From Candidatus Cacconaster scatequi (GTDB lineage: Bacteria > Bacteroidota > Bacteroidia > Bacteroidales > UBA932): DNA of 52,220 nt. Shown here one piece after another: positions 1-52,220 of the stretch. The position numbers and the translations under genes were made by a program. The notes under the pieces were generated by a model, which saw nothing but the letters and a program-made list of their open reading frames with translations, did no database searches and had not been told where the DNA came from. The DNA lies in contig JAGHTO010000035.1 of assembly GCA_018065305.1 (NCBI GenBank), positions 1-52,220 on the forward strand, read 5' to 3'. Positions within the stretch are counted from its first letter, which is position 1. Each line of letters starts with the position of its first letter.

Positions 1-78
1 TGTAAAGGAGGATTACCAATTCATTTTCAAAACTGAGGGAGATCGACAAATAGATTGACCAATGATTATCAAAGTGTC

Positions 79-423
79 TTATTCCACCAGCGAATGCATT
101 ATGCGGGTGAGGGTGAGGTTTTCGTCATCGAGACTGTAGTCCCAGTTCATTATGCCCAGAAGACCATGTTCCTTGATGTAATCACATTTGATTTGCAGGG
201 AGCGGGCGTTCTCAAAACCAAAGACAAATTCGCCGTTGCTGTCTTCTATGTATGGAGCATGGGCGGATTTGTCCCATTGTTCGGTATAGCCTTCAGGAAT
301 CGGGTAGATGTTCCTGAAGTCCATGCTTTTCCTGAAACTTTCCACTCCACGTCCGTAGAAAGGAACACCCATCACCACTTTATCGGCAGGAACGCCGGCC
401 TTGATGTGGTCCTGGACGAACTT
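79..423 (-). pseudogene. C-terminal remnant of a GH18 chitinase-like glycosidase
   Basis: The minus frame from 423 to the stop at 79-81 reads as the end of a glycoside hydrolase family 18 barrel. It has the strand FVQDHIKAGVPADKVVMGVP, then FYGRG, and near the end GIMNWDYSLDD, the usual last barrel strand and helix. The GH18 catalytic DxxDxDxE strand would lie upstream and is absent. An in-frame TAA at 424-426 sits just before the recognisable part, and the DNA beyond it does not look like GH18. The piece is about 115 residues against 300 or more for a whole domain. I infer a 5' deletion or rearrangement that left an inactive fragment. It could still be a short translated ORF from the ATG at 378. 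Confidence 0.75.
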
Positions 424-521
424 TTACTTCTCTCTTGCACGTATGGAATACTTGATTTGTAGAGCGAAGGTAGAACAACCAAATAAATAAACAATCAAAA
501 ATATAAACAAAAACGAAACGG

Positions 522-552
522 ATACGTTCTTAATAATATCTTGAGAACGTAT
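522..552. repeat. Perfect 9-bp inverted repeat with 13-bp spacer
   Basis: The left arm ATACGTTCT (522-530) is the exact reverse complement of the right arm AGAACGTAT (544-552), separated by an AT-rich 13-mer. No T run follows on either strand, so a terminator is not the obvious reading. It may be an operator or one recombinase site. No second copy was found in the window, so an invertible segment cannot be claimed. Confidence 0.6.
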
Positions 553-780
553 GGTGCGGCTTCCCGCTTAGAGGTCTGCGACGTTAGTATTCATATTTTT
601 TGAGATATTTGGAATAATTTGTATATTTGAACTTGCTTAGCTAGCCTAGTATCCATAATCTTCAGATTTTCACGCTTCTAATGATTATCTGGTTATGGTT
701 GCAGGGTTGGGTGGGCAGACATATTGAAGACGTTACTTGACGTTTATCTTCTGCATCAAACTTCGCAACTTTGATTTATT

Positions 781-966
781 CACTAAGAAGATAGCGCAAC
801 GGGGGCGTCCACTGGCGATGACGATTCGGTCATCTGCGCCGTTATCTAGGCGTGGGGATTACTGTATATCATCCCTGACGTGGGCTAGCTACGTTGCTTA
901 TCCTTAGTGAAGGCAGCGAAGGCCTGATGCAGGATGAGCAAGAGTAAGACTCCCACGTTTTTTTTG
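781..966 (+). ncRNA. Candidate structured non-coding RNA with terminal U tract
   Basis: CACTAAG (781-787) pairs perfectly with CTTAGTG (903-909). The helix continues inward as GATA/TATC (790-793 with 899-902) and GCAAC/GTTGC (796-800 with 893-897), about 16 bp in all. Inside are two hairpins: GGCGATGAC closing on GTCAT..CGCC (814-840), and a CTAG/CTAG, CGT/ACG, GGGAT/ATCCC arm (846-888). Downstream, CCCACGT (952-958) can pair with ACGTGGG (878-884) and is followed directly by a run of about eight T (958-965), as in a terminator or pseudoknot. CAACTTTG at 767-774 resembles a -7 element. I do not recognise a known family (it is not tmRNA, SRP RNA or RNase P RNA). The plus strand is chosen because of the T run. 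Both ends are estimates. Confidence 0.5.
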
Positions 967-1105
967 TGTTCAAAATTTCGGCGTGGCGAGTATTTAAGCG
1001 CTTGCAAATCAGCAAATAACGCGTAAACTTTCATTAACGTCTTGAGTCCGCAACTTGGAGTAAGGATGGAGACTTTTATTGCACAACAACCAATAACATT
1101 AAAAT

Positions 1106-1246
1106 ATGAATATGCAAAATTTGACCACCCCAGAAAAAGAAATTTATCAGCAGCCGATGCTGAAGGTCATTACTATTCAGACCAGCCGGTGTATCCTTGA
1201 AAATTCTAATACTGAATTTGAGTTTGGTGGTGACCATATCCAATAA
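1106..1246 (+). CDS. 46-aa peptide of the kind that precedes Bacteroidales surface-protein genes
   Basis: ATG at 1106 opens a 46-codon frame ending TAA at 1244-1246. The peptide contains EIYQQPMLKVITIQT, a single Cys, then ILENSN and a short acidic tail. Bacteroidales genomes often carry small proteins of this layout (a Y-x-x-P motif, a beta-like stretch, then a Cys or SN segment) just before fimbrillin-like genes; their function is unknown to me. It lies 30 bp upstream of the adhesin gene in the same direction, so cotranscription is likely. It has no signal peptide. Codon use is ordinary, and the similarity in layout is the main reason to accept so short a gene. Confidence 0.55.
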   Translation: MNMQNLTTPEKEIYQQPMLKVITIQTSRCILENSNTEFEFGGDHIQ

Positions 1247-1276
1247 TTATTACTGGCAACTAAAATTCTTAAGTTT

Positions 1277-4200
1277 ATGTTCAAAAGATGTTTTTTACTG
1301 ACAGTCATATCAATTCTGACTTTTGTGGCCTGTACAAAAGATGTACAGGATCCTGGATTGCAGTCGACAAGACCGGCGGTTTACGGTAGTGTCCATTCTC
1401 TTTCCGTGGGTATTGAATCCGGCGCTTATATGCCCGAAGATGGTGGCACGAAGGCCTCGACGGAGGCGATTATCCGCGTGAAATGGGAGCAGAACGATGA
1501 AGTTTCGGTAGTCAATGCCACCACCGGGAAGATACTCGGGGGATGCCTGAAGGCAACTGAGAGTGGAGAAAACGTTGTTTTCTCGGGAACCGTAGAGGGA
1601 ACTATCAATAATAATGATGTTTTGTATTACGTTTACCCAAGGATTGCCCAGAATGAAGGCGAGATTGCGTTTGACCAGGGCGGCTGGGATGTCAGTTTGG
1701 CAAATCAGACTTATGACGGCTTAAACGCCAACAAGGTATGCTTTTTCGGTTTTGCCAAGGACCAGGCATCTTCCACTTCCACATCGACCGCCATTTCCAG
1801 ACATATCAAGTTCACTCTGGTGACTTCATATGCCCATCTGAATATGTCCAATCTCCCGGCTGCTGGATTCAACTTGAGCAGCATCGACATCTCAAATGTC
1901 AACAAGGGTTTCACGTGGAGTCTGTCAGATAATACACTGTCCACTATTGCGTATGGAGAGAACGAAGGTATCTCTGTGAACTGCACCAATACCAAGATTA
2001 CAAAGGCCGGCAATGCAGTTGTGCGCTTTGCAATACCCGCAAGTTCGGAAAGTTCCGTCGCCAGAGTTGTTACGGTTAACAAGGCATACACCAATGACAA
2101 GTATGTCAAAGATGAGTTGAAGTCATCGGCATATTACAACCAGTTGTATACAAGCTGGAAAAGCAATGTGAGTGTCTCTTCCGAGTCTGACAAAACCAAG
2201 GTCACTGTTACCAGTGATGGTTCAACGGATGTGGCTGAGGGCGTTATTCCCGTTGCTGACGCTTTTGTGGCTGACAAAAATACGGAAATCGGCATTGGCG
2301 GTGTGGGAACGGTTACCTTTGATGCAACTGCGACGGCAAAAATCAAGAGTAATGCCGATGCCGAGGGCTCTATGAATGTGTTCTTCAAGGTGGAGGATGT
2401 AACGGAAACCAAACCTGTTCAGGATGCCAACCTTGTTTATGAGGTTACAATGAAAACCGTCGATGAACAGGGGGTTGAGGTGTTCTCAACAGAAAAGGCG
2501 GCAGGTGTCGCTACCGTAACGGTCCCTCTTGGAGAGGAGGTGGAAAGCGTGACCAGCGTCGCCCTTGTCAACGAAAGTGGAGTCGTAATCGAAGGCGGAG
2601 TTGTTCCTGAAAGTGTCCATTTCGAAAATGGTATCCTGACTTTCAACGTGAATCACTTCTCAAAGTACGCAATCAAGTACACAGTAAAGGGCGGTGAGGT
2701 TGATTATGTAGCCCAAATCGGCAGCCGCAAGTACACCACTCTTGCAAAGGCCGTTGAAGCTGTCCAAAGCGGAAATACCATACAGCTTCTTTGTGATTGT
2801 ATGGAGGGAGAAGGCATAATTGTTCCCGGAGGGAAGAATTTCACTCTTGATTTCGGCGGACACACCTACAAGGTCACCAAGGATTTGGCGGGCTCAACTG
2901 GAACAAAGAATCAATGCTTCCAGTTGCTTAAAGGCTCAACTCTCGTCTTCCAAAACGGTACAATTACAACCTCTTGCGCAAAACTCGGAATCAATTCATA
3001 TTCAGACCTTATTGTAAAGGATGTGACAGTCGATATGTCACAAACTTCGGCGACCGGTCAGGTTGCTTGTCTTGAGACTTGCAATGGAAGTATTTCACTT
3101 CAGGGCAATACCAGTCTCGTTGCTAAAGAAGGACAGATTGCCGTTCTGGCACTTTACTGGCCAAACGGAGGATATGGTGATATCAATGTTGAGTTGAACA
3201 CTACAGGTGAAGTCAAAGGGTTGATGGCCTATGGATCATACCAAGTACAGGATGTATCCACTGTGGCACAGCACTCCCACGTAGCAATCAAGAATGGCAA
3301 GTATGACGTAACCTTCGATATGGATAATCTTGAAAACTATGACTTCAAGATTTATGGAGGAGTTTTCAAAACGAATCCTGATACAAAATATTTAGCTCCT
3401 AATCATGAAGTGGTTACGAATACCGATTCGGAGACTTCTGCTTCTTATCCACACAAAGTCCAGCAGAAACCTTACGTTGCAATGATCGGTGAGAACGGAT
3501 ATTTCTCCCTTGCGGATGCTCTTGTTGCCGTTAAAAATAACGAAACAATAGTAATGCATCAGAATGACGTCCTGACGAAAGGTCTCACCATTACTCTCGA
3601 GAATAATGAAGCGTTCACGCTTGATCTCAACGGAAAGACAGTTTCTATTGCTGAGACGGGATTTAACTTTACGGCAAATGGCACCAACGCTGCTTTGAGA
3701 TCTGGTGTTCCTCTTCGTTTTGCAATTGTAGTCAATGGCAACGGAACGATGAACATCTGCGACAATAGCACAGGCGAGTCCGGTCGTCTTGAGACAAAGA
3801 ACAACTCTTACGGAACCACCAAGACCATCCTCGTTGACGGCAATGCGATAGTAAACGTGAACAGCGGAACCATCGCTGCAGATTATGCTCCATTCTACGT
3901 AGTTGGATTTACTGGAACGACGGCAGTTCCCGCCGATGCACCCAAGCCTACACTGAACGTCAATGGCGGAAAAATTTTCGGCCAGCAGTTAGGTATCGGA
4001 ATCAAAGGAAATACGGCAATACTTAAGGTTACTGGAGGTGAAATCATTGGCAAAGAGTATTATGGCGTTTCCACAAATGGCACCCAGGACTGGTACGATG
4101 GCGGCAAATTTGCCATCGAAATCACAGGCGGTTCCATCAAGTCTGAGGATGGACCAGCCATGTATCTTCCTGCAGAAGGTCCTACAGTAATTACAGGCGG

Positions 4201-5554
4201 AACTATTGAAGGTGCTACCGGTATTGCCGTCAAGGGAGGTTCTCTCTCAATTTCTGACAATGCAGTTGTCAAAGCCTTTGGACCTTTCGTTGAGGCTCAT
4301 GAGGTAAGCAGCGGCAATGCAAACACCGGCAGTGCCATTTATGTTGAAGATACATATGCCAACCACGCACCTTTCGTAAACATCTCTGGCGGTAAGTTCT
4401 CAAGTGCAAACAACAAAGCCGTGGAATATTATACAACCAAGGCCGACGATGCTGCCGACAAGGGCAAAGTTACCCTCACCGGTGGGCTGTACAGCGACCA
4501 GCCGGAAGCATTTCTTATTGGCGCAAACTATGAAGCGGTCTCAAACAGCGATGCAACATATAAATACAAAGTTCAGCAGAAACCGCCAGTGGTTAAAATC
4601 GGTGGCGTGGAGTACGCCACCCTCGCCGACGCTTTTGCTGCGGTACCTACCGACGGCACAGCTACAACCGTAACCCTTCTCGAGAATATCGGAAGCAAAG
4701 TTGGAGACGGGATCGTTTGGAAGGAGTATGCACGCGAATTTGCATATACGGTAAATGCTAATCAGAATATAACTTTCGATTTGAACGGCAAGAAGATATA
4801 TGCCAAGACAACCGTCAACGGCTATACCGGATTCCTCTTGGTTAAGAACGGAGGGTCATTGACAATTAAGGACTCTGCAGGAGGTGGCGAACTTAATTAT
4901 CTTGACGGGAATGATAATAACGGCGGTCTTGCCATTAGTTCTGAAGGTAACTTGACAATTCATTCAGGCACAATTGAAAATCATACCAATTGTAATGCTT
5001 CCGCCATCCAGGGTGCAATCGACGTTCATGCAAATGAATGGGGAACATCTTACACTCATCACGTTACGTTCAAAATGGACGGAGGCGTTCTCAAGAGCCA
5101 GAATGACAATACCCTTCGAATCTATGACTCCAGCCAGACCGGTAAAGGCACCGTTGTTTTTGACTTCGAAATTAACGGAGGAGAAATTTATGGCGCAGAT
5201 GCGGTATTCATTATGACTCAATGGACTAAAACGTACTGCACAGGTGATACATATATGAACAACATCAATGTCAACGTCAAGGGCGGAAAGTTTGTTACCA
5301 AAAACGGAATACGTGTAGTTGGAAATGTTGGAGAAGATAATAACAAGGCTTACAAGGCGATAAATATTAATGTTTCGGGAGGTGATTTCACTATTTTAAG
5401 TTCCAAGGAATCTAAACACAGAGTGAACAATGTTGCATTCCAAGAATCTGCCGGTTGGGCATCAACTGAAGAGTCAACCAAGCATCTTCGTTCTTACACT
5501 GAAGTAACCTGGACAGCTTCCGCTCCGACATATTCAACACCGACTCAGCAATAA
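1277..5554 (+). CDS. Large surface lipoprotein: fimbrillin-like head plus three beta-helix modules
   Basis: The 1,425-aa product starts with a lipoprotein signal peptide ending TFVAC (Cys19), so it is predicted to be lipid-anchored and probably exported to the cell surface. Residues about 40-290 resemble the fimbrillin/Mfa-like N-terminal domain of Bacteroidales (GGTKAS, WEQNDEVSV). A linker with HFSKYAI ends near residue 465. Three modules then begin near residues 477, 733 and 1105, each with a signature of the form VA.IG...Y.TLA.A..AV, followed in modules 2 and 3 by LNGK and runs of GG-turn strands typical of right-handed beta-helix (pectate-lyase-like) folds. Modules 2 and 3 are both preceded by KVQQKP. 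No type IX sorting tail is visible. A role in adhesion or glycan binding is inferred; the specific ligand is unknown. Confidence 0.8.
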   Translation: MFKRCFLLTVISILTFVACTKDVQDPGLQSTRPAVYGSVHSLSVGIESGAYMPEDGGTKASTEAIIRVKWEQNDEVSVVNATTGKILGGCLKATESGENVVFSGTVEGTINNNDVLYYVYPRIAQNEGEIAFDQGGWDVSLANQTYDGLNANKVCFFGFAKDQASSTSTSTAISRHIKFTLVTSYAHLNMSNLPAAGFNLSSIDISNVNKGFTWSLSDNTLSTIAYGENEGISVNCTNTKITKAGNAVVRFAIPASSESSVARVVTVNKAYTNDKYVKDELKSSAYYNQLYTSWKSNVSVSSESDKTKVTVTSDGSTDVAEGVIPVADAFVADKNTEIGIGGVGTVTFDATATAKIKSNADAEGSMNVFFKVEDVTETKPVQDANLVYEVTMKTVDEQGVEVFSTEKAAGVATVTVPLGEEVESVTSVALVNESGVVIEGGVVPESVHFENGILTFNVNHFSKYAIKYTVKGGEVDYVAQIGSRKYTTLAKAVEAVQSGNTIQLLCDCMEGEGIIVPGGKNFTLDFGGHTYKVTKDLAGSTGTKNQCFQLLKGSTLVFQNGTITTSCAKLGINSYSDLIVKDVTVDMSQTSATGQVACLETCNGSISLQGNTSLVAKEGQIAVLALYWPNGGYGDINVELNTTGEVKGLMAYGSYQVQDVSTVAQHSHVAIKNGKYDVTFDMDNLENYDFKIYGGVFKTNPDTKYLAPNHEVVTNTDSETSASYPHKVQQKPYVAMIGENGYFSLADALVAVKNNETIVMHQNDVLTKGLTITLENNEAFTLDLNGKTVSIAETGFNFTANGTNAALRSGVPLRFAIVVNGNGTMNICDNSTGESGRLETKNNSYGTTKTILVDGNAIVNVNSGTIAADYAPFYVVGFTGTTAVPADAPKPTLNVNGGKIFGQQLGIGIKGNTAILKVTGGEIIGKEYYGVSTNGTQDWYDGGKFAIEITGGSIKSEDGPAMYLPAEGPTVITGGTIEGATGIAVKGGSLSISDNAVVKAFGPFVEAHEVSSGNANTGSAIYVEDTYANHAPFVNISGGKFSSANNKAVEYYTTKADDAADKGKVTLTGGLYSDQPEAFLIGANYEAVSNSDATYKYKVQQKPPVVKIGGVEYATLADAFAAVPTDGTATTVTLLENIGSKVGDGIVWKEYAREFAYTVNANQNITFDLNGKKIYAKTTVNGYTGFLLVKNGGSLTIKDSAGGGELNYLDGNDNNGGLAISSEGNLTIHSGTIENHTNCNASAIQGAIDVHANEWGTSYTHHVTFKMDGGVLKSQNDNTLRIYDSSQTGKGTVVFDFEINGGEIYGADAVFIMTQWTKTYCTGDTYMNNINVNVKGGKFVTKNGIRVVGNVGEDNNKAYKAININVSGGDFTILSSKESKHRVNNVAFQESAGWASTEESTKHLRSYTEVTWTASAPTYSTPTQQ

Positions 5555-5566
5555 CCCTTTTCCCCC

Positions 5567-5594
5567 GCTCGGGCCTGACCGCCCGCCCGGGAGC
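5567..5594 (+). terminator. GC-rich inverted repeat after the adhesin gene
   Basis: GCTCGGGC (5567-5574) can pair with GCCCGGGAGC (5585-5594), leaving a two-base bulge. It starts 12 bp past the adhesin stop codon. No T run follows, so it is only a weak candidate terminator or mRNA 3' end stabiliser. Confidence 0.3.
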
Positions 5595-5632
5595 AATTAT
5601 CAATATACGCGAATGAACCGCGTTGTACGAAA

Positions 5633-6706
5633 ATGAAGATTCCTGCTTTCCAGAGCGGTCTTTTCAAGGATGTGCGCGCTCGTCTGGATGCGGCCGCCCT
5701 GCTTGTCGTCACTCCTCCGGAGGGAAGGACTCCGATTGTCATCACGTCGCTGAATTTCATTGACAGTACGACCGGACGACGCTCGGCGGATGCCGGGGCT
5801 GCGCACCTGAATACTGACGGTGCGGATGAAGAGGCGAGACGTGTTGTGACCGTCGCCGGGACGGATGTGGACGGCAATGCGTATGTCATCGTCCGTGCGG
5901 GCGCAAGGCTCAGCGATCTGTCGTTTGAAATCCGCACCTCGTGTGTTTCCGGGAAGTTGATGGGAATCCCGGAGTCGGCCGGCGCCGAAGTTGCCGTGAG
6001 CGGTGGTGTCTACCATATCGGGCCGGAAGGCTGGCACGATTACATCGTTGCTGGCGGCAGGAAATGGGCTACTATGAATATAGGCGCCACTTCCAGAAAG
6101 GGAAGGGAGAGTTTCGGCCATTTCTTCTCCTGGGGGAACGTTATCGGCTACAGTTTCAGTGGGGTGGATTGGAAAGTGGCGCGCGGTTATCCGGGAGAAG
6201 GTGCCGTTCTGGAAGACGGATTCACTGCGGAGAATTATGTATCAAGCCGGGGAAGCAGGCTGTCCGTATTGCCGCTTGCCGCTGACGCCGCCTATGTCAA
6301 CTGGGGCGGTGCGTGGAGGATGCCGACAGCTGCAGAGTTCGAGTCTCTGCTCAGGAGTAGCGGGACAACCGAGAAAGATTTCCGTCTGGCCTCCACCGGC
6401 TTGTACGATGGTTCTTACGTGGGCGGACATTATCTGAGGATACGCGGCACACGGCTCAGATTTCCCTTCTCCGGAAGAGGAGATTTCGCATGGTGGGATT
6501 ACCGGGGCTCAGGCTGGAACGTCAACGAGAGCTTCGAGGATTATGGCGGGTATCTGTCGTCCACCGGCTCTCCCCGCAATCCGGATTCCGCTCGCATTAT
6601 GTCTTTCAGGTATGGTTTTGACGGCCACGACTACAGTCGGGAGTTGTGCGCCTGCACCGAAGACCTCCGCCACCTGGGCCATTGCGTCCGGGCTGTGGCG
6701 GAATGA
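5633..6706 (+). CDS. FISUMP-domain protein lacking a signal peptide (possibly 5'-truncated)
   Basis: The 357-aa product carries a C-terminal FISUMP-type domain (Fibrobacter succinogenes major paralogous domain). It begins near HDYIVAGGRKWATMNIG (about residue 138), contains the hallmark GGAWRMPTAAEFESLL (about 223-238) and ends GHCVRAVAE. The first 110 residues look like the end of a fimbrillin-type beta domain. Family members are normally secreted, but this frame starts without a signal peptide, has a poor ribosome-binding region, and the upstream reading frame is open back to a TGA at 5576 with no ATG. The DNA is clearly more GC-rich than the adhesin gene before it. I infer a horizontally acquired or truncated surface-protein gene. 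It ends 10 bp from the 3' end of tRNA-Thr on the other strand. Confidence 0.6.
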   Translation: MKIPAFQSGLFKDVRARLDAAALLVVTPPEGRTPIVITSLNFIDSTTGRRSADAGAAHLNTDGADEEARRVVTVAGTDVDGNAYVIVRAGARLSDLSFEIRTSCVSGKLMGIPESAGAEVAVSGGVYHIGPEGWHDYIVAGGRKWATMNIGATSRKGRESFGHFFSWGNVIGYSFSGVDWKVARGYPGEGAVLEDGFTAENYVSSRGSRLSVLPLAADAAYVNWGGAWRMPTAAEFESLLRSSGTTEKDFRLASTGLYDGSYVGGHYLRIRGTRLRFPFSGRGDFAWWDYRGSGWNVNESFEDYGGYLSSTGSPRNPDSARIMSFRYGFDGHDYSRELCACTEDLRHLGHCVRAVAE

Positions 6707-6716
6707 ATATTTCCGG

Positions 6717-6789
6717 AGCCACTCACGAGGCTCGAACTCGCGACCTGCGCGTTACGAATGCGCTGCTCTACCGACTGAGCTAAAGTGGC
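6717..6789 (-). tRNA. tRNA-Thr (anticodon CGU)
   Basis: The minus strand folds as a full cloverleaf. The acceptor stem is GCCACTT with GAGTGGC; the D arm is GCTC/GAGC; the anticodon loop TTCGTAA gives anticodon CGU for threonine codon ACG; and the T arm has TTCGAGC. The discriminator is T and CCA is not encoded. The last anticodon-stem pair is an A-C mismatch (positions 31 and 39), where E. coli tRNA-Thr(CGU) has A-U. It lies about 13 bp downstream of rnpB on the same strand. Confidence 0.93.
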
Positions 6790-6802
6790 CTTTTTCAAAA
6801 AT

Positions 6803-7146
6803 AAGGTGAGCCTGTAAGCCGAATTCTGTACCCTTTCGGGCTTCTATCATTTATCTGTTGCAGCCTACCCCTCGGCATCGGGCGAGCAACCCTTAAAACC
6901 GATATATTTGGCCTTGCAGCCCTCCGGCGCGTACCCGTCCGGCGTCACCGCCTTACGTTGTGAGCTCTTGCCTCGCATTTTCACCCTTACCGGCCCCGGA
7001 ATCATCGATCCGGGTTAAACCGGCGGTTATTTTCTGTTACGCTCGTTCCAAAAACTTACGCCCTTCTGTGCTTTCCACAGGGAGGTGCTCTGCGCTGTCC
7101 GGACTTTCCTCACCGCTTACGCGGCGCGATAGAACGTCTTACCTTA
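6803..7146 (-). ncRNA. rnpB: RNase P RNA (bacterial type A)
   Basis: The minus strand contains the universal P4 5' strand GAGGAAAGTCCGGAC, the internal conserved AGGGTGAAA and CAAGAGCTCAC segments, and the 3' end ACAGAATTCGGCTTACAGG, all hallmarks of the catalytic RNA of RNase P, which trims tRNA 5' leaders. The ends pair as P1 (ATAAGGT with ACCTTAT). A -7 promoter element lies just upstream at 7154-7161. The length of about 344 nt fits the family. Exact ends are estimated from P1. Confidence 0.93.
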
Positions 7147-7153
7147 TTTTTCA

Positions 7154-7182
7154 CAAAGATATGCTTTTTTTTGGTATCTTTG
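7154..7182. promoter_or_regulatory. Two identical back-to-back -7 elements (rnpB and glutaminyl cyclase)
   Basis: CAAAGATA (7154-7161, which reads TATCTTTG on the minus strand) and TATCTTTG (7175-7182) each match the Bacteroidota -7 consensus TAnnTTTG and form a perfect inverted repeat with a 13-bp spacer. The minus copy is placed to start rnpB near 7147. The plus copy is 6 bp from the ATG at 7189. Confidence 0.75.
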
Positions 7183-7188
7183 ATAATT

Positions 7189-7971
7189 ATGTCAAAAAAT
7201 CGGTTTTATATAGTTGCTGTAATTCTTATGACCGTCTCCATTTCGTTTGTTTGCAGAGCGGAAGATGGCGGGAAGAATGTGAAGAGATACAAGGTCACCG
7301 TTGAAAAGACATATCCTCACGACGTCTCCTCCTATACTCAGGGCCTTTTCTTCCACGATGGAAGATTGTATGAATCTGCCGGACAGTACGGACGGTCCCG
7401 GTTCTTCATAGCGGATCACACTACCGGAAAGGCGACGAAGAATATCAACATCGATGCACGGTATTTTGCCGAGGGAGCCTGTATTCTTGACGGAAAACTC
7501 TTTGTGCTTACCTGGCAGGAGCACGAATGCCTTGTCTACGATCCGTCATCACTCAGGTATCTCGGCTCTTTCAGATATGCAGGGGAGGGCTGGGGACTGA
7601 CAACTGACGGTACCAGCCTGATTATGAGTGACGGAACGTCAAGGCTCCGTTTCATCAATCCATCCACGTTCTTGGAGGAACGGTCGGTCAATGTGAAACT
7701 GGACGAGAAGAATGTGCCTCTGCTTAATGAACTCGAATATATAAAGGGGGAGATTTGGGCCAATATCTATACGACGGATACCATTGCAAGGATAGACCCC
7801 GCTACCGGAGAGGTCAATTCCCTTCTGGACTGCAGCGGACTTCTCAAACTCACTGATCGCAAACTCTCCACGGATGTCCTTAATGGAATTGCATACAATC
7901 CTGATGAGGATGCGGTCTATCTGACAGGGAAATATTGGCCTAAACTGTTTAAAATAAAGAAAGTATGGTAA
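7189..7971 (+). CDS. Secreted glutaminyl-peptide cyclotransferase (plant/bacterial type)
   Basis: The 260-aa product converts N-terminal glutamine of peptides to pyroglutamate. It matches the beta-propeller glutamine cyclotransferase family almost end to end: YTQGLFFHDGRLYESAGQYG, FAEG, LTWQEHE, EGWGLTTDGTSLIMSDG, LNELEYIKGEIWANIY, VLNGIAYNP and the closing TGKYWPKLFKI. A signal peptide (about residues 1-22) directs it to the periplasm; the Cys before RAED lacks a proper lipobox. ATG at 7189 is chosen because it starts the signal peptide and lies 6 bp after a -7 element; a TTG six codons upstream falls inside that element. Its last bases overlap the next gene by 7 bp, so it leads a five-gene operon. 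Confidence 0.9.
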   Translation: MSKNRFYIVAVILMTVSISFVCRAEDGGKNVKRYKVTVEKTYPHDVSSYTQGLFFHDGRLYESAGQYGRSRFFIADHTTGKATKNINIDARYFAEGACILDGKLFVLTWQEHECLVYDPSSLRYLGSFRYAGEGWGLTTDGTSLIMSDGTSRLRFINPSTFLEERSVNVKLDEKNVPLLNELEYIKGEIWANIYTTDTIARIDPATGEVNSLLDCSGLLKLTDRKLSTDVLNGIAYNPDEDAVYLTGKYWPKLFKIKKVW

Positions 7972-8804
7972 TAATTGCTGACAGCGGCTCCACAAAGACA
8001 TCCTGGAGACTGATAAAGAAGACCGGTCCGGTCGTTTCTCTGCAGACTGCCGGAATCAATCCGGTTTTTATGGAAAACGAGGCGATTGTTTCGTTGCTGA
8101 AGACTGAGCTGCGGGAGGCGGCTTCCGACGAAGATGTCCGGGAAATTCATTTCTATGGAGCAGGTATTGTGGACGATGAGATAAAAGGCCGTCTGTCATC
8201 CTGTTTCAATGAAGTGTTCCCCGGGTGTACTGTTAAAGCCTGTTCCGATATGCTGGCTGCCGCAAGAGCCCTGTGTGGTCATGCCGCTGGAATAGCCTGC
8301 ATTCTGGGGACGGGGTCCAACTGCTGCTTCTATGATGGTGAGAATATTGCACATTCGGCAAAGGCCGGCGGATTCATCCTTGGAGATGAGGCAAGCGGAG
8401 CATATCTGGGCAAGAGACTTATCTCCGATTATATCAAGGGACTTCTGCCGGCAGACCTGGAATCGGAGTTCCATTCCAGGTACGGTTTGGATTATCCTGC
8501 AATTGTCCGCAAGGTTTACAAGGAACCCCTGCCGTCAAGATTTCTGGCTTCTTTTTCGCCTTTCATCAATGAATTCAAGGAGACTCCGTATATGGCAAAC
8601 CTGCTGAAGGAGAGCTTCTCTGCATTTATTTCACGTAACCTTCACCATTTCGACACCGAACGTTACGACGTGAATTTCGTCGGGTCAATCGCATACCATT
8701 ATTCCGAAATCCTTAAGGAAGCCGTCATTTCGGCGGGAATGAAGCCCGGAGTGATTCTGAAGGAGCCGATTGACGGCCTTGTGGAGTATCATAAATCCTT
8801 ATGA
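7965..8804 (+). CDS. BadF/BadG/BcrA-family kinase, N-acetylglucosamine-kinase-like
   Basis: The 279-aa protein has an actin-like ATPase fold. The phosphate-1 loop DSGSTKT is at residues 6-12, a catalytic-type Asp lies in CSDMLAAAR (about 95), the phosphate-2 GTGSN is at 115-119 and the adenosine-side GDEASG at 140-145. In Bacteroidota such proteins are most like eukaryotic-type GlcNAc kinases, so phosphorylation of an amino sugar from peptidoglycan or mucin turnover is the likely role. The exact substrate is inferred, not seen. The start codon overlaps the end of the upstream cyclase gene, and recR starts 3 bp after the stop. Confidence 0.82.
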   Translation: MVIIADSGSTKTSWRLIKKTGPVVSLQTAGINPVFMENEAIVSLLKTELREAASDEDVREIHFYGAGIVDDEIKGRLSSCFNEVFPGCTVKACSDMLAAARALCGHAAGIACILGTGSNCCFYDGENIAHSAKAGGFILGDEASGAYLGKRLISDYIKGLLPADLESEFHSRYGLDYPAIVRKVYKEPLPSRFLASFSPFINEFKETPYMANLLKESFSAFISRNLHHFDTERYDVNFVGSIAYHYSEILKEAVISAGMKPGVILKEPIDGLVEYHKSL

Positions 8805-8807
8805 CGT

Positions 8808-9425
8808 ATGTTCCAGGGTGCATATTCCTCCCAATTGCTTGAAGAAGCGGTCAATCAGTTCGCGTCTCTTCCCGGAATCGGACGAAGGACCGCATTGCGG
8901 CTTGCCCTGCATATCCTTGACGAGCCGGAGGAGAATGTGATGAGATTCACGGAGGCCTTCTCTTCACTCAAACGGAATATCCACGTTTGCGGGAAGTGCT
9001 TTATGATATCTGACAATGAAATTTGCCCGATTTGCGACGACCGTACAAGAGACCGCAGCACAATATGTGTGGTGGAAAATATCCGGGATGTTCTGAGCAT
9101 AGAGAATACCGGGCAGTACAGGGGGATGTATCATATTCTTGGGGGCATCATATCTCCCATAGACGGAATAGGTCCTTCCGATCTGCATATCAGGGAACTG
9201 ACGGAAAGGGTGAAGGACGGGGCCGTGAGAGAGGTCATACTTGCACTCAGCACTTCGATGGAAGGGGAGACGACATCCTATTATCTGTACAAGCAGATAA
9301 GCGCTTTCCCTGTCAATGTGACAACAATAGCCCGTGGCGTGGGTTTCGGGGACGATCTTGAATATGCCGACGAACTGACACTCGGAAAATCAATCGTAAA
9401 CAGGCATCCGTTCAATACAATATGA
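8808..9425 (+). CDS. recR: Recombination mediator RecR
   Basis: The 205-aa protein works with RecO and RecF to load RecA at single-strand gaps. It shows the helix-hairpin-helix LPGIGRRTAL (21-30), a four-Cys zinc finger (Cys61, 64, 73, 76 in CGKCFMISDNEICPIC) and a Toprim domain beginning at ICVVEN (about 86). The closing GVGFGDDLEYADELTLGKSI is a standard RecR ending. Length is normal. Its stop overlaps the next start as ATGA. Confidence 0.96.
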   Translation: MFQGAYSSQLLEEAVNQFASLPGIGRRTALRLALHILDEPEENVMRFTEAFSSLKRNIHVCGKCFMISDNEICPICDDRTRDRSTICVVENIRDVLSIENTGQYRGMYHILGGIISPIDGIGPSDLHIRELTERVKDGAVREVILALSTSMEGETTSYYLYKQISAFPVNVTTIARGVGFGDDLEYADELTLGKSIVNRHPFNTI

Positions 9426-10165
9426 GACAGATACTTCTTTTGCTAAAATACCTGCCGTTTCTTCAGAAACTGTTGCGGCCGCTTTTCACGGTCAAGGGGG
9501 CTGCTTTGGAGAGGGAATTCAACGGCTCAAAATACAGGAATCCCATCGGCATAAGCGCCGGTGTCGACCGGCAGGGGGAATTCTACAATGAGTTGTCAAC
9601 TTTCGGCCCCTCTTTCGTGGAGATAGGCCCTGTCAAGAAAGTTGAAAATATCCTGAAAAATCTCAGGAACAACCCGAAAAAGGTGTTCGTGACGGTGAAT
9701 CTGACAAGCCGGCAGTCCGTAACCGAGGATATGAATCTTGTCGAGATGGACAGGGCCTGTTCCCTGCTGTATGACTTTGCGGATGTGCTGACTATCACGG
9801 TTCCTCGAAACGGCTATGAGAATCTGATAGACAGGGTGTTGACAATCAGGCAGTACAATGACAACTTCAAGCCCGTGGCCGTCAAGATTACCAACATTCT
9901 GGAAATTGATGACGTGGAGCCGATTGTCAGATATGCATTGCAGAACGGGGTGGATGCCATAGAGGTCGGTGACAACTATTTCGACAAGGTATTCGAGATA
10001 GCCGGAGGCATCGTTCCGGTCATTGTAATCTCATATCTGAAAGACAGAAAGATGGCGGCATCGTTTCTGGAGAAGGGGGCTTCCTTCATAGCCTATGCTC
10101 CCGAGAAATCCCTGCGAGGTCTGCTCAGTATTAAAAAAATCATCAAATCAATTGCCAGGCAATGA
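9422..10165 (+). CDS. Degenerate dihydroorotate dehydrogenase-like protein
   Basis: The 247-aa protein follows the class 2 dihydroorotate dehydrogenase pattern: NPIGISAGVDRQGEFYNELS (about 40-59), FVEIGPV, then VNLTSRQS where INIGKNK is usual, ADVLTITVPRNGYENL (120-134) where ADYLVINVSSPNTPGLR is usual, and PVAVKITNIL for PVLVKIAPDL. The SSPNT segment with the catalytic-base Ser is replaced by VPRNG, and the C-terminal FMN phosphate region is shortened; class 2 enzymes are about 330-350 aa. I infer a non-classical or inactive paralogue. It sits between recR and cinA with ATGA overlaps on both sides, which suggests translational coupling to repair and salvage genes, not to pyrimidine genes. 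Confidence 0.72.
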   Translation: MRQILLLLKYLPFLQKLLRPLFTVKGAALEREFNGSKYRNPIGISAGVDRQGEFYNELSTFGPSFVEIGPVKKVENILKNLRNNPKKVFVTVNLTSRQSVTEDMNLVEMDRACSLLYDFADVLTITVPRNGYENLIDRVLTIRQYNDNFKPVAVKITNILEIDDVEPIVRYALQNGVDAIEVGDNYFDKVFEIAGGIVPVIVISYLKDRKMAASFLEKGASFIAYAPEKSLRGLLSIKKIIKSIARQ

Positions 10166-11415
10166 CTACCGCTTCAATCTGTACAATAGGTGATGAGATA
10201 CTCATCGGCCAGATAGTGGATACCAATTCTTCACATATATCCCGGGCTTTGAATGATATCGGGGTTAAGGTGACATATATGACTTCCATATCCGATGACC
10301 ATAACGATATTGTCTCACAACTTTCACATTGTCTTGACATTTCGGATATCGTCATCGTGACGGGAGGTCTGGGTCCCACAAAAGATGACATAACGAAAGA
10401 TGCCCTGAAGGAGCTGAGCGGCTCTGCCGGATATGTGGAGTCATCCGTTCAGATGGAGATTGTAAAACGCATTCTGGAGGCCAGGAATATGCCGATGCTG
10501 GAGACGAACAGAGCACAGGCTCTTGTGCCGGAGAAAGCCGTGGTGATACCCAATGAGCTTGGAACGGCTCCCTGTATGGCATTTTACGGACTGGGCAAAT
10601 CCGGCAAATCGGTGCTCTATTCTCTGCCTGGAGTTCCGTTCGAGGCTCTCGGACTTCTTCCGAAAATTACAGGTGACATCAGTGCGAAGTTCTCCCTTGA
10701 AAAGATAACTCATTATACGGTAAATACTTTCGGTATTCCGGAATCTGTTCTTGCCGAAAAGATAAGCGGATGGGAAGATGCATTGCCGGAGAATGTAAAG
10801 CTGGCATATCTGCCCAATTCGACGCTTGGAGTACGGCTGAGACTGACAAGTTTCGGTGGAGACGTGGATTTTTCTCCATATATACTTTCCCTGCAGGAGA
10901 TTCTTGGGGATGCGATTTACGGCTATGGACAGACTTCTCTTCAGGAGGAGATAGGGAAGGCCCTGCATCTCCGGGGCAAGACCATGTCGGCCGCGGAATC
11001 CTGTACGGGAGGCCGCATATCGGAGTTGATGACATCGATTGCCGGCTGTTCCGACTATTACAAGGGCTCGGTCACTTCTTATGCCAACAGTGTGAAGATT
11101 GGTCTCCTCGGCGTCGACCCTGACGTCATAGCCCGATACGGGGCTGTCAGTGAGCAATGTGTCAGACAGATGGCCGAAGGGGTTCTGAAACGTTTGGATA
11201 CCGATTATTCCGTTGCAACTTCCGGTATTGCAGGGCCAGGTGGGGGATCTGCGGAGAAACCCGTAGGAATGGTCTGGACTGCTGCGGCAAGGCGTAATGA
11301 CGACGGCAGCATAGACGTTGTCAGCAGGAAACTTCAGTTCTCCTCAAACCGTGCCGTAAATATCGAGAGATTCGCTTCAGGCGCACTGAATCTGCTGCGC
11401 CTGCATATCAAATAG
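10162..11415 (+). CDS. cinA: CinA-family NMN amidohydrolase / competence-damage protein
   Basis: The 417-aa protein has the two-domain CinA layout. The N-terminal MoCF-like domain contains GDEILIGQIVDTNSSHIS and GGLGPTKDD. The C-terminal PncC-type domain contains AESCTGGRISELM (about residue 274) and TSGIAGPGGGSAEKPVG. PncC domains deamidate nicotinamide mononucleotide, a by-product of NAD-dependent DNA ligase. It is the last gene of the 7189-11415 operon, overlapping the previous gene as ATGA, and it converges on corA with only 6 bp between stop codons. Confidence 0.95.
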   Translation: MTTASICTIGDEILIGQIVDTNSSHISRALNDIGVKVTYMTSISDDHNDIVSQLSHCLDISDIVIVTGGLGPTKDDITKDALKELSGSAGYVESSVQMEIVKRILEARNMPMLETNRAQALVPEKAVVIPNELGTAPCMAFYGLGKSGKSVLYSLPGVPFEALGLLPKITGDISAKFSLEKITHYTVNTFGIPESVLAEKISGWEDALPENVKLAYLPNSTLGVRLRLTSFGGDVDFSPYILSLQEILGDAIYGYGQTSLQEEIGKALHLRGKTMSAAESCTGGRISELMTSIAGCSDYYKGSVTSYANSVKIGLLGVDPDVIARYGAVSEQCVRQMAEGVLKRLDTDYSVATSGIAGPGGGSAEKPVGMVWTAAARRNDDGSIDVVSRKLQFSSNRAVNIERFASGALNLLRLHIK

Positions 11416-11421
11416 ATCTGT

Positions 11422-12369
11422 TCAGAGCATCTTCTTCCTGCGGAAGAGAATCAGGGCGGCTATCACGCAGACAACCATCGTGCTCAGGACTATGATGAAA
11501 TCCTTGCCGTCTCCCAGCAGAGGCAGCTTGACGTTCATGCCATAGATGCTTGCAATCAGGGTAGGAGGCATAAGCAGCAGGGAAACCAGTGTGAATACCT
11601 TCATTATCTTGTTCTGTTCCAGGTTGATAAGACCGAGGACTGTGTTCTGCAGGTATTCCAGACGTTCGAAACTGAAGTTGGTGTGGTTGATGAGAGAAGC
11701 CACGTCCTTCAGCAGGATGTTGAGTTTGTTCCCCACTTCATCAGGGGTCTTGTCGCTCTTGAGAATGCTTGAAATCATTCTCTGTTTGTCCACGATATTC
11801 TCCCTGACAATCATTGTGTTCTCCTGCAACTGGTTGATATCCAACAGGAGTTCGTCGTTCACGTCTTCTCCGAGACTGACCCTTTTGCTGTACTGGGCAA
11901 TCTCTTTGGACATCAACTCGATCATATCGGCATCAAGGTCTATACGGTTCTCCAGAATGCCTATCAGAATGTGGAATCCGGAGGGATAGAGCTTGATATT
12001 TGAAAGGATACGGCGCTGGATGTCGGTGAAACTGCGGAGAGGGACCTGACGTATGGAGGTGAAAGTATCTCCCGTAAGGATGAATGACACAGACTCCATA
12101 CTGTAGCTTTCGGCGCTTGGAATCAGAAAGTTCGTATTGACGAATATGGAATCTACTGTTTCGTAGTAGCGGGATGAACTTTCAATCTCTTCCGCCTGGG
12201 CACGGCTCTGAAGTGTCGTGTTGAGAAAAATCTCCACGGCTCTTTTTTCTTCTCCGGTAGGGGTGTCAAGATCCAGCCAAAGGGCGTCCTTGACGGAGAT
12301 TGATTTCAGAATGTCGATGGACTGGGAAAGTTCCACCTGGCCATTTACTTTGTAAAAAATCTGAACCAT
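11422..12369 (-). CDS. corA: CorA-family magnesium/divalent cation channel
   Basis: The 315-aa protein has a long cytoplasmic helical domain and two C-terminal membrane helices. The GMN signature of the pore (YGMNVKLP, about 276-283) ends the first helix, and the protein closes with the basic RRKK. This is the CorA layout: a homopentamer that lets Mg2+ or related ions into the cytoplasm. It is transcribed alone, towards cinA. The loop after GMN (LLGDGKDF) differs from the MPE loop of classical CorA, so ion preference is open. Confidence 0.92.
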   Translation of the reverse strand: MVQIFYKVNGQVELSQSIDILKSISVKDALWLDLDTPTGEEKRAVEIFLNTTLQSRAQAEEIESSSRYYETVDSIFVNTNFLIPSAESYSMESVSFILTGDTFTSIRQVPLRSFTDIQRRILSNIKLYPSGFHILIGILENRIDLDADMIELMSKEIAQYSKRVSLGEDVNDELLLDINQLQENTMIVRENIVDKQRMISSILKSDKTPDEVGNKLNILLKDVASLINHTNFSFERLEYLQNTVLGLINLEQNKIMKVFTLVSLLLMPPTLIASIYGMNVKLPLLGDGKDFIIVLSTMVVCVIAALILFRRKKML

Positions 12370-12777
12370 CGCCTCTGCTTTTTTTTAATTTCCTACTCCG
12401 TAAGTCATTATTAAAAAATAACTTGGTAATCTTTATGAATCTTGTTTCGTCTTTTGAATATGTCATTCAGTCGAGTAGCCCGCTACACTCCTTCATTCCA
12501 TATCCAAAATCCATAAACAATCTTTCATAAATCTTTACCAACTTATTTTTTAACCATTCCTAAGCGCCGCAAAGATAAAAATTAATTTCAAGAATCTGTT
12601 TCTGAACGGATTAATTTCTCAAAATTATCAGATTCATCTGTATGAATAATTCAATTCTCCAAACTCAAACGTGGTTGACTTGCGATTCTCGTCATCTACG
12701 TCATTTGCTGCGCAAATAACTTGCTGTCATGCTAAAAGAAATTTTTTCAATCGGAGAGCAACAGCTGGCAAATTATT
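12370..12777. other. Intergenic gap between corA and the XRE gene
   Basis: This 408-bp AT-rich stretch contains the upstream region of corA and the 3' flank of the XRE gene. No reading frame with family resemblance, no RNA fold and no clear -7 element was recognised. Confidence 0.5.
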
Positions 12778-13176
12778 TTATCGTGCCTCGAAAGTTCCGT
12801 CATTGTAAAAGATGACGATTCTGTCGATTTTTCGCCCAATAGGGGCTTGTTCTTCTTCAAATATTGTATTCTCAGGAGGTTCAGGGGTTGGATTTTGTTG
12901 CTCAAAGTGCTCATTTTCAAAGAGAACCCCCTGTTTTTCCCGTATCGGCTCAGAATCGGTTGAAAATTCTTTGTAGGGTTTTCCCTTGCCAAGCAGCAGC
13001 CAGTCGGCGTTGATGGTAGGGAAGGAGGACAACATTTTTTGGATAAACTCGAAACTCGGGTTGTTTCTTCCCGAAAGGAGATGAGAGAGTCCGGATCTCT
13101 GGATTCCCATCATCTCACAGAATCGGGCAGGGGAGAGCGATTCCATCTCCAGAAATTGCTTCAAACGCGCGTTCAT
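12778..13176 (-). CDS. XRE-family helix-turn-helix transcriptional regulator
   Basis: The 132-aa protein starts with a Cro/CI-type HTH (about residues 1-62), including the recognition-helix region MGIQRSGLSHLLSGRNNPSF and the following INADWLLLGKG, a common ending of this domain in Bacteroidota. A low-complexity acidic and proline-rich linker follows, then a conserved-looking tail DRIVIFYNDGTFE. A -7 element TACTTTTG (minus strand, 13198-13205) lies 21 bp upstream, and TGTAA-N10-TTACA (13180-13199) overlaps the leader and -7 box, which suggests autoregulation. Its target genes are unknown. It stands alone between two non-coding gaps. Confidence 0.85.
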   Translation of the reverse strand: MNARLKQFLEMESLSPARFCEMMGIQRSGLSHLLSGRNNPSFEFIQKMLSSFPTINADWLLLGKGKPYKEFSTDSEPIREKQGVLFENEHFEQQNPTPEPPENTIFEEEQAPIGRKIDRIVIFYNDGTFEAR

Positions 13177-13713
13177 ATATGTAAAATATAAAGATTACAA
13201 AAGTAAACAACAAAAGTGTGTTACAATCATTGATTCGTAGCTAAGTTACAAAAATTATTTGAAATTACAGAAAGAAATAATATCTCTGGATTTAATCACT
13301 GACGTATGTTATTGAAGTTTTTCTTTATAAGAATTAAACTATTCACTGGTTATTAGTGATATATATCTGTATTATATATCAAATACTGCTGTATTTTACA
13401 GAAATACCTCTGAAATTACCGATGCTATAATTTATATGAATCTTATAACTAGCAGGGTTTCTTACTATTAACTATATATTGAATATTTATTCGCTAATTT
13501 TGACGGCAAAGCAATAATGAACATGATTCCGGGAGGTTATAATTTTGTCAAATGTAAATATAATCTTGTAAATACTGAAATATGTGCATATTTGTAAACG
13601 TCTGTGATTACAAATGTTCTATGTTTTTTGCTGAAAACCCTGAATTTCAATTTCCCTGCTATAATTTCGGGGGATTGTGAATAAAGTTTTAAATTTGCCA
13701 CAGATTTTGAGAT
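13177..13713. promoter_or_regulatory. AT-rich regulatory gap with repeated TTACA/TGTAA motifs
   Basis: No gene is visible in these 537 bp. TTACA occurs at 13195, 13221, 13246, 13265, 13396 and 13608. TGTAA occurs at 13180, 13553, 13567 and 13593. Two pairs have the same layout TGTAA-N10-TTACA: 13180-13199 next to the XRE start, and 13593-13612 (8-bp arms if taken as 13590-13615). A further perfect repeat, GATATATA/TATATATC, spans 13358-13380. I infer operators for the neighbouring regulator. Confidence 0.5.
13690..13697 (+). promoter_or_regulatory. -7 promoter element of queA
   Basis: TAAATTTG matches TAnnTTTG exactly and lies 16 bp before the queA ATG, giving a very short leader. Confidence 0.65.
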
Positions 13714-14946
13714 ATGGTAACCGATATTTGTATTGAAGACTTTGATTATGAGCTACCTGCGGAGAAAATAGCCAAATATCCGCTGGCCGCCAGAAATGAT
13801 TCGAAATTGTTGGTGTGTACGGAGGCCACCTGCTATTCCCCCAAGGAGGCCCGATTCGTGGATATCGCTGATTATCTGCCTGAAAAAGGTGTTATGGTAT
13901 TCAACAACACCAAGGTTGTTCCGGCAAGAATTATCTTTTTCAAGGATACGGGCTCTCACGTCGAAGTCTTTTGCCTTGAGCCTGATACTCCGTCTGACTA
14001 TCAACTTTGTTTTGCTTCCACTCAGAAATGCCGCTGGAAATGCATTATCGGCAACCTGCGGCGCTGGAAATCCGGACTTTTGAAGCTTCATCTGGACGGA
14101 GATGTGACCCTTACGGCTGAACTGATATCCTTTGACGGCAGGGATGCTGTCGTGGAATTTGTCTGGAACGGCTCCCTTGCTTTTTCAAAAATAATAGAGA
14201 TGGCCGGGAGAATACCTATTCCTCCCTATCTGAACAGGGATACGGAAGAAATTGACATCACCCGCTACCAGACGTATTATGCCCTCAGAGAAGGCTCTGT
14301 GGCGGCTCCTACGGCCGGATTGCATTTTACAGCCAGAGAATTGGAAAATATCGACAGGAAAGGGCTCAAACGGGAAAATGTCTGCCTTCACGTGGGCGCG
14401 GGTACCTTTTTGCCGGTCAAGAGCAAGACCATCGGCGAGCACGCAATGCACACCGAACCGTTCTCCGTCTCCAGAACTCTTCTTGAGACACTTGTATCAA
14501 ATGCCGGGAATCCTGTGATAGCCGTCGGGACTACATCCACAAGATGCCTGGAATCCCTCTATTTTCTTGGCGTTCACTGCATTGAAACCGGACATCCGAG
14601 AATTGTAACGCAGTGGGAGCCTTACAGGGAGTCAGGATATGCATATTCTCTTGAGGAATCTCTCGGGGCGCTCCACGAGTATATGAAAAGGGAAAATATG
14701 GAGGAACTTATTTCCCGAACGGGAATAATCATTGCTCCGGGGTACAAGGCCAGGGTCTGTGATTATCTTGTTACCAATTTCCATCAGCCCAAGAGCACTC
14801 TTCTGTTGCTTATTTCCGCGTTCATCGGAGACAGATGGCGTGAAAACTACCGGTTTGCCCTTGAAAACGGATTCAGATTCCTCAGTTATGGCGACTCATC
14901 TCTGCTTCAAGTCGACCGTACCTGCGCAGATTCGGAAAAAGATTGA
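13714..14946 (+). CDS. queA: tRNA S-adenosylmethionine ribosyltransferase-isomerase
   Basis: The 410-aa enzyme moves the ribosyl part of S-adenosylmethionine onto preQ1 in tRNA, giving epoxyqueuosine in the wobble position of GUN anticodons. Family landmarks are DFDYELPAEKIAKYPLAARN at the start, VMVFNNTKVVPARI, the signature SVAAPTAGLHFTARELE (about 199-215), VGAGTFLPVK, VGTTSTRCLESL and the ending YLVTNFHQPKSTLLLLISAF. Length and order are normal for Bacteroidota. The overlap of its end with the next promoter (14947) suggests the downstream gene can also be transcribed on its own. Confidence 0.97.
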   Translation: MVTDICIEDFDYELPAEKIAKYPLAARNDSKLLVCTEATCYSPKEARFVDIADYLPEKGVMVFNNTKVVPARIIFFKDTGSHVEVFCLEPDTPSDYQLCFASTQKCRWKCIIGNLRRWKSGLLKLHLDGDVTLTAELISFDGRDAVVEFVWNGSLAFSKIIEMAGRIPIPPYLNRDTEEIDITRYQTYYALREGSVAAPTAGLHFTARELENIDRKGLKRENVCLHVGAGTFLPVKSKTIGEHAMHTEPFSVSRTLLETLVSNAGNPVIAVGTTSTRCLESLYFLGVHCIETGHPRIVTQWEPYRESGYAYSLEESLGALHEYMKRENMEELISRTGIIIAPGYKARVCDYLVTNFHQPKSTLLLLISAFIGDRWRENYRFALENGFRFLSYGDSSLLQVDRTCADSEKD

Positions 14947-14954
14947 TATATTTG
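14947..14954 (+). promoter_or_regulatory. -7 promoter element directly after the queA stop
   Basis: TATATTTG starts on the base after the queA TGA (14944-14946) and is 7 bp from the next ATG at 14962, so a leaderless transcript is expected. Confidence 0.65.
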
Positions 14955-14961
14955 CATTATT

Positions 14962-15717
14962 ATGACAAGAAGAATAAGAACATATATACTGATTGCCGTG
15001 ATTCTTGCTGCAATTGCGGCGATATTCACTCTTTATCGCGGACTTTGGTCCATTCCCGCCATTGCTGTAGGGAGAGGTGTCCGCATCCTTCTCAACGCCG
15101 TGGCGTTCGCCCTTTATTGCCTGGTTCTTTGCTTCAGCGTGGTAAGCGGACGGAATAAGCCCGGCGCTTCATTCAGGAAGGCTCTTGAGATTGCCGTATG
15201 GTGCGCCTTTCTGGGACTCGCCGGCAAATTCGCCGGTGAATATCTGATTCCTGAGGGCAATCCGTTCGTACTTCCCGCTTCAATTGCCGTGATTCTGGCA
15301 ATCTTTCTGGCCGCCTATTTCAAATTACGGAAAAAGGAGGCTGATAAAGTCTCTTCGACGGCTATAAGGAAGAGTGCTGTGGCTTCAGGCCAGCTTAAGC
15401 ATACATATACCGTGCTGTACGGAGCCTTGACGGTGATGATGGCAGCTGACATAATCCATTTTGCAGTTACTTTGGGCGGGGAAGCCTGGAATGGCGATAC
15501 TCTTATTCCTCTGGCTGTCACACTTCTTGCAGTTATCTTCTGGAGGCTCGTCAAGTGGAGGGGGATTCTGGCAGTTGCAGTGGCGGTAGACCTGCTGTTT
15601 GCCGCCGGATTGATTTTCGTCAGCACATTGGGTATATCGCTTGCGGTATCACTGGTCTTCGTATCGGTTGTCCTGCCGCTTGCAGATCTTTATTGCAGAA
15701 AGGAGCAGAATATATGA
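14962..15717 (+). CDS. Multi-pass inner-membrane protein of unknown function
   Basis: I do not recognise a family in this 251-aa protein. It starts MTRRIRTYILIA and has about six to seven hydrophobic helices: residues about 5-25, 30-60, 73-92, 101-117, 145-168, 178-194 and 200-240. A basic cytoplasmic loop (KLRKKEADK) lies near residue 120. No catalytic motif is visible. Its stop overlaps the start of the acyltransferase gene as ATGA, so a role in lipid or envelope metabolism is possible but only by context. Confidence 0.75.
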   Translation: MTRRIRTYILIAVILAAIAAIFTLYRGLWSIPAIAVGRGVRILLNAVAFALYCLVLCFSVVSGRNKPGASFRKALEIAVWCAFLGLAGKFAGEYLIPEGNPFVLPASIAVILAIFLAAYFKLRKKEADKVSSTAIRKSAVASGQLKHTYTVLYGALTVMMAADIIHFAVTLGGEAWNGDTLIPLAVTLLAVIFWRLVKWRGILAVAVAVDLLFAAGLIFVSTLGISLAVSLVFVSVVLPLADLYCRKEQNI

Positions 15718-16829
15718 ATTTTGACAACATAAGGCCGTATGACGACCGTGAGGCTTGCGAGGCGCTCGGCAGGGTTGCGGCAAGCGGGTATATTGATGCA
15801 ATATCCGGTTATCTCTATCCGGGGCAGGACCCTGCGGTTCTCCGCTCCGCTCTCAAAGGGGTTAATGGCGTTGACGATTTCCAGTCAAAGATTATGTATG
15901 GCGCCGTCAAGACGATAATTGAAAAGACTTCCGATGGCCTGACATACGACGGGCTGGAGTATTTCGAAGGAGGCAAGACCTATCTGATGCTCTCCACTCA
16001 CCGTGACATTGTCCTCGATCCCGCGTTGATTCAGTGGGTGCTGAAGGACAATGACATGCCCCTTACCGAGATTGCCGCCGGCGACAATCTGATATCCACG
16101 CAACTTCTTGAAGATCTGATGAGATCCAACAGGATGATAAAAGTCATCCGCAGTTCGAATCCCCGTGAGGTCTATGATTCCTCCGTAATCCTCTCCCGAT
16201 ATATGAGAGAACGGATTCACGACAAGGAGCGGCCCGCATCCATCTGGATAGCTCACAGAAACGGGCGTACCAAGGACGGGCACGATGCAACCGAGCAGGG
16301 GCTTGTCAAGATGATATCTTTGAGCGGGGAGAATGATTTCGCGAAGAACATCAGCGAGCTCAACATTATGCCGGTCGCGATTTCCTACGAAATAGAAAGC
16401 TGTGATTTGCAGAAAGCCATAGAGGTTTATGTAAAGAGGAGTACCGGTTCTTATCAGAAGAAACCGGGCGAGGATACGCAGAGCATCATCTATGGAATCA
16501 TCCAGCAGAAAGGCCGTATCCACATCAGTTTCTGCCCTCCGATTACTGAGGCTGAGATTGCCGAGGCCGCTTCTTATGAGAAAAACGACCGTTACCGTCA
16601 CCTCGCAGAAATCATAGATGCCAGACACAGGGCAGGTTTCCGCAAGTGGCCGTACAATATCGCGGCTGCCGAGCTTGTGAAGGGGGAGAAGGCCAGTGAT
16701 CCTCAAGTAACGGCTGCTTTTCTCGCCTATGTTGAAAAAAGGATAGAGGAGGTGCCCGCAAGCCTTGACCGCAAGGCCGTTAGGGACATTCTGATTGAGA
16801 TTTACGCCGCTCCGGTCCTAAACGTATAG
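15714..16829 (+). CDS. Glycerol-phosphate/lysophospholipid acyltransferase-like protein
   Basis: The 371-aa protein belongs to the PlsB/PlsC acyltransferase superfamily. Motif I reads STHRDIVLDPALIQ (about 94-107): His96 is followed by Asp after five residues, not the usual HX4D. IWIAHRNGRTKDG (about 180-192) sits where the GTRS-type glycerol-phosphate site is expected, and a Pro-rich motif IV-like MPVAISYEIES follows. ATG at 15714 is chosen because it has AAGGAG just upstream and overlaps the previous stop; an upstream in-frame ATG at 15555 lies within the preceding gene. Acylation of glycerol-phosphate or a lyso-lipid is inferred. The 3' end overlaps the nitroreductase gene by 12 bp, tail to tail. 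Confidence 0.8.
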   Translation: MNFDNIRPYDDREACEALGRVAASGYIDAISGYLYPGQDPAVLRSALKGVNGVDDFQSKIMYGAVKTIIEKTSDGLTYDGLEYFEGGKTYLMLSTHRDIVLDPALIQWVLKDNDMPLTEIAAGDNLISTQLLEDLMRSNRMIKVIRSSNPREVYDSSVILSRYMRERIHDKERPASIWIAHRNGRTKDGHDATEQGLVKMISLSGENDFAKNISELNIMPVAISYEIESCDLQKAIEVYVKRSTGSYQKKPGEDTQSIIYGIIQQKGRIHISFCPPITEAEIAEAASYEKNDRYRHLAEIIDARHRAGFRKWPYNIAAAELVKGEKASDPQVTAAFLAYVEKRIEEVPASLDRKAVRDILIEIYAAPVLNV

Positions 16830-17456
16830 ATCCTCCGCGATTATCTTGGGGACATAGTGAATCCCGTCTTTTCTGTAGTATTTGAGGCTGTCAGAGCTGC
16901 GGACAGGAACGAGCGCTATCTTTTCGGCAGGTTTTCCTATGGCGACGACGGCTATCGGTTCAAGTGGAAGACCGAGACCGTTCTTTATCTCGTCCCGGTC
17001 GAAATTCCTTATTATCAGGCCTCCGAGCCCCAATTCGACAGCTTTGAGCAGCATTGTCTGGAGTGAGATTCCGAGGTCTATGTCAACCGATTCGTTCTCA
17101 GTGCGGTTGCAACATACCACTATGAACGCTTCCGGCTCGGTTCCGGGGAACGGAAGGTGCAGCTCGGGAAGCGCCCTGCCCATCCGTATATGGGCGTTGA
17201 CAATGTCCGATTCCGGGCCCTTTGTCACAAGGTGGAACCTAAGGCTCTGCATATTGACACTTGAAGCTATACGTGTATTTACTTCAACGATAGCTTTAAG
17301 TTGTCTCATATGGACTTCATAACTCCGGTCATAGCCTCTGTAGCTGCGGTTGCGCAGTATCAGTTTGTCCAGCGATGGTCTTGCCGGCAGGACTTTCTTG
17401 CCGCCGCCCTGTCCGAAAACCTCTTCGAATCTCCTTTCAAGATAATTGTCTGCCAT
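16818..17456 (-). CDS. Nitroreductase-family flavoprotein
   Basis: The 212-aa protein shows the FMN-dependent nitroreductase fold. RNRSYRGYDRS (about 35-45) is the N-terminal FMN-binding RRSVR-type segment; DLGISLQTMLLKAVELGLGGLIIRNF (about 125-150) is the standard core helix and strand; PIAVVAIGKPAE closes the domain. Such enzymes reduce quinones, nitro compounds or other small substrates with NAD(P)H; the substrate here cannot be told. It is monocistronic and converges on the acyltransferase gene. Confidence 0.87.
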   Translation of the reverse strand: MADNYLERRFEEVFGQGGGKKVLPARPSLDKLILRNRSYRGYDRSYEVHMRQLKAIVEVNTRIASSVNMQSLRFHLVTKGPESDIVNAHIRMGRALPELHLPFPGTEPEAFIVVCCNRTENESVDIDLGISLQTMLLKAVELGLGGLIIRNFDRDEIKNGLGLPLEPIAVVAIGKPAEKIALVPVRSSDSLKYYRKDGIHYVPKIIAEDLYV

Positions 17457-17507
17457 ATATTCTATGAATCTGTGCCCTAAAATAATGAATTATTCCGGAA
17501 TGTTTGC

Positions 17508-17515
17508 TAAATTTG
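17508..17515 (+). promoter_or_regulatory. -7 promoter element of the DUF2461 gene
   Basis: TAAATTTG lies 7 bp before the ATG at 17523, so the mRNA should start at or next to the start codon. Confidence 0.65.
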
Positions 17516-17522
17516 TAGAGAA

Positions 17523-18206
17523 ATGGAAAGAGTTCTGCATTTTCTGCGCGATTTGAACCTGAACAACAACAGGGAATGGTTCAATGCCCACAAGTCCGAA
17601 TACCTTGAGGCAAAGCGTTTTTTTGACACATTTGCGCTTGGATTGTGTGAAGGTATCAGGGGATTTGACGATTCGATAGGGCCCCTGGGCATCAATGACA
17701 TAACATATCGGATTTATCGTGACGTCCGTTTTTCTCACGACAAATCGCCGTATAAATGCCATATGGGAGTATTTGTCTCTCCTGAAGGCCGGAGGGCCGG
17801 TTATTGCGGCTATTATTTTCAGGTCAGTGCTGCTGACAGAGGCGGGTGGGAGAGCTCTCATATTGTTGCGGCAGGAGATTATATGACAGAACCTGGTGTG
17901 CTGAAAATCATAAGGGAGGATATAGAACTCGGGGGTGGGGATTTCCGTGCTGTCTGCAATCTGGCGGACTCCCGTTTCTCTCTGGACCGGGACAATTGCC
18001 TGAAAAATGTCCCAAAGGGCTTCCCCGCAGACTCCCCTGAAGCCGAATTTCTCAGACTCAAGCATTTCTCCTTGTCGTATTGTCCGGATGATGAGTTTGT
18101 TACATCTCCCGACCTTCAGGACAGGCTTGTCTCGATGTTTCGTACAACGGCTCCTTTCGTAGAATATATAAACCGTGCGATACGGTATTCAAGAGAAGAA
18201 AGATAA
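17523..18206 (+). CDS. DUF2461 (TIGR02453) family protein
   Basis: The 227-aa protein matches DUF2461: FLRDLNLNNNREWFNAHKSEY at the start, then ITYRIYRDVRFSHDKSPYKCHMG (about 60-82) and YYFQVSA with a GGWE turn. The function of the family is unknown. It has no signal peptide or membrane helix, so it is probably cytoplasmic. The next gene, a secreted phospholipase C, begins 3 bp after the stop, so the two are probably cotranscribed. Confidence 0.88.
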   Translation: MERVLHFLRDLNLNNNREWFNAHKSEYLEAKRFFDTFALGLCEGIRGFDDSIGPLGINDITYRIYRDVRFSHDKSPYKCHMGVFVSPEGRRAGYCGYYFQVSAADRGGWESSHIVAAGDYMTEPGVLKIIREDIELGGGDFRAVCNLADSRFSLDRDNCLKNVPKGFPADSPEAEFLRLKHFSLSYCPDDEFVTSPDLQDRLVSMFRTTAPFVEYINRAIRYSREER

Positions 18207-18209
18207 ATT

Positions 18210-19235
18210 ATGTTGAAATTGTTCAAATTGTCGCTTGCAGCACTGCTGCTGACCTTTACCTCATTCCTTTCAGAGGGCAAAAACTGGATGGCGGGGCTTC
18301 CTGACAGCACCCTTGTCTGTAATATGACTATTCCGGGAACGCACGATACTTTTACGTATCAGCTTGATTACGAGTTTGTCACAAAATATTGGTGGAGGAC
18401 TCAGACCGCGGATGTGGCCAAACAGTTCGATATCGGAATCCGATGCTTTGACTTCAGGCCCCATTATGTCGACAAGGGAAAGGATTCATATCTCCAGATA
18501 TACCACAACAGGAGGAACTGCCAGATTTCCTTTGATGAGGCATTCCGTTCCGTGGTGGGTTTTGTCACGGACAATCCTTCCGAATTTGCGATAGTGTATC
18601 TCAATTACGAAACGGGCGACAACGATTCCGCTCAGAAGAAGGCGGGGAAGGAGATGCTTGCCCGGATGCTTCTGGGTTATCTGGATGAATACGGTCCGGA
18701 GTCCATAGCTTTCTTCAGACCGGATCTCACTCTTGGTGAAGTCAGGCATAAGGTGCTGATAGTCTGTAGGGACAATTATGAAGGATTCGACCTGCCGTTC
18801 GCGGCGTTCATCAACAATTGGGATGATTTTTCAGGTAACGGATATCTTACGACCGGAGGAAAGAAAGATGGCCCCGGAGCCTGTGTCCTGTACAGTCAGG
18901 ACCTTTATGCCGTATATGACTGGGACCATTTCCACGAGAAGAGTGATGCTTTCGACGGCTGTGCCAGGGCTTTTCTCGCTGATGGAACGGCTTTCCCCTG
19001 GTGTATCAACAATGCGTCCGGCTTTATGGGACATTCCGAAAAAACACTGAATTACAATGAATTCGCATATAAGTCTAATCCTTATGTCATTGAATATGCC
19101 CGGAGGATGTCCGGAAAGGGAGGAAGGGGGCTCGGAATAGTGATGATGGATTTTGCGGGAGAGACGGAGTTCGGCCTTGTCAAATACCAGGTATTCGGGG
19201 ACAAACTTGTCGAGGCTCTTATTGCTGTAAACTAA
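18210..19235 (+). CDS. Secreted phosphatidylinositol-specific phospholipase C
   Basis: The 341-aa product has an N-terminal signal peptide (about 1-23) and the PI-PLC X-domain. The first catalytic His is in MTIPGTHDTFTY (about residue 38), the Asp and Arg in GIRCFDFRPH (about 76-85), and the second His in LQIYHNRRNC (about 98), matching the catalytic set of Bacillus-type PI-PLC. The family cleaves phosphatidylinositol or GPI anchors to give inositol phosphate products. Bacteroidota often make sphingo-inositol lipids, and gut strains meet host GPI proteins, so either may be the substrate. The protein should be periplasmic or exported. It follows the DUF2461 gene by 3 bp. Confidence 0.88.
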   Translation: MLKLFKLSLAALLLTFTSFLSEGKNWMAGLPDSTLVCNMTIPGTHDTFTYQLDYEFVTKYWWRTQTADVAKQFDIGIRCFDFRPHYVDKGKDSYLQIYHNRRNCQISFDEAFRSVVGFVTDNPSEFAIVYLNYETGDNDSAQKKAGKEMLARMLLGYLDEYGPESIAFFRPDLTLGEVRHKVLIVCRDNYEGFDLPFAAFINNWDDFSGNGYLTTGGKKDGPGACVLYSQDLYAVYDWDHFHEKSDAFDGCARAFLADGTAFPWCINNASGFMGHSEKTLNYNEFAYKSNPYVIEYARRMSGKGGRGLGIVMMDFAGETEFGLVKYQVFGDKLVEALIAVN

Positions 19236-19262
19236 TTTATTGTAAAATCAATAATTTATATT

Positions 19263-19334
19263 TAAATTTGCACGATTTCCCGCAAGGGATTTTATAAATA
19301 ATGTTTAACTACTTGTTGCTAAATTAATTACATT
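19263..19334 (+). promoter_or_regulatory. rpsA promoter and leader with small GCAA-loop hairpin
   Basis: The -7 element TAAATTTG (19263-19270) follows a TTG at 19240-19242 by 20 bp, the usual -33/-7 spacing. Unlike most promoters here it has a leader of about 60 nt, holding TCCC-GCAA-GGGA (near 19277-19288) and then an AT-rich stretch before the ATG. It may serve S1 translation control. Confidence 0.5.
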
Positions 19335-21194
19335 ATGGAAGAAAAAAACACGGTAATCGCAGAGGAAGAGCCCGTTCAGGTTCCCGTTTCTGCAAAAAAG
19401 AAAAGCAACGCTTCCGTTCCTAACGATCAGTTTGATTGGGAAGCATTCGAAAATGACGGATTCAGCGAGGCTGACAAGGCCCAGACTGAGTCAAGTTATG
19501 AACAGACCCTCAGCCGCGTAAGCGAAAATGAAGTTGTAGAGGGTACTGTAGTGGCATTGAACAAGCGTGAAGTCATTGTGAACATCGGCTATAAGAGCGA
19601 AGGTGTCATCAGCATCAATGAATTCCGCTACGATCCCGATCTTGCAGTAGGGCAGAAGGTCGAGGTTTATGTAGAGAACGCCGAGGACAAGAAAGGTCAG
19701 CTTATTCTCTCACACAAGCGCGCACGCGCTCTCAAGTCTTGGGACAGAGTCAACGAGGCTTGCGAAAAGGACGAAATTGTAAAGGGTTACATCAAGTGCC
19801 GTACAAAGGGTGGTATGATTGTCGACGTATTCGGTATCGAGGCATTCCTTCCCGGCAGCCAGATTGATGTCAAACCTATCAGAGATTACGATGTATTCGT
19901 AAATAAGACAATGGAATTCAAGATTGTCAAGATCAATCAGGAATTCCACAATGTTGTTGTATCACACAAGGCTCTCATCGAGGCTGAAATCGAAGCCCAG
20001 AAGGCTGACATCATCAGCAAGCTCGAGAAAGGCCAGATTCTTGAGGGTACCGTCAAGAACATCACTTCTTATGGTGTATTCGTTGACCTCGGCGGTGTTG
20101 ACGGTCTCATCCACATCACCGACCTCAGCTGGGGCCGCATCAACCATCCCGAAGAAATTATCTCTCTTGATCAGAAGATCAACGTCGTTATTCTTGACTT
20201 CGATGATACCAAGAAGCGTATCGCACTGGGTCTCAAACAGCTCAGTCCTCATCCCTGGGATGCTCTCAACCCTGATCTCAAGGTTGGTGACAAGGTTACA
20301 GGAAAGGTTGTCGTCATCGCTGATTACGGTGCTTTCATCGAGGTTCAGCCCGGTGTTGAAGGTCTGATTCACGTATCAGAAATGAGCTGGAGCCTGCACC
20401 TGCGCAGTGCTCAGGACTTCCTCAAAGTTGGACAGGAAGTTGAAGCTGTCATCCTCACCCTTGACCGCGAGGACCGCAAGATGAGCCTTGGTATCAAACA
20501 GCTCAAACCCGATCCATGGGCCACTATCGTCGAGAAATACCCCATCAACAGCAAGCATACAGCCACTGTACGCAACTTCACCAATTTCGGTGTATTCGTA
20601 GAGCTTGAAGAAGGCGTTGACGGTCTCGTGCATATCAGCGACCTCAGCTGGACAAAGAAGATCAAACACCCTTCAGAGTTCACTTCAATCGGTGAACCTC
20701 TTGAGGTAGTCGTTCTTGAGGTGGATCAGGAAAACCGTCGTCTCAGCCTCGGTCACAAGCAGCTTGAGGAGAATCCTTGGGACGGATACGAGAATATCTA
20801 CACCGTAGGCTCAGTTCACGAAGGAGTTGTTGCTGCAATCGGTGAGAAAGGTGCAACCGTTACTCTTCAGGAGGGTCTTGAGGGCTTCTGCTCAAACAAG
20901 AACCTTGTAAAGGAAGACGGTACAACTGCAAAGGAAGGTGAGAAACTTGAGTTCAAGATTGTCGAATTCAACAAGTCAAGCAAGAAAGTGGTTCTTTCAC
21001 ATACCCGTCTCTTCGAGGAAGCCCGCAGGGAAGAGGCTGTGAAGGTGGCTAAGGAGAAGGATGCCGAGGCTGCTTCAACTCACAAGGCTGTCAAGAAGCT
21101 TAAGGATAACCTTGAGAAGACAACCCTTGGTGACATCTCCGAACTTGCCGACCTGAAGAGCAGGCTTGACGCTGAAGCAAACGCCGCAGAATAG
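19335..21194 (+). CDS. rpsA: 30S ribosomal protein S1
   Basis: The 619-aa protein contains about six S1 RNA-binding repeats after an acidic N-terminal tail. Repeats are recognised by VVEGTVVALNKREVIVNIGYKSEG, ILEGTVKNITSYGVFVDLGGVDG, VTGKVVVIADYGAFIEV and HTATVRNFTNFGVFVELEEGVDG, each followed by LIHITDLSW-like and ALGLKQL-like ends. S1 unfolds and docks mRNAs on the small subunit; in Bacteroidota, where many mRNAs lack Shine-Dalgarno sites, this is likely to matter. Codon use is the most biased in the window, as expected for a highly expressed gene. Its TAG overlaps the GTG start of rnz by one base. Confidence 0.97.
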   Translation: MEEKNTVIAEEEPVQVPVSAKKKSNASVPNDQFDWEAFENDGFSEADKAQTESSYEQTLSRVSENEVVEGTVVALNKREVIVNIGYKSEGVISINEFRYDPDLAVGQKVEVYVENAEDKKGQLILSHKRARALKSWDRVNEACEKDEIVKGYIKCRTKGGMIVDVFGIEAFLPGSQIDVKPIRDYDVFVNKTMEFKIVKINQEFHNVVVSHKALIEAEIEAQKADIISKLEKGQILEGTVKNITSYGVFVDLGGVDGLIHITDLSWGRINHPEEIISLDQKINVVILDFDDTKKRIALGLKQLSPHPWDALNPDLKVGDKVTGKVVVIADYGAFIEVQPGVEGLIHVSEMSWSLHLRSAQDFLKVGQEVEAVILTLDREDRKMSLGIKQLKPDPWATIVEKYPINSKHTATVRNFTNFGVFVELEEGVDGLVHISDLSWTKKIKHPSEFTSIGEPLEVVVLEVDQENRRLSLGHKQLEENPWDGYENIYTVGSVHEGVVAAIGEKGATVTLQEGLEGFCSNKNLVKEDGTTAKEGEKLEFKIVEFNKSSKKVVLSHTRLFEEARREEAVKVAKEKDAEAASTHKAVKKLKDNLEKTTLGDISELADLKSRLDAEANAAE

Positions 21195-21994
21195 TGAATT
21201 TTTCAATAACAACACTCGGTACGGCCTCCGCCAAACCGATTGTAGGTCAACATCAGAGCGCCCATGTAGTCAATATGCACGGGCGCCTCTTTTTGATTGA
21301 CTGTGGTGAAGGGGCTCAGTTCCAGCTGTCGAAATATGGAATCTCCAAGTCCCGATTGGACAATATCCTGATTTCACATCTTCACGGAGACCATCTTTTC
21401 GGCATATTCGGCCTTCTGTCCACAATGGCGATGGAGGGGCGGGTTTCTCCGGTTTATATATATGCTCCGAAGGATTTCAGTTCGCTGCTTAAATTTTTCC
21501 TGGCACATTTCGGTGAGGGGGTGAAATTTGAAATCAACCATATTCCGCTGAAATCCAAAGGTCCGGAAGAGATAATAAATCTGCACAATTGTCACGTATG
21601 GGCCTTTCCTATGAATCATATGATTGATTGTTACGGTTTCAAAATCATATATCATAAAATGCCGCGTCACGAGGGTCAGCCCGAAGTCTACAAGTCCATA
21701 GCATATTGTTCCGATACGGCGCCTTTTGAGAGTGAGGCGGAATGGGTCAGAGGCGTGGACCTGTTATATCACGATTCGACATATGCGGATGACAACGAGG
21801 CACTTGCGGGAAAGGTTCACCATTCCACGGCAAGGCAGGCCGCTCAGGTTGCAGCTGAAGCGGGGGCGGGAAAGCTCATCTTAGGACATTTTTCTTCAAG
21901 GTACAAGGATTTTGGTGTGCTTCTTGCTGAGGCGAGGGAAGTTTTTCCGGAATCATACCTTGCGCAGGAAGGAAAGACATTTGAGGTAATATGA
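21194..21994 (+). CDS. rnz: Ribonuclease Z (tRNase Z), shortened form
   Basis: The 266-aa metallo-beta-lactamase enzyme removes tRNA 3' trailers. Zinc ligands are clear: ISHLHGDH (about 60-67), MNHMIDCYG, YCSDTAPFES, the family motif LLYHDSTY, HSTARQAAQVA and ILGHFSSRY. It starts with GTG at 21194, sharing a base with the rpsA stop. Bacteroidota RNase Z proteins are about 300 aa; the missing 30-45 residues fall between YGFKIIYHK and YKSIAYCSDT, a loop that is normally longer. tRNA genes such as the one at 6717 lack an encoded CCA, so 3' trimming is needed. Confidence 0.93.
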   Translation: MNFSITTLGTASAKPIVGQHQSAHVVNMHGRLFLIDCGEGAQFQLSKYGISKSRLDNILISHLHGDHLFGIFGLLSTMAMEGRVSPVYIYAPKDFSSLLKFFLAHFGEGVKFEINHIPLKSKGPEEIINLHNCHVWAFPMNHMIDCYGFKIIYHKMPRHEGQPEVYKSIAYCSDTAPFESEAEWVRGVDLLYHDSTYADDNEALAGKVHHSTARQAAQVAAEAGAGKLILGHFSSRYKDFGVLLAEAREVFPESYLAQEGKTFEVI

Positions 21995-23592
21995 AATCAT
22001 TGAGGATAATTCTGGTCGCCGCAGCCATTCTTGGCAGCAGTTGTTTCGCTTTTGCTCAAGAAAATGACGCTATGAGCAATGTGGCGCGTTTCGGACGTGT
22101 TGTGGCCTATCTTCATAACAATTACATTGATACCGTAAATTTCAGGAATATAACTGACAAAGCCATACGGGAGGTTATGGAGAGCCTTGACCCTCACTCC
22201 GTATTCATTCCCAAGGAAGAAGTGGAGTCGACAAACGAATCATTGAACGGTTCCTTCGACGGGATAGGGATAGAATTTGCCGTGATTTCGGACACCCTGT
22301 GTGTGCAGAATGTAATTGTCGGAGGCCCTTCACAGGAAGTTGGGCTACTGTCCGGTGACAAGATATTATCCATTGACGGTGAAAACGTTGCAGGTGTCGG
22401 ACTTACCACCGATGGCGTACGGAAACGTCTCCGCGGTCCCAAAGGGACAAAAGTTGAACTCGGTGTCCGCAGATACGGGGTGAATGAACTGCTGGAATTT
22501 ACCATAACGAGGAACAAAATCCCGTTGCACAGTGTCGATGCCGCTTATTGCCCCGTCCCAGGGGTCTTATATGTCAAATTAAGCAGTTTCTCCCAGAATT
22601 CGGTACTGGAATTCATCAATGCTGTCAAACAGCAGTGCGAAAAGCTGCCTGAAGGTATAATATTCGACCTGCGCGGCAATGGCGGAGGGTTTATGCATAT
22701 CGCAACGATGCTCGCGAATATCTTTCTTGAAGGTGGGCAGACGATTGTCTATACTGAAGGCAGACACAGTCCGCTGAAAAGAGAGAAGGCAAATAACTTT
22801 GGCTTTTTCAAGGAAGGTGCCCTTGTAGTACTTGTCGACGAGGGAAGCGCCTCTGCAAGTGAAATCTTTGCCGGTGCAATGCAGGATTGGGACAGGGGAG
22901 TGATTGTGGGAAGACGTACATTCGGGAAAGGGCTTGTGCAGCAACAGTTCCCTTTGTCAGACGGCTCCCAGATACGTCTTACCGTGTCCAGATATCATAC
23001 TCCTTCCGGAAGGGTGATACAGACTCCGTACGAGAACGGACATAGGGAAGAATATTACAACAAATTGAATGACAGGTACAATAACGGCGAGTTTTTCAAC
23101 AGGGATTCAATTCAGTTCCCTGATTCCTTGAAATACACGACATTGAAGCTCGGCCGCACTGTCTATGGGGGCGGGGGAATAATGCCCGATGTGTTCATAG
23201 CATCCGATACCTCGGGAGTGAATGACTTTTTCTCCGCAATAATCAGAAAAGGATATCTTACGGAATATGCCAACAAATATATCGACAGCCATCGTTCCGA
23301 ACTGGTCGTGGATGGCCGTTCGTTCGAGGATTTCTACAAGGCATACGGAGATATGGAGCCGGAAGCTTTTGCCGGGCTTCTGGATTATTGCTCCGAACGC
23401 GGTCTCAAACCGTCTGAATCCCAGTTGAGCCAATGTGAGAAATTGTTGAAGACCAGACTGAAAGCTATCATTGCAAGAACACCTTTCAACACTACCGGAT
23501 ATTACAGGGTCATCAACATGGAGGAGGATCCGGCCTTCCGCAAGGCTCTGGAGATTATTTCCGATTGGCAAGAGCCCTTTCCCTCTCTCTAG
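21991..23592 (+). CDS. C-terminal processing serine peptidase (S41 family)
   Basis: The 533-aa protein has a signal peptide (about 1-22), an N-terminal helical region with DPHSVFIPKEE, a PDZ domain (about 85-170, NVIVGGPSQEVGLLSGDKILSIDG split over strands) and the S41 core. The catalytic Ser is in GSASASEIFAG (about 283-293) and the Lys in GRRTFGKGLVQQQFPL (about 308). FDLRGNGGG is the conserved core strand. Such proteases trim periplasmic proteins at their C termini. It overlaps rnz as ATGA and ends inside the 3' end of convergent mltG (38-bp overlap). Confidence 0.94.
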   Translation: MKSLRIILVAAAILGSSCFAFAQENDAMSNVARFGRVVAYLHNNYIDTVNFRNITDKAIREVMESLDPHSVFIPKEEVESTNESLNGSFDGIGIEFAVISDTLCVQNVIVGGPSQEVGLLSGDKILSIDGENVAGVGLTTDGVRKRLRGPKGTKVELGVRRYGVNELLEFTITRNKIPLHSVDAAYCPVPGVLYVKLSSFSQNSVLEFINAVKQQCEKLPEGIIFDLRGNGGGFMHIATMLANIFLEGGQTIVYTEGRHSPLKREKANNFGFFKEGALVVLVDEGSASASEIFAGAMQDWDRGVIVGRRTFGKGLVQQQFPLSDGSQIRLTVSRYHTPSGRVIQTPYENGHREEYYNKLNDRYNNGEFFNRDSIQFPDSLKYTTLKLGRTVYGGGGIMPDVFIASDTSGVNDFFSAIIRKGYLTEYANKYIDSHRSELVVDGRSFEDFYKAYGDMEPEAFAGLLDYCSERGLKPSESQLSQCEKLLKTRLKAIIARTPFNTTGYYRVINMEEDPAFRKALEIISDWQEPFPSL

Positions 23593-24616
23593 CGTTCAAA
23601 GCTCTGTGGTAGGCTTTTGCATTTGCCACATGTTCTGAAAGAGTGGATGCGAAATTGTGCCGGCCGTCAAATGAGCCCCTGGCACAGAAATATAGATAGT
23701 TATGGTTCTGATAGTTCAGGACGGCATCCAGCGATTCTATTGAAGGCATTGTTATAGGGCCGGGAGGCAAACCCCTGTTGATGTAGGTGTTGTAGGGAGA
23801 TTCCACCGTCAGGTGCTTTTTAAGGACTCTTCTTATACCCTTCTTGTTCAGTGCGAACAATACTGTCGGATCGGCTTGCAGAGGTATCCCTTTTCTCAGT
23901 CTGTTGATATATACGCCGGCGATAGTGGGCATCTCAGGTACATATTTGGTCTCTGAAATGACAATTGCAGCAAGAGTGCTGACCTCTTTCTGTGTCATTC
24001 CTGCAACTTCAGCCTTTGCCTTTCTTTCATCCGTCCAGAATGACATATATTCTCTGTTCATCCTTTCAACAAACTCTTCAGGAGAGGCCGTCCAATAAAA
24101 CTCATAGGTGTTTGGAATAAACATTCCTATGAAACTTTCCTCTTCAAATCCGTAGGATTGCATTACCGCCCTGTCTGTAAGAACTGCGGCAAAACTTGCG
24201 GAATCCGCTTCGAACTTCGTTCCAAGAATTGATGCGAATTTTTCCATAGACCTGATATAGCCCTTTATGGTTACCTTCACAGGCTTCTGCCAGCAGTTCG
24301 CTATCATCCTGACTATATCTTTGTTTGACATCTCCGGGTCGAAAACATAGTATCCGGGCTTGAAACCTGTTTCAAGGTCCATATTTCCGGCGGCTCTTTC
24401 GAATCTCCGGAAATCAGTCAGGATGCCGCTTGATTTCAGACTGTCGAGCATCTGTCCATAACTGTAACTCCGATATATCTTGAATATGTCGGATTCTCTC
24501 GAATCAGAAACGTTGTTTGCGTAAAAGGTCCTGTAATAATCGTATGCGGCAACGGCGGCCGATGCGGACAGGACAATTGCGGCTATGGTTATGGTGATTG
24601 CTGTTTTCCTTTTCAT
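23555..24616 (-). CDS. mltG: Endolytic murein transglycosylase MltG
   Basis: The 353-aa protein has one N-terminal membrane helix (about 6-26) followed by a periplasmic YceG/MltG domain. The catalytic Glu is in AAIVISETKYVPEMPTIAG (about residue 218), followed by VYINRLRKGIPLQADPTVLFAL and PYNTYINRGLPPGPITMPS, the strongest signatures of the family. MltG cleaves nascent glycan strands and sets their length. The gene is coupled to the glucosaminidase gene upstream (4-bp overlap), forming a two-gene cell-wall operon. Confidence 0.96.
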   Translation of the reverse strand: MKRKTAITITIAAIVLSASAAVAAYDYYRTFYANNVSDSRESDIFKIYRSYSYGQMLDSLKSSGILTDFRRFERAAGNMDLETGFKPGYYVFDPEMSNKDIVRMIANCWQKPVKVTIKGYIRSMEKFASILGTKFEADSASFAAVLTDRAVMQSYGFEEESFIGMFIPNTYEFYWTASPEEFVERMNREYMSFWTDERKAKAEVAGMTQKEVSTLAAIVISETKYVPEMPTIAGVYINRLRKGIPLQADPTVLFALNKKGIRRVLKKHLTVESPYNTYINRGLPPGPITMPSIESLDAVLNYQNHNYLYFCARGSFDGRHNFASTLSEHVANAKAYHRALNARERERALANRK

Positions 24617-25572
24617 TTAGGTGCTCTGAGAATCAGGATGTCTCCGGGATTGGGTTCCTGCCCGGGTTTCATATTGTTGTATTTGTACAGATACTTGATT
24701 TGCATTGCATATTTCTGAGACAGCGAATAGAGAGTTTCACCCTCTTCGACAACGTGCTTGTCAAGATATTTTGCACTTTCCTTCTTCTTTTTCTCCAGGT
24801 AGACCACAGTCCCCTGAGGGATTCTGCAATCACGCTTCAAGTCATTGAATCTCAACAACTCCCTTTTGAATAATTTGTATTCCTTGGCCAGTGAGCCGTA
24901 TGTGTCCATCCCGTTGGCTATGATGAAGGCCACTCCGTTCTGCTCTCTTACTTCACGGTCCAGGGATATTCTGTACAGGGGGCTGCCGCTTTCAGGCTTG
25001 AGGACAAAACTTGCTGATGATTGGGTCGGGGTGGGGGGAATCTCTTTGGCCTGAATATCATTCAGCTTGTCGTATTGCGCCAGATTGTTCTCTTCGATTA
25101 TCTTTATCAGTCTCTTCGCATAATCCGGAGCTGTCGCATATCCTGCGGCCTTCAGGCCGTATGCCCATCCCTTATAGTCTGTCCTGTCAAGGTCGAAAAG
25201 TGATGCGTAACGTCTGCTGTACCTTAGAAAATCGCCGTGGTCGCGGTATGATTCCTCAGCATTGGAATATTTGCGGAAACATTCACCCTTCGCGTCGTCA
25301 TCCTCGTGTATGGTCTTTCCCTTCCAACCGTGGCACTTTATCCCGAAATGGTTGTTCCCTTTCACTGCAAGACGGCTGTTTCCGTCCCCGCTTTCAAGGC
25401 AACCCTGGGCAAGGGTGATGCTTGCCGGAATGCCGGTCTCCACCATCTGCCTGATTGCCGCATCCTTGTATTTCTCTATATATTCTTTCCGTGATTGTCT
25501 GGTTGATTGGGCATAAAGGAACGATGTTGCGAGCAACAGCAGGGCAATGGTTATGAATGGCCTCAATTTCAT
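24613..25572 (-). CDS. Secreted glucosaminidase with LysM domains
   Basis: The 319-aa protein has a signal peptide (about 1-21) and a FlgJ/Acm-type glucosaminidase domain (about 30-165). The domain includes ITLAQGCLESGDGNSRLA with the catalytic Glu, HFGIKCH, and the AGYATAPDYAKRLIKIIEE tail. Two LysM-like regions follow, the last one EGETLYSLSQKYAMQIKYLY ending LILRAPK. It hydrolyses the bond between GlcNAc and MurNAc in peptidoglycan. The ATG at 25572 lies only about 11 bp after the SRP RNA 3' end, with no room for its own promoter outside ffs. mltG follows, overlapping by 4 bp. Confidence 0.93.
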   Translation of the reverse strand: MKLRPFITIALLLLATSFLYAQSTRQSRKEYIEKYKDAAIRQMVETGIPASITLAQGCLESGDGNSRLAVKGNNHFGIKCHGWKGKTIHEDDDAKGECFRKYSNAEESYRDHGDFLRYSRRYASLFDLDRTDYKGWAYGLKAAGYATAPDYAKRLIKIIEENNLAQYDKLNDIQAKEIPPTPTQSSASFVLKPESGSPLYRISLDREVREQNGVAFIIANGMDTYGSLAKEYKLFKRELLRFNDLKRDCRIPQGTVVYLEKKKKESAKYLDKHVVEEGETLYSLSQKYAMQIKYLYKYNNMKPGQEPNPGDILILRAPK

Positions 25573-25583
25573 ATCGGAAAAAG

Positions 25584-25688
25584 AAAAAGGGTAAGCTTGA
25601 TATATCGCACCGCTACAACCACTTACCCTTGCTGTCTTCCGACCCTGGGGGAGTTCAGTGGGAGCTGGTCGTATATGACTTACCCCAC
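25584..25688 (-). ncRNA. ffs: Signal recognition particle RNA (small bacterial 4.5S type)
   Basis: On the minus strand the conserved SRP54-binding hairpin reads CCCCCAGGGTCGGAAGACAG then CAAGGGTAAG, with the GGAA tetraloop and asymmetric loop typical of 4.5S RNA. The ends pair as GGGTAAG with CTTACCC, and a T5-C-T5 stretch follows. A -7 element TATATTTG (25691-25698, minus) sits just upstream. The RNA of about 105 nt partners Ffh, and its receptor FtsY is encoded at 41913. Ends are estimated to within a few bases. Confidence 0.9.
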
Positions 25689-25690
25689 TG

Positions 25691-25698
25691 CAAATATA
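25691..25698 (-). promoter_or_regulatory. -7 promoter element of ffs
   Basis: The minus strand reads TATATTTG, placing the start of transcription at about 25685-25688, the first bases of the SRP RNA stem. Confidence 0.7.
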
Positions 25699-25729
25699 GT
25701 AACTTTTTCGGATTATCGAAGATATTTTC

Positions 25730-25737
25730 TAATTTTG
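25730..25737 (+). promoter_or_regulatory. -7 promoter element of mnmA
   Basis: TAATTTTG matches TAnnTTTG and lies 5 bp before the ATG at 25743. This supports that start and a leaderless mRNA. Confidence 0.65.
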
Positions 25738-25742
25738 CCCGT

Positions 25743-26921
25743 ATGGGACCCAGAATATGTATAGGATTGTCCGGAGGTGTTGACTCCAGCGTTGCCGCAT
25801 ATCTTCTGAAACAGCAGGGATATGACGTATTTGCCCTGTTTATGCAGAACTGGCACGATACGGAGGGTACTCTGCACGGTGAATGTGAATGGGAAGAGGA
25901 CCGTTCCGTCGCTGAAATGGTGGCGAAGAAGGTGGGCATACCGTTCCATTTCGTTGATTTGAGCGATGTCTATCGCAAGAGAGTGGTGGACTATATGTTC
26001 AGTGAATATGCGAAGGGAAGGACCCCGAATCCTGACGTACTGTGCAACAGGGAGATAAAGTTTGATGCATTCCTGGCCGAGGCTCAGAAACTCGGGGCTG
26101 ATTTTGTGGCGACCGGCCATTACTGCCGGAAGGATTCATTTACTGATGGGACAGGGAAGACTGTTTACCGCATTTTGGAAGGGACGGACCCGAACAAGGA
26201 CCAGAGTTATTTCCTGTGCCAGCTTTCCCAGGCCCAGTTGGAGAAGGCGATGTTCCCCATAGGAGACATCTGCAAGCCGGAAGTCCGCCGGATTGCCCGT
26301 GATGCCGGGCTTCCTTCCGCCGACAAGAAAGATTCCCAGGGAATATGTTTTGTCGGAAAGGTCGATCTTCCCGTTTTCCTGCAACAGAAACTCAAGCCTG
26401 TTGAAGGGGACGTTGTGGAGATACCGCGTGAATATTACAGAAATATCGTTGAAGCTGATTCTTTGGAAAAGATTGCCGAACCTGTCATATACGCTCCTTC
26501 GGACGGCAAGGTTGTCGGGAAACATATCGGAGTGCAATATTATACGATAGGACAGAGAAAGGGGTTGAACATAGGAGGCCATGCGGAGCCCCTGTTCATA
26601 ATAGCGAACGATACGGAAAGGAACGTCATCTATGTGGGGGAAGGTCAGAATCATCCCGGTCTTTACAGGCGTGCGCTGAAGATTCTTTCGCAGGAGGTAC
26701 ATTGGATAAGGCCCGATCTCGAGCTGCCGGTCGGAGGTTCGCTGAAATGTCGTGTGAGGATAAGATATCGCCAGCCCCTGCAGCAGGCGGAGCTGTTCAG
26801 AAAAGAAGACGGACTGTACATTCTCTTCGATGAGCCGCAGCGGGGCGTAACGCCCGGACAGTTCGCCGCTTGGTATGCACCTGACGGCGAAATGACTGGA
26901 AGTGGTGTGATTTACAGATAA
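25743..26921 (+). CDS. mnmA: tRNA-specific 2-thiouridylase MnmA
   Basis: The 392-aa enzyme thiolates the wobble uridine of Lys, Glu and Gln tRNAs. It has the PP-loop GLSGGVDSS (8-16), the catalytic Cys in NPDVLCNREIKFD (about 101), the second Cys in DSQGICFVGK (about 201), and the C-terminal GQRKGLNIGGH and GVTPGQFAAWY beta domain. ATG at 25743 is chosen because the PP-loop must be close to the N terminus and a -7 element ends 5 bp before it; an upstream in-frame ATG at 25557 would run through ffs. The next gene starts 10 bp after the stop. Confidence 0.97.
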   Translation: MGPRICIGLSGGVDSSVAAYLLKQQGYDVFALFMQNWHDTEGTLHGECEWEEDRSVAEMVAKKVGIPFHFVDLSDVYRKRVVDYMFSEYAKGRTPNPDVLCNREIKFDAFLAEAQKLGADFVATGHYCRKDSFTDGTGKTVYRILEGTDPNKDQSYFLCQLSQAQLEKAMFPIGDICKPEVRRIARDAGLPSADKKDSQGICFVGKVDLPVFLQQKLKPVEGDVVEIPREYYRNIVEADSLEKIAEPVIYAPSDGKVVGKHIGVQYYTIGQRKGLNIGGHAEPLFIIANDTERNVIYVGEGQNHPGLYRRALKILSQEVHWIRPDLELPVGGSLKCRVRIRYRQPLQQAELFRKEDGLYILFDEPQRGVTPGQFAAWYAPDGEMTGSGVIYR

Positions 26922-26931
26922 GATTGAAATT

Positions 26932-27801
26932 ATGGCTGTTGCTGAATCAGAATTGATAATAAATGGCGATGGTTCGGTTTTCCACCTCCATATGAAACCG
27001 GAGCATCTGGCCGACACGGTGATTCTCGTAGGAGACAGGGACCGTGTAGGAATGATGAAGAAGTATTTCCCGTATATCGAGAGCGAGACATCCAACAGGG
27101 AATTCGTCTCCTTTACTGGGAGGTATAACGGTGTCAGGATGACCTGTCTTTCCACCGGAATCGGTATTGGCAACATCGATATCGTGATGAATGAACTGGA
27201 TGCCCTTGCAAATATGGATTTCAGGACGCGGGAGGTGAAGAACGTGCACAGGCGGCTTACAATACTCAGGCTTGGAACCTGCGGAGCTGTCCAGGGGGAC
27301 GTTCCCATCGGTTCTTATGTCTTTTCCAGATATTCTTTAGGCACAGACGGCCTTCTCGGCTGGTACGGCTGCCGGGAGGGTGTCCTGGATACTGAAATTG
27401 CCGGGGCCTTTGCAGACCATATACACAGAACCCCCTGTCAGCCGATGCCATACGTCGCCAAATCGGGGGACCGTCTTTCCGCGCTTTTCGAAGATTGCAC
27501 CATTTCGGGAATGACAATCTCCGCTCCCGGATTTTACGGGCCTCAGGGACGTTCTGTCAGAGTTCCGCTTGCCATGCCCGATATGCTGGAAAAAATTGAG
27601 AGTTTCAGATATGAAGGGATGAGAATACTCAATTTCGAGATGGAAGGTTCAGCCATCGCGGCTCTGGCCCGCCACCTCGGGCACGAAGCCGGAACCGTAT
27701 GTTGCGTACTGGCCAACCGCCATCTCAAGAGTATGAATACCGATTACAAATCCATCGTGGACAATTTGATTGTTCTCGTTCTTGACAAACTTTCCTCATA
27801 A
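26932..27801 (+). CDS. Nucleoside phosphorylase (uridine phosphorylase-like)
   Basis: The 289-aa protein belongs to the PNP/UDP family. VILVGDRDRVGMMKKYF (about 30-46) is the N-terminal phosphate-binding loop, STGIGIGNIDIVMNEL (about 77-92) the second, LRLGTCGAVQGDVPIGS the central turn, and LNFEMEGSAIAALARHLG (about 224-241) the ribose-binding EMEGS-type motif. It would split nucleosides with phosphate to give a base and ribose-1-phosphate; uridine is the best guess. The gene lies in the mnmA operon, 10 bp downstream, with the flavoprotein gene 2 bp after its stop. Confidence 0.88.
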   Translation: MAVAESELIINGDGSVFHLHMKPEHLADTVILVGDRDRVGMMKKYFPYIESETSNREFVSFTGRYNGVRMTCLSTGIGIGNIDIVMNELDALANMDFRTREVKNVHRRLTILRLGTCGAVQGDVPIGSYVFSRYSLGTDGLLGWYGCREGVLDTEIAGAFADHIHRTPCQPMPYVAKSGDRLSALFEDCTISGMTISAPGFYGPQGRSVRVPLAMPDMLEKIESFRYEGMRILNFEMEGSAIAALARHLGHEAGTVCCVLANRHLKSMNTDYKSIVDNLIVLVLDKLSS

Positions 27802-27803
27802 CA

Positions 27804-28976
27804 ATGTCGGACATTGTCATAATCGGAGGCGGCGCCGCCGGGATGATGGCCGCCATTTTTGCGGCCGGAAGGCTGGGGGACGGCAGCCGTATCACCCTGT
27901 TGGATAAAAACGACCGTCTGGGACGCAAGATATATCTTACAGGCAAGGGCAGGTGCAACATCACCAACATGAGGCCCTGGAATGAATTTTCAAGGCATAT
28001 CCATCCCGATTCCAGATTTTTCAAGCCGGCCTTCAAATGTTTCTCCAATGAAGCTGTCAGAACCTTCTTTGAGGAGGCTGGAGTTCCCGTAACGATAGAG
28101 CAGGGCAGACGCCTCTTTCCTGTTTCGATGCGCGCTGCGGATGTGGCGCAGGCTCTTGAGAGACGTGTGAAGGAGTGTGGTGTGAAAATACTCTACAACA
28201 CCTCCTGGAAACAGGAGTTTGATTCAAAAGCGCTGATAGTGTCCACCGGAGGCAGGTCGTATCCCATAACCGGCTCCACAGGTGACGGATATGACATAGC
28301 CCGTTCTTTCGGCCATAACGTGACCAGGGTCTTTCCCTCCTTGACGGCGTTGATGCCGGCCGGCTACAGTTATCGGGGAACAGTCGAACTGAGGAACGTT
28401 GCCCTGGCGCTCTATGTCGACAGGGATCTTGTCCAGAGAGAGGAAGGAGAGATGTCATTTACAAACGACGGCATTGAAGGGGCTCTCGGATTCAGAGTAA
28501 GCAGACGAGCCGTGTGGGCGCTTGAAAACGGTCAGAAGGTGACGCTTTCACTCGATCTCAAGCCTGCACTTTCGCCGCAGCAGATAAATGACAGGATTGA
28601 AAGAGAGATTGAAAATGACACTTCTCTCAAATCCGTCCCGAAACTTTTGAGAAGACTGCTTCCGGCAGACCTTGTGCAACCTTTTCTGGAAGTTCATAAT
28701 GGATTGAGCATCAGTATGATTCCAGAGGCGTTGAAAGATTGGAGATTCCCTATAATATCCTGTAAGGGTTATGAGAGGGCAGTGGTCACGGCCGGCGGCG
28801 TCTCGCTGAAGGAAATCAATCCGAAAACGATGGAATCTCTCGTCCGTCCCGGTCTTTTCTTTGCCGGTGAAGTGCTGGATCTGGACGGTGACACCGGCGG
28901 GTATAATCTTCAGGTCGCATTCTCCACAGGCGCACTGGCCGGCATATCGGCAGCCGACTATCTGATGTCTATTTGA
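27804..28976 (+). CDS. HI0933/BaiN-family FAD-dependent oxidoreductase
   Basis: The 390-aa flavoprotein begins with a Rossmann dinucleotide site IVIIGGGAAGMMAAIFAAG (residues 4-22). Family-specific segments are GRKIYLTGKGRCNITN (about 40-55), STGGRSYPITGSTGDGYDIA (about 145-164) and the C-terminal GLFFAGEVLDLDGDTGGYNLQ followed by AFSTG. These define the YhiN/BaiN group, whose members act on varied hydrophobic substrates; the substrate here is unknown. It follows the phosphorylase gene by 2 bp and overlaps the facing FAH-like gene by 19 bp at the 3' end. Confidence 0.92.
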   Translation: MSDIVIIGGGAAGMMAAIFAAGRLGDGSRITLLDKNDRLGRKIYLTGKGRCNITNMRPWNEFSRHIHPDSRFFKPAFKCFSNEAVRTFFEEAGVPVTIEQGRRLFPVSMRAADVAQALERRVKECGVKILYNTSWKQEFDSKALIVSTGGRSYPITGSTGDGYDIARSFGHNVTRVFPSLTALMPAGYSYRGTVELRNVALALYVDRDLVQREEGEMSFTNDGIEGALGFRVSRRAVWALENGQKVTLSLDLKPALSPQQINDRIEREIENDTSLKSVPKLLRRLLPADLVQPFLEVHNGLSISMIPEALKDWRFPIISCKGYERAVVTAGGVSLKEINPKTMESLVRPGLFFAGEVLDLDGDTGGYNLQVAFSTGALAGISAADYLMSI

Positions 28977-29392
28977 CCGAATGTATCCCCCTGTTTGAGA
29001 ATTGTGCTTTCAGGGTCTTCGAGTATCACAAGGTCACCTCTTCGGAATGTCATAATGGAAGAAACCCCGCATATCCGGGAGATTTCCTCAGCATCCGGCT
29101 GACAGACCGGAATATCTTCCAAAAGAATCGTCGTCCTGTCGATGTAAGGAACGGAGTTTCCGCCATCACTTATCCCATAATAAAGGTATCCTTCGCACAG
29201 AGGCGCGAAATATCTTCCGGCAAACCGGGGCAATATCGACTTTCCGGCTTTCAGCAACTTGACGAATCTGCACTTGTGAATCTCAATCCCGGTAAATCCT
29301 TCCGGCAGATAAAAGTCCTCACTGACACGACATAAAGTGGAATCGGGCCTCGTGTACCAGCTTCCATCGCTTCGGAGGACAATCAGATTCAT
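28958..29392 (-). CDS. Miniature fumarylacetoacetate-hydrolase-like protein
   Basis: The 144-aa product is hard to place. Its first half, RPDSTLCRVSEDFYLPEGF then EIHKCRFVKLLKAGKSILP and RFAGRYFA, follows the N-terminal part of small FAH-family proteins (KPDSALL, FYIPDFS, EIHYE..VV...GK.I...FAHRYY). The end, SSIMTFRRGDLVILEDPEST and ILKQGDTF, resembles the FAH C-terminal FTLKTGDLIFTGTP and VKIGD. The metal-binding E-x-E/D core between them seems lost, and family members are usually 200 aa or more. I infer a degenerate, probably non-catalytic relative. ATG at 29392 is chosen since it overlaps the exonuclease stop (TAATG); a start at 29464 would lie inside that gene. Confidence 0.55.
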   Translation of the reverse strand: MNLIVLRSDGSWYTRPDSTLCRVSEDFYLPEGFTGIEIHKCRFVKLLKAGKSILPRFAGRYFAPLCEGYLYYGISDGGNSVPYIDRTTILLEDIPVCQPDAEEISRICGVSSIMTFRRGDLVILEDPESTILKQGDTFGQIDIR

Positions 29393-30183
29393 TACAGGAG
29401 CCCCAATTTTATTTTTGTCAGAATCTGCTTCGTGTCCAAAGCGAAATCCCCGTTCATCATCCAATCATAATAGGAGGGCTCGGAATGAAGCACGTCGACA
29501 ACCCGTTTTCCCTTGTGCTTGCCGAAATTGAATACGGGCTCATCGTGTTCGTCGCGCACAATCCTTCCGGCATAGTCCACGAATTTGGTCTGGCAGGAAT
29601 ATCCGGCCATATACGCAACGTCATTCAGGAGCGGGTCGACGGCATCGGAACCATATTTGTCCAACTGCGCCTCGAGCACTTCGTATGTGGCCATCGTGTC
29701 CGCCTCTGCGGAATGGGCTTTCTCCAAATCCTTGCCGCAGTATAACATATATGCAGCCTTCAGGGTTCTCTGTTCCTTTTTATGGAATATGTTCTGGACA
29801 TCCACGAGTTTCCTCTTTCTGAAATCGAAATCCACACCTGCCCTCAGGAATTCTTCAGCCAGCATCGGAATGTCGAATTTCAGAGAGTTGAAACCGGCTA
29901 TGTCGCACCCTTCCATCCATTCTGCAAGGGATTTGGCAATCTGACGGAACGTCGGTTCGTGAGCGACGTCCTCATTGCTGATTCCGTGAACGGCCTGAGC
30001 GGCCGGGGATATGGGAACAGTAGGGTTCACCCTACGGGTTTTCACTTCAACCTTGTTCGGTTCCCCGGCTCCGGAGGGGGAAACCTTGACCATTGAAATT
30101 TCGACAATCCTGTCCGAAGCAACATTCAGCCCCGTACTCTCGATGTCAAAGAATATCAATGGGTTTTTCAGTGCAAGTTGCAT
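29392..30183 (-). CDS. DnaQ-like 3'-5' exonuclease
   Basis: The 263-aa protein has a DEDDh exonuclease domain: FFDIESTGL (Asp13, Glu15), AVHGISNEDV, the middle Asp in GFNSLKFDIPML (about 96-107), and HSAEADTMATYEVL with the last His and Asp (about 156-169). A C-terminal module with FNFGKHKGKRVVDVL, then YYDWMMNGDF, resembles the tail found after exonuclease X-type domains. It may proofread for a polymerase or process repair ends. It lies 11 bp downstream of dnaN, consistent with a shared transcript. Confidence 0.92.
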   Translation of the reverse strand: MQLALKNPLIFFDIESTGLNVASDRIVEISMVKVSPSGAGEPNKVEVKTRRVNPTVPISPAAQAVHGISNEDVAHEPTFRQIAKSLAEWMEGCDIAGFNSLKFDIPMLAEEFLRAGVDFDFRKRKLVDVQNIFHKKEQRTLKAAYMLYCGKDLEKAHSAEADTMATYEVLEAQLDKYGSDAVDPLLNDVAYMAGYSCQTKFVDYAGRIVRDEHDEPVFNFGKHKGKRVVDVLHSEPSYYDWMMNGDFALDTKQILTKIKLGLL

Positions 30184-30194
30184 CTCAGACCTGA

Positions 30195-31322
30195 TTATGC
30201 GTTAATCATAACCGGCATCAGCAGGGCTCTGATGTCTTCTTCCGAATCCGGTTCGTCTGCGGAAACTATCAGTGCGGCGCGTGCCGGGTCTGCAAGTTCC
30301 ATACAGATGTTCCTGTAGGGAAGATTGCTTAGAATCTCGAGAAGGAAAGAGGATTTGAAACCTATTTCCATTTCATCACCGTCATATTGGCAGGCGAGAG
30401 TCTCGTATGCTGACATAGAGAAACTCAGGTCCTGTGCGGAAATTACAAGTTCGTTGTTCGAGAGTTTGAACTTCACTTGGTTTGCAACCTGATTCGAGCA
30501 GACTGCAATACGTTTGACAACCCCGAGAAGTTCGCTTCTGCCAACTGTCAGCTTGTTGCTGTTGTTCTTGGGCAGAACCGTGCGGTATGCCGGATAGTTG
30601 CCTTCGACAAGTCTGCAGACCAGAATGTTTTCCCCGAAGATGAAATGTGCATTCTTGTTGTCGAACTTTATGGAAACACCCTCTTCATATTTGGCCAGAA
30701 GGCCTCTGAGGATTGCGGCTGGTTTCTTGTGCAGGATAAAATTCATCGGCCCTGGAATCTGTATGTCCGAGAATGTGTAACATACAAGTTTATGTGCGTC
30801 TGACGCCACGAGTGTGGCTGATGTGGTATCCATATCGAAATAGATGCCGTTCATCACCGGACGGAGTTCTTCCTCGGCTGTGGCATATAGGGTATTGTTG
30901 ATGCCGTTGAGCAATGTGGATGCGTTGATGACGATATTCTGGGCAGAACCTTCAATCACAGGAATCTGTGGATAGTCGGCAGCATCGTAGCAGGGCAGCT
31001 TCGAAGCTCCGCTTGACCAGATGATATCCATTGTCGACGAGCCTTCCTCTGTGGAGAAGACGAGCGGCTGGTCCGGAAATTCCTTCAGGGAATCCGTCAG
31101 CAGTTTTGCCGGTACGGCCGTGGAGCCGGTCCTTTCGATCCGCGAAATCGGAATGTTTGTCCTCAAGGTTGTCTCACCGTCTGATGCAGTTACGGTCAAG
31201 GTGCTGTCATTCAATTCAAAAAGATAGTTTTCGAGAATGGCTTTAGTCGGTTTTGGGGCTATCACCTTTGACACTGAAATCAGCCCGCCCAACAATTCTG
31301 AACTTGATACTGAAAATTTCAT
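30195..31322 (-). CDS. dnaN: DNA polymerase III sliding clamp (beta subunit)
   Basis: The 375-aa protein has three clamp repeats: MKFSVSSSELLGGLISVSKVI at the start (VSKVIAPKPT marks repeat 1), IDAS-like NASTLLNGINNTLYATAEEELRP (repeat 2) and VGRSELLGVVKRIAVCSNQ (repeat 3), ending ALLMPVMINA. The dimer encircles DNA and tethers polymerase. ATG at 31322 is preferred to an in-frame start at 31409 because family members begin MKFxV and a -7 element (31346-31353) lies 23 bp upstream, inside the longer version. The gene diverges from htrA. Confidence 0.97.
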   Translation of the reverse strand: MKFSVSSSELLGGLISVSKVIAPKPTKAILENYLFELNDSTLTVTASDGETTLRTNIPISRIERTGSTAVPAKLLTDSLKEFPDQPLVFSTEEGSSTMDIIWSSGASKLPCYDAADYPQIPVIEGSAQNIVINASTLLNGINNTLYATAEEELRPVMNGIYFDMDTTSATLVASDAHKLVCYTFSDIQIPGPMNFILHKKPAAILRGLLAKYEEGVSIKFDNKNAHFIFGENILVCRLVEGNYPAYRTVLPKNNSNKLTVGRSELLGVVKRIAVCSNQVANQVKFKLSNNELVISAQDLSFSMSAYETLACQYDGDEMEIGFKSSFLLEILSNLPYRNICMELADPARAALIVSADEPDSEEDIRALLMPVMINA

Positions 31323-31345
31323 ATTTCCCTTATGTTTTATCTCAA

Positions 31346-31353
31346 CAAATATA
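31346..31353 (-). promoter_or_regulatory. -7 promoter element of dnaN
   Basis: The minus strand reads TATATTTG, 23 bp before the dnaN ATG at 31322. Confidence 0.65.
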
Positions 31354-31439
31354 GTGAAATTATCCCATTTCCGAAAAAATATGTGTGGCACATATTTTGA
31401 AAAAAACAAGATCAGGACAATTCAGAAAATCTGAAAGCT

Positions 31440-32564
31440 ATGAGAAAAATTTTTTATTTCATAATCTGCGTCGCGGCATCAGCCGCGGTGGGTTATTATG
31501 CAGCTGAGATTGCAATCGAGAGATCAGTTCTGCAATCAGGCGCCGCACCTTCTGAAAAAATCGAGTCTTCCCGCAGGCAGACAAATTTCCACGGATCGAT
31601 TCCATCCGACACGCCGAATCTCGCTGACGCCGCTGAAAGTTCAGTCGGATCCGTGGTTTATGTCAAAGTGGTACAGAAAGCCAGGATTCAGGCTCCCAAT
31701 TCATTCTTTGACATGCTTTTCGGCTTTGCACAGATTCCTCAGGACCAGGTGGGGCTTGGTTCAGGAGTAATCATTGATTCCACCGGTTATATCGTCACGA
31801 ACAATCACGTCATCGCGGGGGCCGACCTTATCGAGGTTACGCTTGAGAACAACAAGGTCTATCCGGCAACTCTTGTTGGGACCGATCCCGCGACGGACAT
31901 AGCGCTTCTCAAGATAGAGGCCGACGGACTTCAGGCAATAACGCTCGGAAATTCGGACGACCTCAGGCTTGGAGAGTGGGTGCTGGCAATAGGAAGTCCC
32001 TATGACCTCCGCTCCACCATAACCGCCGGGATTGTAAGCGCCAAAGGCCGTTCACTTCCCAATTACGATGGAAAATACAGAGTGGAATCATTCATTCAGA
32101 CCGATGCCGCCGTAAACCCGGGCAACAGCGGGGGCGCTCTTGTCAACGCATTGGGAGAACTTGTAGGAATTAATACTTCAATAATTTCACTGACCGGTTC
32201 CTATGCGGGTTATTCGTTTGCTGTCCCTGTGAACATCGTGAAGAAAATCACTGATGACTTCAGGGAATACGGTCAGGTTCAGAGAGCGATGTTGGGCGTG
32301 ACGGTTACGGGCGTTACCTCCGAACTTGCACGGAAAACCGGCCTGGACGTTGTTGAAGGTGTCTATGTGACAGGTGTACAGAATGGAAGCGTGGCTGACC
32401 ATTCCGGTATCAGAGCGGGTGACGTGATAGTGGAAATCAATCTCAACAAGATTGTCGGTACGTCGACCCTTCAGGAACAGATGAACAGGCTTCGTCCGGG
32501 AGAGCAGGCGGTATTCACCATTTTCCGGGATGGAAAGAGAAAGGAACTGATAGTCACTTTGTAA
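31440..32564 (+). CDS. HtrA/DegP-family periplasmic serine protease
   Basis: The 374-aa protein has an N-terminal membrane anchor or signal (about 4-22) and a trypsin-like domain with His123 (IVTNNHVIAG), Asp153 (DPATDIALLKIE) and Ser230 (VNPGNSGGALVN). A single PDZ domain follows (about 275-370, MLGVTVTG, GVYVTGV, AGDVIVEIN). One PDZ gives a DegS-like layout, shorter than two-PDZ DegP. It should degrade or sense misfolded envelope proteins. It is divergent from dnaN and followed by a strong terminator. Confidence 0.93.
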   Translation: MRKIFYFIICVAASAAVGYYAAEIAIERSVLQSGAAPSEKIESSRRQTNFHGSIPSDTPNLADAAESSVGSVVYVKVVQKARIQAPNSFFDMLFGFAQIPQDQVGLGSGVIIDSTGYIVTNNHVIAGADLIEVTLENNKVYPATLVGTDPATDIALLKIEADGLQAITLGNSDDLRLGEWVLAIGSPYDLRSTITAGIVSAKGRSLPNYDGKYRVESFIQTDAAVNPGNSGGALVNALGELVGINTSIISLTGSYAGYSFAVPVNIVKKITDDFREYGQVQRAMLGVTVTGVTSELARKTGLDVVEGVYVTGVQNGSVADHSGIRAGDVIVEINLNKIVGTSTLQEQMNRLRPGEQAVFTIFRDGKRKELIVTL

Positions 32565-32607
32565 AAATAATCTGATTTTTGAAACATTTTGTTTCGGGAT
32601 TCGTATA

Positions 32608-32643
32608 ACTGATGTTGATTTTTTATCATCATCAGTTTTTTTT
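32608..32643 (+). terminator. Intrinsic terminator between htrA and rpoD
   Basis: ACTGATG (32608-32614) pairs with CATCAGT (32630-32636). After one mismatch, TGAT/ATCA extends the stem, with a T-rich loop. Eight T follow (32636-32643). It lies 44 bp past the htrA stop and 13 bp before the rpoD ATG. Confidence 0.85.
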
Positions 32644-32656
32644 ATCAGTATCATAT

Positions 32657-33517
32657 ATGAGACAACTCAAGATTACAAAGTCAATCACCAACCGTGAAAG
32701 CGCTTCTCTTGACAAATATCTGCAAGAGATTGGCAGGGAGGAACTCATTTCGGTTGAAGAGGAGGTTGAACTGGCCCAGAGAATCAAGAAAGGTGATCAG
32801 GAGGCACTGGAGAAACTTACAAGGGCGAATCTCCGTTTCGTGGTTTCCGTCGCAAAGCAGTATCAGAACCAAGGCATCAGTCTGCCGGACCTTATCAATG
32901 AGGGCAATCTGGGATTGATCAAGGCCGCGGAGAAATTCGATGAAACACGAGGCTTCAAATTCATTTCCTATGCGGTATGGTGGATAAGACAGTCAATCCT
33001 CCAGGCTCTTGCGGAGCAGAGCAGGATTGTCCGTCTGCCTTTGAATCAGGTCGGTTCTCTCAACAAGATAAACAAGGCTCTATCGAAGTTCGAGCAGGAG
33101 AACGAGCGTATGCCTTCTCCGGATGAACTTGCCGAGATGCTGGAAATCCCCCGCGAGAAGATTGCAGATACTCTCAGGGTATCGGGCAGGCACGTCTCGG
33201 TGGATGCTCCTTTCAACGAGGGTGAGGACAACAGCCTTCTTGACGTACTGGTGAACAATGATTCCCCGATTGCCGACAAGGGACTGGTGAATGAATCTCT
33301 CAATACTGAAATAGATCGCGCGCTCTCGACTCTTACGGAAAGGGAGCGTGACATTGTCAAATATTTCTTCGGCATCGGATGCCAGGAGATGACTCTGGAG
33401 GAGATAGGGGAGAAGTTCGGCCTCACACGTGAAAGAGTCCGCCAGATAAAGGAAAAGGCTATCCGCCGTCTCCGCCACAGTGCCAGAAGCAAACTTCTCA
33501 AAGGATACCTGGGATAA
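32657..33517 (+). CDS. rpoD: Primary sigma factor of the Bacteroides type
   Basis: The 286-aa protein is the short RpoD typical of Bacteroidota, lacking the long region 1.1 of E. coli sigma-70. Region 1.2 is [17 protein letters not shown], region 2 contains [31 protein letters not shown] and [15 protein letters not shown], and region 4 contains [20 protein letters not shown]. This sigma reads TAnnTTTG -7 boxes, which recur through the window. ATG at 32657 is chosen since homologues begin [10 protein letters not shown] and the in-frame ATG at 32612 falls inside the terminator. Its stop overlaps the argS start (TAATG). Confidence 0.97.
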
Positions 33518-35289
33518 TGAATCATATCGATTTTATCGCCTCTTCCGCCGCAACGGCAGTCAAGGCACTTTATGGAACAGAGCCCTGTCCGTGTCTGATA
33601 CAGACACAACCTACAAGAAAGGAGTTCGAGGGGGATGTGACCCTGGTTGTGTTTCCTCTTCTGAAGACCAGCCGCAAGGCACCGGAAGCGACAGCCGAAG
33701 AGATCGGACACTGGCTGAAGGAGAACGTAGCCCAGATAGCGGGTTATAATGTGGTCAAAGGATTCCTCAATATCAAACTTTCAGGTTCATATTGGGCTGA
33801 AGTCCTTTCCAGCATAGCCGCCGACCCTGATTTCGGTCAGTTGCCGTCAACCGGAAAAACGGTTATGGTGGAGTTCTCGAGTCCCAATACCAACAAGCCG
33901 CTCCATCTCGGGCATATCAGGAACAATCTGCTCGGCTGGTCCATAAGCCAGCTTCTGAAGGCCTGCGGCCACAATGTGATGAGAGTCAATCTCGTCAACG
34001 ACCGGGGCATCCATATCTGCAAGTCGATGCTTGCCTGGCTCAAGTGCGGAAACGGCGTCACGCCGGAAAGCTCCGGTATGAAGGGTGATCATCTCGTCGG
34101 TGATTTCTATGTCAAATTCAACGACCTGTTCAAGGCTGAGGTGAAGGAGCTTGTCGCAGGGGGGATGAGCGAGGAGGATGCGGAGAAGAACGCCCCGATT
34201 CTCAAGGAGGCTCAGGCTATGCTTGTCAAGTGGGAGCAGGGGGACCCTGAAGTGGTAGGCCTGTGGCGCAGGATGAACGGATGGGTTTATGAAGGATTCG
34301 ACCAGACTTACGGAAGTCTGGGCATATCGTTCGACAGGACATATTATGAATCACAAACTTACAAGGGCGGGAAGGCCCTTGTGGAAGACGGTCTCTCGCG
34401 CGGTATATTTTTCAGGAAGGAGGACGGTTCCGTATGGTGCGACCTTACGGGGGACGGTCTTGACCAGAAGCTTCTTCTTCGCGGTGACGGCACTTCCGTC
34501 TATATGACACAGGATTTGGGAACGGCCCGGCAGCGTTTTGAAGAGTACAATCTCGATGAGATGATATATGTGGTGGGCAACGAACAGAACTACCATTTTC
34601 AGGTGCTCAAGCTGATTCTTGGCAAACTCGGTTTCGACTGGGCGGACTCCATATACCATATGTCATACGGAATGGTTGAACTTCCTGAAGGAAAGATGAA
34701 GTCCCGTGAAGGTACGGTAGTGGACGCTGACGATCTTGTCGGGAAGATGTATAATACGGCAAAGGAGACTTCTCTCGAGCTCGGCAAACTGGAGGGAATG
34801 GACGAATCCGAACAGGACTCGCTTTTCAGAATGCTTTCAATGGGTGCGATGAAGTATTTCATTCTCAAGGTAGACCCGAAAAAGACGATGCTGTTCGATC
34901 CCAAGGAATCCATCGATTTCAACGGAAACACCGGTCCGTTCATCCAATACACGCACGCCCGTATCCAGTCGATTCTCCGCAAGGCGGAGGGGTTGGAGAA
35001 GGTGGCCGGCAAGGCGGAACTTCTTCCCAAGGAGGAGTCTGTCATAGCGCTGCTCGCCTCATATCCTGAAAAAGTCAGGGAAGCGGGAGCCGCGCATTCT
35101 CCCGCTCTCATAGCCAACTTCGCATACGATCTTGCAAAGGAGTTCAACCAATATTATCACGATACTCAGATAATTCGTGAGGAAGACGCTGCAGTCCGCA
35201 GCCAGAGGCTTGTCCTCTCAGGTACGGTTGCCCGTACACTGAGACATGCAATGAATATTCTCGGTATAGAACTTCCTGACAGGATGTGA
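33517..35289 (+). CDS. argS: Arginyl-tRNA synthetase
   Basis: The 590-aa class I enzyme charges tRNA-Arg. It has an N-terminal Add1 domain, the HIGH-type motif in SSPNTNKPLHLGHIRNNLLG (about 124-143), the KMSKS-equivalent MKSREGTVVDADDL (about 394), and a C-terminal anticodon-binding helical domain ending RTLRHAMNILGIELPDRM. Length is normal. Its start shares a base with the rpoD stop, so the two are likely translationally coupled. Confidence 0.97.
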   Translation: MNHIDFIASSAATAVKALYGTEPCPCLIQTQPTRKEFEGDVTLVVFPLLKTSRKAPEATAEEIGHWLKENVAQIAGYNVVKGFLNIKLSGSYWAEVLSSIAADPDFGQLPSTGKTVMVEFSSPNTNKPLHLGHIRNNLLGWSISQLLKACGHNVMRVNLVNDRGIHICKSMLAWLKCGNGVTPESSGMKGDHLVGDFYVKFNDLFKAEVKELVAGGMSEEDAEKNAPILKEAQAMLVKWEQGDPEVVGLWRRMNGWVYEGFDQTYGSLGISFDRTYYESQTYKGGKALVEDGLSRGIFFRKEDGSVWCDLTGDGLDQKLLLRGDGTSVYMTQDLGTARQRFEEYNLDEMIYVVGNEQNYHFQVLKLILGKLGFDWADSIYHMSYGMVELPEGKMKSREGTVVDADDLVGKMYNTAKETSLELGKLEGMDESEQDSLFRMLSMGAMKYFILKVDPKKTMLFDPKESIDFNGNTGPFIQYTHARIQSILRKAEGLEKVAGKAELLPKEESVIALLASYPEKVREAGAAHSPALIANFAYDLAKEFNQYYHDTQIIREEDAAVRSQRLVLSGTVARTLRHAMNILGIELPDRM

Positions 35290-35291
35290 TT

Positions 35292-36863
35292 ATGCAGGGA
35301 TGCCAGATACCGACTTCAAAGAAGGAGGTCGAAGCTTTGGGGTGGAATTACATTGACGTGATTCTCATCAGTGGTGATGCATACGTCGATCATCCTTCCT
35401 TCGGGGTCGCGATACTGGCCAGAGTACTTGAAAACGCAGGATACAGGGTTGCCGTCATCCCTCAGCCGAATTGGCGGGACGACCTCCGAGATTTCAGGAA
35501 ACTCGGTGCACCACGCCTTTTCTTCGGGGTTACAGCGGGCGCGATGGATTCGATGGTGAACCATTACACTGCGGCAAAGAGACTCCGAAGCGATGATGCG
35601 TATACGCCGGAGGGACGTGCCGGTGCCCGTCCGGACAGAGCTGTGACCGTCTATACGAAAATTCTCAAGAAGTTGTATCCCGATGTTCCCGTAGTGATAG
35701 GGGGAATCGAGGCATCTCTGAGGCGTGATCCTCATTACGACTATTGGTCCGACAGTTTGAGACCTTCCATTCTGGATGAATCAGGAGCTGATTATCTTGT
35801 CTGCGGAATGGGCGAACTTCCCATATTGTACCTCGCTGACAAATTCGGCAGGAAATATGGCAGAAAGGTGACCCTGAAAGTTGCAGGTGACCTGGAAAGT
35901 CTGGTACACGTTTCCGGAAAGACGATAACGGCAGCTCCGCTCAACCGGGATCAGATAGATTGGATATACGACCTGCCATATACGAAATTGACGCACCCGA
36001 GATACAAAGGCAAGCGAATACCTGCCTACGATATGATTAAATTCTCGGTTACGACCCATCGAGGTTGTTTCGGCGGGTGCAATTTTTGTGCGATTACAGC
36101 TCATCAGGGAAAAGTCATCCAGTCCAGAAGCGAAGAGTCTGTCCTAAGGGAGGTGAGAAAGTTGACCGGACATCCTGAATTCAAGGGCGTCATCACGGAT
36201 CTCGGAGCTCCGACCGCAAATATGTATATGATGGGAGGAAAAAATAGGGAGGTGTGTTCGAAATGCAGGCGTAACTCCTGCCTCTTCCCGTCGGTATGCG
36301 GGAATCTGAATCACGACCATACACCTCTTCTGCAACTTTATGAAAAGGTTCTTTCGATACCCGGCGTCAGGCACGTATATATCGGCAGCGGCATAAGATA
36401 TGACCTCTTCCTAAATCAGGACGGGTTCCTCGATGATGCGGGAAGGAGATATTTCGAACAGCTCGTGCTGCGTCACACGTCGGGCAGGCTCAAGGTTGCG
36501 CCGGAACATACGGAAGACCACGTGCTGAAAGCGATGGCAAAGCCGAGTTTCAAACTTTTTGAAAGGCTGAGGATTGAGTTTGACAATCTCGTGCGCAGGA
36601 ACAACCTGAATTATCAGCTTGTTCCGTATTTCATCTCGTCGCATCCCGGATGTACTCTCAAGGATATGGAGGCACTCTCCCGGAAAGCCGCCCTGCACGG
36701 CCTTTATATGGATCAGGTGCAGGATTTCACGCCGACACCTATGAGCATCTCGACACAGATGTTCAACACGGGAATCAATCCGTGTACCGGTGAAAAAATC
36801 TTCGTGGAACGTGAAATGCGCAAAAAACAGCAGCAGAAATCCTTTTTCTTCAAAAAACGGTGA
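35292..36863 (+). CDS. YgiQ-family radical SAM protein
   Basis: The 523-aa protein matches the UPF0313/YgiQ family: LGWNYIDVILISGDAYVDHP, VVIGGIEASLRR and the radical SAM cluster CFGGCNFCAI (CxxxCxxC, about 258-267), then KVAPEHTEDHVL and FTPTPMSISTQMF. The chemical reaction is unknown. ATG at 35292 is taken as start; a GTG at 35286 overlapping the argS stop is an alternative, adding two residues. It ends with a basic tail KKQQQKSFFFKKR. Confidence 0.93.
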   Translation: MQGCQIPTSKKEVEALGWNYIDVILISGDAYVDHPSFGVAILARVLENAGYRVAVIPQPNWRDDLRDFRKLGAPRLFFGVTAGAMDSMVNHYTAAKRLRSDDAYTPEGRAGARPDRAVTVYTKILKKLYPDVPVVIGGIEASLRRDPHYDYWSDSLRPSILDESGADYLVCGMGELPILYLADKFGRKYGRKVTLKVAGDLESLVHVSGKTITAAPLNRDQIDWIYDLPYTKLTHPRYKGKRIPAYDMIKFSVTTHRGCFGGCNFCAITAHQGKVIQSRSEESVLREVRKLTGHPEFKGVITDLGAPTANMYMMGGKNREVCSKCRRNSCLFPSVCGNLNHDHTPLLQLYEKVLSIPGVRHVYIGSGIRYDLFLNQDGFLDDAGRRYFEQLVLRHTSGRLKVAPEHTEDHVLKAMAKPSFKLFERLRIEFDNLVRRNNLNYQLVPYFISSHPGCTLKDMEALSRKAALHGLYMDQVQDFTPTPMSISTQMFNTGINPCTGEKIFVEREMRKKQQQKSFFFKKR

Positions 36864-36923
36864 TTTTTTTTTGTTTGTATAAAAAAAACGGCATATAATT
36901 GCAATTGAAAAATAGCGTCATAT

Positions 36924-37283
36924 ATGGCTGAACATACAAATAAGAAAAGAGCTGTCATAAGTTACGATAATATGTCCCAGGAACTGTTGGATGCCTTCAA
37001 GGAAAAATATCCTCACGGTTATGCCGATTATATGGGGGATATTTTCAGGGTTGACAAGCCGAACGGGGATTTCTTCTATGCAGTGTCTATCGAAGTGCCG
37101 GATGCGATTTATCTGGTGAAAATAAATGTGAAGATAGACGATTATCAGGATCTGGAAAACGATCTGTTCAAGGATGATGACAGGGATGATGCGGATGATG
37201 AACAGGATACTGACGACAGATTCCCTGAGCCGGACGATGACATAGCTGCTGCCAAGGCTGCAGAAGCGGATGACGATGAGTAG
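36924..37283 (+). CDS. Small acidic conserved Bacteroidales protein
   Basis: The 119-aa product has a compact N-terminal region (about 1-78: AVISYDNMSQELLDAFKEKY, PHGYADYMGDIFRVDKPNG, YLVKINVKIDD) and a very acidic, disordered-looking tail (about 85-119, mostly D and E). I recall similar proteins of unknown function in many Bacteroidales. The tail suggests nucleic-acid mimicry or partner binding, but this is conjecture. A near-consensus -7 element TATAATTG (36894-36901) lies 22 bp upstream. The end overlaps the CLC gene by 14 bp. Confidence 0.78.
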   Translation: MAEHTNKKRAVISYDNMSQELLDAFKEKYPHGYADYMGDIFRVDKPNGDFFYAVSIEVPDAIYLVKINVKIDDYQDLENDLFKDDDRDDADDEQDTDDRFPEPDDDIAAAKAAEADDDE

Positions 37284-39009
37284 GTCTTTCTCCGAAAAGA
37301 CCAGACTGCAGACTCTGGCAATCGTGGTTGGGTTGCTGTGCGGTCTGTCAGCAGTCATACTGATTGACCTGATTCATCTTATTCAGAACGGATTGGGTTT
37401 TCTTTTTGAAGAACGTTATGACTGGGTTCTCTACTTTCTTTGTCCCGGTCTTGGAATGGCGCTTTCTCTTCTCTTCGTGAAATTCATAGTCAGGGAGGAT
37501 ATCGGTCACGGTGTTACCAAGGTCCTTACCGCCATTTCCAAGAATGACTCCAACATTTCCGGCAGGAACACCTGGGCCTCTGTCGTGTCAAGCGCCCTGA
37601 CAATAGGTTTCGGGGGGAGCGTGGGAGCGGAAGCCCCGATTGTTTATACAGGTGCCGCGATAGGCTCGAATATAGGCCGGAAAGCCGGTCTTTCACAGAA
37701 AAACGTGACGATACTTCTCGGGTGCGGTGCGGCAGCTGCCATTGCCGCGATATTCAAGGCTCCTCTTGCAGGGGTTCTGTTTACCCTGGAGATACTTATG
37801 TTCAATATCTCGATGACCTCCATTCTTCCGGTCCTGATATCTTCCGTTACCGCTACAGTCGTCACCTATCTGCTCATAGGAAATGAAGTCACTTTCGCCA
37901 ACTCCATTGCTGATTTCAGAATGTCGAACCTTCCGTTCTATCTTGTTCTGGGTGTTTTTTGCGGTGGAATGTCGCTATATTTCATAAAGGCAACACTTAA
38001 AGTCGAGGACCGGATGAGAGCCGTGAAGAAGACCTCTGTCAGGTGGGCGGTATCAGCCTTGGCCCTCGGTATCGTGATTTTTGCGTGTCCTCCTCTGTTC
38101 GGTGAAGGATACGGCTCGCTGACTTATATGCTGACCAACAATGCGGAACATATTACCGCCGACTTTTCAACGAGTATGCTCGGTAATCCGTGGATGTTCC
38201 TGATGTTCGCGGCATTGGTGATGTTTCTCAAGGTGTTTGCAACAGCATTGACCAACAGCGGCGGAGGGGTCGGGGGAACTTTCGGACCAACCCTGGTAAC
38301 CGGAGGTTTCGCCGGTTTCGTGTTAGCCCGCCTTATAAATATGACCGGACTGGCAGTTCTTCCCGAGGCAAATTTCGCCCTTGTGGGAATGGCCGGTATG
38401 ATGGCCGGAGTGATGCAGGCGCCGATGACGGCCATCTTCCTTATAGCTGAAATCACAGGTGGCTATGAACTGTTGCTGCCCCTCATCATAACTTCAATTG
38501 CAAGCTTTGCCACGATAAGGACTGTGGAACCGTATTCCATTTATACGAAGAGAATTGCCGCAACCGGCGAACTCCTGACACACGACAGCGACCAGGCGGT
38601 GCTGACTCTTCTCAAGACATCAAAACTGATAGATACTGATTTCGTGAGCATCAGGCAGGATTCTTATCTGGGTGATGTCGTGGATGCGGTCAAAAGTTCC
38701 TCCTGTGACCATTTCCCTGTGGTGGACAGTCTGAATCACTTTTGCGGTGAAATAACTTTGAACGACATCAGGTCGATAATGTTCGACAATTCGGCATACG
38801 ATTCCGTAAAAGTCGTGTCAATAATGAAAAGCGTCCCTTCATTCGTCTATACGGATGAGAGTATGGAGAGTGTGATGGCCAAATTTGAAAGGACGGGTGC
38901 GATGACTCTTCCTGTACTGGACGATGAAAACAAGTTCCTAGGATACATATCCAAGACGGAGATTTTTACCTCATACCGCAACCAATTGAAGGAGTTTTCC
39001 AATGAATAG
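37270..39009 (+). CDS. CLC-family chloride channel/transporter with CBS domains
   Basis: The 579-aa protein has the CLC membrane domain (about 1-410) and two C-terminal CBS domains (about 440-575). The gating Glu is kept: GGSVGAEAPIVYTG (Glu121, E148 of E. coli ClC). The Cl- site loop GSGIP is replaced by GHGVT (79-83), and the inner proton Glu (E203) is replaced by Ile175 in LAGVLFTLEIL. GGVGGTFGPTLVTGG corresponds to GGIFAP. This suggests a channel-like or differently coupled carrier. CBS domains may sense nucleotides. The N terminus overlaps the previous gene by 14 bp, and tex overlaps its end by 8 bp. Confidence 0.92.
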   Translation: MTMSRSFSEKTRLQTLAIVVGLLCGLSAVILIDLIHLIQNGLGFLFEERYDWVLYFLCPGLGMALSLLFVKFIVREDIGHGVTKVLTAISKNDSNISGRNTWASVVSSALTIGFGGSVGAEAPIVYTGAAIGSNIGRKAGLSQKNVTILLGCGAAAAIAAIFKAPLAGVLFTLEILMFNISMTSILPVLISSVTATVVTYLLIGNEVTFANSIADFRMSNLPFYLVLGVFCGGMSLYFIKATLKVEDRMRAVKKTSVRWAVSALALGIVIFACPPLFGEGYGSLTYMLTNNAEHITADFSTSMLGNPWMFLMFAALVMFLKVFATALTNSGGGVGGTFGPTLVTGGFAGFVLARLINMTGLAVLPEANFALVGMAGMMAGVMQAPMTAIFLIAEITGGYELLLPLIITSIASFATIRTVEPYSIYTKRIAATGELLTHDSDQAVLTLLKTSKLIDTDFVSIRQDSYLGDVVDAVKSSSCDHFPVVDSLNHFCGEITLNDIRSIMFDNSAYDSVKVVSIMKSVPSFVYTDESMESVMAKFERTGAMTLPVLDDENKFLGYISKTEIFTSYRNQLKEFSNE

Positions 39010-41149
39010 CCTCTATGTCAGTTATATAGCATCCCAGTTGTCCGTTAGGGAGTGGCAAGTCGAGAATTGTGTGCAACTTCTTGAAGAGGGAGCCACAGTA
39101 CCATTCATAAGCCGCTATCGCAAGGAACGGACCGGTTCGATGGATGAAGTGACCGTGGCGGAAGTCAGGCACTGGTTTCTCAAGTTTTCTGAACTTGAAA
39201 AAAGGAAACAGGCCATATTGAAGAGTATTGAGGAACAGGGCAAGCTTACGGATGAACTTCGGGATTCCATTCTTCAGCAGACGGATCCACGTTCTGTGGA
39301 GGATCTGTATCTTCCTTTCAAGCCCAAGCGGCGCACCCGCGCTACCATTGCAAGAGAGAATGGCCTCGAGCCGCTTGCCGTCAGAATTCTCGATTTCTCC
39401 TGCAGGTATCCTGACGATGAGGCGAAACGTTTTGTAAAGGGAGCCGTCGGCTCCGTGGAGGATGCCCTTTCCGGCGCGAGAGATATAATCGCCGAAACTA
39501 TATCTGAAAATCAGGCGGTCCGAACCGCTCTAAGGGATCTCTATTCCAAATGGGGAAGCGTCTGTTCAAAACTCTCTCCCAAAATGCAGGGCACCCCGGA
39601 ATCGGAAAAATATCAGAATTATTTCGATTTTGGAGAAAGGTTGGACCGGATTCCTTCCCACCGGCTTCTTGCAGTCCTCAGGGCATCTGCCGCAGGCATT
39701 CTGAACGTCAAAGTCGACGTGAATCAGGAGTATGCACTCGAACGCATCTGCCGTCAGGTGGTGGAGAAAAGGGCTGGCAGACCGTCGCCCGAATGCAGAC
39801 GGCAGCTCAATCTGGCAATGGAAGATTCATATAAGAGACTTCTTCATCCGTCAATTGAGAACGAGACTCTTGCTGAAGCGAAGGAAAAGGCTGATATCCA
39901 GGCCATAAAAGTGTTCGGGCAAAATCTGCGGGAATTGCTTCTTGCTCCACCGGCAGGACAGAAAAGGACACTGGCAATTGATCCGGGTTTCAGAACCGGC
40001 TGCAAGGTTGTCTGCCTCGATTCTCAGGGAGAATTGCTTCATAATGACACTATTTTCCCACATCCTCCGGTAAATGAAAGAATTGCCGCGATGAAAAAGA
40101 TATCCCAGCTGGTGGAGGCATATAAAATTGAGGTGATTGCGATAGGGAACGGGACTGCTGGACGTGAAACGGAGGAGTTCATCAAGAAGATTGCTCTGCC
40201 TTCAGGAGTGAAGGTTTATTCCGTTTCCGAGGACGGGGCTTCCGTCTATTCCGCATCGGATATAGCCAGAAAGGAGTTTCCTGATTATGACGTTACCGTC
40301 CGTGGCGCCGTCTCTATCGGCAGGAGGCTGATGGATCCTCTCGCAGAACTCGTGAAGATTGACCCCAAGTCGATAGGGGTGGGGCAGTACCAGCATGACG
40401 TTGACCAGACCCTTCTCAAGGAGAGATTGGACGAGACGGTCGAAAGCTGTGTCAACAACGTGGGAGTGAATCTGAATACGGCATCCGGATACCTGCTCGG
40501 CTATGTTTCGGGTATCGGACCCGTACTGGCCGGTAATATAGTGGCGCACAGGGCTGAGAACGGGCCGTTCAGGAACAGGAGGCAGCTGCTTGGCGTCAGG
40601 AGGCTTGGGGAAAAGGTGTTTGAGCAATGTGCCGGTTTCCTGCGTATTCCTGACTCTGAAAATCCTCTTGACAATACGGCGGTTCACCCTGAAAGATATG
40701 CTCTTGTGGAGCAGATGGCATCCGATGCGGGGAAAACCCTCGAGCAGTTCATTGCGGATGCCGGAAAGCTGTCAGGTGAGGATATTGGACGATACGTCTC
40801 GGATGAGGTCGGACTTCAGACGCTGACCGATATACGGACGGAACTTTCCAAGAAAGGCCGGGATCCACGCGGTGGGATTGGCGTGTTTGAATTCGCTCAG
40901 GATATTCACTCAATTGAGGATTTGCGTGAAGGAATGATACTTCCGGGAATCGTGACCAATGTAACGGCATTCGGGGCTTTCGTGGATATCGGAATACACG
41001 AGAACGGTCTTGTCCACGTTTCTCAGATTGCCGACAGGCGTGTCGAAGACCCCTCATCCGTACTGAGGATCCACCAGCATCTGCAAGTAAGGGTGATAGG
41101 TGTCGACACTGTCAGAAAACGCATTTCATTGTCCTTGAAAAGTCTCTAA
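39002..41149 (+). CDS. tex: Tex-family RNA-binding transcription accessory protein
   Basis: The 715-aa protein shows the Tex order: an N-terminal helical domain with ATVPFISRYRKERTGSMDEV (about 31-50), a YqgF/RNase H-like domain (TLAIDPGFRTGCKVVCLDSQG, about 323-343), HhH repeats (YLLGYVSGIGPVLAGNIVAHR) and a C-terminal S1 domain (LPGIVTNVTAFGAFVDIG, NGLVHVSQIA). Tex binds nucleic acid and affects transcription and RNA turnover. The gene overlaps the CLC gene by 8 bp, so the acidic-protein/CLC/tex set is likely one operon. Confidence 0.96.
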   Translation: MNSLYVSYIASQLSVREWQVENCVQLLEEGATVPFISRYRKERTGSMDEVTVAEVRHWFLKFSELEKRKQAILKSIEEQGKLTDELRDSILQQTDPRSVEDLYLPFKPKRRTRATIARENGLEPLAVRILDFSCRYPDDEAKRFVKGAVGSVEDALSGARDIIAETISENQAVRTALRDLYSKWGSVCSKLSPKMQGTPESEKYQNYFDFGERLDRIPSHRLLAVLRASAAGILNVKVDVNQEYALERICRQVVEKRAGRPSPECRRQLNLAMEDSYKRLLHPSIENETLAEAKEKADIQAIKVFGQNLRELLLAPPAGQKRTLAIDPGFRTGCKVVCLDSQGELLHNDTIFPHPPVNERIAAMKKISQLVEAYKIEVIAIGNGTAGRETEEFIKKIALPSGVKVYSVSEDGASVYSASDIARKEFPDYDVTVRGAVSIGRRLMDPLAELVKIDPKSIGVGQYQHDVDQTLLKERLDETVESCVNNVGVNLNTASGYLLGYVSGIGPVLAGNIVAHRAENGPFRNRRQLLGVRRLGEKVFEQCAGFLRIPDSENPLDNTAVHPERYALVEQMASDAGKTLEQFIADAGKLSGEDIGRYVSDEVGLQTLTDIRTELSKKGRDPRGGIGVFEFAQDIHSIEDLREGMILPGIVTNVTAFGAFVDIGIHENGLVHVSQIADRRVEDPSSVLRIHQHLQVRVIGVDTVRKRISLSLKSL

Positions 41150-41157
41150 CTTTTTAT

Positions 41158-41165
41158 TATATTTG
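41158..41165 (+). promoter_or_regulatory. -7 promoter element of the DPM-like gene
   Basis: TATATTTG lies 8 bp after the tex stop and 4 bp before the ATG at 41170 (19 bp before the alternative ATG at 41185). Confidence 0.6.
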
Positions 41166-41169
41166 CAGG

Positions 41170-41913
41170 ATGGGAGGACAAGAGATGCATAAAAAGGTCA
41201 TAATTATCCCGACATACAACGAAAAGGAGAATATCGAAAAGATAATCAGAGCCCTGCGTGATTTGGAGGGAGATTATCACATCCTTGTGGTTGATGACGG
41301 GTCTCCCGACGGGACTGCCTCCATAGTGAAACAGCTTCAGAAGGAGGATTTCCCGGAATCTCTTTTCCTTATAGAAAGAAGTGGCAAGCTGGGACTCGGC
41401 ACCGCATATATGACAGGGTTCAGATGGGCCATTGAAAAAGAATATGACTACATATTCGAGATGGATGCCGATTTTTCTCACAATCCTTCCGATGTCCCCA
41501 GACTCTATTCAGCCTGTGTCGACAATGACGCCGACCTTGCAATCGGGTCAAGGTACTGCAACGGTATAAGTGTCACAAACTGGCCGATAGGCAGGGTTAT
41601 CATGTCCTATTTCGCTTCGAAATATGTAAGGTTTGTGTTGGGCATCAATATATACGATACTACAGCCGGCTTCAAGTGCTATTCCCGCAGGTTGCTGGAA
41701 ACCATAGACCTGGACCGCATCAGGATGCGCGGCTATGGTTTTCAGATTGAAATGAAATACAATGCCTTCAAGCTCGGGTTCAGGATTGTGGAAGTCCCCA
41801 TCATCTTTGAAGACAGAAAGGAGGGTACCAGCAAGATGTCGTCCAGTATTTTCGGTGAAGCTTTCAGCGGCGTCATCAAATTGCGTTTCCGTAAAATCAA
41901 ACCACGCAGATAA
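41170..41913 (+). CDS. Polyprenol-phosphate mannosyltransferase-like glycosyltransferase (GT2)
   Basis: The 247-aa protein matches dolichyl/polyprenyl-phosphate mannose synthases: VIIIPTYNEKENIEKII (about 9-25), LVVDDGSPDGTASI (about 43-56), the metal-binding DAD in FEMDADFSHNPSDVP (about 99-113), GSRYCNG and the C-terminal EVPIIFEDRKEGTSKMS. It lacks extra membrane helices, as in DPM1/Ppm1. It would move a hexose from a nucleotide sugar to a lipid phosphate, for export glycosylation. Start is uncertain: ATG 41170, or 41185 (MHKKVIIIP). It overlaps the ftsY start (TAATG). Confidence 0.9.
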   Translation: MGGQEMHKKVIIIPTYNEKENIEKIIRALRDLEGDYHILVVDDGSPDGTASIVKQLQKEDFPESLFLIERSGKLGLGTAYMTGFRWAIEKEYDYIFEMDADFSHNPSDVPRLYSACVDNDADLAIGSRYCNGISVTNWPIGRVIMSYFASKYVRFVLGINIYDTTAGFKCYSRRLLETIDLDRIRMRGYGFQIEMKYNAFKLGFRIVEVPIIFEDRKEGTSKMSSSIFGEAFSGVIKLRFRKIKPRR

Positions 41914-42854
41914 TGGGATTGCTCAACTGGTTCAAGAAAAGCGAAGACCCGTCAGATGGCCTTCAGAAGACGAAGCGCTCTATTTTTGAGAAGCTTTCAT
42001 ACGCCGTTGCCGGAAAAAGTGTCATAGATGACGAGGTGCTTGACTCCATTGAGGAGGCTCTCATTGCTTCTGACATAGGGGTCGACACTACCCAAAAGAT
42101 AATAGAGCGTCTGGAGGAGCGTGTTGCCAGGGACAAGTTTCTCAATCCTGACGAAATCAACGAATATCTTTGTCAGGAGATAGAACAGATTCTGTCCGAT
42201 GCTGCGGACGGCGCATCATCCAGTCCATTCGATTTCTCAAAAAAACCATATGTCATAATGGTTGTCGGTGTCAACGGAGTGGGTAAGACCACCACTATCG
42301 GAAAACTGGCTTCCCAGCTGAAGACTCAGGGTAAGAAAGTGGTTCTTGGTGCCGCCGATACTTTCCGCGCGGCTGCCGTGGACCAGCTTGTAATCTGGGC
42401 GGAGCGTGCCGGCGTTGACATAGTCCGGCAGCAGATGGGCTCCGACCCGGCCAGCGTCGCTTACGACGCCGTGACCAGCGCGGTAGCGAAGGGGGCGGAC
42501 GTCGTAATCATAGACACTGCAGGCAGGCTCCACAATAAGATCGGCCTGATGAACGAACTTACCAAGATAAAGAACGTGATAGGGCGGGTGATACCTGATG
42601 CTCCGCATGAGGTCCTGCTTGTAATCGACGGTTCTACAGGGCAAAACGGTTTCCTGCAGGCCAAGGAGTTCGCCCGTGCCACTGACATTAGCGCCCTTGC
42701 CGTTACAAAGCTTGACGGAAGTGCGAAAGGCGGAGTTGTAATAGGAATAAGTGACCAGTTCCATATTCCGGTCAAGTTCATAGGTGTCGGAGAAAGAATC
42801 GAAGACCTTAAACTTTTTGACAAGAAAGAATTTGTTGAATCTTTATTTATCTGA
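41913..42854 (+). CDS. ftsY: Signal recognition particle receptor FtsY
   Basis: The 313-aa GTPase docks SRP-ribosome complexes at the membrane. It shows the N domain (residues about 20-95), G1 [16 protein letters not shown] (about 116-131), the insertion-box region [12 protein letters not shown]3 DTAGRLHNK and G4 [10 protein letters not shown], and the G5 loop [11 protein letters not shown]. The acidic A domain is almost missing, as is common outside Proteobacteria. Its RNA partner ffs lies at 25584. pheT follows 6 bp after the stop. Confidence 0.97.
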
Positions 42855-42860
42855 TATAAA

Positions 42861-45317
42861 ATGACAGTATCGTTCAATTGGCTGAAGGATTATCTGAAAT
42901 TCAACCTTCCTTCAGAGGAAGTTGCCGCAATATTGACCGCCACCGGTCTTGAAGTCGAACACGTAGAGACAGTCGAACAGATTCCCGGCGGACTTGCCGG
43001 TGTGACAGTTGCTCACGTTCTGGAATGTGAACCTCATCCTGACTCCGACCATCTGCATGTGACAAAGCTTGATACGGGAGAGGGCGACCCCCTGCAGGTT
43101 GTATGCGGAGCTCCGAACGTGGCGGCAGGGCAGAAAGTACTGCTTGCCACGATAGGAACGGAACTTCCTGACGGCAACGGAGGGACTTTCAAGATAAAGA
43201 AGTCCAAAATCAGAGGGGTGGAGAGTTTCGGAATGATTTGTGCCGCGGATGAACTCGGAATAGGAGAGGACCACTCCGGCATAATGGTATTGGAACCGGA
43301 TGCCAAGGTAGGCGTTTCTGCCAAGGAATATCTTGATTTGAAGGAAGATACTGTCTTTGAGATAGGTTTGACGCCCAACAGGGTGGATGGCGCGAGCCAC
43401 ATCGGAGTTGTCAGAGATTTGTATGCATATTGCAAAACCAATGGCATACCCTGCGAATATACGCTTCCCGTTTCAAAGGATTTGAAAGAGGGAGGTTCAG
43501 ACATAATACCCTTTGAGGTTCAGGCCACCGACCTGGCGCCCAGGTACATAGGCGTCACAATCAGGGACGTGAAGGTAGGGCCTTCGCCTGATTGGCTGAA
43601 AGAGAGACTTGTTGCAATCGGGCAGCGTCCCATCAACAATGTCGTGGACATCACGAATTTTGTCCTGAACGAGATGGGCCATCCTCTTCACGCTTTCGAT
43701 GCCTCGAAGATAAAGGGCGGAAAAGTGATTGTCAGAAGAAGCGCTGACGATTGCAAGTTCACCACTCTCGATGGTGTGGAGCGCACTCTTTCTTCCGATG
43801 ACCTCGTGATTTGCAATGAAAGTGAGCCTATGTGCATCGCTGGAGTCTTTGGCGGTCAGGACAGCGGCGTCACGGAATCGACCACCGACATATTTCTGGA
43901 GGCGGCCTATTTCAATCCTGTCTCAATCAGGAAAACGTCGAAACGTCACGGTCTGAAGACCGATGCATCATTCAGATACGAAAGGGGTATTGATCCTCTC
44001 GCCACGATGGGGGCAGCAAGAAGGGCTGCATCCCTGATTGAGGAGATTGCCGGCGGCAAGGTTGCAGGTTATCAGGAGTTCTATCCTCAGGAATTCCGGA
44101 AAGCTGAAATAGAGCTGAATTATGATAGAATTACAAGGCTTATCGGCAAGAAGATTGAACAGGGCACGTTGAAATCCATTCTTGCAAGTCTTGAATTTGA
44201 AATATGCGGTGAAACTGACGGAGGCTGCGTTGTGGCAGTTCCCTCGTACAGGGTGGACGTCCTGCGTGAATGTGACGTGGTCGAGGAAATCCTCAGGATA
44301 TATGGCTATAACAACATTGAACTGCCTGAAAGTATGCGGATATCAGTGAACAGCAATGAACATCCGGATCCGGAGACAGTCCGCAAGAGTGTTTCCGATT
44401 TCTTCGCGAACAAGGGATTCATCGAAATCATGAACAATTCCCTGACGAAATCGGATTTTTATGCCAAATTGAAGACATATCCGGAAGAGAATTGCGTCAG
44501 GATAGTGAATCCTCTCAGCAGTGATTTGAACGTGATGCGTCAATCTCTTCTTCCCGGTGCGCTTGAGGTTGTCGCACGCAACATCAACCATCAGAACAAT
44601 GATTTGAAGTTGTTCGAAATAGGCAACTGCTACCGCTATGAACCGAAGGAGGGTGCTGAAAACCCCGTATACGATACAAAAAGTTACAGGGAAGAACAGC
44701 GACTCTGTCTCATCGTCTCAGGCCCGGGAAGCAAATCCTGGAGAAATGCCACCCAATCCGGAGGATATTTCCAACTCAAGGGATATCTGGAACTTCTTTT
44801 GAAGCGTTTCAAGGCGAATCTGTTTGACCTCCAGACGGAAGAGGCTCCTTCCGATCTCTTCTCGGAGGGACTTCAGTACAATCTTCAGGGCAGGAAATTT
44901 GCCGTTGCCGGAACCGTCAATCCTTCTCTGGCAAAATCATTCGACATCAAACAGCCTGTTTTTGCTGCAGAAATCAACTGGCCGGTCCTCTTTGAACTTG
45001 TAAAAAGGGACAGTGTCAGATACAGCGCCCTGCCGAAATTCCCCGAGGTACGCAGAGACCTTGCACTTCTCGTCGATCAGGACGTCAATTATGCTGATTT
45101 GCGGAAATGCGCGTTGAAAACGGGAAAAGGCATTCTAAAGGAAGTTGCCCTGTTTGACGTATACAGAGGCGACAAGATACCCGCAGGAAAGAAGCAGTAT
45201 GCAATGAGCTTTATCCTTCAGGATTTGGAGAAGACACTGACGGACAATGCCGTAGAGGCTGCAATGGACAAGCTTCTCAAGGCGTTCACGCACAATTTCG
45301 GAGCTTCACTCAGATAG
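42861..45317 (+). CDS. pheT: Phenylalanyl-tRNA synthetase beta subunit
   Basis: The 818-aa protein has the full PheT domain series: start MTVSFNWLKDYLKFNLPSEE, an OB tRNA-binding fold (about 39-150, HPDSDHLHVTKLDTG, VVCGAPNVAAGQKV), B3/B4 editing domain (NNVVDITNFVLNEMGHPLHAFD, about 255-276), B5 (about 395-470), a pseudo-catalytic core and the C-terminal FDX-ACB domain (about 725-818). It pairs with PheS, whose gene is not in the window. The end overlaps a facing small gene by 8 bp. Confidence 0.97.
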   Translation: MTVSFNWLKDYLKFNLPSEEVAAILTATGLEVEHVETVEQIPGGLAGVTVAHVLECEPHPDSDHLHVTKLDTGEGDPLQVVCGAPNVAAGQKVLLATIGTELPDGNGGTFKIKKSKIRGVESFGMICAADELGIGEDHSGIMVLEPDAKVGVSAKEYLDLKEDTVFEIGLTPNRVDGASHIGVVRDLYAYCKTNGIPCEYTLPVSKDLKEGGSDIIPFEVQATDLAPRYIGVTIRDVKVGPSPDWLKERLVAIGQRPINNVVDITNFVLNEMGHPLHAFDASKIKGGKVIVRRSADDCKFTTLDGVERTLSSDDLVICNESEPMCIAGVFGGQDSGVTESTTDIFLEAAYFNPVSIRKTSKRHGLKTDASFRYERGIDPLATMGAARRAASLIEEIAGGKVAGYQEFYPQEFRKAEIELNYDRITRLIGKKIEQGTLKSILASLEFEICGETDGGCVVAVPSYRVDVLRECDVVEEILRIYGYNNIELPESMRISVNSNEHPDPETVRKSVSDFFANKGFIEIMNNSLTKSDFYAKLKTYPEENCVRIVNPLSSDLNVMRQSLLPGALEVVARNINHQNNDLKLFEIGNCYRYEPKEGAENPVYDTKSYREEQRLCLIVSGPGSKSWRNATQSGGYFQLKGYLELLLKRFKANLFDLQTEEAPSDLFSEGLQYNLQGRKFAVAGTVNPSLAKSFDIKQPVFAAEINWPVLFELVKRDSVRYSALPKFPEVRRDLALLVDQDVNYADLRKCALKTGKGILKEVALFDVYRGDKIPAGKKQYAMSFILQDLEKTLTDNAVEAAMDKLLKAFTHNFGASLR

Positions 45318-45729
45318 AGAGAGCATCTTCGGAATCTCCGGGATGCTTTGTCGTTTCACCGTTTTCCCGGATAGCCTCTATCCGGTCGACGATGTATTTT
45401 GAGTGTCCTCTCCATGGAAGGCGTCCGAAATATTCCTTGTAGTGGATATCCATAGTCTTTCCGCTCTGCTTCATCAGTTGCTCTGCAAGTTCCTTGTCTT
45501 CAACTGAGAACTCGAATGTGTTCGACTGTATGGTGCCTGAGGATTGCGACCTGATACCTGTCTGAATCAGTTTCCCTTCGTATGTTTTCCAGACTACGCC
45601 CTTGTGGACCACATAGTTGAGTTGTCCGCTGCGAACCCCTTCACCGAAAACGAAATAGTAGCGGAAATAGCCGAATCCGACAAGTCCGACAATGATGATG
45701 GAGAGAATGATTGTGAGCAGTTTTTTCAT
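45310..45729 (-). CDS. Conserved single-pass membrane protein of unknown function
   Basis: The 139-aa protein has one N-terminal helix (about 4-25) and an outward domain with FGEGVRSGQLNYVVHKGVVW, TYEGKLIQTGIRS and a C-terminal part with RGHSKYIVDRIEAI. Similar Bacteroidota proteins are known to me only as hypothetical. No enzyme motif is visible. It overlaps the upstream membrane-protein gene by 4 bp, so the two are probably translated together. Confidence 0.8.
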   Translation of the reverse strand: MKKLLTIILSIIIVGLVGFGYFRYYFVFGEGVRSGQLNYVVHKGVVWKTYEGKLIQTGIRSQSSGTIQSNTFEFSVEDKELAEQLMKQSGKTMDIHYKEYFGRLPWRGHSKYIVDRIEAIRENGETTKHPGDSEDALSI

Positions 45730-46667
45730 AGTATGTCAAGTTTGAAATCGTAAATTCTTTCAGCAAATGCCGTCGTAATCAGCAGAAACAGATAAATGCG
45801 GGAGGCTTTCTCTGTTTTGAGCCCGGAAATGTGTTCCGCAAGAAGCAGTGATGACAAGGGGCAGGCCACCATGGTCACGGCTCTTCCGGCGACCGGATAG
45901 AATACCAGGCATATTCCGATTATCGAAAAGGCAATCACCACTGTTATCAGGTATGTCCATCGCTCTGATATGGCTGGGATATGCATATTGAAGAGAATTC
46001 TCAAGGAAGCGGAAAATATGCCGGTGGCAATGACAAGATATTTCAATATCGTCGGCATTGAAAGATGGACGTAGTGCCGGCTTTCCAGCGTGATGCTCTG
46101 CTCCAATTTTGCCGATACAATCTGAACGCCAGCGTCCAGATTGTCCAGAAGGTACATCACCGCGAAATATATCAGAACGGGTGTCACTGCCGCAAGTATG
46201 AGTGAGACTGCAACTTTCATCTTTTCTCCGGACCTTATTACTCCAATGAGAAGATAGACAGGAGCCATCCACATCAGAGGGGGCCAGAATACGGCGGAGG
46301 CCACAAGTGTCAGGGATGCCATTGCGAATGAGAGCTTTTTGTCCGGGGATTTGGAGAAATCAATCAGCATCAGAAATGACATCGAGCAAAGAATGGCGGC
46401 CAGATGTTGTTGTGAAAAGTTGGGAAAACAGGGGGAACTTGTCGCAAGCACCAGATACAGCAAAGGAGCCAACAACTTGTTTCCGTTATCCGAATACCTT
46501 CTTCGCGTGATATATACAATCGTTGCCGTGACCAGGACAGCGGTGAATCCCAATGCAAGCGGACTTCCGGACATTGATGCAGCCTTGCAGAACGATACGC
46601 TCGATGCAAGAATGGCGACCGCTGCGGCCAATGCGAAAATCCGTAAATAATCTTTCTCAGATGTCAT
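45726..46667 (-). CDS. Multi-pass membrane protein of unknown function
   Basis: This 313-aa protein has about eight to nine hydrophobic helices spread over its whole length and short polar loops, including a WPPLMWMAPVYLL stretch near the middle and a GMCLVFYP-like late helix (GICLVFYPVAGRAV). I do not recognise the family with confidence. It would be an inner-membrane protein. ATG at 46667 is chosen because a -7 element (46671-46678, minus) ends 3 bp before it; a TTG two codons upstream lies within that element. Confidence 0.75.
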   Translation of the reverse strand: MTSEKDYLRIFALAAAVAILASSVSFCKAASMSGSPLALGFTAVLVTATIVYITRRRYSDNGNKLLAPLLYLVLATSSPCFPNFSQQHLAAILCSMSFLMLIDFSKSPDKKLSFAMASLTLVASAVFWPPLMWMAPVYLLIGVIRSGEKMKVAVSLILAAVTPVLIYFAVMYLLDNLDAGVQIVSAKLEQSITLESRHYVHLSMPTILKYLVIATGIFSASLRILFNMHIPAISERWTYLITVVIAFSIIGICLVFYPVAGRAVTMVACPLSSLLLAEHISGLKTEKASRIYLFLLITTAFAERIYDFKLDIL

Positions 46668-46670
46668 ACA

Positions 46671-46678
46671 CAAAAATA
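46671..46678 (-). promoter_or_regulatory. -7 promoter element of the minus-strand membrane-protein gene
   Basis: The minus strand reads TATTTTTG, 3 bp before the ATG at 46667, so transcription should begin at the start codon. Confidence 0.6.
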
Positions 46679-46724
46679 TAAAAATTATCTTTCGTCATTT
46701 CAAAACAGATTCCCAAAAAAATGT

Positions 46725-46732
46725 TAAATTTG
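46725..46732 (+). promoter_or_regulatory. -7 promoter element of the DUF4296 gene
   Basis: TAAATTTG lies 4 bp before the ATG at 46737 (16 bp before the alternative ATG at 46749). Confidence 0.6.
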
Positions 46733-46736
46733 AAAA

Positions 46737-47222
46737 ATGGTTCGACATATGAAGGGATCCGGCAAAAAGAGTATGGTTGTGACAATGGTATTGTCGTTGT
46801 TTTTCCTTGCCGTTTCCTGCGGTAAGTCGGATGCTCCGGTCCCTGCCGAAACGATGGGGCAGTTGATGTATGAGATGTATGTCATCGACGAGTATCTGTA
46901 CAGCAACGGGGAAATAAGGGCGCAGTCCGATTCTGAATATGTCTATCTTCCCATCCTTGAAAAATACGGATTGTCCGTTGATGATTTCAACAATGCCTTG
47001 GAGTATTATTTGAGACACATCGATGAATTCAAGGAAATATCCTCTTCCGTGACCGACCGTCTCAAGGCGGAACTGGCGGCTCTGGATTCTGCGGTCGCTT
47101 CAAAGCCGGCAGAGGCGGATTCATCAAAGGAGACGAAGAAGAGCAAGAGACTGAGCAAGCGCAAACTCGTCAAGGAAAACATCAAACAACTTGAGGAACG
47201 TTTCAATGAAAGCAGCAAGTAG
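46737..47222 (+). CDS. DUF4296 lipoprotein
   Basis: The 161-aa product carries a lipoprotein signal ending FFLAVSC (Cys28), then a DUF4296-type helical domain: PAETMGQLMYEMYVIDEYLY (about 35-54) and YLPILEKYGLSVDDFNNALEYYL (about 69-91). A charged coiled-coil tail rich in K, E and R follows (about 110-161). Function is unknown; the family is confined to Bacteroidota as far as I know. The start may be the ATG at 46749, which gives a more usual signal peptide. Its end overlaps deoC by 17 bp. Confidence 0.82.
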   Translation: MVRHMKGSGKKSMVVTMVLSLFFLAVSCGKSDAPVPAETMGQLMYEMYVIDEYLYSNGEIRAQSDSEYVYLPILEKYGLSVDDFNNALEYYLRHIDEFKEISSSVTDRLKAELAALDSAVASKPAEADSSKETKKSKRLSKRKLVKENIKQLEERFNESSK

Positions 47223-48006
47223 AAGAGACAAGTTGACAGCTATTCTAGGGATGATCGATCTGACATCCCTCACCGTTTCCGACACCCCTTCGGGCATCGC
47301 TGCGATGGTGGGAAAAGTCAATGAGTTCCGAAGCCGTTTCCCGGAATATCCCGTACCGGCCTCCATTTGTGTATATCCGAATTTTGCCGCAACCGTGGCA
47401 TCTCTCCGCGCCGACAAGACATTGCATGTCACTGTAGTCGGCGGAACGTTCCCGGCATCCCAGAGTTTTATCGAAGTGAAGACTCTCGAATGTACTATGG
47501 CGGTCCGCAGTGGTGCGGATGAAGTTGATATAGTTCTTCCTCTGAACAGTTTTCTTGACGGCAGAGCTGAAGAAGCCGGGAAGGAGATAATGGAAATGGG
47601 ACTTGCGGTCAGAGCCGAACGCAAGGACGTGATACTTAAAGTCATACTGGAAACCGGGGTTCTTGCATCAGATTCCCTGATTCGGGATGCCTCTTTCCTT
47701 GCAATGGAATCCGGGGCCGATTTCATAAAGACTTCGACGGGCAAGACACCGGTCAGTGCAACGCCGTGCGCAGCTGAGACAATGTGCGGCTGCATTGCCG
47801 AGTATTTCAGAAAGAGTGGCAGGAAGGTGGGCTTCAAGGCTGCCGGCGGAATTTCAAAAGCGGAGGATGCGCTTGTCTATTACGACATTGTATCAGATAT
47901 TCTTGGAGATGAATGGTTGGATAAAAGACTTTTCCGCTTCGGCGCAAGCCGTCTGGCCAACAACATACTCTCCGAGCTTGAGGGTAGTGAAGTAAAATAT
48001 TATTGA
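47206..48006 (+). CDS. deoC: Deoxyribose-phosphate aldolase
   Basis: The 266-aa enzyme splits 2-deoxyribose 5-phosphate into acetaldehyde and glyceraldehyde 3-phosphate. Seen are IDLTSL at the start, SICVYPNF, GADEVDIVLPLNSFLDG, the Lys strand DVILKVILETG and the Schiff-base Lys in ADFIKTSTGKTPVSAT, then GFKAAGGISKAEDAL. ATG at 47206 is chosen over a TTG at 47191; both overlap the lipoprotein gene. It could use deoxynucleoside products of a phosphorylase such as that at 26932. Confidence 0.95.
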   Translation: MKAASRRDKLTAILGMIDLTSLTVSDTPSGIAAMVGKVNEFRSRFPEYPVPASICVYPNFAATVASLRADKTLHVTVVGGTFPASQSFIEVKTLECTMAVRSGADEVDIVLPLNSFLDGRAEEAGKEIMEMGLAVRAERKDVILKVILETGVLASDSLIRDASFLAMESGADFIKTSTGKTPVSATPCAAETMCGCIAEYFRKSGRKVGFKAAGGISKAEDALVYYDIVSDILGDEWLDKRLFRFGASRLANNILSELEGSEVKYY

Positions 48007-48007
48007 T

Positions 48008-49180
48008 ATGAACACGCTGCTTATAAAAAATGTACTGCTCAGTGGCAGGAAGACAAATATCCTCGTGAAGGGCAATCGGTTTGAGAATCTCGACGCTCCT
48101 TCCGATACTGTCGTCGACAATGTACTGGATGGCGAAGGGACGGCGATTCTTCCTTCCTTCTTCAATACCCACACCCACGCCGCAATGTCACTTCTCAGGG
48201 GATATGCGGATGATATGCCTCTTGACAAATGGCTTACCGAATACATCTGGCCCTTTGAGAACAAGATGACGGCCCTTGATATACGCAATGGGTCGGAACT
48301 GGCTGTCAGAGAGATGATTGCAAGTGGAACAACCTTTTTCTCGGATATGTACTTCGACATTCAGGAGACAATCGACATTGTGCAGAAATACGGTATCAGA
48401 GCCGCAATCGGAATCACTTTTGTCGAATCGCACTCCAAGTCCGAGCAGAAAGACAAACTGGATATGCTGGAGAACTGGGTGGATCCCACTGGCGGAAGAA
48501 TAATGCTCACGGTGGCTCCCCACGCCGTATATACGGTAAGTTCAGAACTGTTTGTCAAGTGTGCGGACGTTGCAAGACAGCATAACCTCAAGATTCACGT
48601 TCATCTGAGTGAAACTGAAAAAGAGGTGACGGACTGCAAGGCGCAGCACGGTTTGACACCGGTACGCTATCTTGATAATCTGGGAGTCCTCGGGCCGAAC
48701 GTGATTGCCGCCCACGTCGTGCATATTGACGAAGAGGAGGCTGAAATTCTCGCGGAAAGGGGAGTGACGGTGGCCCACTGCCCCTGTTCCAATATGAAAT
48801 TGTCCTCCGGACATCTCAACTATGCTCTCCTCGAGAAGGCCGGATGCCGTGTGACGATAGGTACTGACGGTGCCTGTTCCAGCAACAACCTGGATATGAG
48901 AGAAGCTATGAAATTTGCCGCTTTGCTGGCAAAGGACAGGTCCGGCAATCCCCAGCTGATGTCTGCGGAAGACGCATTCAGGATTGCGACAAGAAACGGG
49001 GCTGAAGCATTCGGAATCGATGCAGGAGCTATTGAGAAGGGGAAACTTGCGGATGCCGTTCTCGTAGATATGAACAACATAAAGATGCAGCCTTGTCACA
49101 ATCTTATCTCAAACTGGGTCTATTCCGCTGATTCAAGCGCAATCAGTCACGTCCTCTGCGACGGCAAAATAATACTGTAG
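48008..49180 (+). CDS. Amidohydrolase, SAH/MTA deaminase-like
   Basis: The 390-aa protein is a TIM-barrel metal hydrolase: metal ligands in FNTHTHAAMSLLRGYADDMP (about 54-73), HVHLSETEKE (about 197), AAHVVHIDEEEAE (about 235) and GTDGACSSNNLDMREAMK (about 281-298). The DMPLDKWLTEYIWPFE segment is typical of 5-methylthioadenosine/S-adenosylhomocysteine deaminases and related aminohydrolases. Substrate is inferred. It starts 1 bp after deoC and is followed by the DUF1232 gene after 14 bp. Confidence 0.9.
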   Translation: MNTLLIKNVLLSGRKTNILVKGNRFENLDAPSDTVVDNVLDGEGTAILPSFFNTHTHAAMSLLRGYADDMPLDKWLTEYIWPFENKMTALDIRNGSELAVREMIASGTTFFSDMYFDIQETIDIVQKYGIRAAIGITFVESHSKSEQKDKLDMLENWVDPTGGRIMLTVAPHAVYTVSSELFVKCADVARQHNLKIHVHLSETEKEVTDCKAQHGLTPVRYLDNLGVLGPNVIAAHVVHIDEEEAEILAERGVTVAHCPCSNMKLSSGHLNYALLEKAGCRVTIGTDGACSSNNLDMREAMKFAALLAKDRSGNPQLMSAEDAFRIATRNGAEAFGIDAGAIEKGKLADAVLVDMNNIKMQPCHNLISNWVYSADSSAISHVLCDGKIIL

Positions 49181-49194
49181 TACCTGTTTTGACA

Positions 49195-49536
49195 ATGGAA
49201 TACGATTTCAAGATTCTTTTCGGAAAGATTGCCGCTGCCGCCTCAAAGGTAGGAAGGCCGATAGCGAAGCACCTGCTGTATCTCTATTTCGTCCTGAAGG
49301 GTTCGCAACTGACATCCACCCAGAAGTTGTGGGTATGTGCGGCAATCGCTTATATTATCGTTCCGAACGATTTTCTTCCCCGGAGAATCTTCCGTATTGT
49401 GGGAATAACGGACGACGCACTCGCTTTGATGTATGTCATCAACAAAGTGAGAGACAGTATTACCCCGGAAATCATACAGAAAGTGGATATGATTCTCGAT
49501 CAATGGTACGGCTACAGGATTGATATAATCAAATGA
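49195..49536 (+). CDS. YkvA/DUF1232 family membrane-associated protein
   Basis: The 113-aa protein contains the DUF1232 core: WVCAAIAYIIVPNDFLPRRIFRIVGITDDALALMYV, split here as AYIIVPNDFLP (about 51-61) and VGITDDALALMYVI (about 69-82). The domain has one or two hydrophobic helices and an unknown function. ATG at 49195 is used; a TTG two codons upstream is unlikely. The last bases overlap the RelA/SpoT-domain gene by 4 bp, so the pair is probably coupled. Confidence 0.85.
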   Translation: MEYDFKILFGKIAAAASKVGRPIAKHLLYLYFVLKGSQLTSTQKLWVCAAIAYIIVPNDFLPRRIFRIVGITDDALALMYVINKVRDSITPEIIQKVDMILDQWYGYRIDIIK

Positions 49537-50672
49537 CAGTTATGACCCCTGCGAAATCCATAGACAAACTCACTCCGCAATCACGGATGATACTGGATGA
49601 ATATCAACAGTATCAGGAAGATTATTCCATCCTTAAGAAAGTTGTCACCGACACTTTGGAAAAGTGCTGCAGGGACAATGGAATAGTTGTTACGGCTATT
49701 TCCGCCAGGATAAAGACAGAGAGCAGCCTTGTGGAGAAACTTGAACGGAAGGGTTACAAATATTCCTCCATTTTTGATATAACCGACATAGTAGGTGCGA
49801 GGATAGTGCTGTTCTATACTGATGAAGTGGACAAGATATCCGCATTTGTGGAGAGGATTTTCGATGTTGACTGGGACAATTCCGTTGACAAGCGGAAGCT
49901 GATGAGGAACGATTCTTTCGGCTATATGTCACTCCATTACGTTTGCCGTATTCCGGAGACCCTTTACAAGAATCCCGAGCATCCTTCCGTCAACAGAATA
50001 CGGTTCGAGATTCAGATGCGCACCACGCTTCAGCACGCCTGGGCAAGCATCAATCACGATTTGGGATATAAACCCGGGGTGGGCATACCCTCCAGTTACA
50101 ACAGGGCTCTTTTCCGGATTGCCGGGATGCTGGAGCTTGTCGACGAGGAATTCAGCAGAATCAGACACGAGATAACGAATTACAGGCGAAAAGTCGAGGA
50201 GCTTGTTTCCGACGGGGATTTCGACAAGGTGGAACTCAATATGGACACCTTCAGAAGCTATATCGCCATAAATCCGTTCGCATCACTCAATGACCGGATA
50301 TCCTGTATCAATCAGGCGGAGATAATGCCCGTCAGTCCGCTTTTCTTTCTGGAACCCCTGAAGTGGCTTGGGTTCAAAACGCTCGGGGACGTTGAAAAGA
50401 TGAGGAAGGAGTATAGTGAGGCGGCATATCAACTTGCACTTCATCAACTCAGCGGCACTGACCTCGATATAATCTCTTCCAATCTGAGTCTGCAGAATCT
50501 TTGCCTCTGTTACATAGCGGATCATGAAAATCCTTTGAATTTGATGGCAGAATTCCTCAGATTGATTAACTTTGCATCATCGTCCACAGAGGAGAAAGCT
50601 GAGCATATTTATGAAAACATTCTCTCCTTGCCGTGTATGATCCAGAAAAATAAAACAAACAAGGACCAATAA
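49533..50672 (+). CDS. RelA/SpoT-domain nucleotide (pyrophosphokinase-like) protein
   Basis: The 379-aa protein has a synthetase-type RelA/SpoT domain (about 40-215) and no HD hydrolase domain. Motifs are ISARIKTESSLVEKLERKGY (about 54-73), ITDIVGARIVLF, FGYMSLHYV (about 130-138), and FEIQMRTTLQHAWASINHDL (about 162-181). This last pattern, with LQHAWA and HDxxYK, is that of toxSAS/CapRel-like and other single-domain enzymes more than of long Rel proteins. The C-terminal 160 residues are helical and not recognised. It may make (p)ppGpp or modify RNA with pyrophosphate; this is inference. The true start may be the ATG at 49542. A STAS gene starts 1 bp after the stop. Confidence 0.8.
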   Translation: MTVMTPAKSIDKLTPQSRMILDEYQQYQEDYSILKKVVTDTLEKCCRDNGIVVTAISARIKTESSLVEKLERKGYKYSSIFDITDIVGARIVLFYTDEVDKISAFVERIFDVDWDNSVDKRKLMRNDSFGYMSLHYVCRIPETLYKNPEHPSVNRIRFEIQMRTTLQHAWASINHDLGYKPGVGIPSSYNRALFRIAGMLELVDEEFSRIRHEITNYRRKVEELVSDGDFDKVELNMDTFRSYIAINPFASLNDRISCINQAEIMPVSPLFFLEPLKWLGFKTLGDVEKMRKEYSEAAYQLALHQLSGTDLDIISSNLSLQNLCLCYIADHENPLNLMAEFLRLINFASSSTEEKAEHIYENILSLPCMIQKNKTNKDQ

Positions 50673-50673
50673 T

Positions 50674-50976
50674 ATGAACGTAACTTTGAACAATGACGGT
50701 GGAAAGACACTCGTAGTGCTTGATGGCCGTCTTGACACAACCAATGTCGAACAGTTCCAGAAGGATATCGCTCCCCTGATGGAAGGCGCGAACCCCGATA
50801 TCGAGATAGACTGCACCAATATGACCTATACCAGCAGCCAGGGGCTCAGGATGTTCCTGATGTTGCAGAAGAGCGTCTCTTCACGTGGCGGACACCTCGT
50901 GATGAAGAATATGTCTCCTCAGGTCAGAGAGGTTTTCGATATCACCGGCTTCTCCCATATCATAACAATTCTGTAG
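50674..50976 (+). CDS. STAS-domain protein (anti-sigma-factor-antagonist-like)
   Basis: The 100-aa protein is a single STAS domain: LVVLDGRLDTTNVEQFQKDI (about 11-30), IEIDCTNMTYTSSQGLRMFLMLQK (about 49-72), where the Ser pair before QGL is the usual phosphorylation site, and a closing VREVFDITGFSHIITIL. In other phyla such proteins switch anti-sigma kinases; in Bacteroidota they are also seen with unknown partners. No RsbW-type kinase or PP2C phosphatase gene is in the window. It is one base from the RelA/SpoT-domain gene and 10 bp before the MFS gene. Confidence 0.9.
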   Translation: MNVTLNNDGGKTLVVLDGRLDTTNVEQFQKDIAPLMEGANPDIEIDCTNMTYTSSQGLRMFLMLQKSVSSRGGHLVMKNMSPQVREVFDITGFSHIITIL

Positions 50977-50986
50977 GACTCTTTTG

Positions 50987-52132
50987 ATGAGCAAGTCTGA
51001 AAGCCTGTTCCCCGTCATGATACTGACGGTGGCGGCTTTTGTGTTCAATGCTTCTGAATTCGCCCCGATCGGGATTCTTTCTTCGATTGCGGCGGATCTT
51101 TCCAGAACTGAATCCGAAATCGGTTTTCTGATTTCCGTTTATGCCTGGGTGGTGATGATTATGTCACTGCCTCTTATGGTTGTTTTCTCCAGGATGGAGT
51201 ACAAGCGTCTTATGATCGGGGTGCTTGCTCTGTTCACGGCAAGTCACGCGCTTTCCGGTTTTGCAAGCGGGTATGGTATGTTGATGGTTTCCAGGGTAGG
51301 GGTGGCCTGCAGTCACGCCATTTTCTGGTCCATCGCCACGCCTCTGGCCGTAAAAGTCGCGCCACGGGGTAAAAAATCCACGGCAATGGCTCTGATTGTC
51401 GCCGGTTCATCCGTGGCTCAGATTCTTGGGATGCCGCTTTGCCGTGTTGTCGGTCTCGCTATGGGATGGAGATATACTTTTCTGCTGCTCGGAGCGATAG
51501 CGGCGGTCGCTATGGCTATGTTGTGTCTGTTTTTTCCTCAGGTGAAGAATGACAGTGATTTTTCAATCCGCCATCTGCCCCGGATTTTCAGGAATCAGAG
51601 GCTTCTGATGATTTATATTACCATTATTGCCTTCGTTCTCGGACATTTCACGGTTTACAGTTATATTGAGCCATATCTTCTGAATGAAGCGGCAATGGAT
51701 GCACATATCGTGACGGGAGTGCTGATTATGTTCGGTATCGCCGGTATCGCAGCCAGTTTTCTCTTCTCTGCATTTTATCCGGGGAGGAGACGTCTGCTTG
51801 TTTACGCTTCATCTTTTTTCCTGCCCTTTGTAATCTGTATGCTGCAGTTTGTCAAGGTTTCTCTTTGGGGAACTGTCATCACCTGCATCGTGTGGGGGAC
51901 GGCAATGACTCTAATCAATATGATTCTGCAGGCCCGGCTGATGAAAGTGGAGAGGCGGGCCACCACTATCGCGATGTCTCTCTATTCGGGATTGTATAAT
52001 CTGGGGATAGGAGGAGGTGCGGCAATCGGCGGATATATATGCGACAAATCCGGTATCGGGGCCATCTGCACCTTCGGTGCCGTCATCGCTCTTGCCGGAT
52101 CTGCGATGTTCATTTCCCAGTATCGGAAATAA
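50987..52132 (+). CDS. MFS transporter, sugar/drug efflux-like
   Basis: The 381-aa protein has about twelve hydrophobic helices and the N-terminal pattern LTVAAFVFNASEFAPIGILS seen in SotB/YdhP/AraJ-type exporters, which pump out sugars or small drugs. A loop VFSRMEYKRLMIGVL between helices 2 and 3 stands where motif A (GxxxDRxGRR) is expected. ATG at 50987 is preferred to an overlapping TTG at 50984. Substrate is unknown. It may be cotranscribed with the STAS gene. Confidence 0.88.
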   Translation: MSKSESLFPVMILTVAAFVFNASEFAPIGILSSIAADLSRTESEIGFLISVYAWVVMIMSLPLMVVFSRMEYKRLMIGVLALFTASHALSGFASGYGMLMVSRVGVACSHAIFWSIATPLAVKVAPRGKKSTAMALIVAGSSVAQILGMPLCRVVGLAMGWRYTFLLLGAIAAVAMAMLCLFFPQVKNDSDFSIRHLPRIFRNQRLLMIYITIIAFVLGHFTVYSYIEPYLLNEAAMDAHIVTGVLIMFGIAGIAASFLFSAFYPGRRRLLVYASSFFLPFVICMLQFVKVSLWGTVITCIVWGTAMTLINMILQARLMKVERRATTIAMSLYSGLYNLGIGGGAAIGGYICDKSGIGAICTFGAVIALAGSAMFISQYRK

Positions 52133-52176
52133 TTTTGTTTCGCAATCTGTTGCTTATTTGCTCCTGTCTGTCACTT

Positions 52177-52187
52177 AAGTCGGACTT
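52177..52187. repeat. Small palindrome near the window end
   Basis: AAGTC-G-GACTT is an 11-bp near-perfect palindrome downstream of the MFS gene. The remaining bases to 52220 show no gene. Confidence 0.35.
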
Positions 52188-52220
52188 CGCTTCGCTCACC
52201 CTCCCACTGCGCTACGCTTG

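Follow-up and report, generated by a model that had tools for sequence, protein, structure and literature searches.

What is the RNA candidate that lies between a truncated minus-strand GH18 gene and the protein gene at 1277-5554 in the window, by which we mean the whole 52,220-nt stretch of Candidatus Cacconaster scatequi DNA analyzed here? A sequence-only reading had singled out positions 781-966 as a self-contained structured RNA that could switch between two folds, and it left open whether this RNA is a stand-alone regulator or a leader of the genes behind it. We found that 781-966 is the 3' part of a longer unit, from about 636 to 966, which is itself a member of a family of 5' leader RNAs. 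Here, we describe the range of this family, the pairings that its members have in common and the regulatory mechanism that they suggest.

Results

A leader family in Bacteroidales

A blastn search of 100 related genomes gave clear copies in seven (the organism's own genome, G002, G024, G056 and G079, and G009 and G030 with two copies each), and the weaker matches in G076 turned out to be true copies once they were read. The first alignment of these copies suggested two exclusive folds. The scan pattern derived from that alignment fixes CGTGGG, TTGCTYRT and CCCACGYYTTT, and these fixed letters therefore carry no evidence. With this pattern, at least 118 stretches were found in a collection of bacterial and archaeal genomes. 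Among the 80 matches listed, 78 bear names that we take to be those of Bacteroidales (Bacteroides, Prevotella, Paraprevotella, Alistipes, Muribaculaceae, Salinivirgaceae and others), and of the other two, one has Firmicutes in its title and the other just bacterium. Only two stretches came from viral contigs, and blastn of the window copy against phage and plasmid collections returned no match.

A model of the terminator part (R1) matched 66 of 295 Bacteroidales genomes at E<=1e-5, at up to nine places in each, and a single one of 296 genomes drawn from the phylum at E<=1e-4, namely the organism's own; few of these 296 are from Bacteroidales, and the filters in both searches were stricter, with the result that weak matches were lost. 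At E<=0.01, R1 matched all 14 genomes of another set (the own genome and 13 reached through the loci), as expected of genomes chosen as carriers, with a few places counted on both strands. The family was seen to be almost confined to Bacteroidales, many of them from animal guts.

For the comparisons below, we used 131 leaders, made up of 120 pattern matches (118 genomic and two viral), the window copy and ten relatives; a few of them are the same locus twice (e.g., L032 and L154). Swap tests covered the 122 distinct leaders with enough upstream sequence, or 121 for the apical loop, one leader having no recognized loop. A subset of 113 leaders, chosen by a loop match of at least 6 nt, served for the promoter search, for the swap tests of strand 1 with strands 2 and 4 and for folding.

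Extent of the window copy

Most of the elements that the sequence-only reading had named are indeed there. The 16-bp closing helix is found both in the sequence and in the minimum-energy fold (781-787/903-909, 790-793/899-902 and 796-800/893-897), the 7-bp match 878-884/952-958 and the final T-run are present in the sequence, and of 200 dinucleotide shuffles of 778-968, 199 fold less well than the original (z -2.8), in line with a structured RNA. The proposed limits, however, were too narrow. The unit begins approximately 150 nt further upstream, and 781-966 takes in strands 2, 3 and 4 (Table 1) but leaves strand 1 (approximately 726-766) and the promoter box outside. For the extended stretch 722-966, none of 200 shuffles folds as well (z -5.4).

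TAnnTTTG, which we take to be the Bacteroidetes -7 promoter consensus and on which the naming of the promoter box in Table 1 is based, occurs 10-160 nt upstream of the strand-1 loop in 91 of the 113 leaders, compared with 9.2 of 113 for random windows from the same loci, a control that was not A+T-matched. Its spacing from the loop is 85-117 nt in 73 of 101 occurrences and 139 nt in the window. Because the box lies upstream in 91 of 113 leaders, an RNA start well before 781 is probable, and the transcript of the window leader would begin at about 634-640. The 5' hairpin that follows stands outside the core; its covariation was not above that of shuffles (80.5% paired, shuffled mean 79.6), and the hairpin itself was not seen by eye in the AT-rich reduced members described below.

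The flank 5' of the leader differs between the window and the G002 locus, where similarity starts only at about 696, whereas the gene at 1277-5554 has 85.6% DNA identity over 3916 bases to the post-leader gene in G002. The 1425-aa protein that it encodes has no Pfam match at E 0.01. The truncated gene on the other side (82-420, minus strand) is a C-terminal fragment of a GH18 chitinase-like gene covering profile positions 209-317 of 317. Elsewhere on the minus strand, the window carries an RNase P RNA (6799-7145) with a directly adjoining tRNA-Thr (6717-6789) and a small SRP RNA (25585-25692).

Table 1. Parts of the leader and neighboring features in the window
Feature	Position	Strand	Basis or remark
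-7 promoter box, Bacteroidetes type, TATATTTG	622-629	+	sequence
5' hairpin, 3' side GGGTGGG-like; outside core	641-710	+	RNAalifold, 46 leaders
Strand 1	726-766	+	partner of strand 2 (state T) or strand 4 (state A)
Strand 1:2 pairs, state T	729-734/804-809, 741-744/798-801, 745-752/786-793	+	
Strand 1:4 pairs, state A	727-733/955-961, 742-748/933-939, 751-758/925-932, 761-766/916-921	+	
Strand 2	781-812	+	with strand 3 in state A (closing helix and 807-812/880-885), with strand 1 in state T
Variable region between strands 2 and 3	813-876	+	local hairpins predicted in window copy
Strand 3	877-909	+	5' half of terminator-like hairpin (878-884, 894-903) and 3' half of closing helix
Apical hairpin of terminator, AGGC/GCCT	911-925	+	loop GCGAAG (916-921) pairs with CTTCGC (761-766) in state A
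Strand 4	916-962	+	3' half of terminator-like hairpin (932-941, 952-958) in state T, partner of strand 1 in state A
U-run of terminator-like hairpin	958-965	+	sequence
Post-terminator hairpin, weak candidate	1045-1075	+	by eye; loop GGAGT (1057-1061) could pair with ACTCC (950-954)
Possible 46-aa peptide ORF 3' of leader	1106-1246	+	ORF call alone; no Pfam match
Predicted 1425-aa lipoprotein-like protein; likely regulated gene	1277-5554	+	ORF call

Four strands and two exclusive pairing states

Comparison of the leaders shows a core of four strands with two exclusive pairing sets, state T (1:2 and 3:4) and state A (2:3 and 1:4). The 3:4 pairing of state T is a terminator-like hairpin, and state A occupies both of its strands. 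When 46 class-1 leaders (TTGCTTAT or TTGCTCAT type), which were additionally required to have the promoter box, were folded with RNAalifold from promoter to terminator, the consensus was state A, with strand 1 (726-766) paired to strand 4 (916-962) and strand 2 (781-812) to strand 3 (880-909). For 51 class-2 leaders (TTGCTCGT type), aligned separately, the consensus was state T with 1:2 and 3:4; six of the 113 leaders fell outside both classes and had no consensus fold of their own. The earlier suggestion of two exclusive folds is thus borne out by alternative conserved helices that share strands, although the competitor assigned to the 7-bp match has to be replaced: it is not the arm 846-888 but 807-812/880-885 together with 727-733/955-961.

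Each of the four pairings is supported beyond swapped or shuffled controls, which ignore the relatedness of the sequences, while several conserved sub-helices add no support. The closing helix (2:3), which the sequence-only reading had seen in one copy, is under selection, as its variable outer part finds a 6-mer complement in its own upstream region in 106 of 122 leaders, compared with a maximum of 33 for swapped partners. For 1:4, the 6-mer of the apical loop has its own upstream complement in 115 of 121 leaders (swapped mean 40, maximum 50); this is the fair test, as selection of the 113 leaders by loop match biases the 100% pairing of 761-766/916-921 seen among them. The adjoining 1:4 helix matched in 98 of 113 leaders, with a swapped maximum of 16. 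An earlier candidate, a kissing loop between 761-766 and 916-921, was superseded by the continuous 1:4 helix in the RNAalifold fold of the 46 leaders.

For 1:2, matches were found in 89 of 113 leaders (swapped maximum 67), and when strand 1 was taken from the other class they dropped from 47 to 20 of 54 and from 37 to 14 of 53. The inner 1:2 helix of class 1 had 92.3% of cells paired (shuffled maximum 88.0) and 21 double changes, compared with at most 12 in shuffles. The outer 1:2 helix initially placed at 739-743/805-809 was paired in 86.3% of cells against a shuffled mean of 87.0 and was superseded by 729-734/804-809, which, with 98.6% of cells paired, is too conserved to exceed shuffles. 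In 3:4, double changes occurred in 53 and 52 of 124 aligned copies at two pairs where the pattern was open to either of two letters on the 5' side and set no limit on the 3' side; across these copies, 5 of the 19 predicted pairs had any double change, and the inner 3:4 helix of class 1 had 10, compared with at most 8 in shuffles. Covariation in homologues, which had been proposed as a check on the structure, is therefore present. It did not rise above shuffles in the apical stem of the terminator or, within class 1, in helices that are too conserved, namely the outer and middle 1:2 helices, the outer and apical 3:4 helices, 742-748/933-939, 790-793/899-902 and 807-812/880-885. Mispairs in the helices of the 46 leaders were G-U (G-T in DNA) in 416 cases and A-C in 39; since G-U far outnumbers A-C, selection on the plus-strand RNA fits.

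Internal hairpins between 813 and 876 are predicted in the window copy, but the region that holds them is highly variable and nearly absent in four reduced members, and the swap test was weak there (48 of 122 leaders, swapped maximum 44). These reduced copies are weak matches from three genomes (two in G440, one each in G522 and G074). All four fold into the rod of state A, and the halves of the innermost helix, formed by strands 2 and 3, are only 3-4 nt apart. Because the strands are kept with so short a loop, we regard the four strands as the core and the variable region as an add-on. At one locus of an AT-rich genome (L163), two near-identical reduced leaders lie approximately 1.1 kb apart (639-718 and 1764-1843).

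Folding energies, terminator and post-terminator hairpin

Folded from 636, the window copy has an unconstrained minimum of -122.0 kcal/mol, which is state A; with the terminator forced, the energy is -108.3 kcal/mol, a cost of 13.7. In the minimum folds of growing prefixes, 1:2 forms first (13 of 18 pairs at 812), 2:3 next (22 of 22 pairs at 909) and then 1:4. Among the 113 leaders, folded from 50 nt upstream of the loop and not from the promoter, the predicted minimum contained 1:4 (state A) in 104, a number slightly biased by the loop-match selection, and the outer terminator helix of 3:4 in only six. Because state A is the energy minimum, the leader is predicted to rest in the read-through state, and termination would require a hold on 1:2, fast transcription or a factor. 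According to these models, the terminator would have to win kinetically or with help, and it might act only rarely.

The six bases past the three T of the pattern were 53-81% T across the 131 leaders, compared with 27% further on, and in 25 leaders the run had only the three T that the pattern requires. A simple terminator scan of 560-1300 listed two sites (0.5 expected), and the 3:4 hairpin, which is long and interrupted, was not among them, as the loop limit of 3-8 excludes it.

In many leaders, a short hairpin ahead of the start codon has a loop of the GGGAGTC type that complements the unpaired ACTCCC of strand 4. This loop had a 6-mer match in its own leader in 30 of 67 cases, compared with a maximum of 13 for swapped partners and with 2 of 67 for a stretch of the same length inside the gene. 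Because the hairpin lies past the terminator, the pairing could occur only in read-through RNA, where it may hold the leader in state A or act on translation. In one locus (L094, 698-732), DUF805b RNA (RF02914), a small cis-regulatory element, lies directly between the terminator and the gene (44 bits, gathering score 35.6). DUF805b was rejected as the identity of the post-terminator hairpin in general, as it was found in one of 20 loci at gathering score and in none of eight others at E<=1, and the common hairpin gave no match.

Genes behind the leader

The next gene is on the same strand in 111 of 122 leaders and on the opposite strand in 11; nine of the 131 leaders had no ORF called downstream. 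The start codons of the 111 lie a median of 75 nt past the end of the pattern. The calling of neighboring ORFs was crude, and two of the 11 opposite cases (L036 and L038) have longer same-strand genes past the leader. Upstream neighbors, in contrast, were divided between 57 on the same strand and 55 on the opposite strand. Of the two roles that the sequence-only reading had offered, this placement before genes, as judged by comparison of the loci, favors the leader and makes a stand-alone regulator unlikely.

We scanned the proteins of 102 of these 111 genes, leaving out the window's own and eight that lie more than 700 nt away and cutting long proteins at 1000 aa. Pfam assigned a very mixed set of 98 families, with BspA-type LRR_5 (8), LRR_8 (6), FHA (4), PEGA (4) and a carboxypeptidase-regulatory-like domain (4) being the commonest and AbiH, DNA methylase and a fimbrillin-like family matched once each. 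NCBIfam gave two HxsD and two Cxxx-repeat matches, and PADLOC gave one DndC. Within these three databases, we found neither a single functional theme nor a family pointing to a signal. The genes behind four leaders (L120, L161, L122 and L147) look like radical-SAM peptide systems, the HxsD/Cxxx-repeat assignment being made by eye. After five others (L096, L097, L108, L126 and L134), there is a similar short HTH-like protein (approximately 70-80 aa, by eye) that might belong to the regulation.

ATG-initiated ORFs of at least seven codons were present in 31 of 113 leaders, compared with 49.6 expected from mononucleotide shuffles. A peptide-controlled attenuator is therefore unsupported, such ORFs being fewer than the shuffles predict.

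Comparison with cataloged RNAs

Rfam, which had been named as a second check, matched no class over the window leader, either at gathering score or at E<=10. Over the leaders elsewhere, there was no match in 20 loci at gathering score and none in eight loci at E<=1. Bacteroid-trp (RF01692), according to its Rfam name and type likewise a Bacteroidetes leader family, did not match the leaders, and its sole sub-threshold match (41.3 bits, gathering score 49) lies at 1270-1404 of L119, past the end of the post-leader gene. An abiF RNA (RF03085, 58.5 bits) is found on the minus strand of L084 (5569-5605), approximately 350 bases past the end of the post-leader gene. In the portions of the literature available to us, including the motif surveys PMC8040213 and PMC2864571, no description of the leader family was found. 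The available portion of PMC8040213 reports palindromic terminator-like candidates, mostly from Bacteroidetes, and does not print their sequences; an earlier, unnamed listing of the leader among its 3161 candidates is possible. The leader family is apparently uncataloged.

Discussion

After comparing the leaders and their predicted folds, we consider it likely that this Bacteroidales family consists of cis-acting four-strand transcription attenuators that work by co-transcriptional strand exchange. As the polymerase copies the leader, strand 1 would first pair with strand 2. The emerging strand 3 could then displace strand 1 from strand 2 to form 2:3, and the freed strand 1 would zip onto the nascent strand 4, which would block the terminator and allow the gene to be read (state A). 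If 1:2 were held, strand 3 would remain free, the 3:4 hairpin would form with its U-run and transcription would stop (state T). In the read-through mRNA, the later hairpin before the start codon may bind the unpaired ACTCCC of strand 4, which would lock state A. The comparison itself shows the pairings, their mutual exclusion through shared strands and the placement ahead of genes; we infer the transcription, the termination, the order of these events in the cell and the signal that decides the outcome. As for the trigger, the region between strands 2 and 3 is dispensable, and we therefore think that a small molecule bound there is less likely than a protein or than the speed or state of the polymerase during elongation. 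More speculatively, the leader could be an aptamer-free four-strand switch that leaves the choice between termination and pseudoknot-locked read-through to refolding kinetics during transcription or to the state of the elongating polymerase, serving as a portable module over unrelated surface, peptide and defense genes of Bacteroidales; we put this forward only tentatively.

A riboswitch proper, that is, an attenuator whose state is set by a small molecule in a pocket of the leader, seems to us unlikely. The bistable fold with a terminator-like hairpin would suit one, as would the presence of several copies per genome before accessory genes, as in the Paraprevotella clara genome of locus L078, with nine places at E<=1e-5. 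However, the likeliest aptamer region varies and shrinks to a loop of 3-4 nt in the four reduced copies, and the downstream genes lack a common pathway. Given the reduced members, a large aptamer between strands 2 and 3 is unlikely, and a ligand pocket could instead lie in the conserved internal loops. These same loops could be read by a UpxY/LoaP-like NusG paralogue or another RNA-binding protein, making the trigger a protein-dependent antitermination. Bacteroidales use UpxY antitermination at capsule loci, and in alignment A3 the terminator helices are flanked by conserved letters that pair in neither state. Nevertheless, we regard this version of the trigger as doubtful, as no NusG paralogue is among the best 25 of the 98 Pfam names of the downstream proteins and a simple recruitment site needs no four-strand pairing.

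The most serious rival that needs no switch is a structural 5' UTR acting on mRNA stability or translation, with A as its sole functional fold and the U-run as part of, or beside, the 1:4 helix. The predominance of state A among the predicted minima (104 of 113) agrees with such an element, and so does the post-terminator hairpin, which meets strand 4 only in read-through RNA (30 of 67, against a maximum of 13). What makes it quite improbable in our judgment is that compensatory changes keep 3:4 and 1:2 and that T is enriched past the pattern end, although part of this T can pair with the A's before strand 1. A stand-alone trans-acting small RNA with its own terminator would suit the promoter box and the U-run, but we consider this very unlikely for RNAs that have a same-strand gene behind them in 111 of 122 loci at a median of 75 nt. 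An attC-like single-stranded DNA recombination site that moves gene cassettes is highly improbable: state A is a long imperfect inverted repeat, and the window and G002 have the leader and most of the gene in common with no similarity upstream of about 696, but the excess of G-T over A-C (416 to 39) fits a one-strand RNA, the promoter box and the U-run are conserved, and the element lies 5' of the gene, whereas an integron attC lies 3' of its gene.

Returning to the attenuator, among its closest relatives in design are the leaders of trp-operon type, in which 1:2, the antiterminator 2:3 and the terminator 3:4 are mutually exclusive. The leader has the same exclusive 1:2, 2:3 and 3:4 helices, but it adds the long 1:4 helix, has no sign of a peptide over strand 1 and is not bound to one pathway. 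In the yxjA purine (PMC9756952) and ZTP (PMC10085676) riboswitches, strand displacement during transcription is reported to pick the terminator or the antiterminator. This resembles what we propose for the leader, with the difference that the leader has no recognizable aptamer and that its core persists with 3-4 nt between strands 2 and 3.

The leader would add a family that is absent from Rfam 15. About one-fifth of the sampled Bacteroidales genomes (66 of 295) carry it, some in several copies, and it precedes adhesin-like, FHA and PEGA genes as well as a few defense-like or peptide-maturation genes. If our reading is true, a single RNA device controls a regulon made up of unrelated accessory genes. 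The clean architecture of the leader, with four strands, a 1:4 helix and little room for an aptamer, would make attenuation without a leader peptide or a classic aptamer directly testable.
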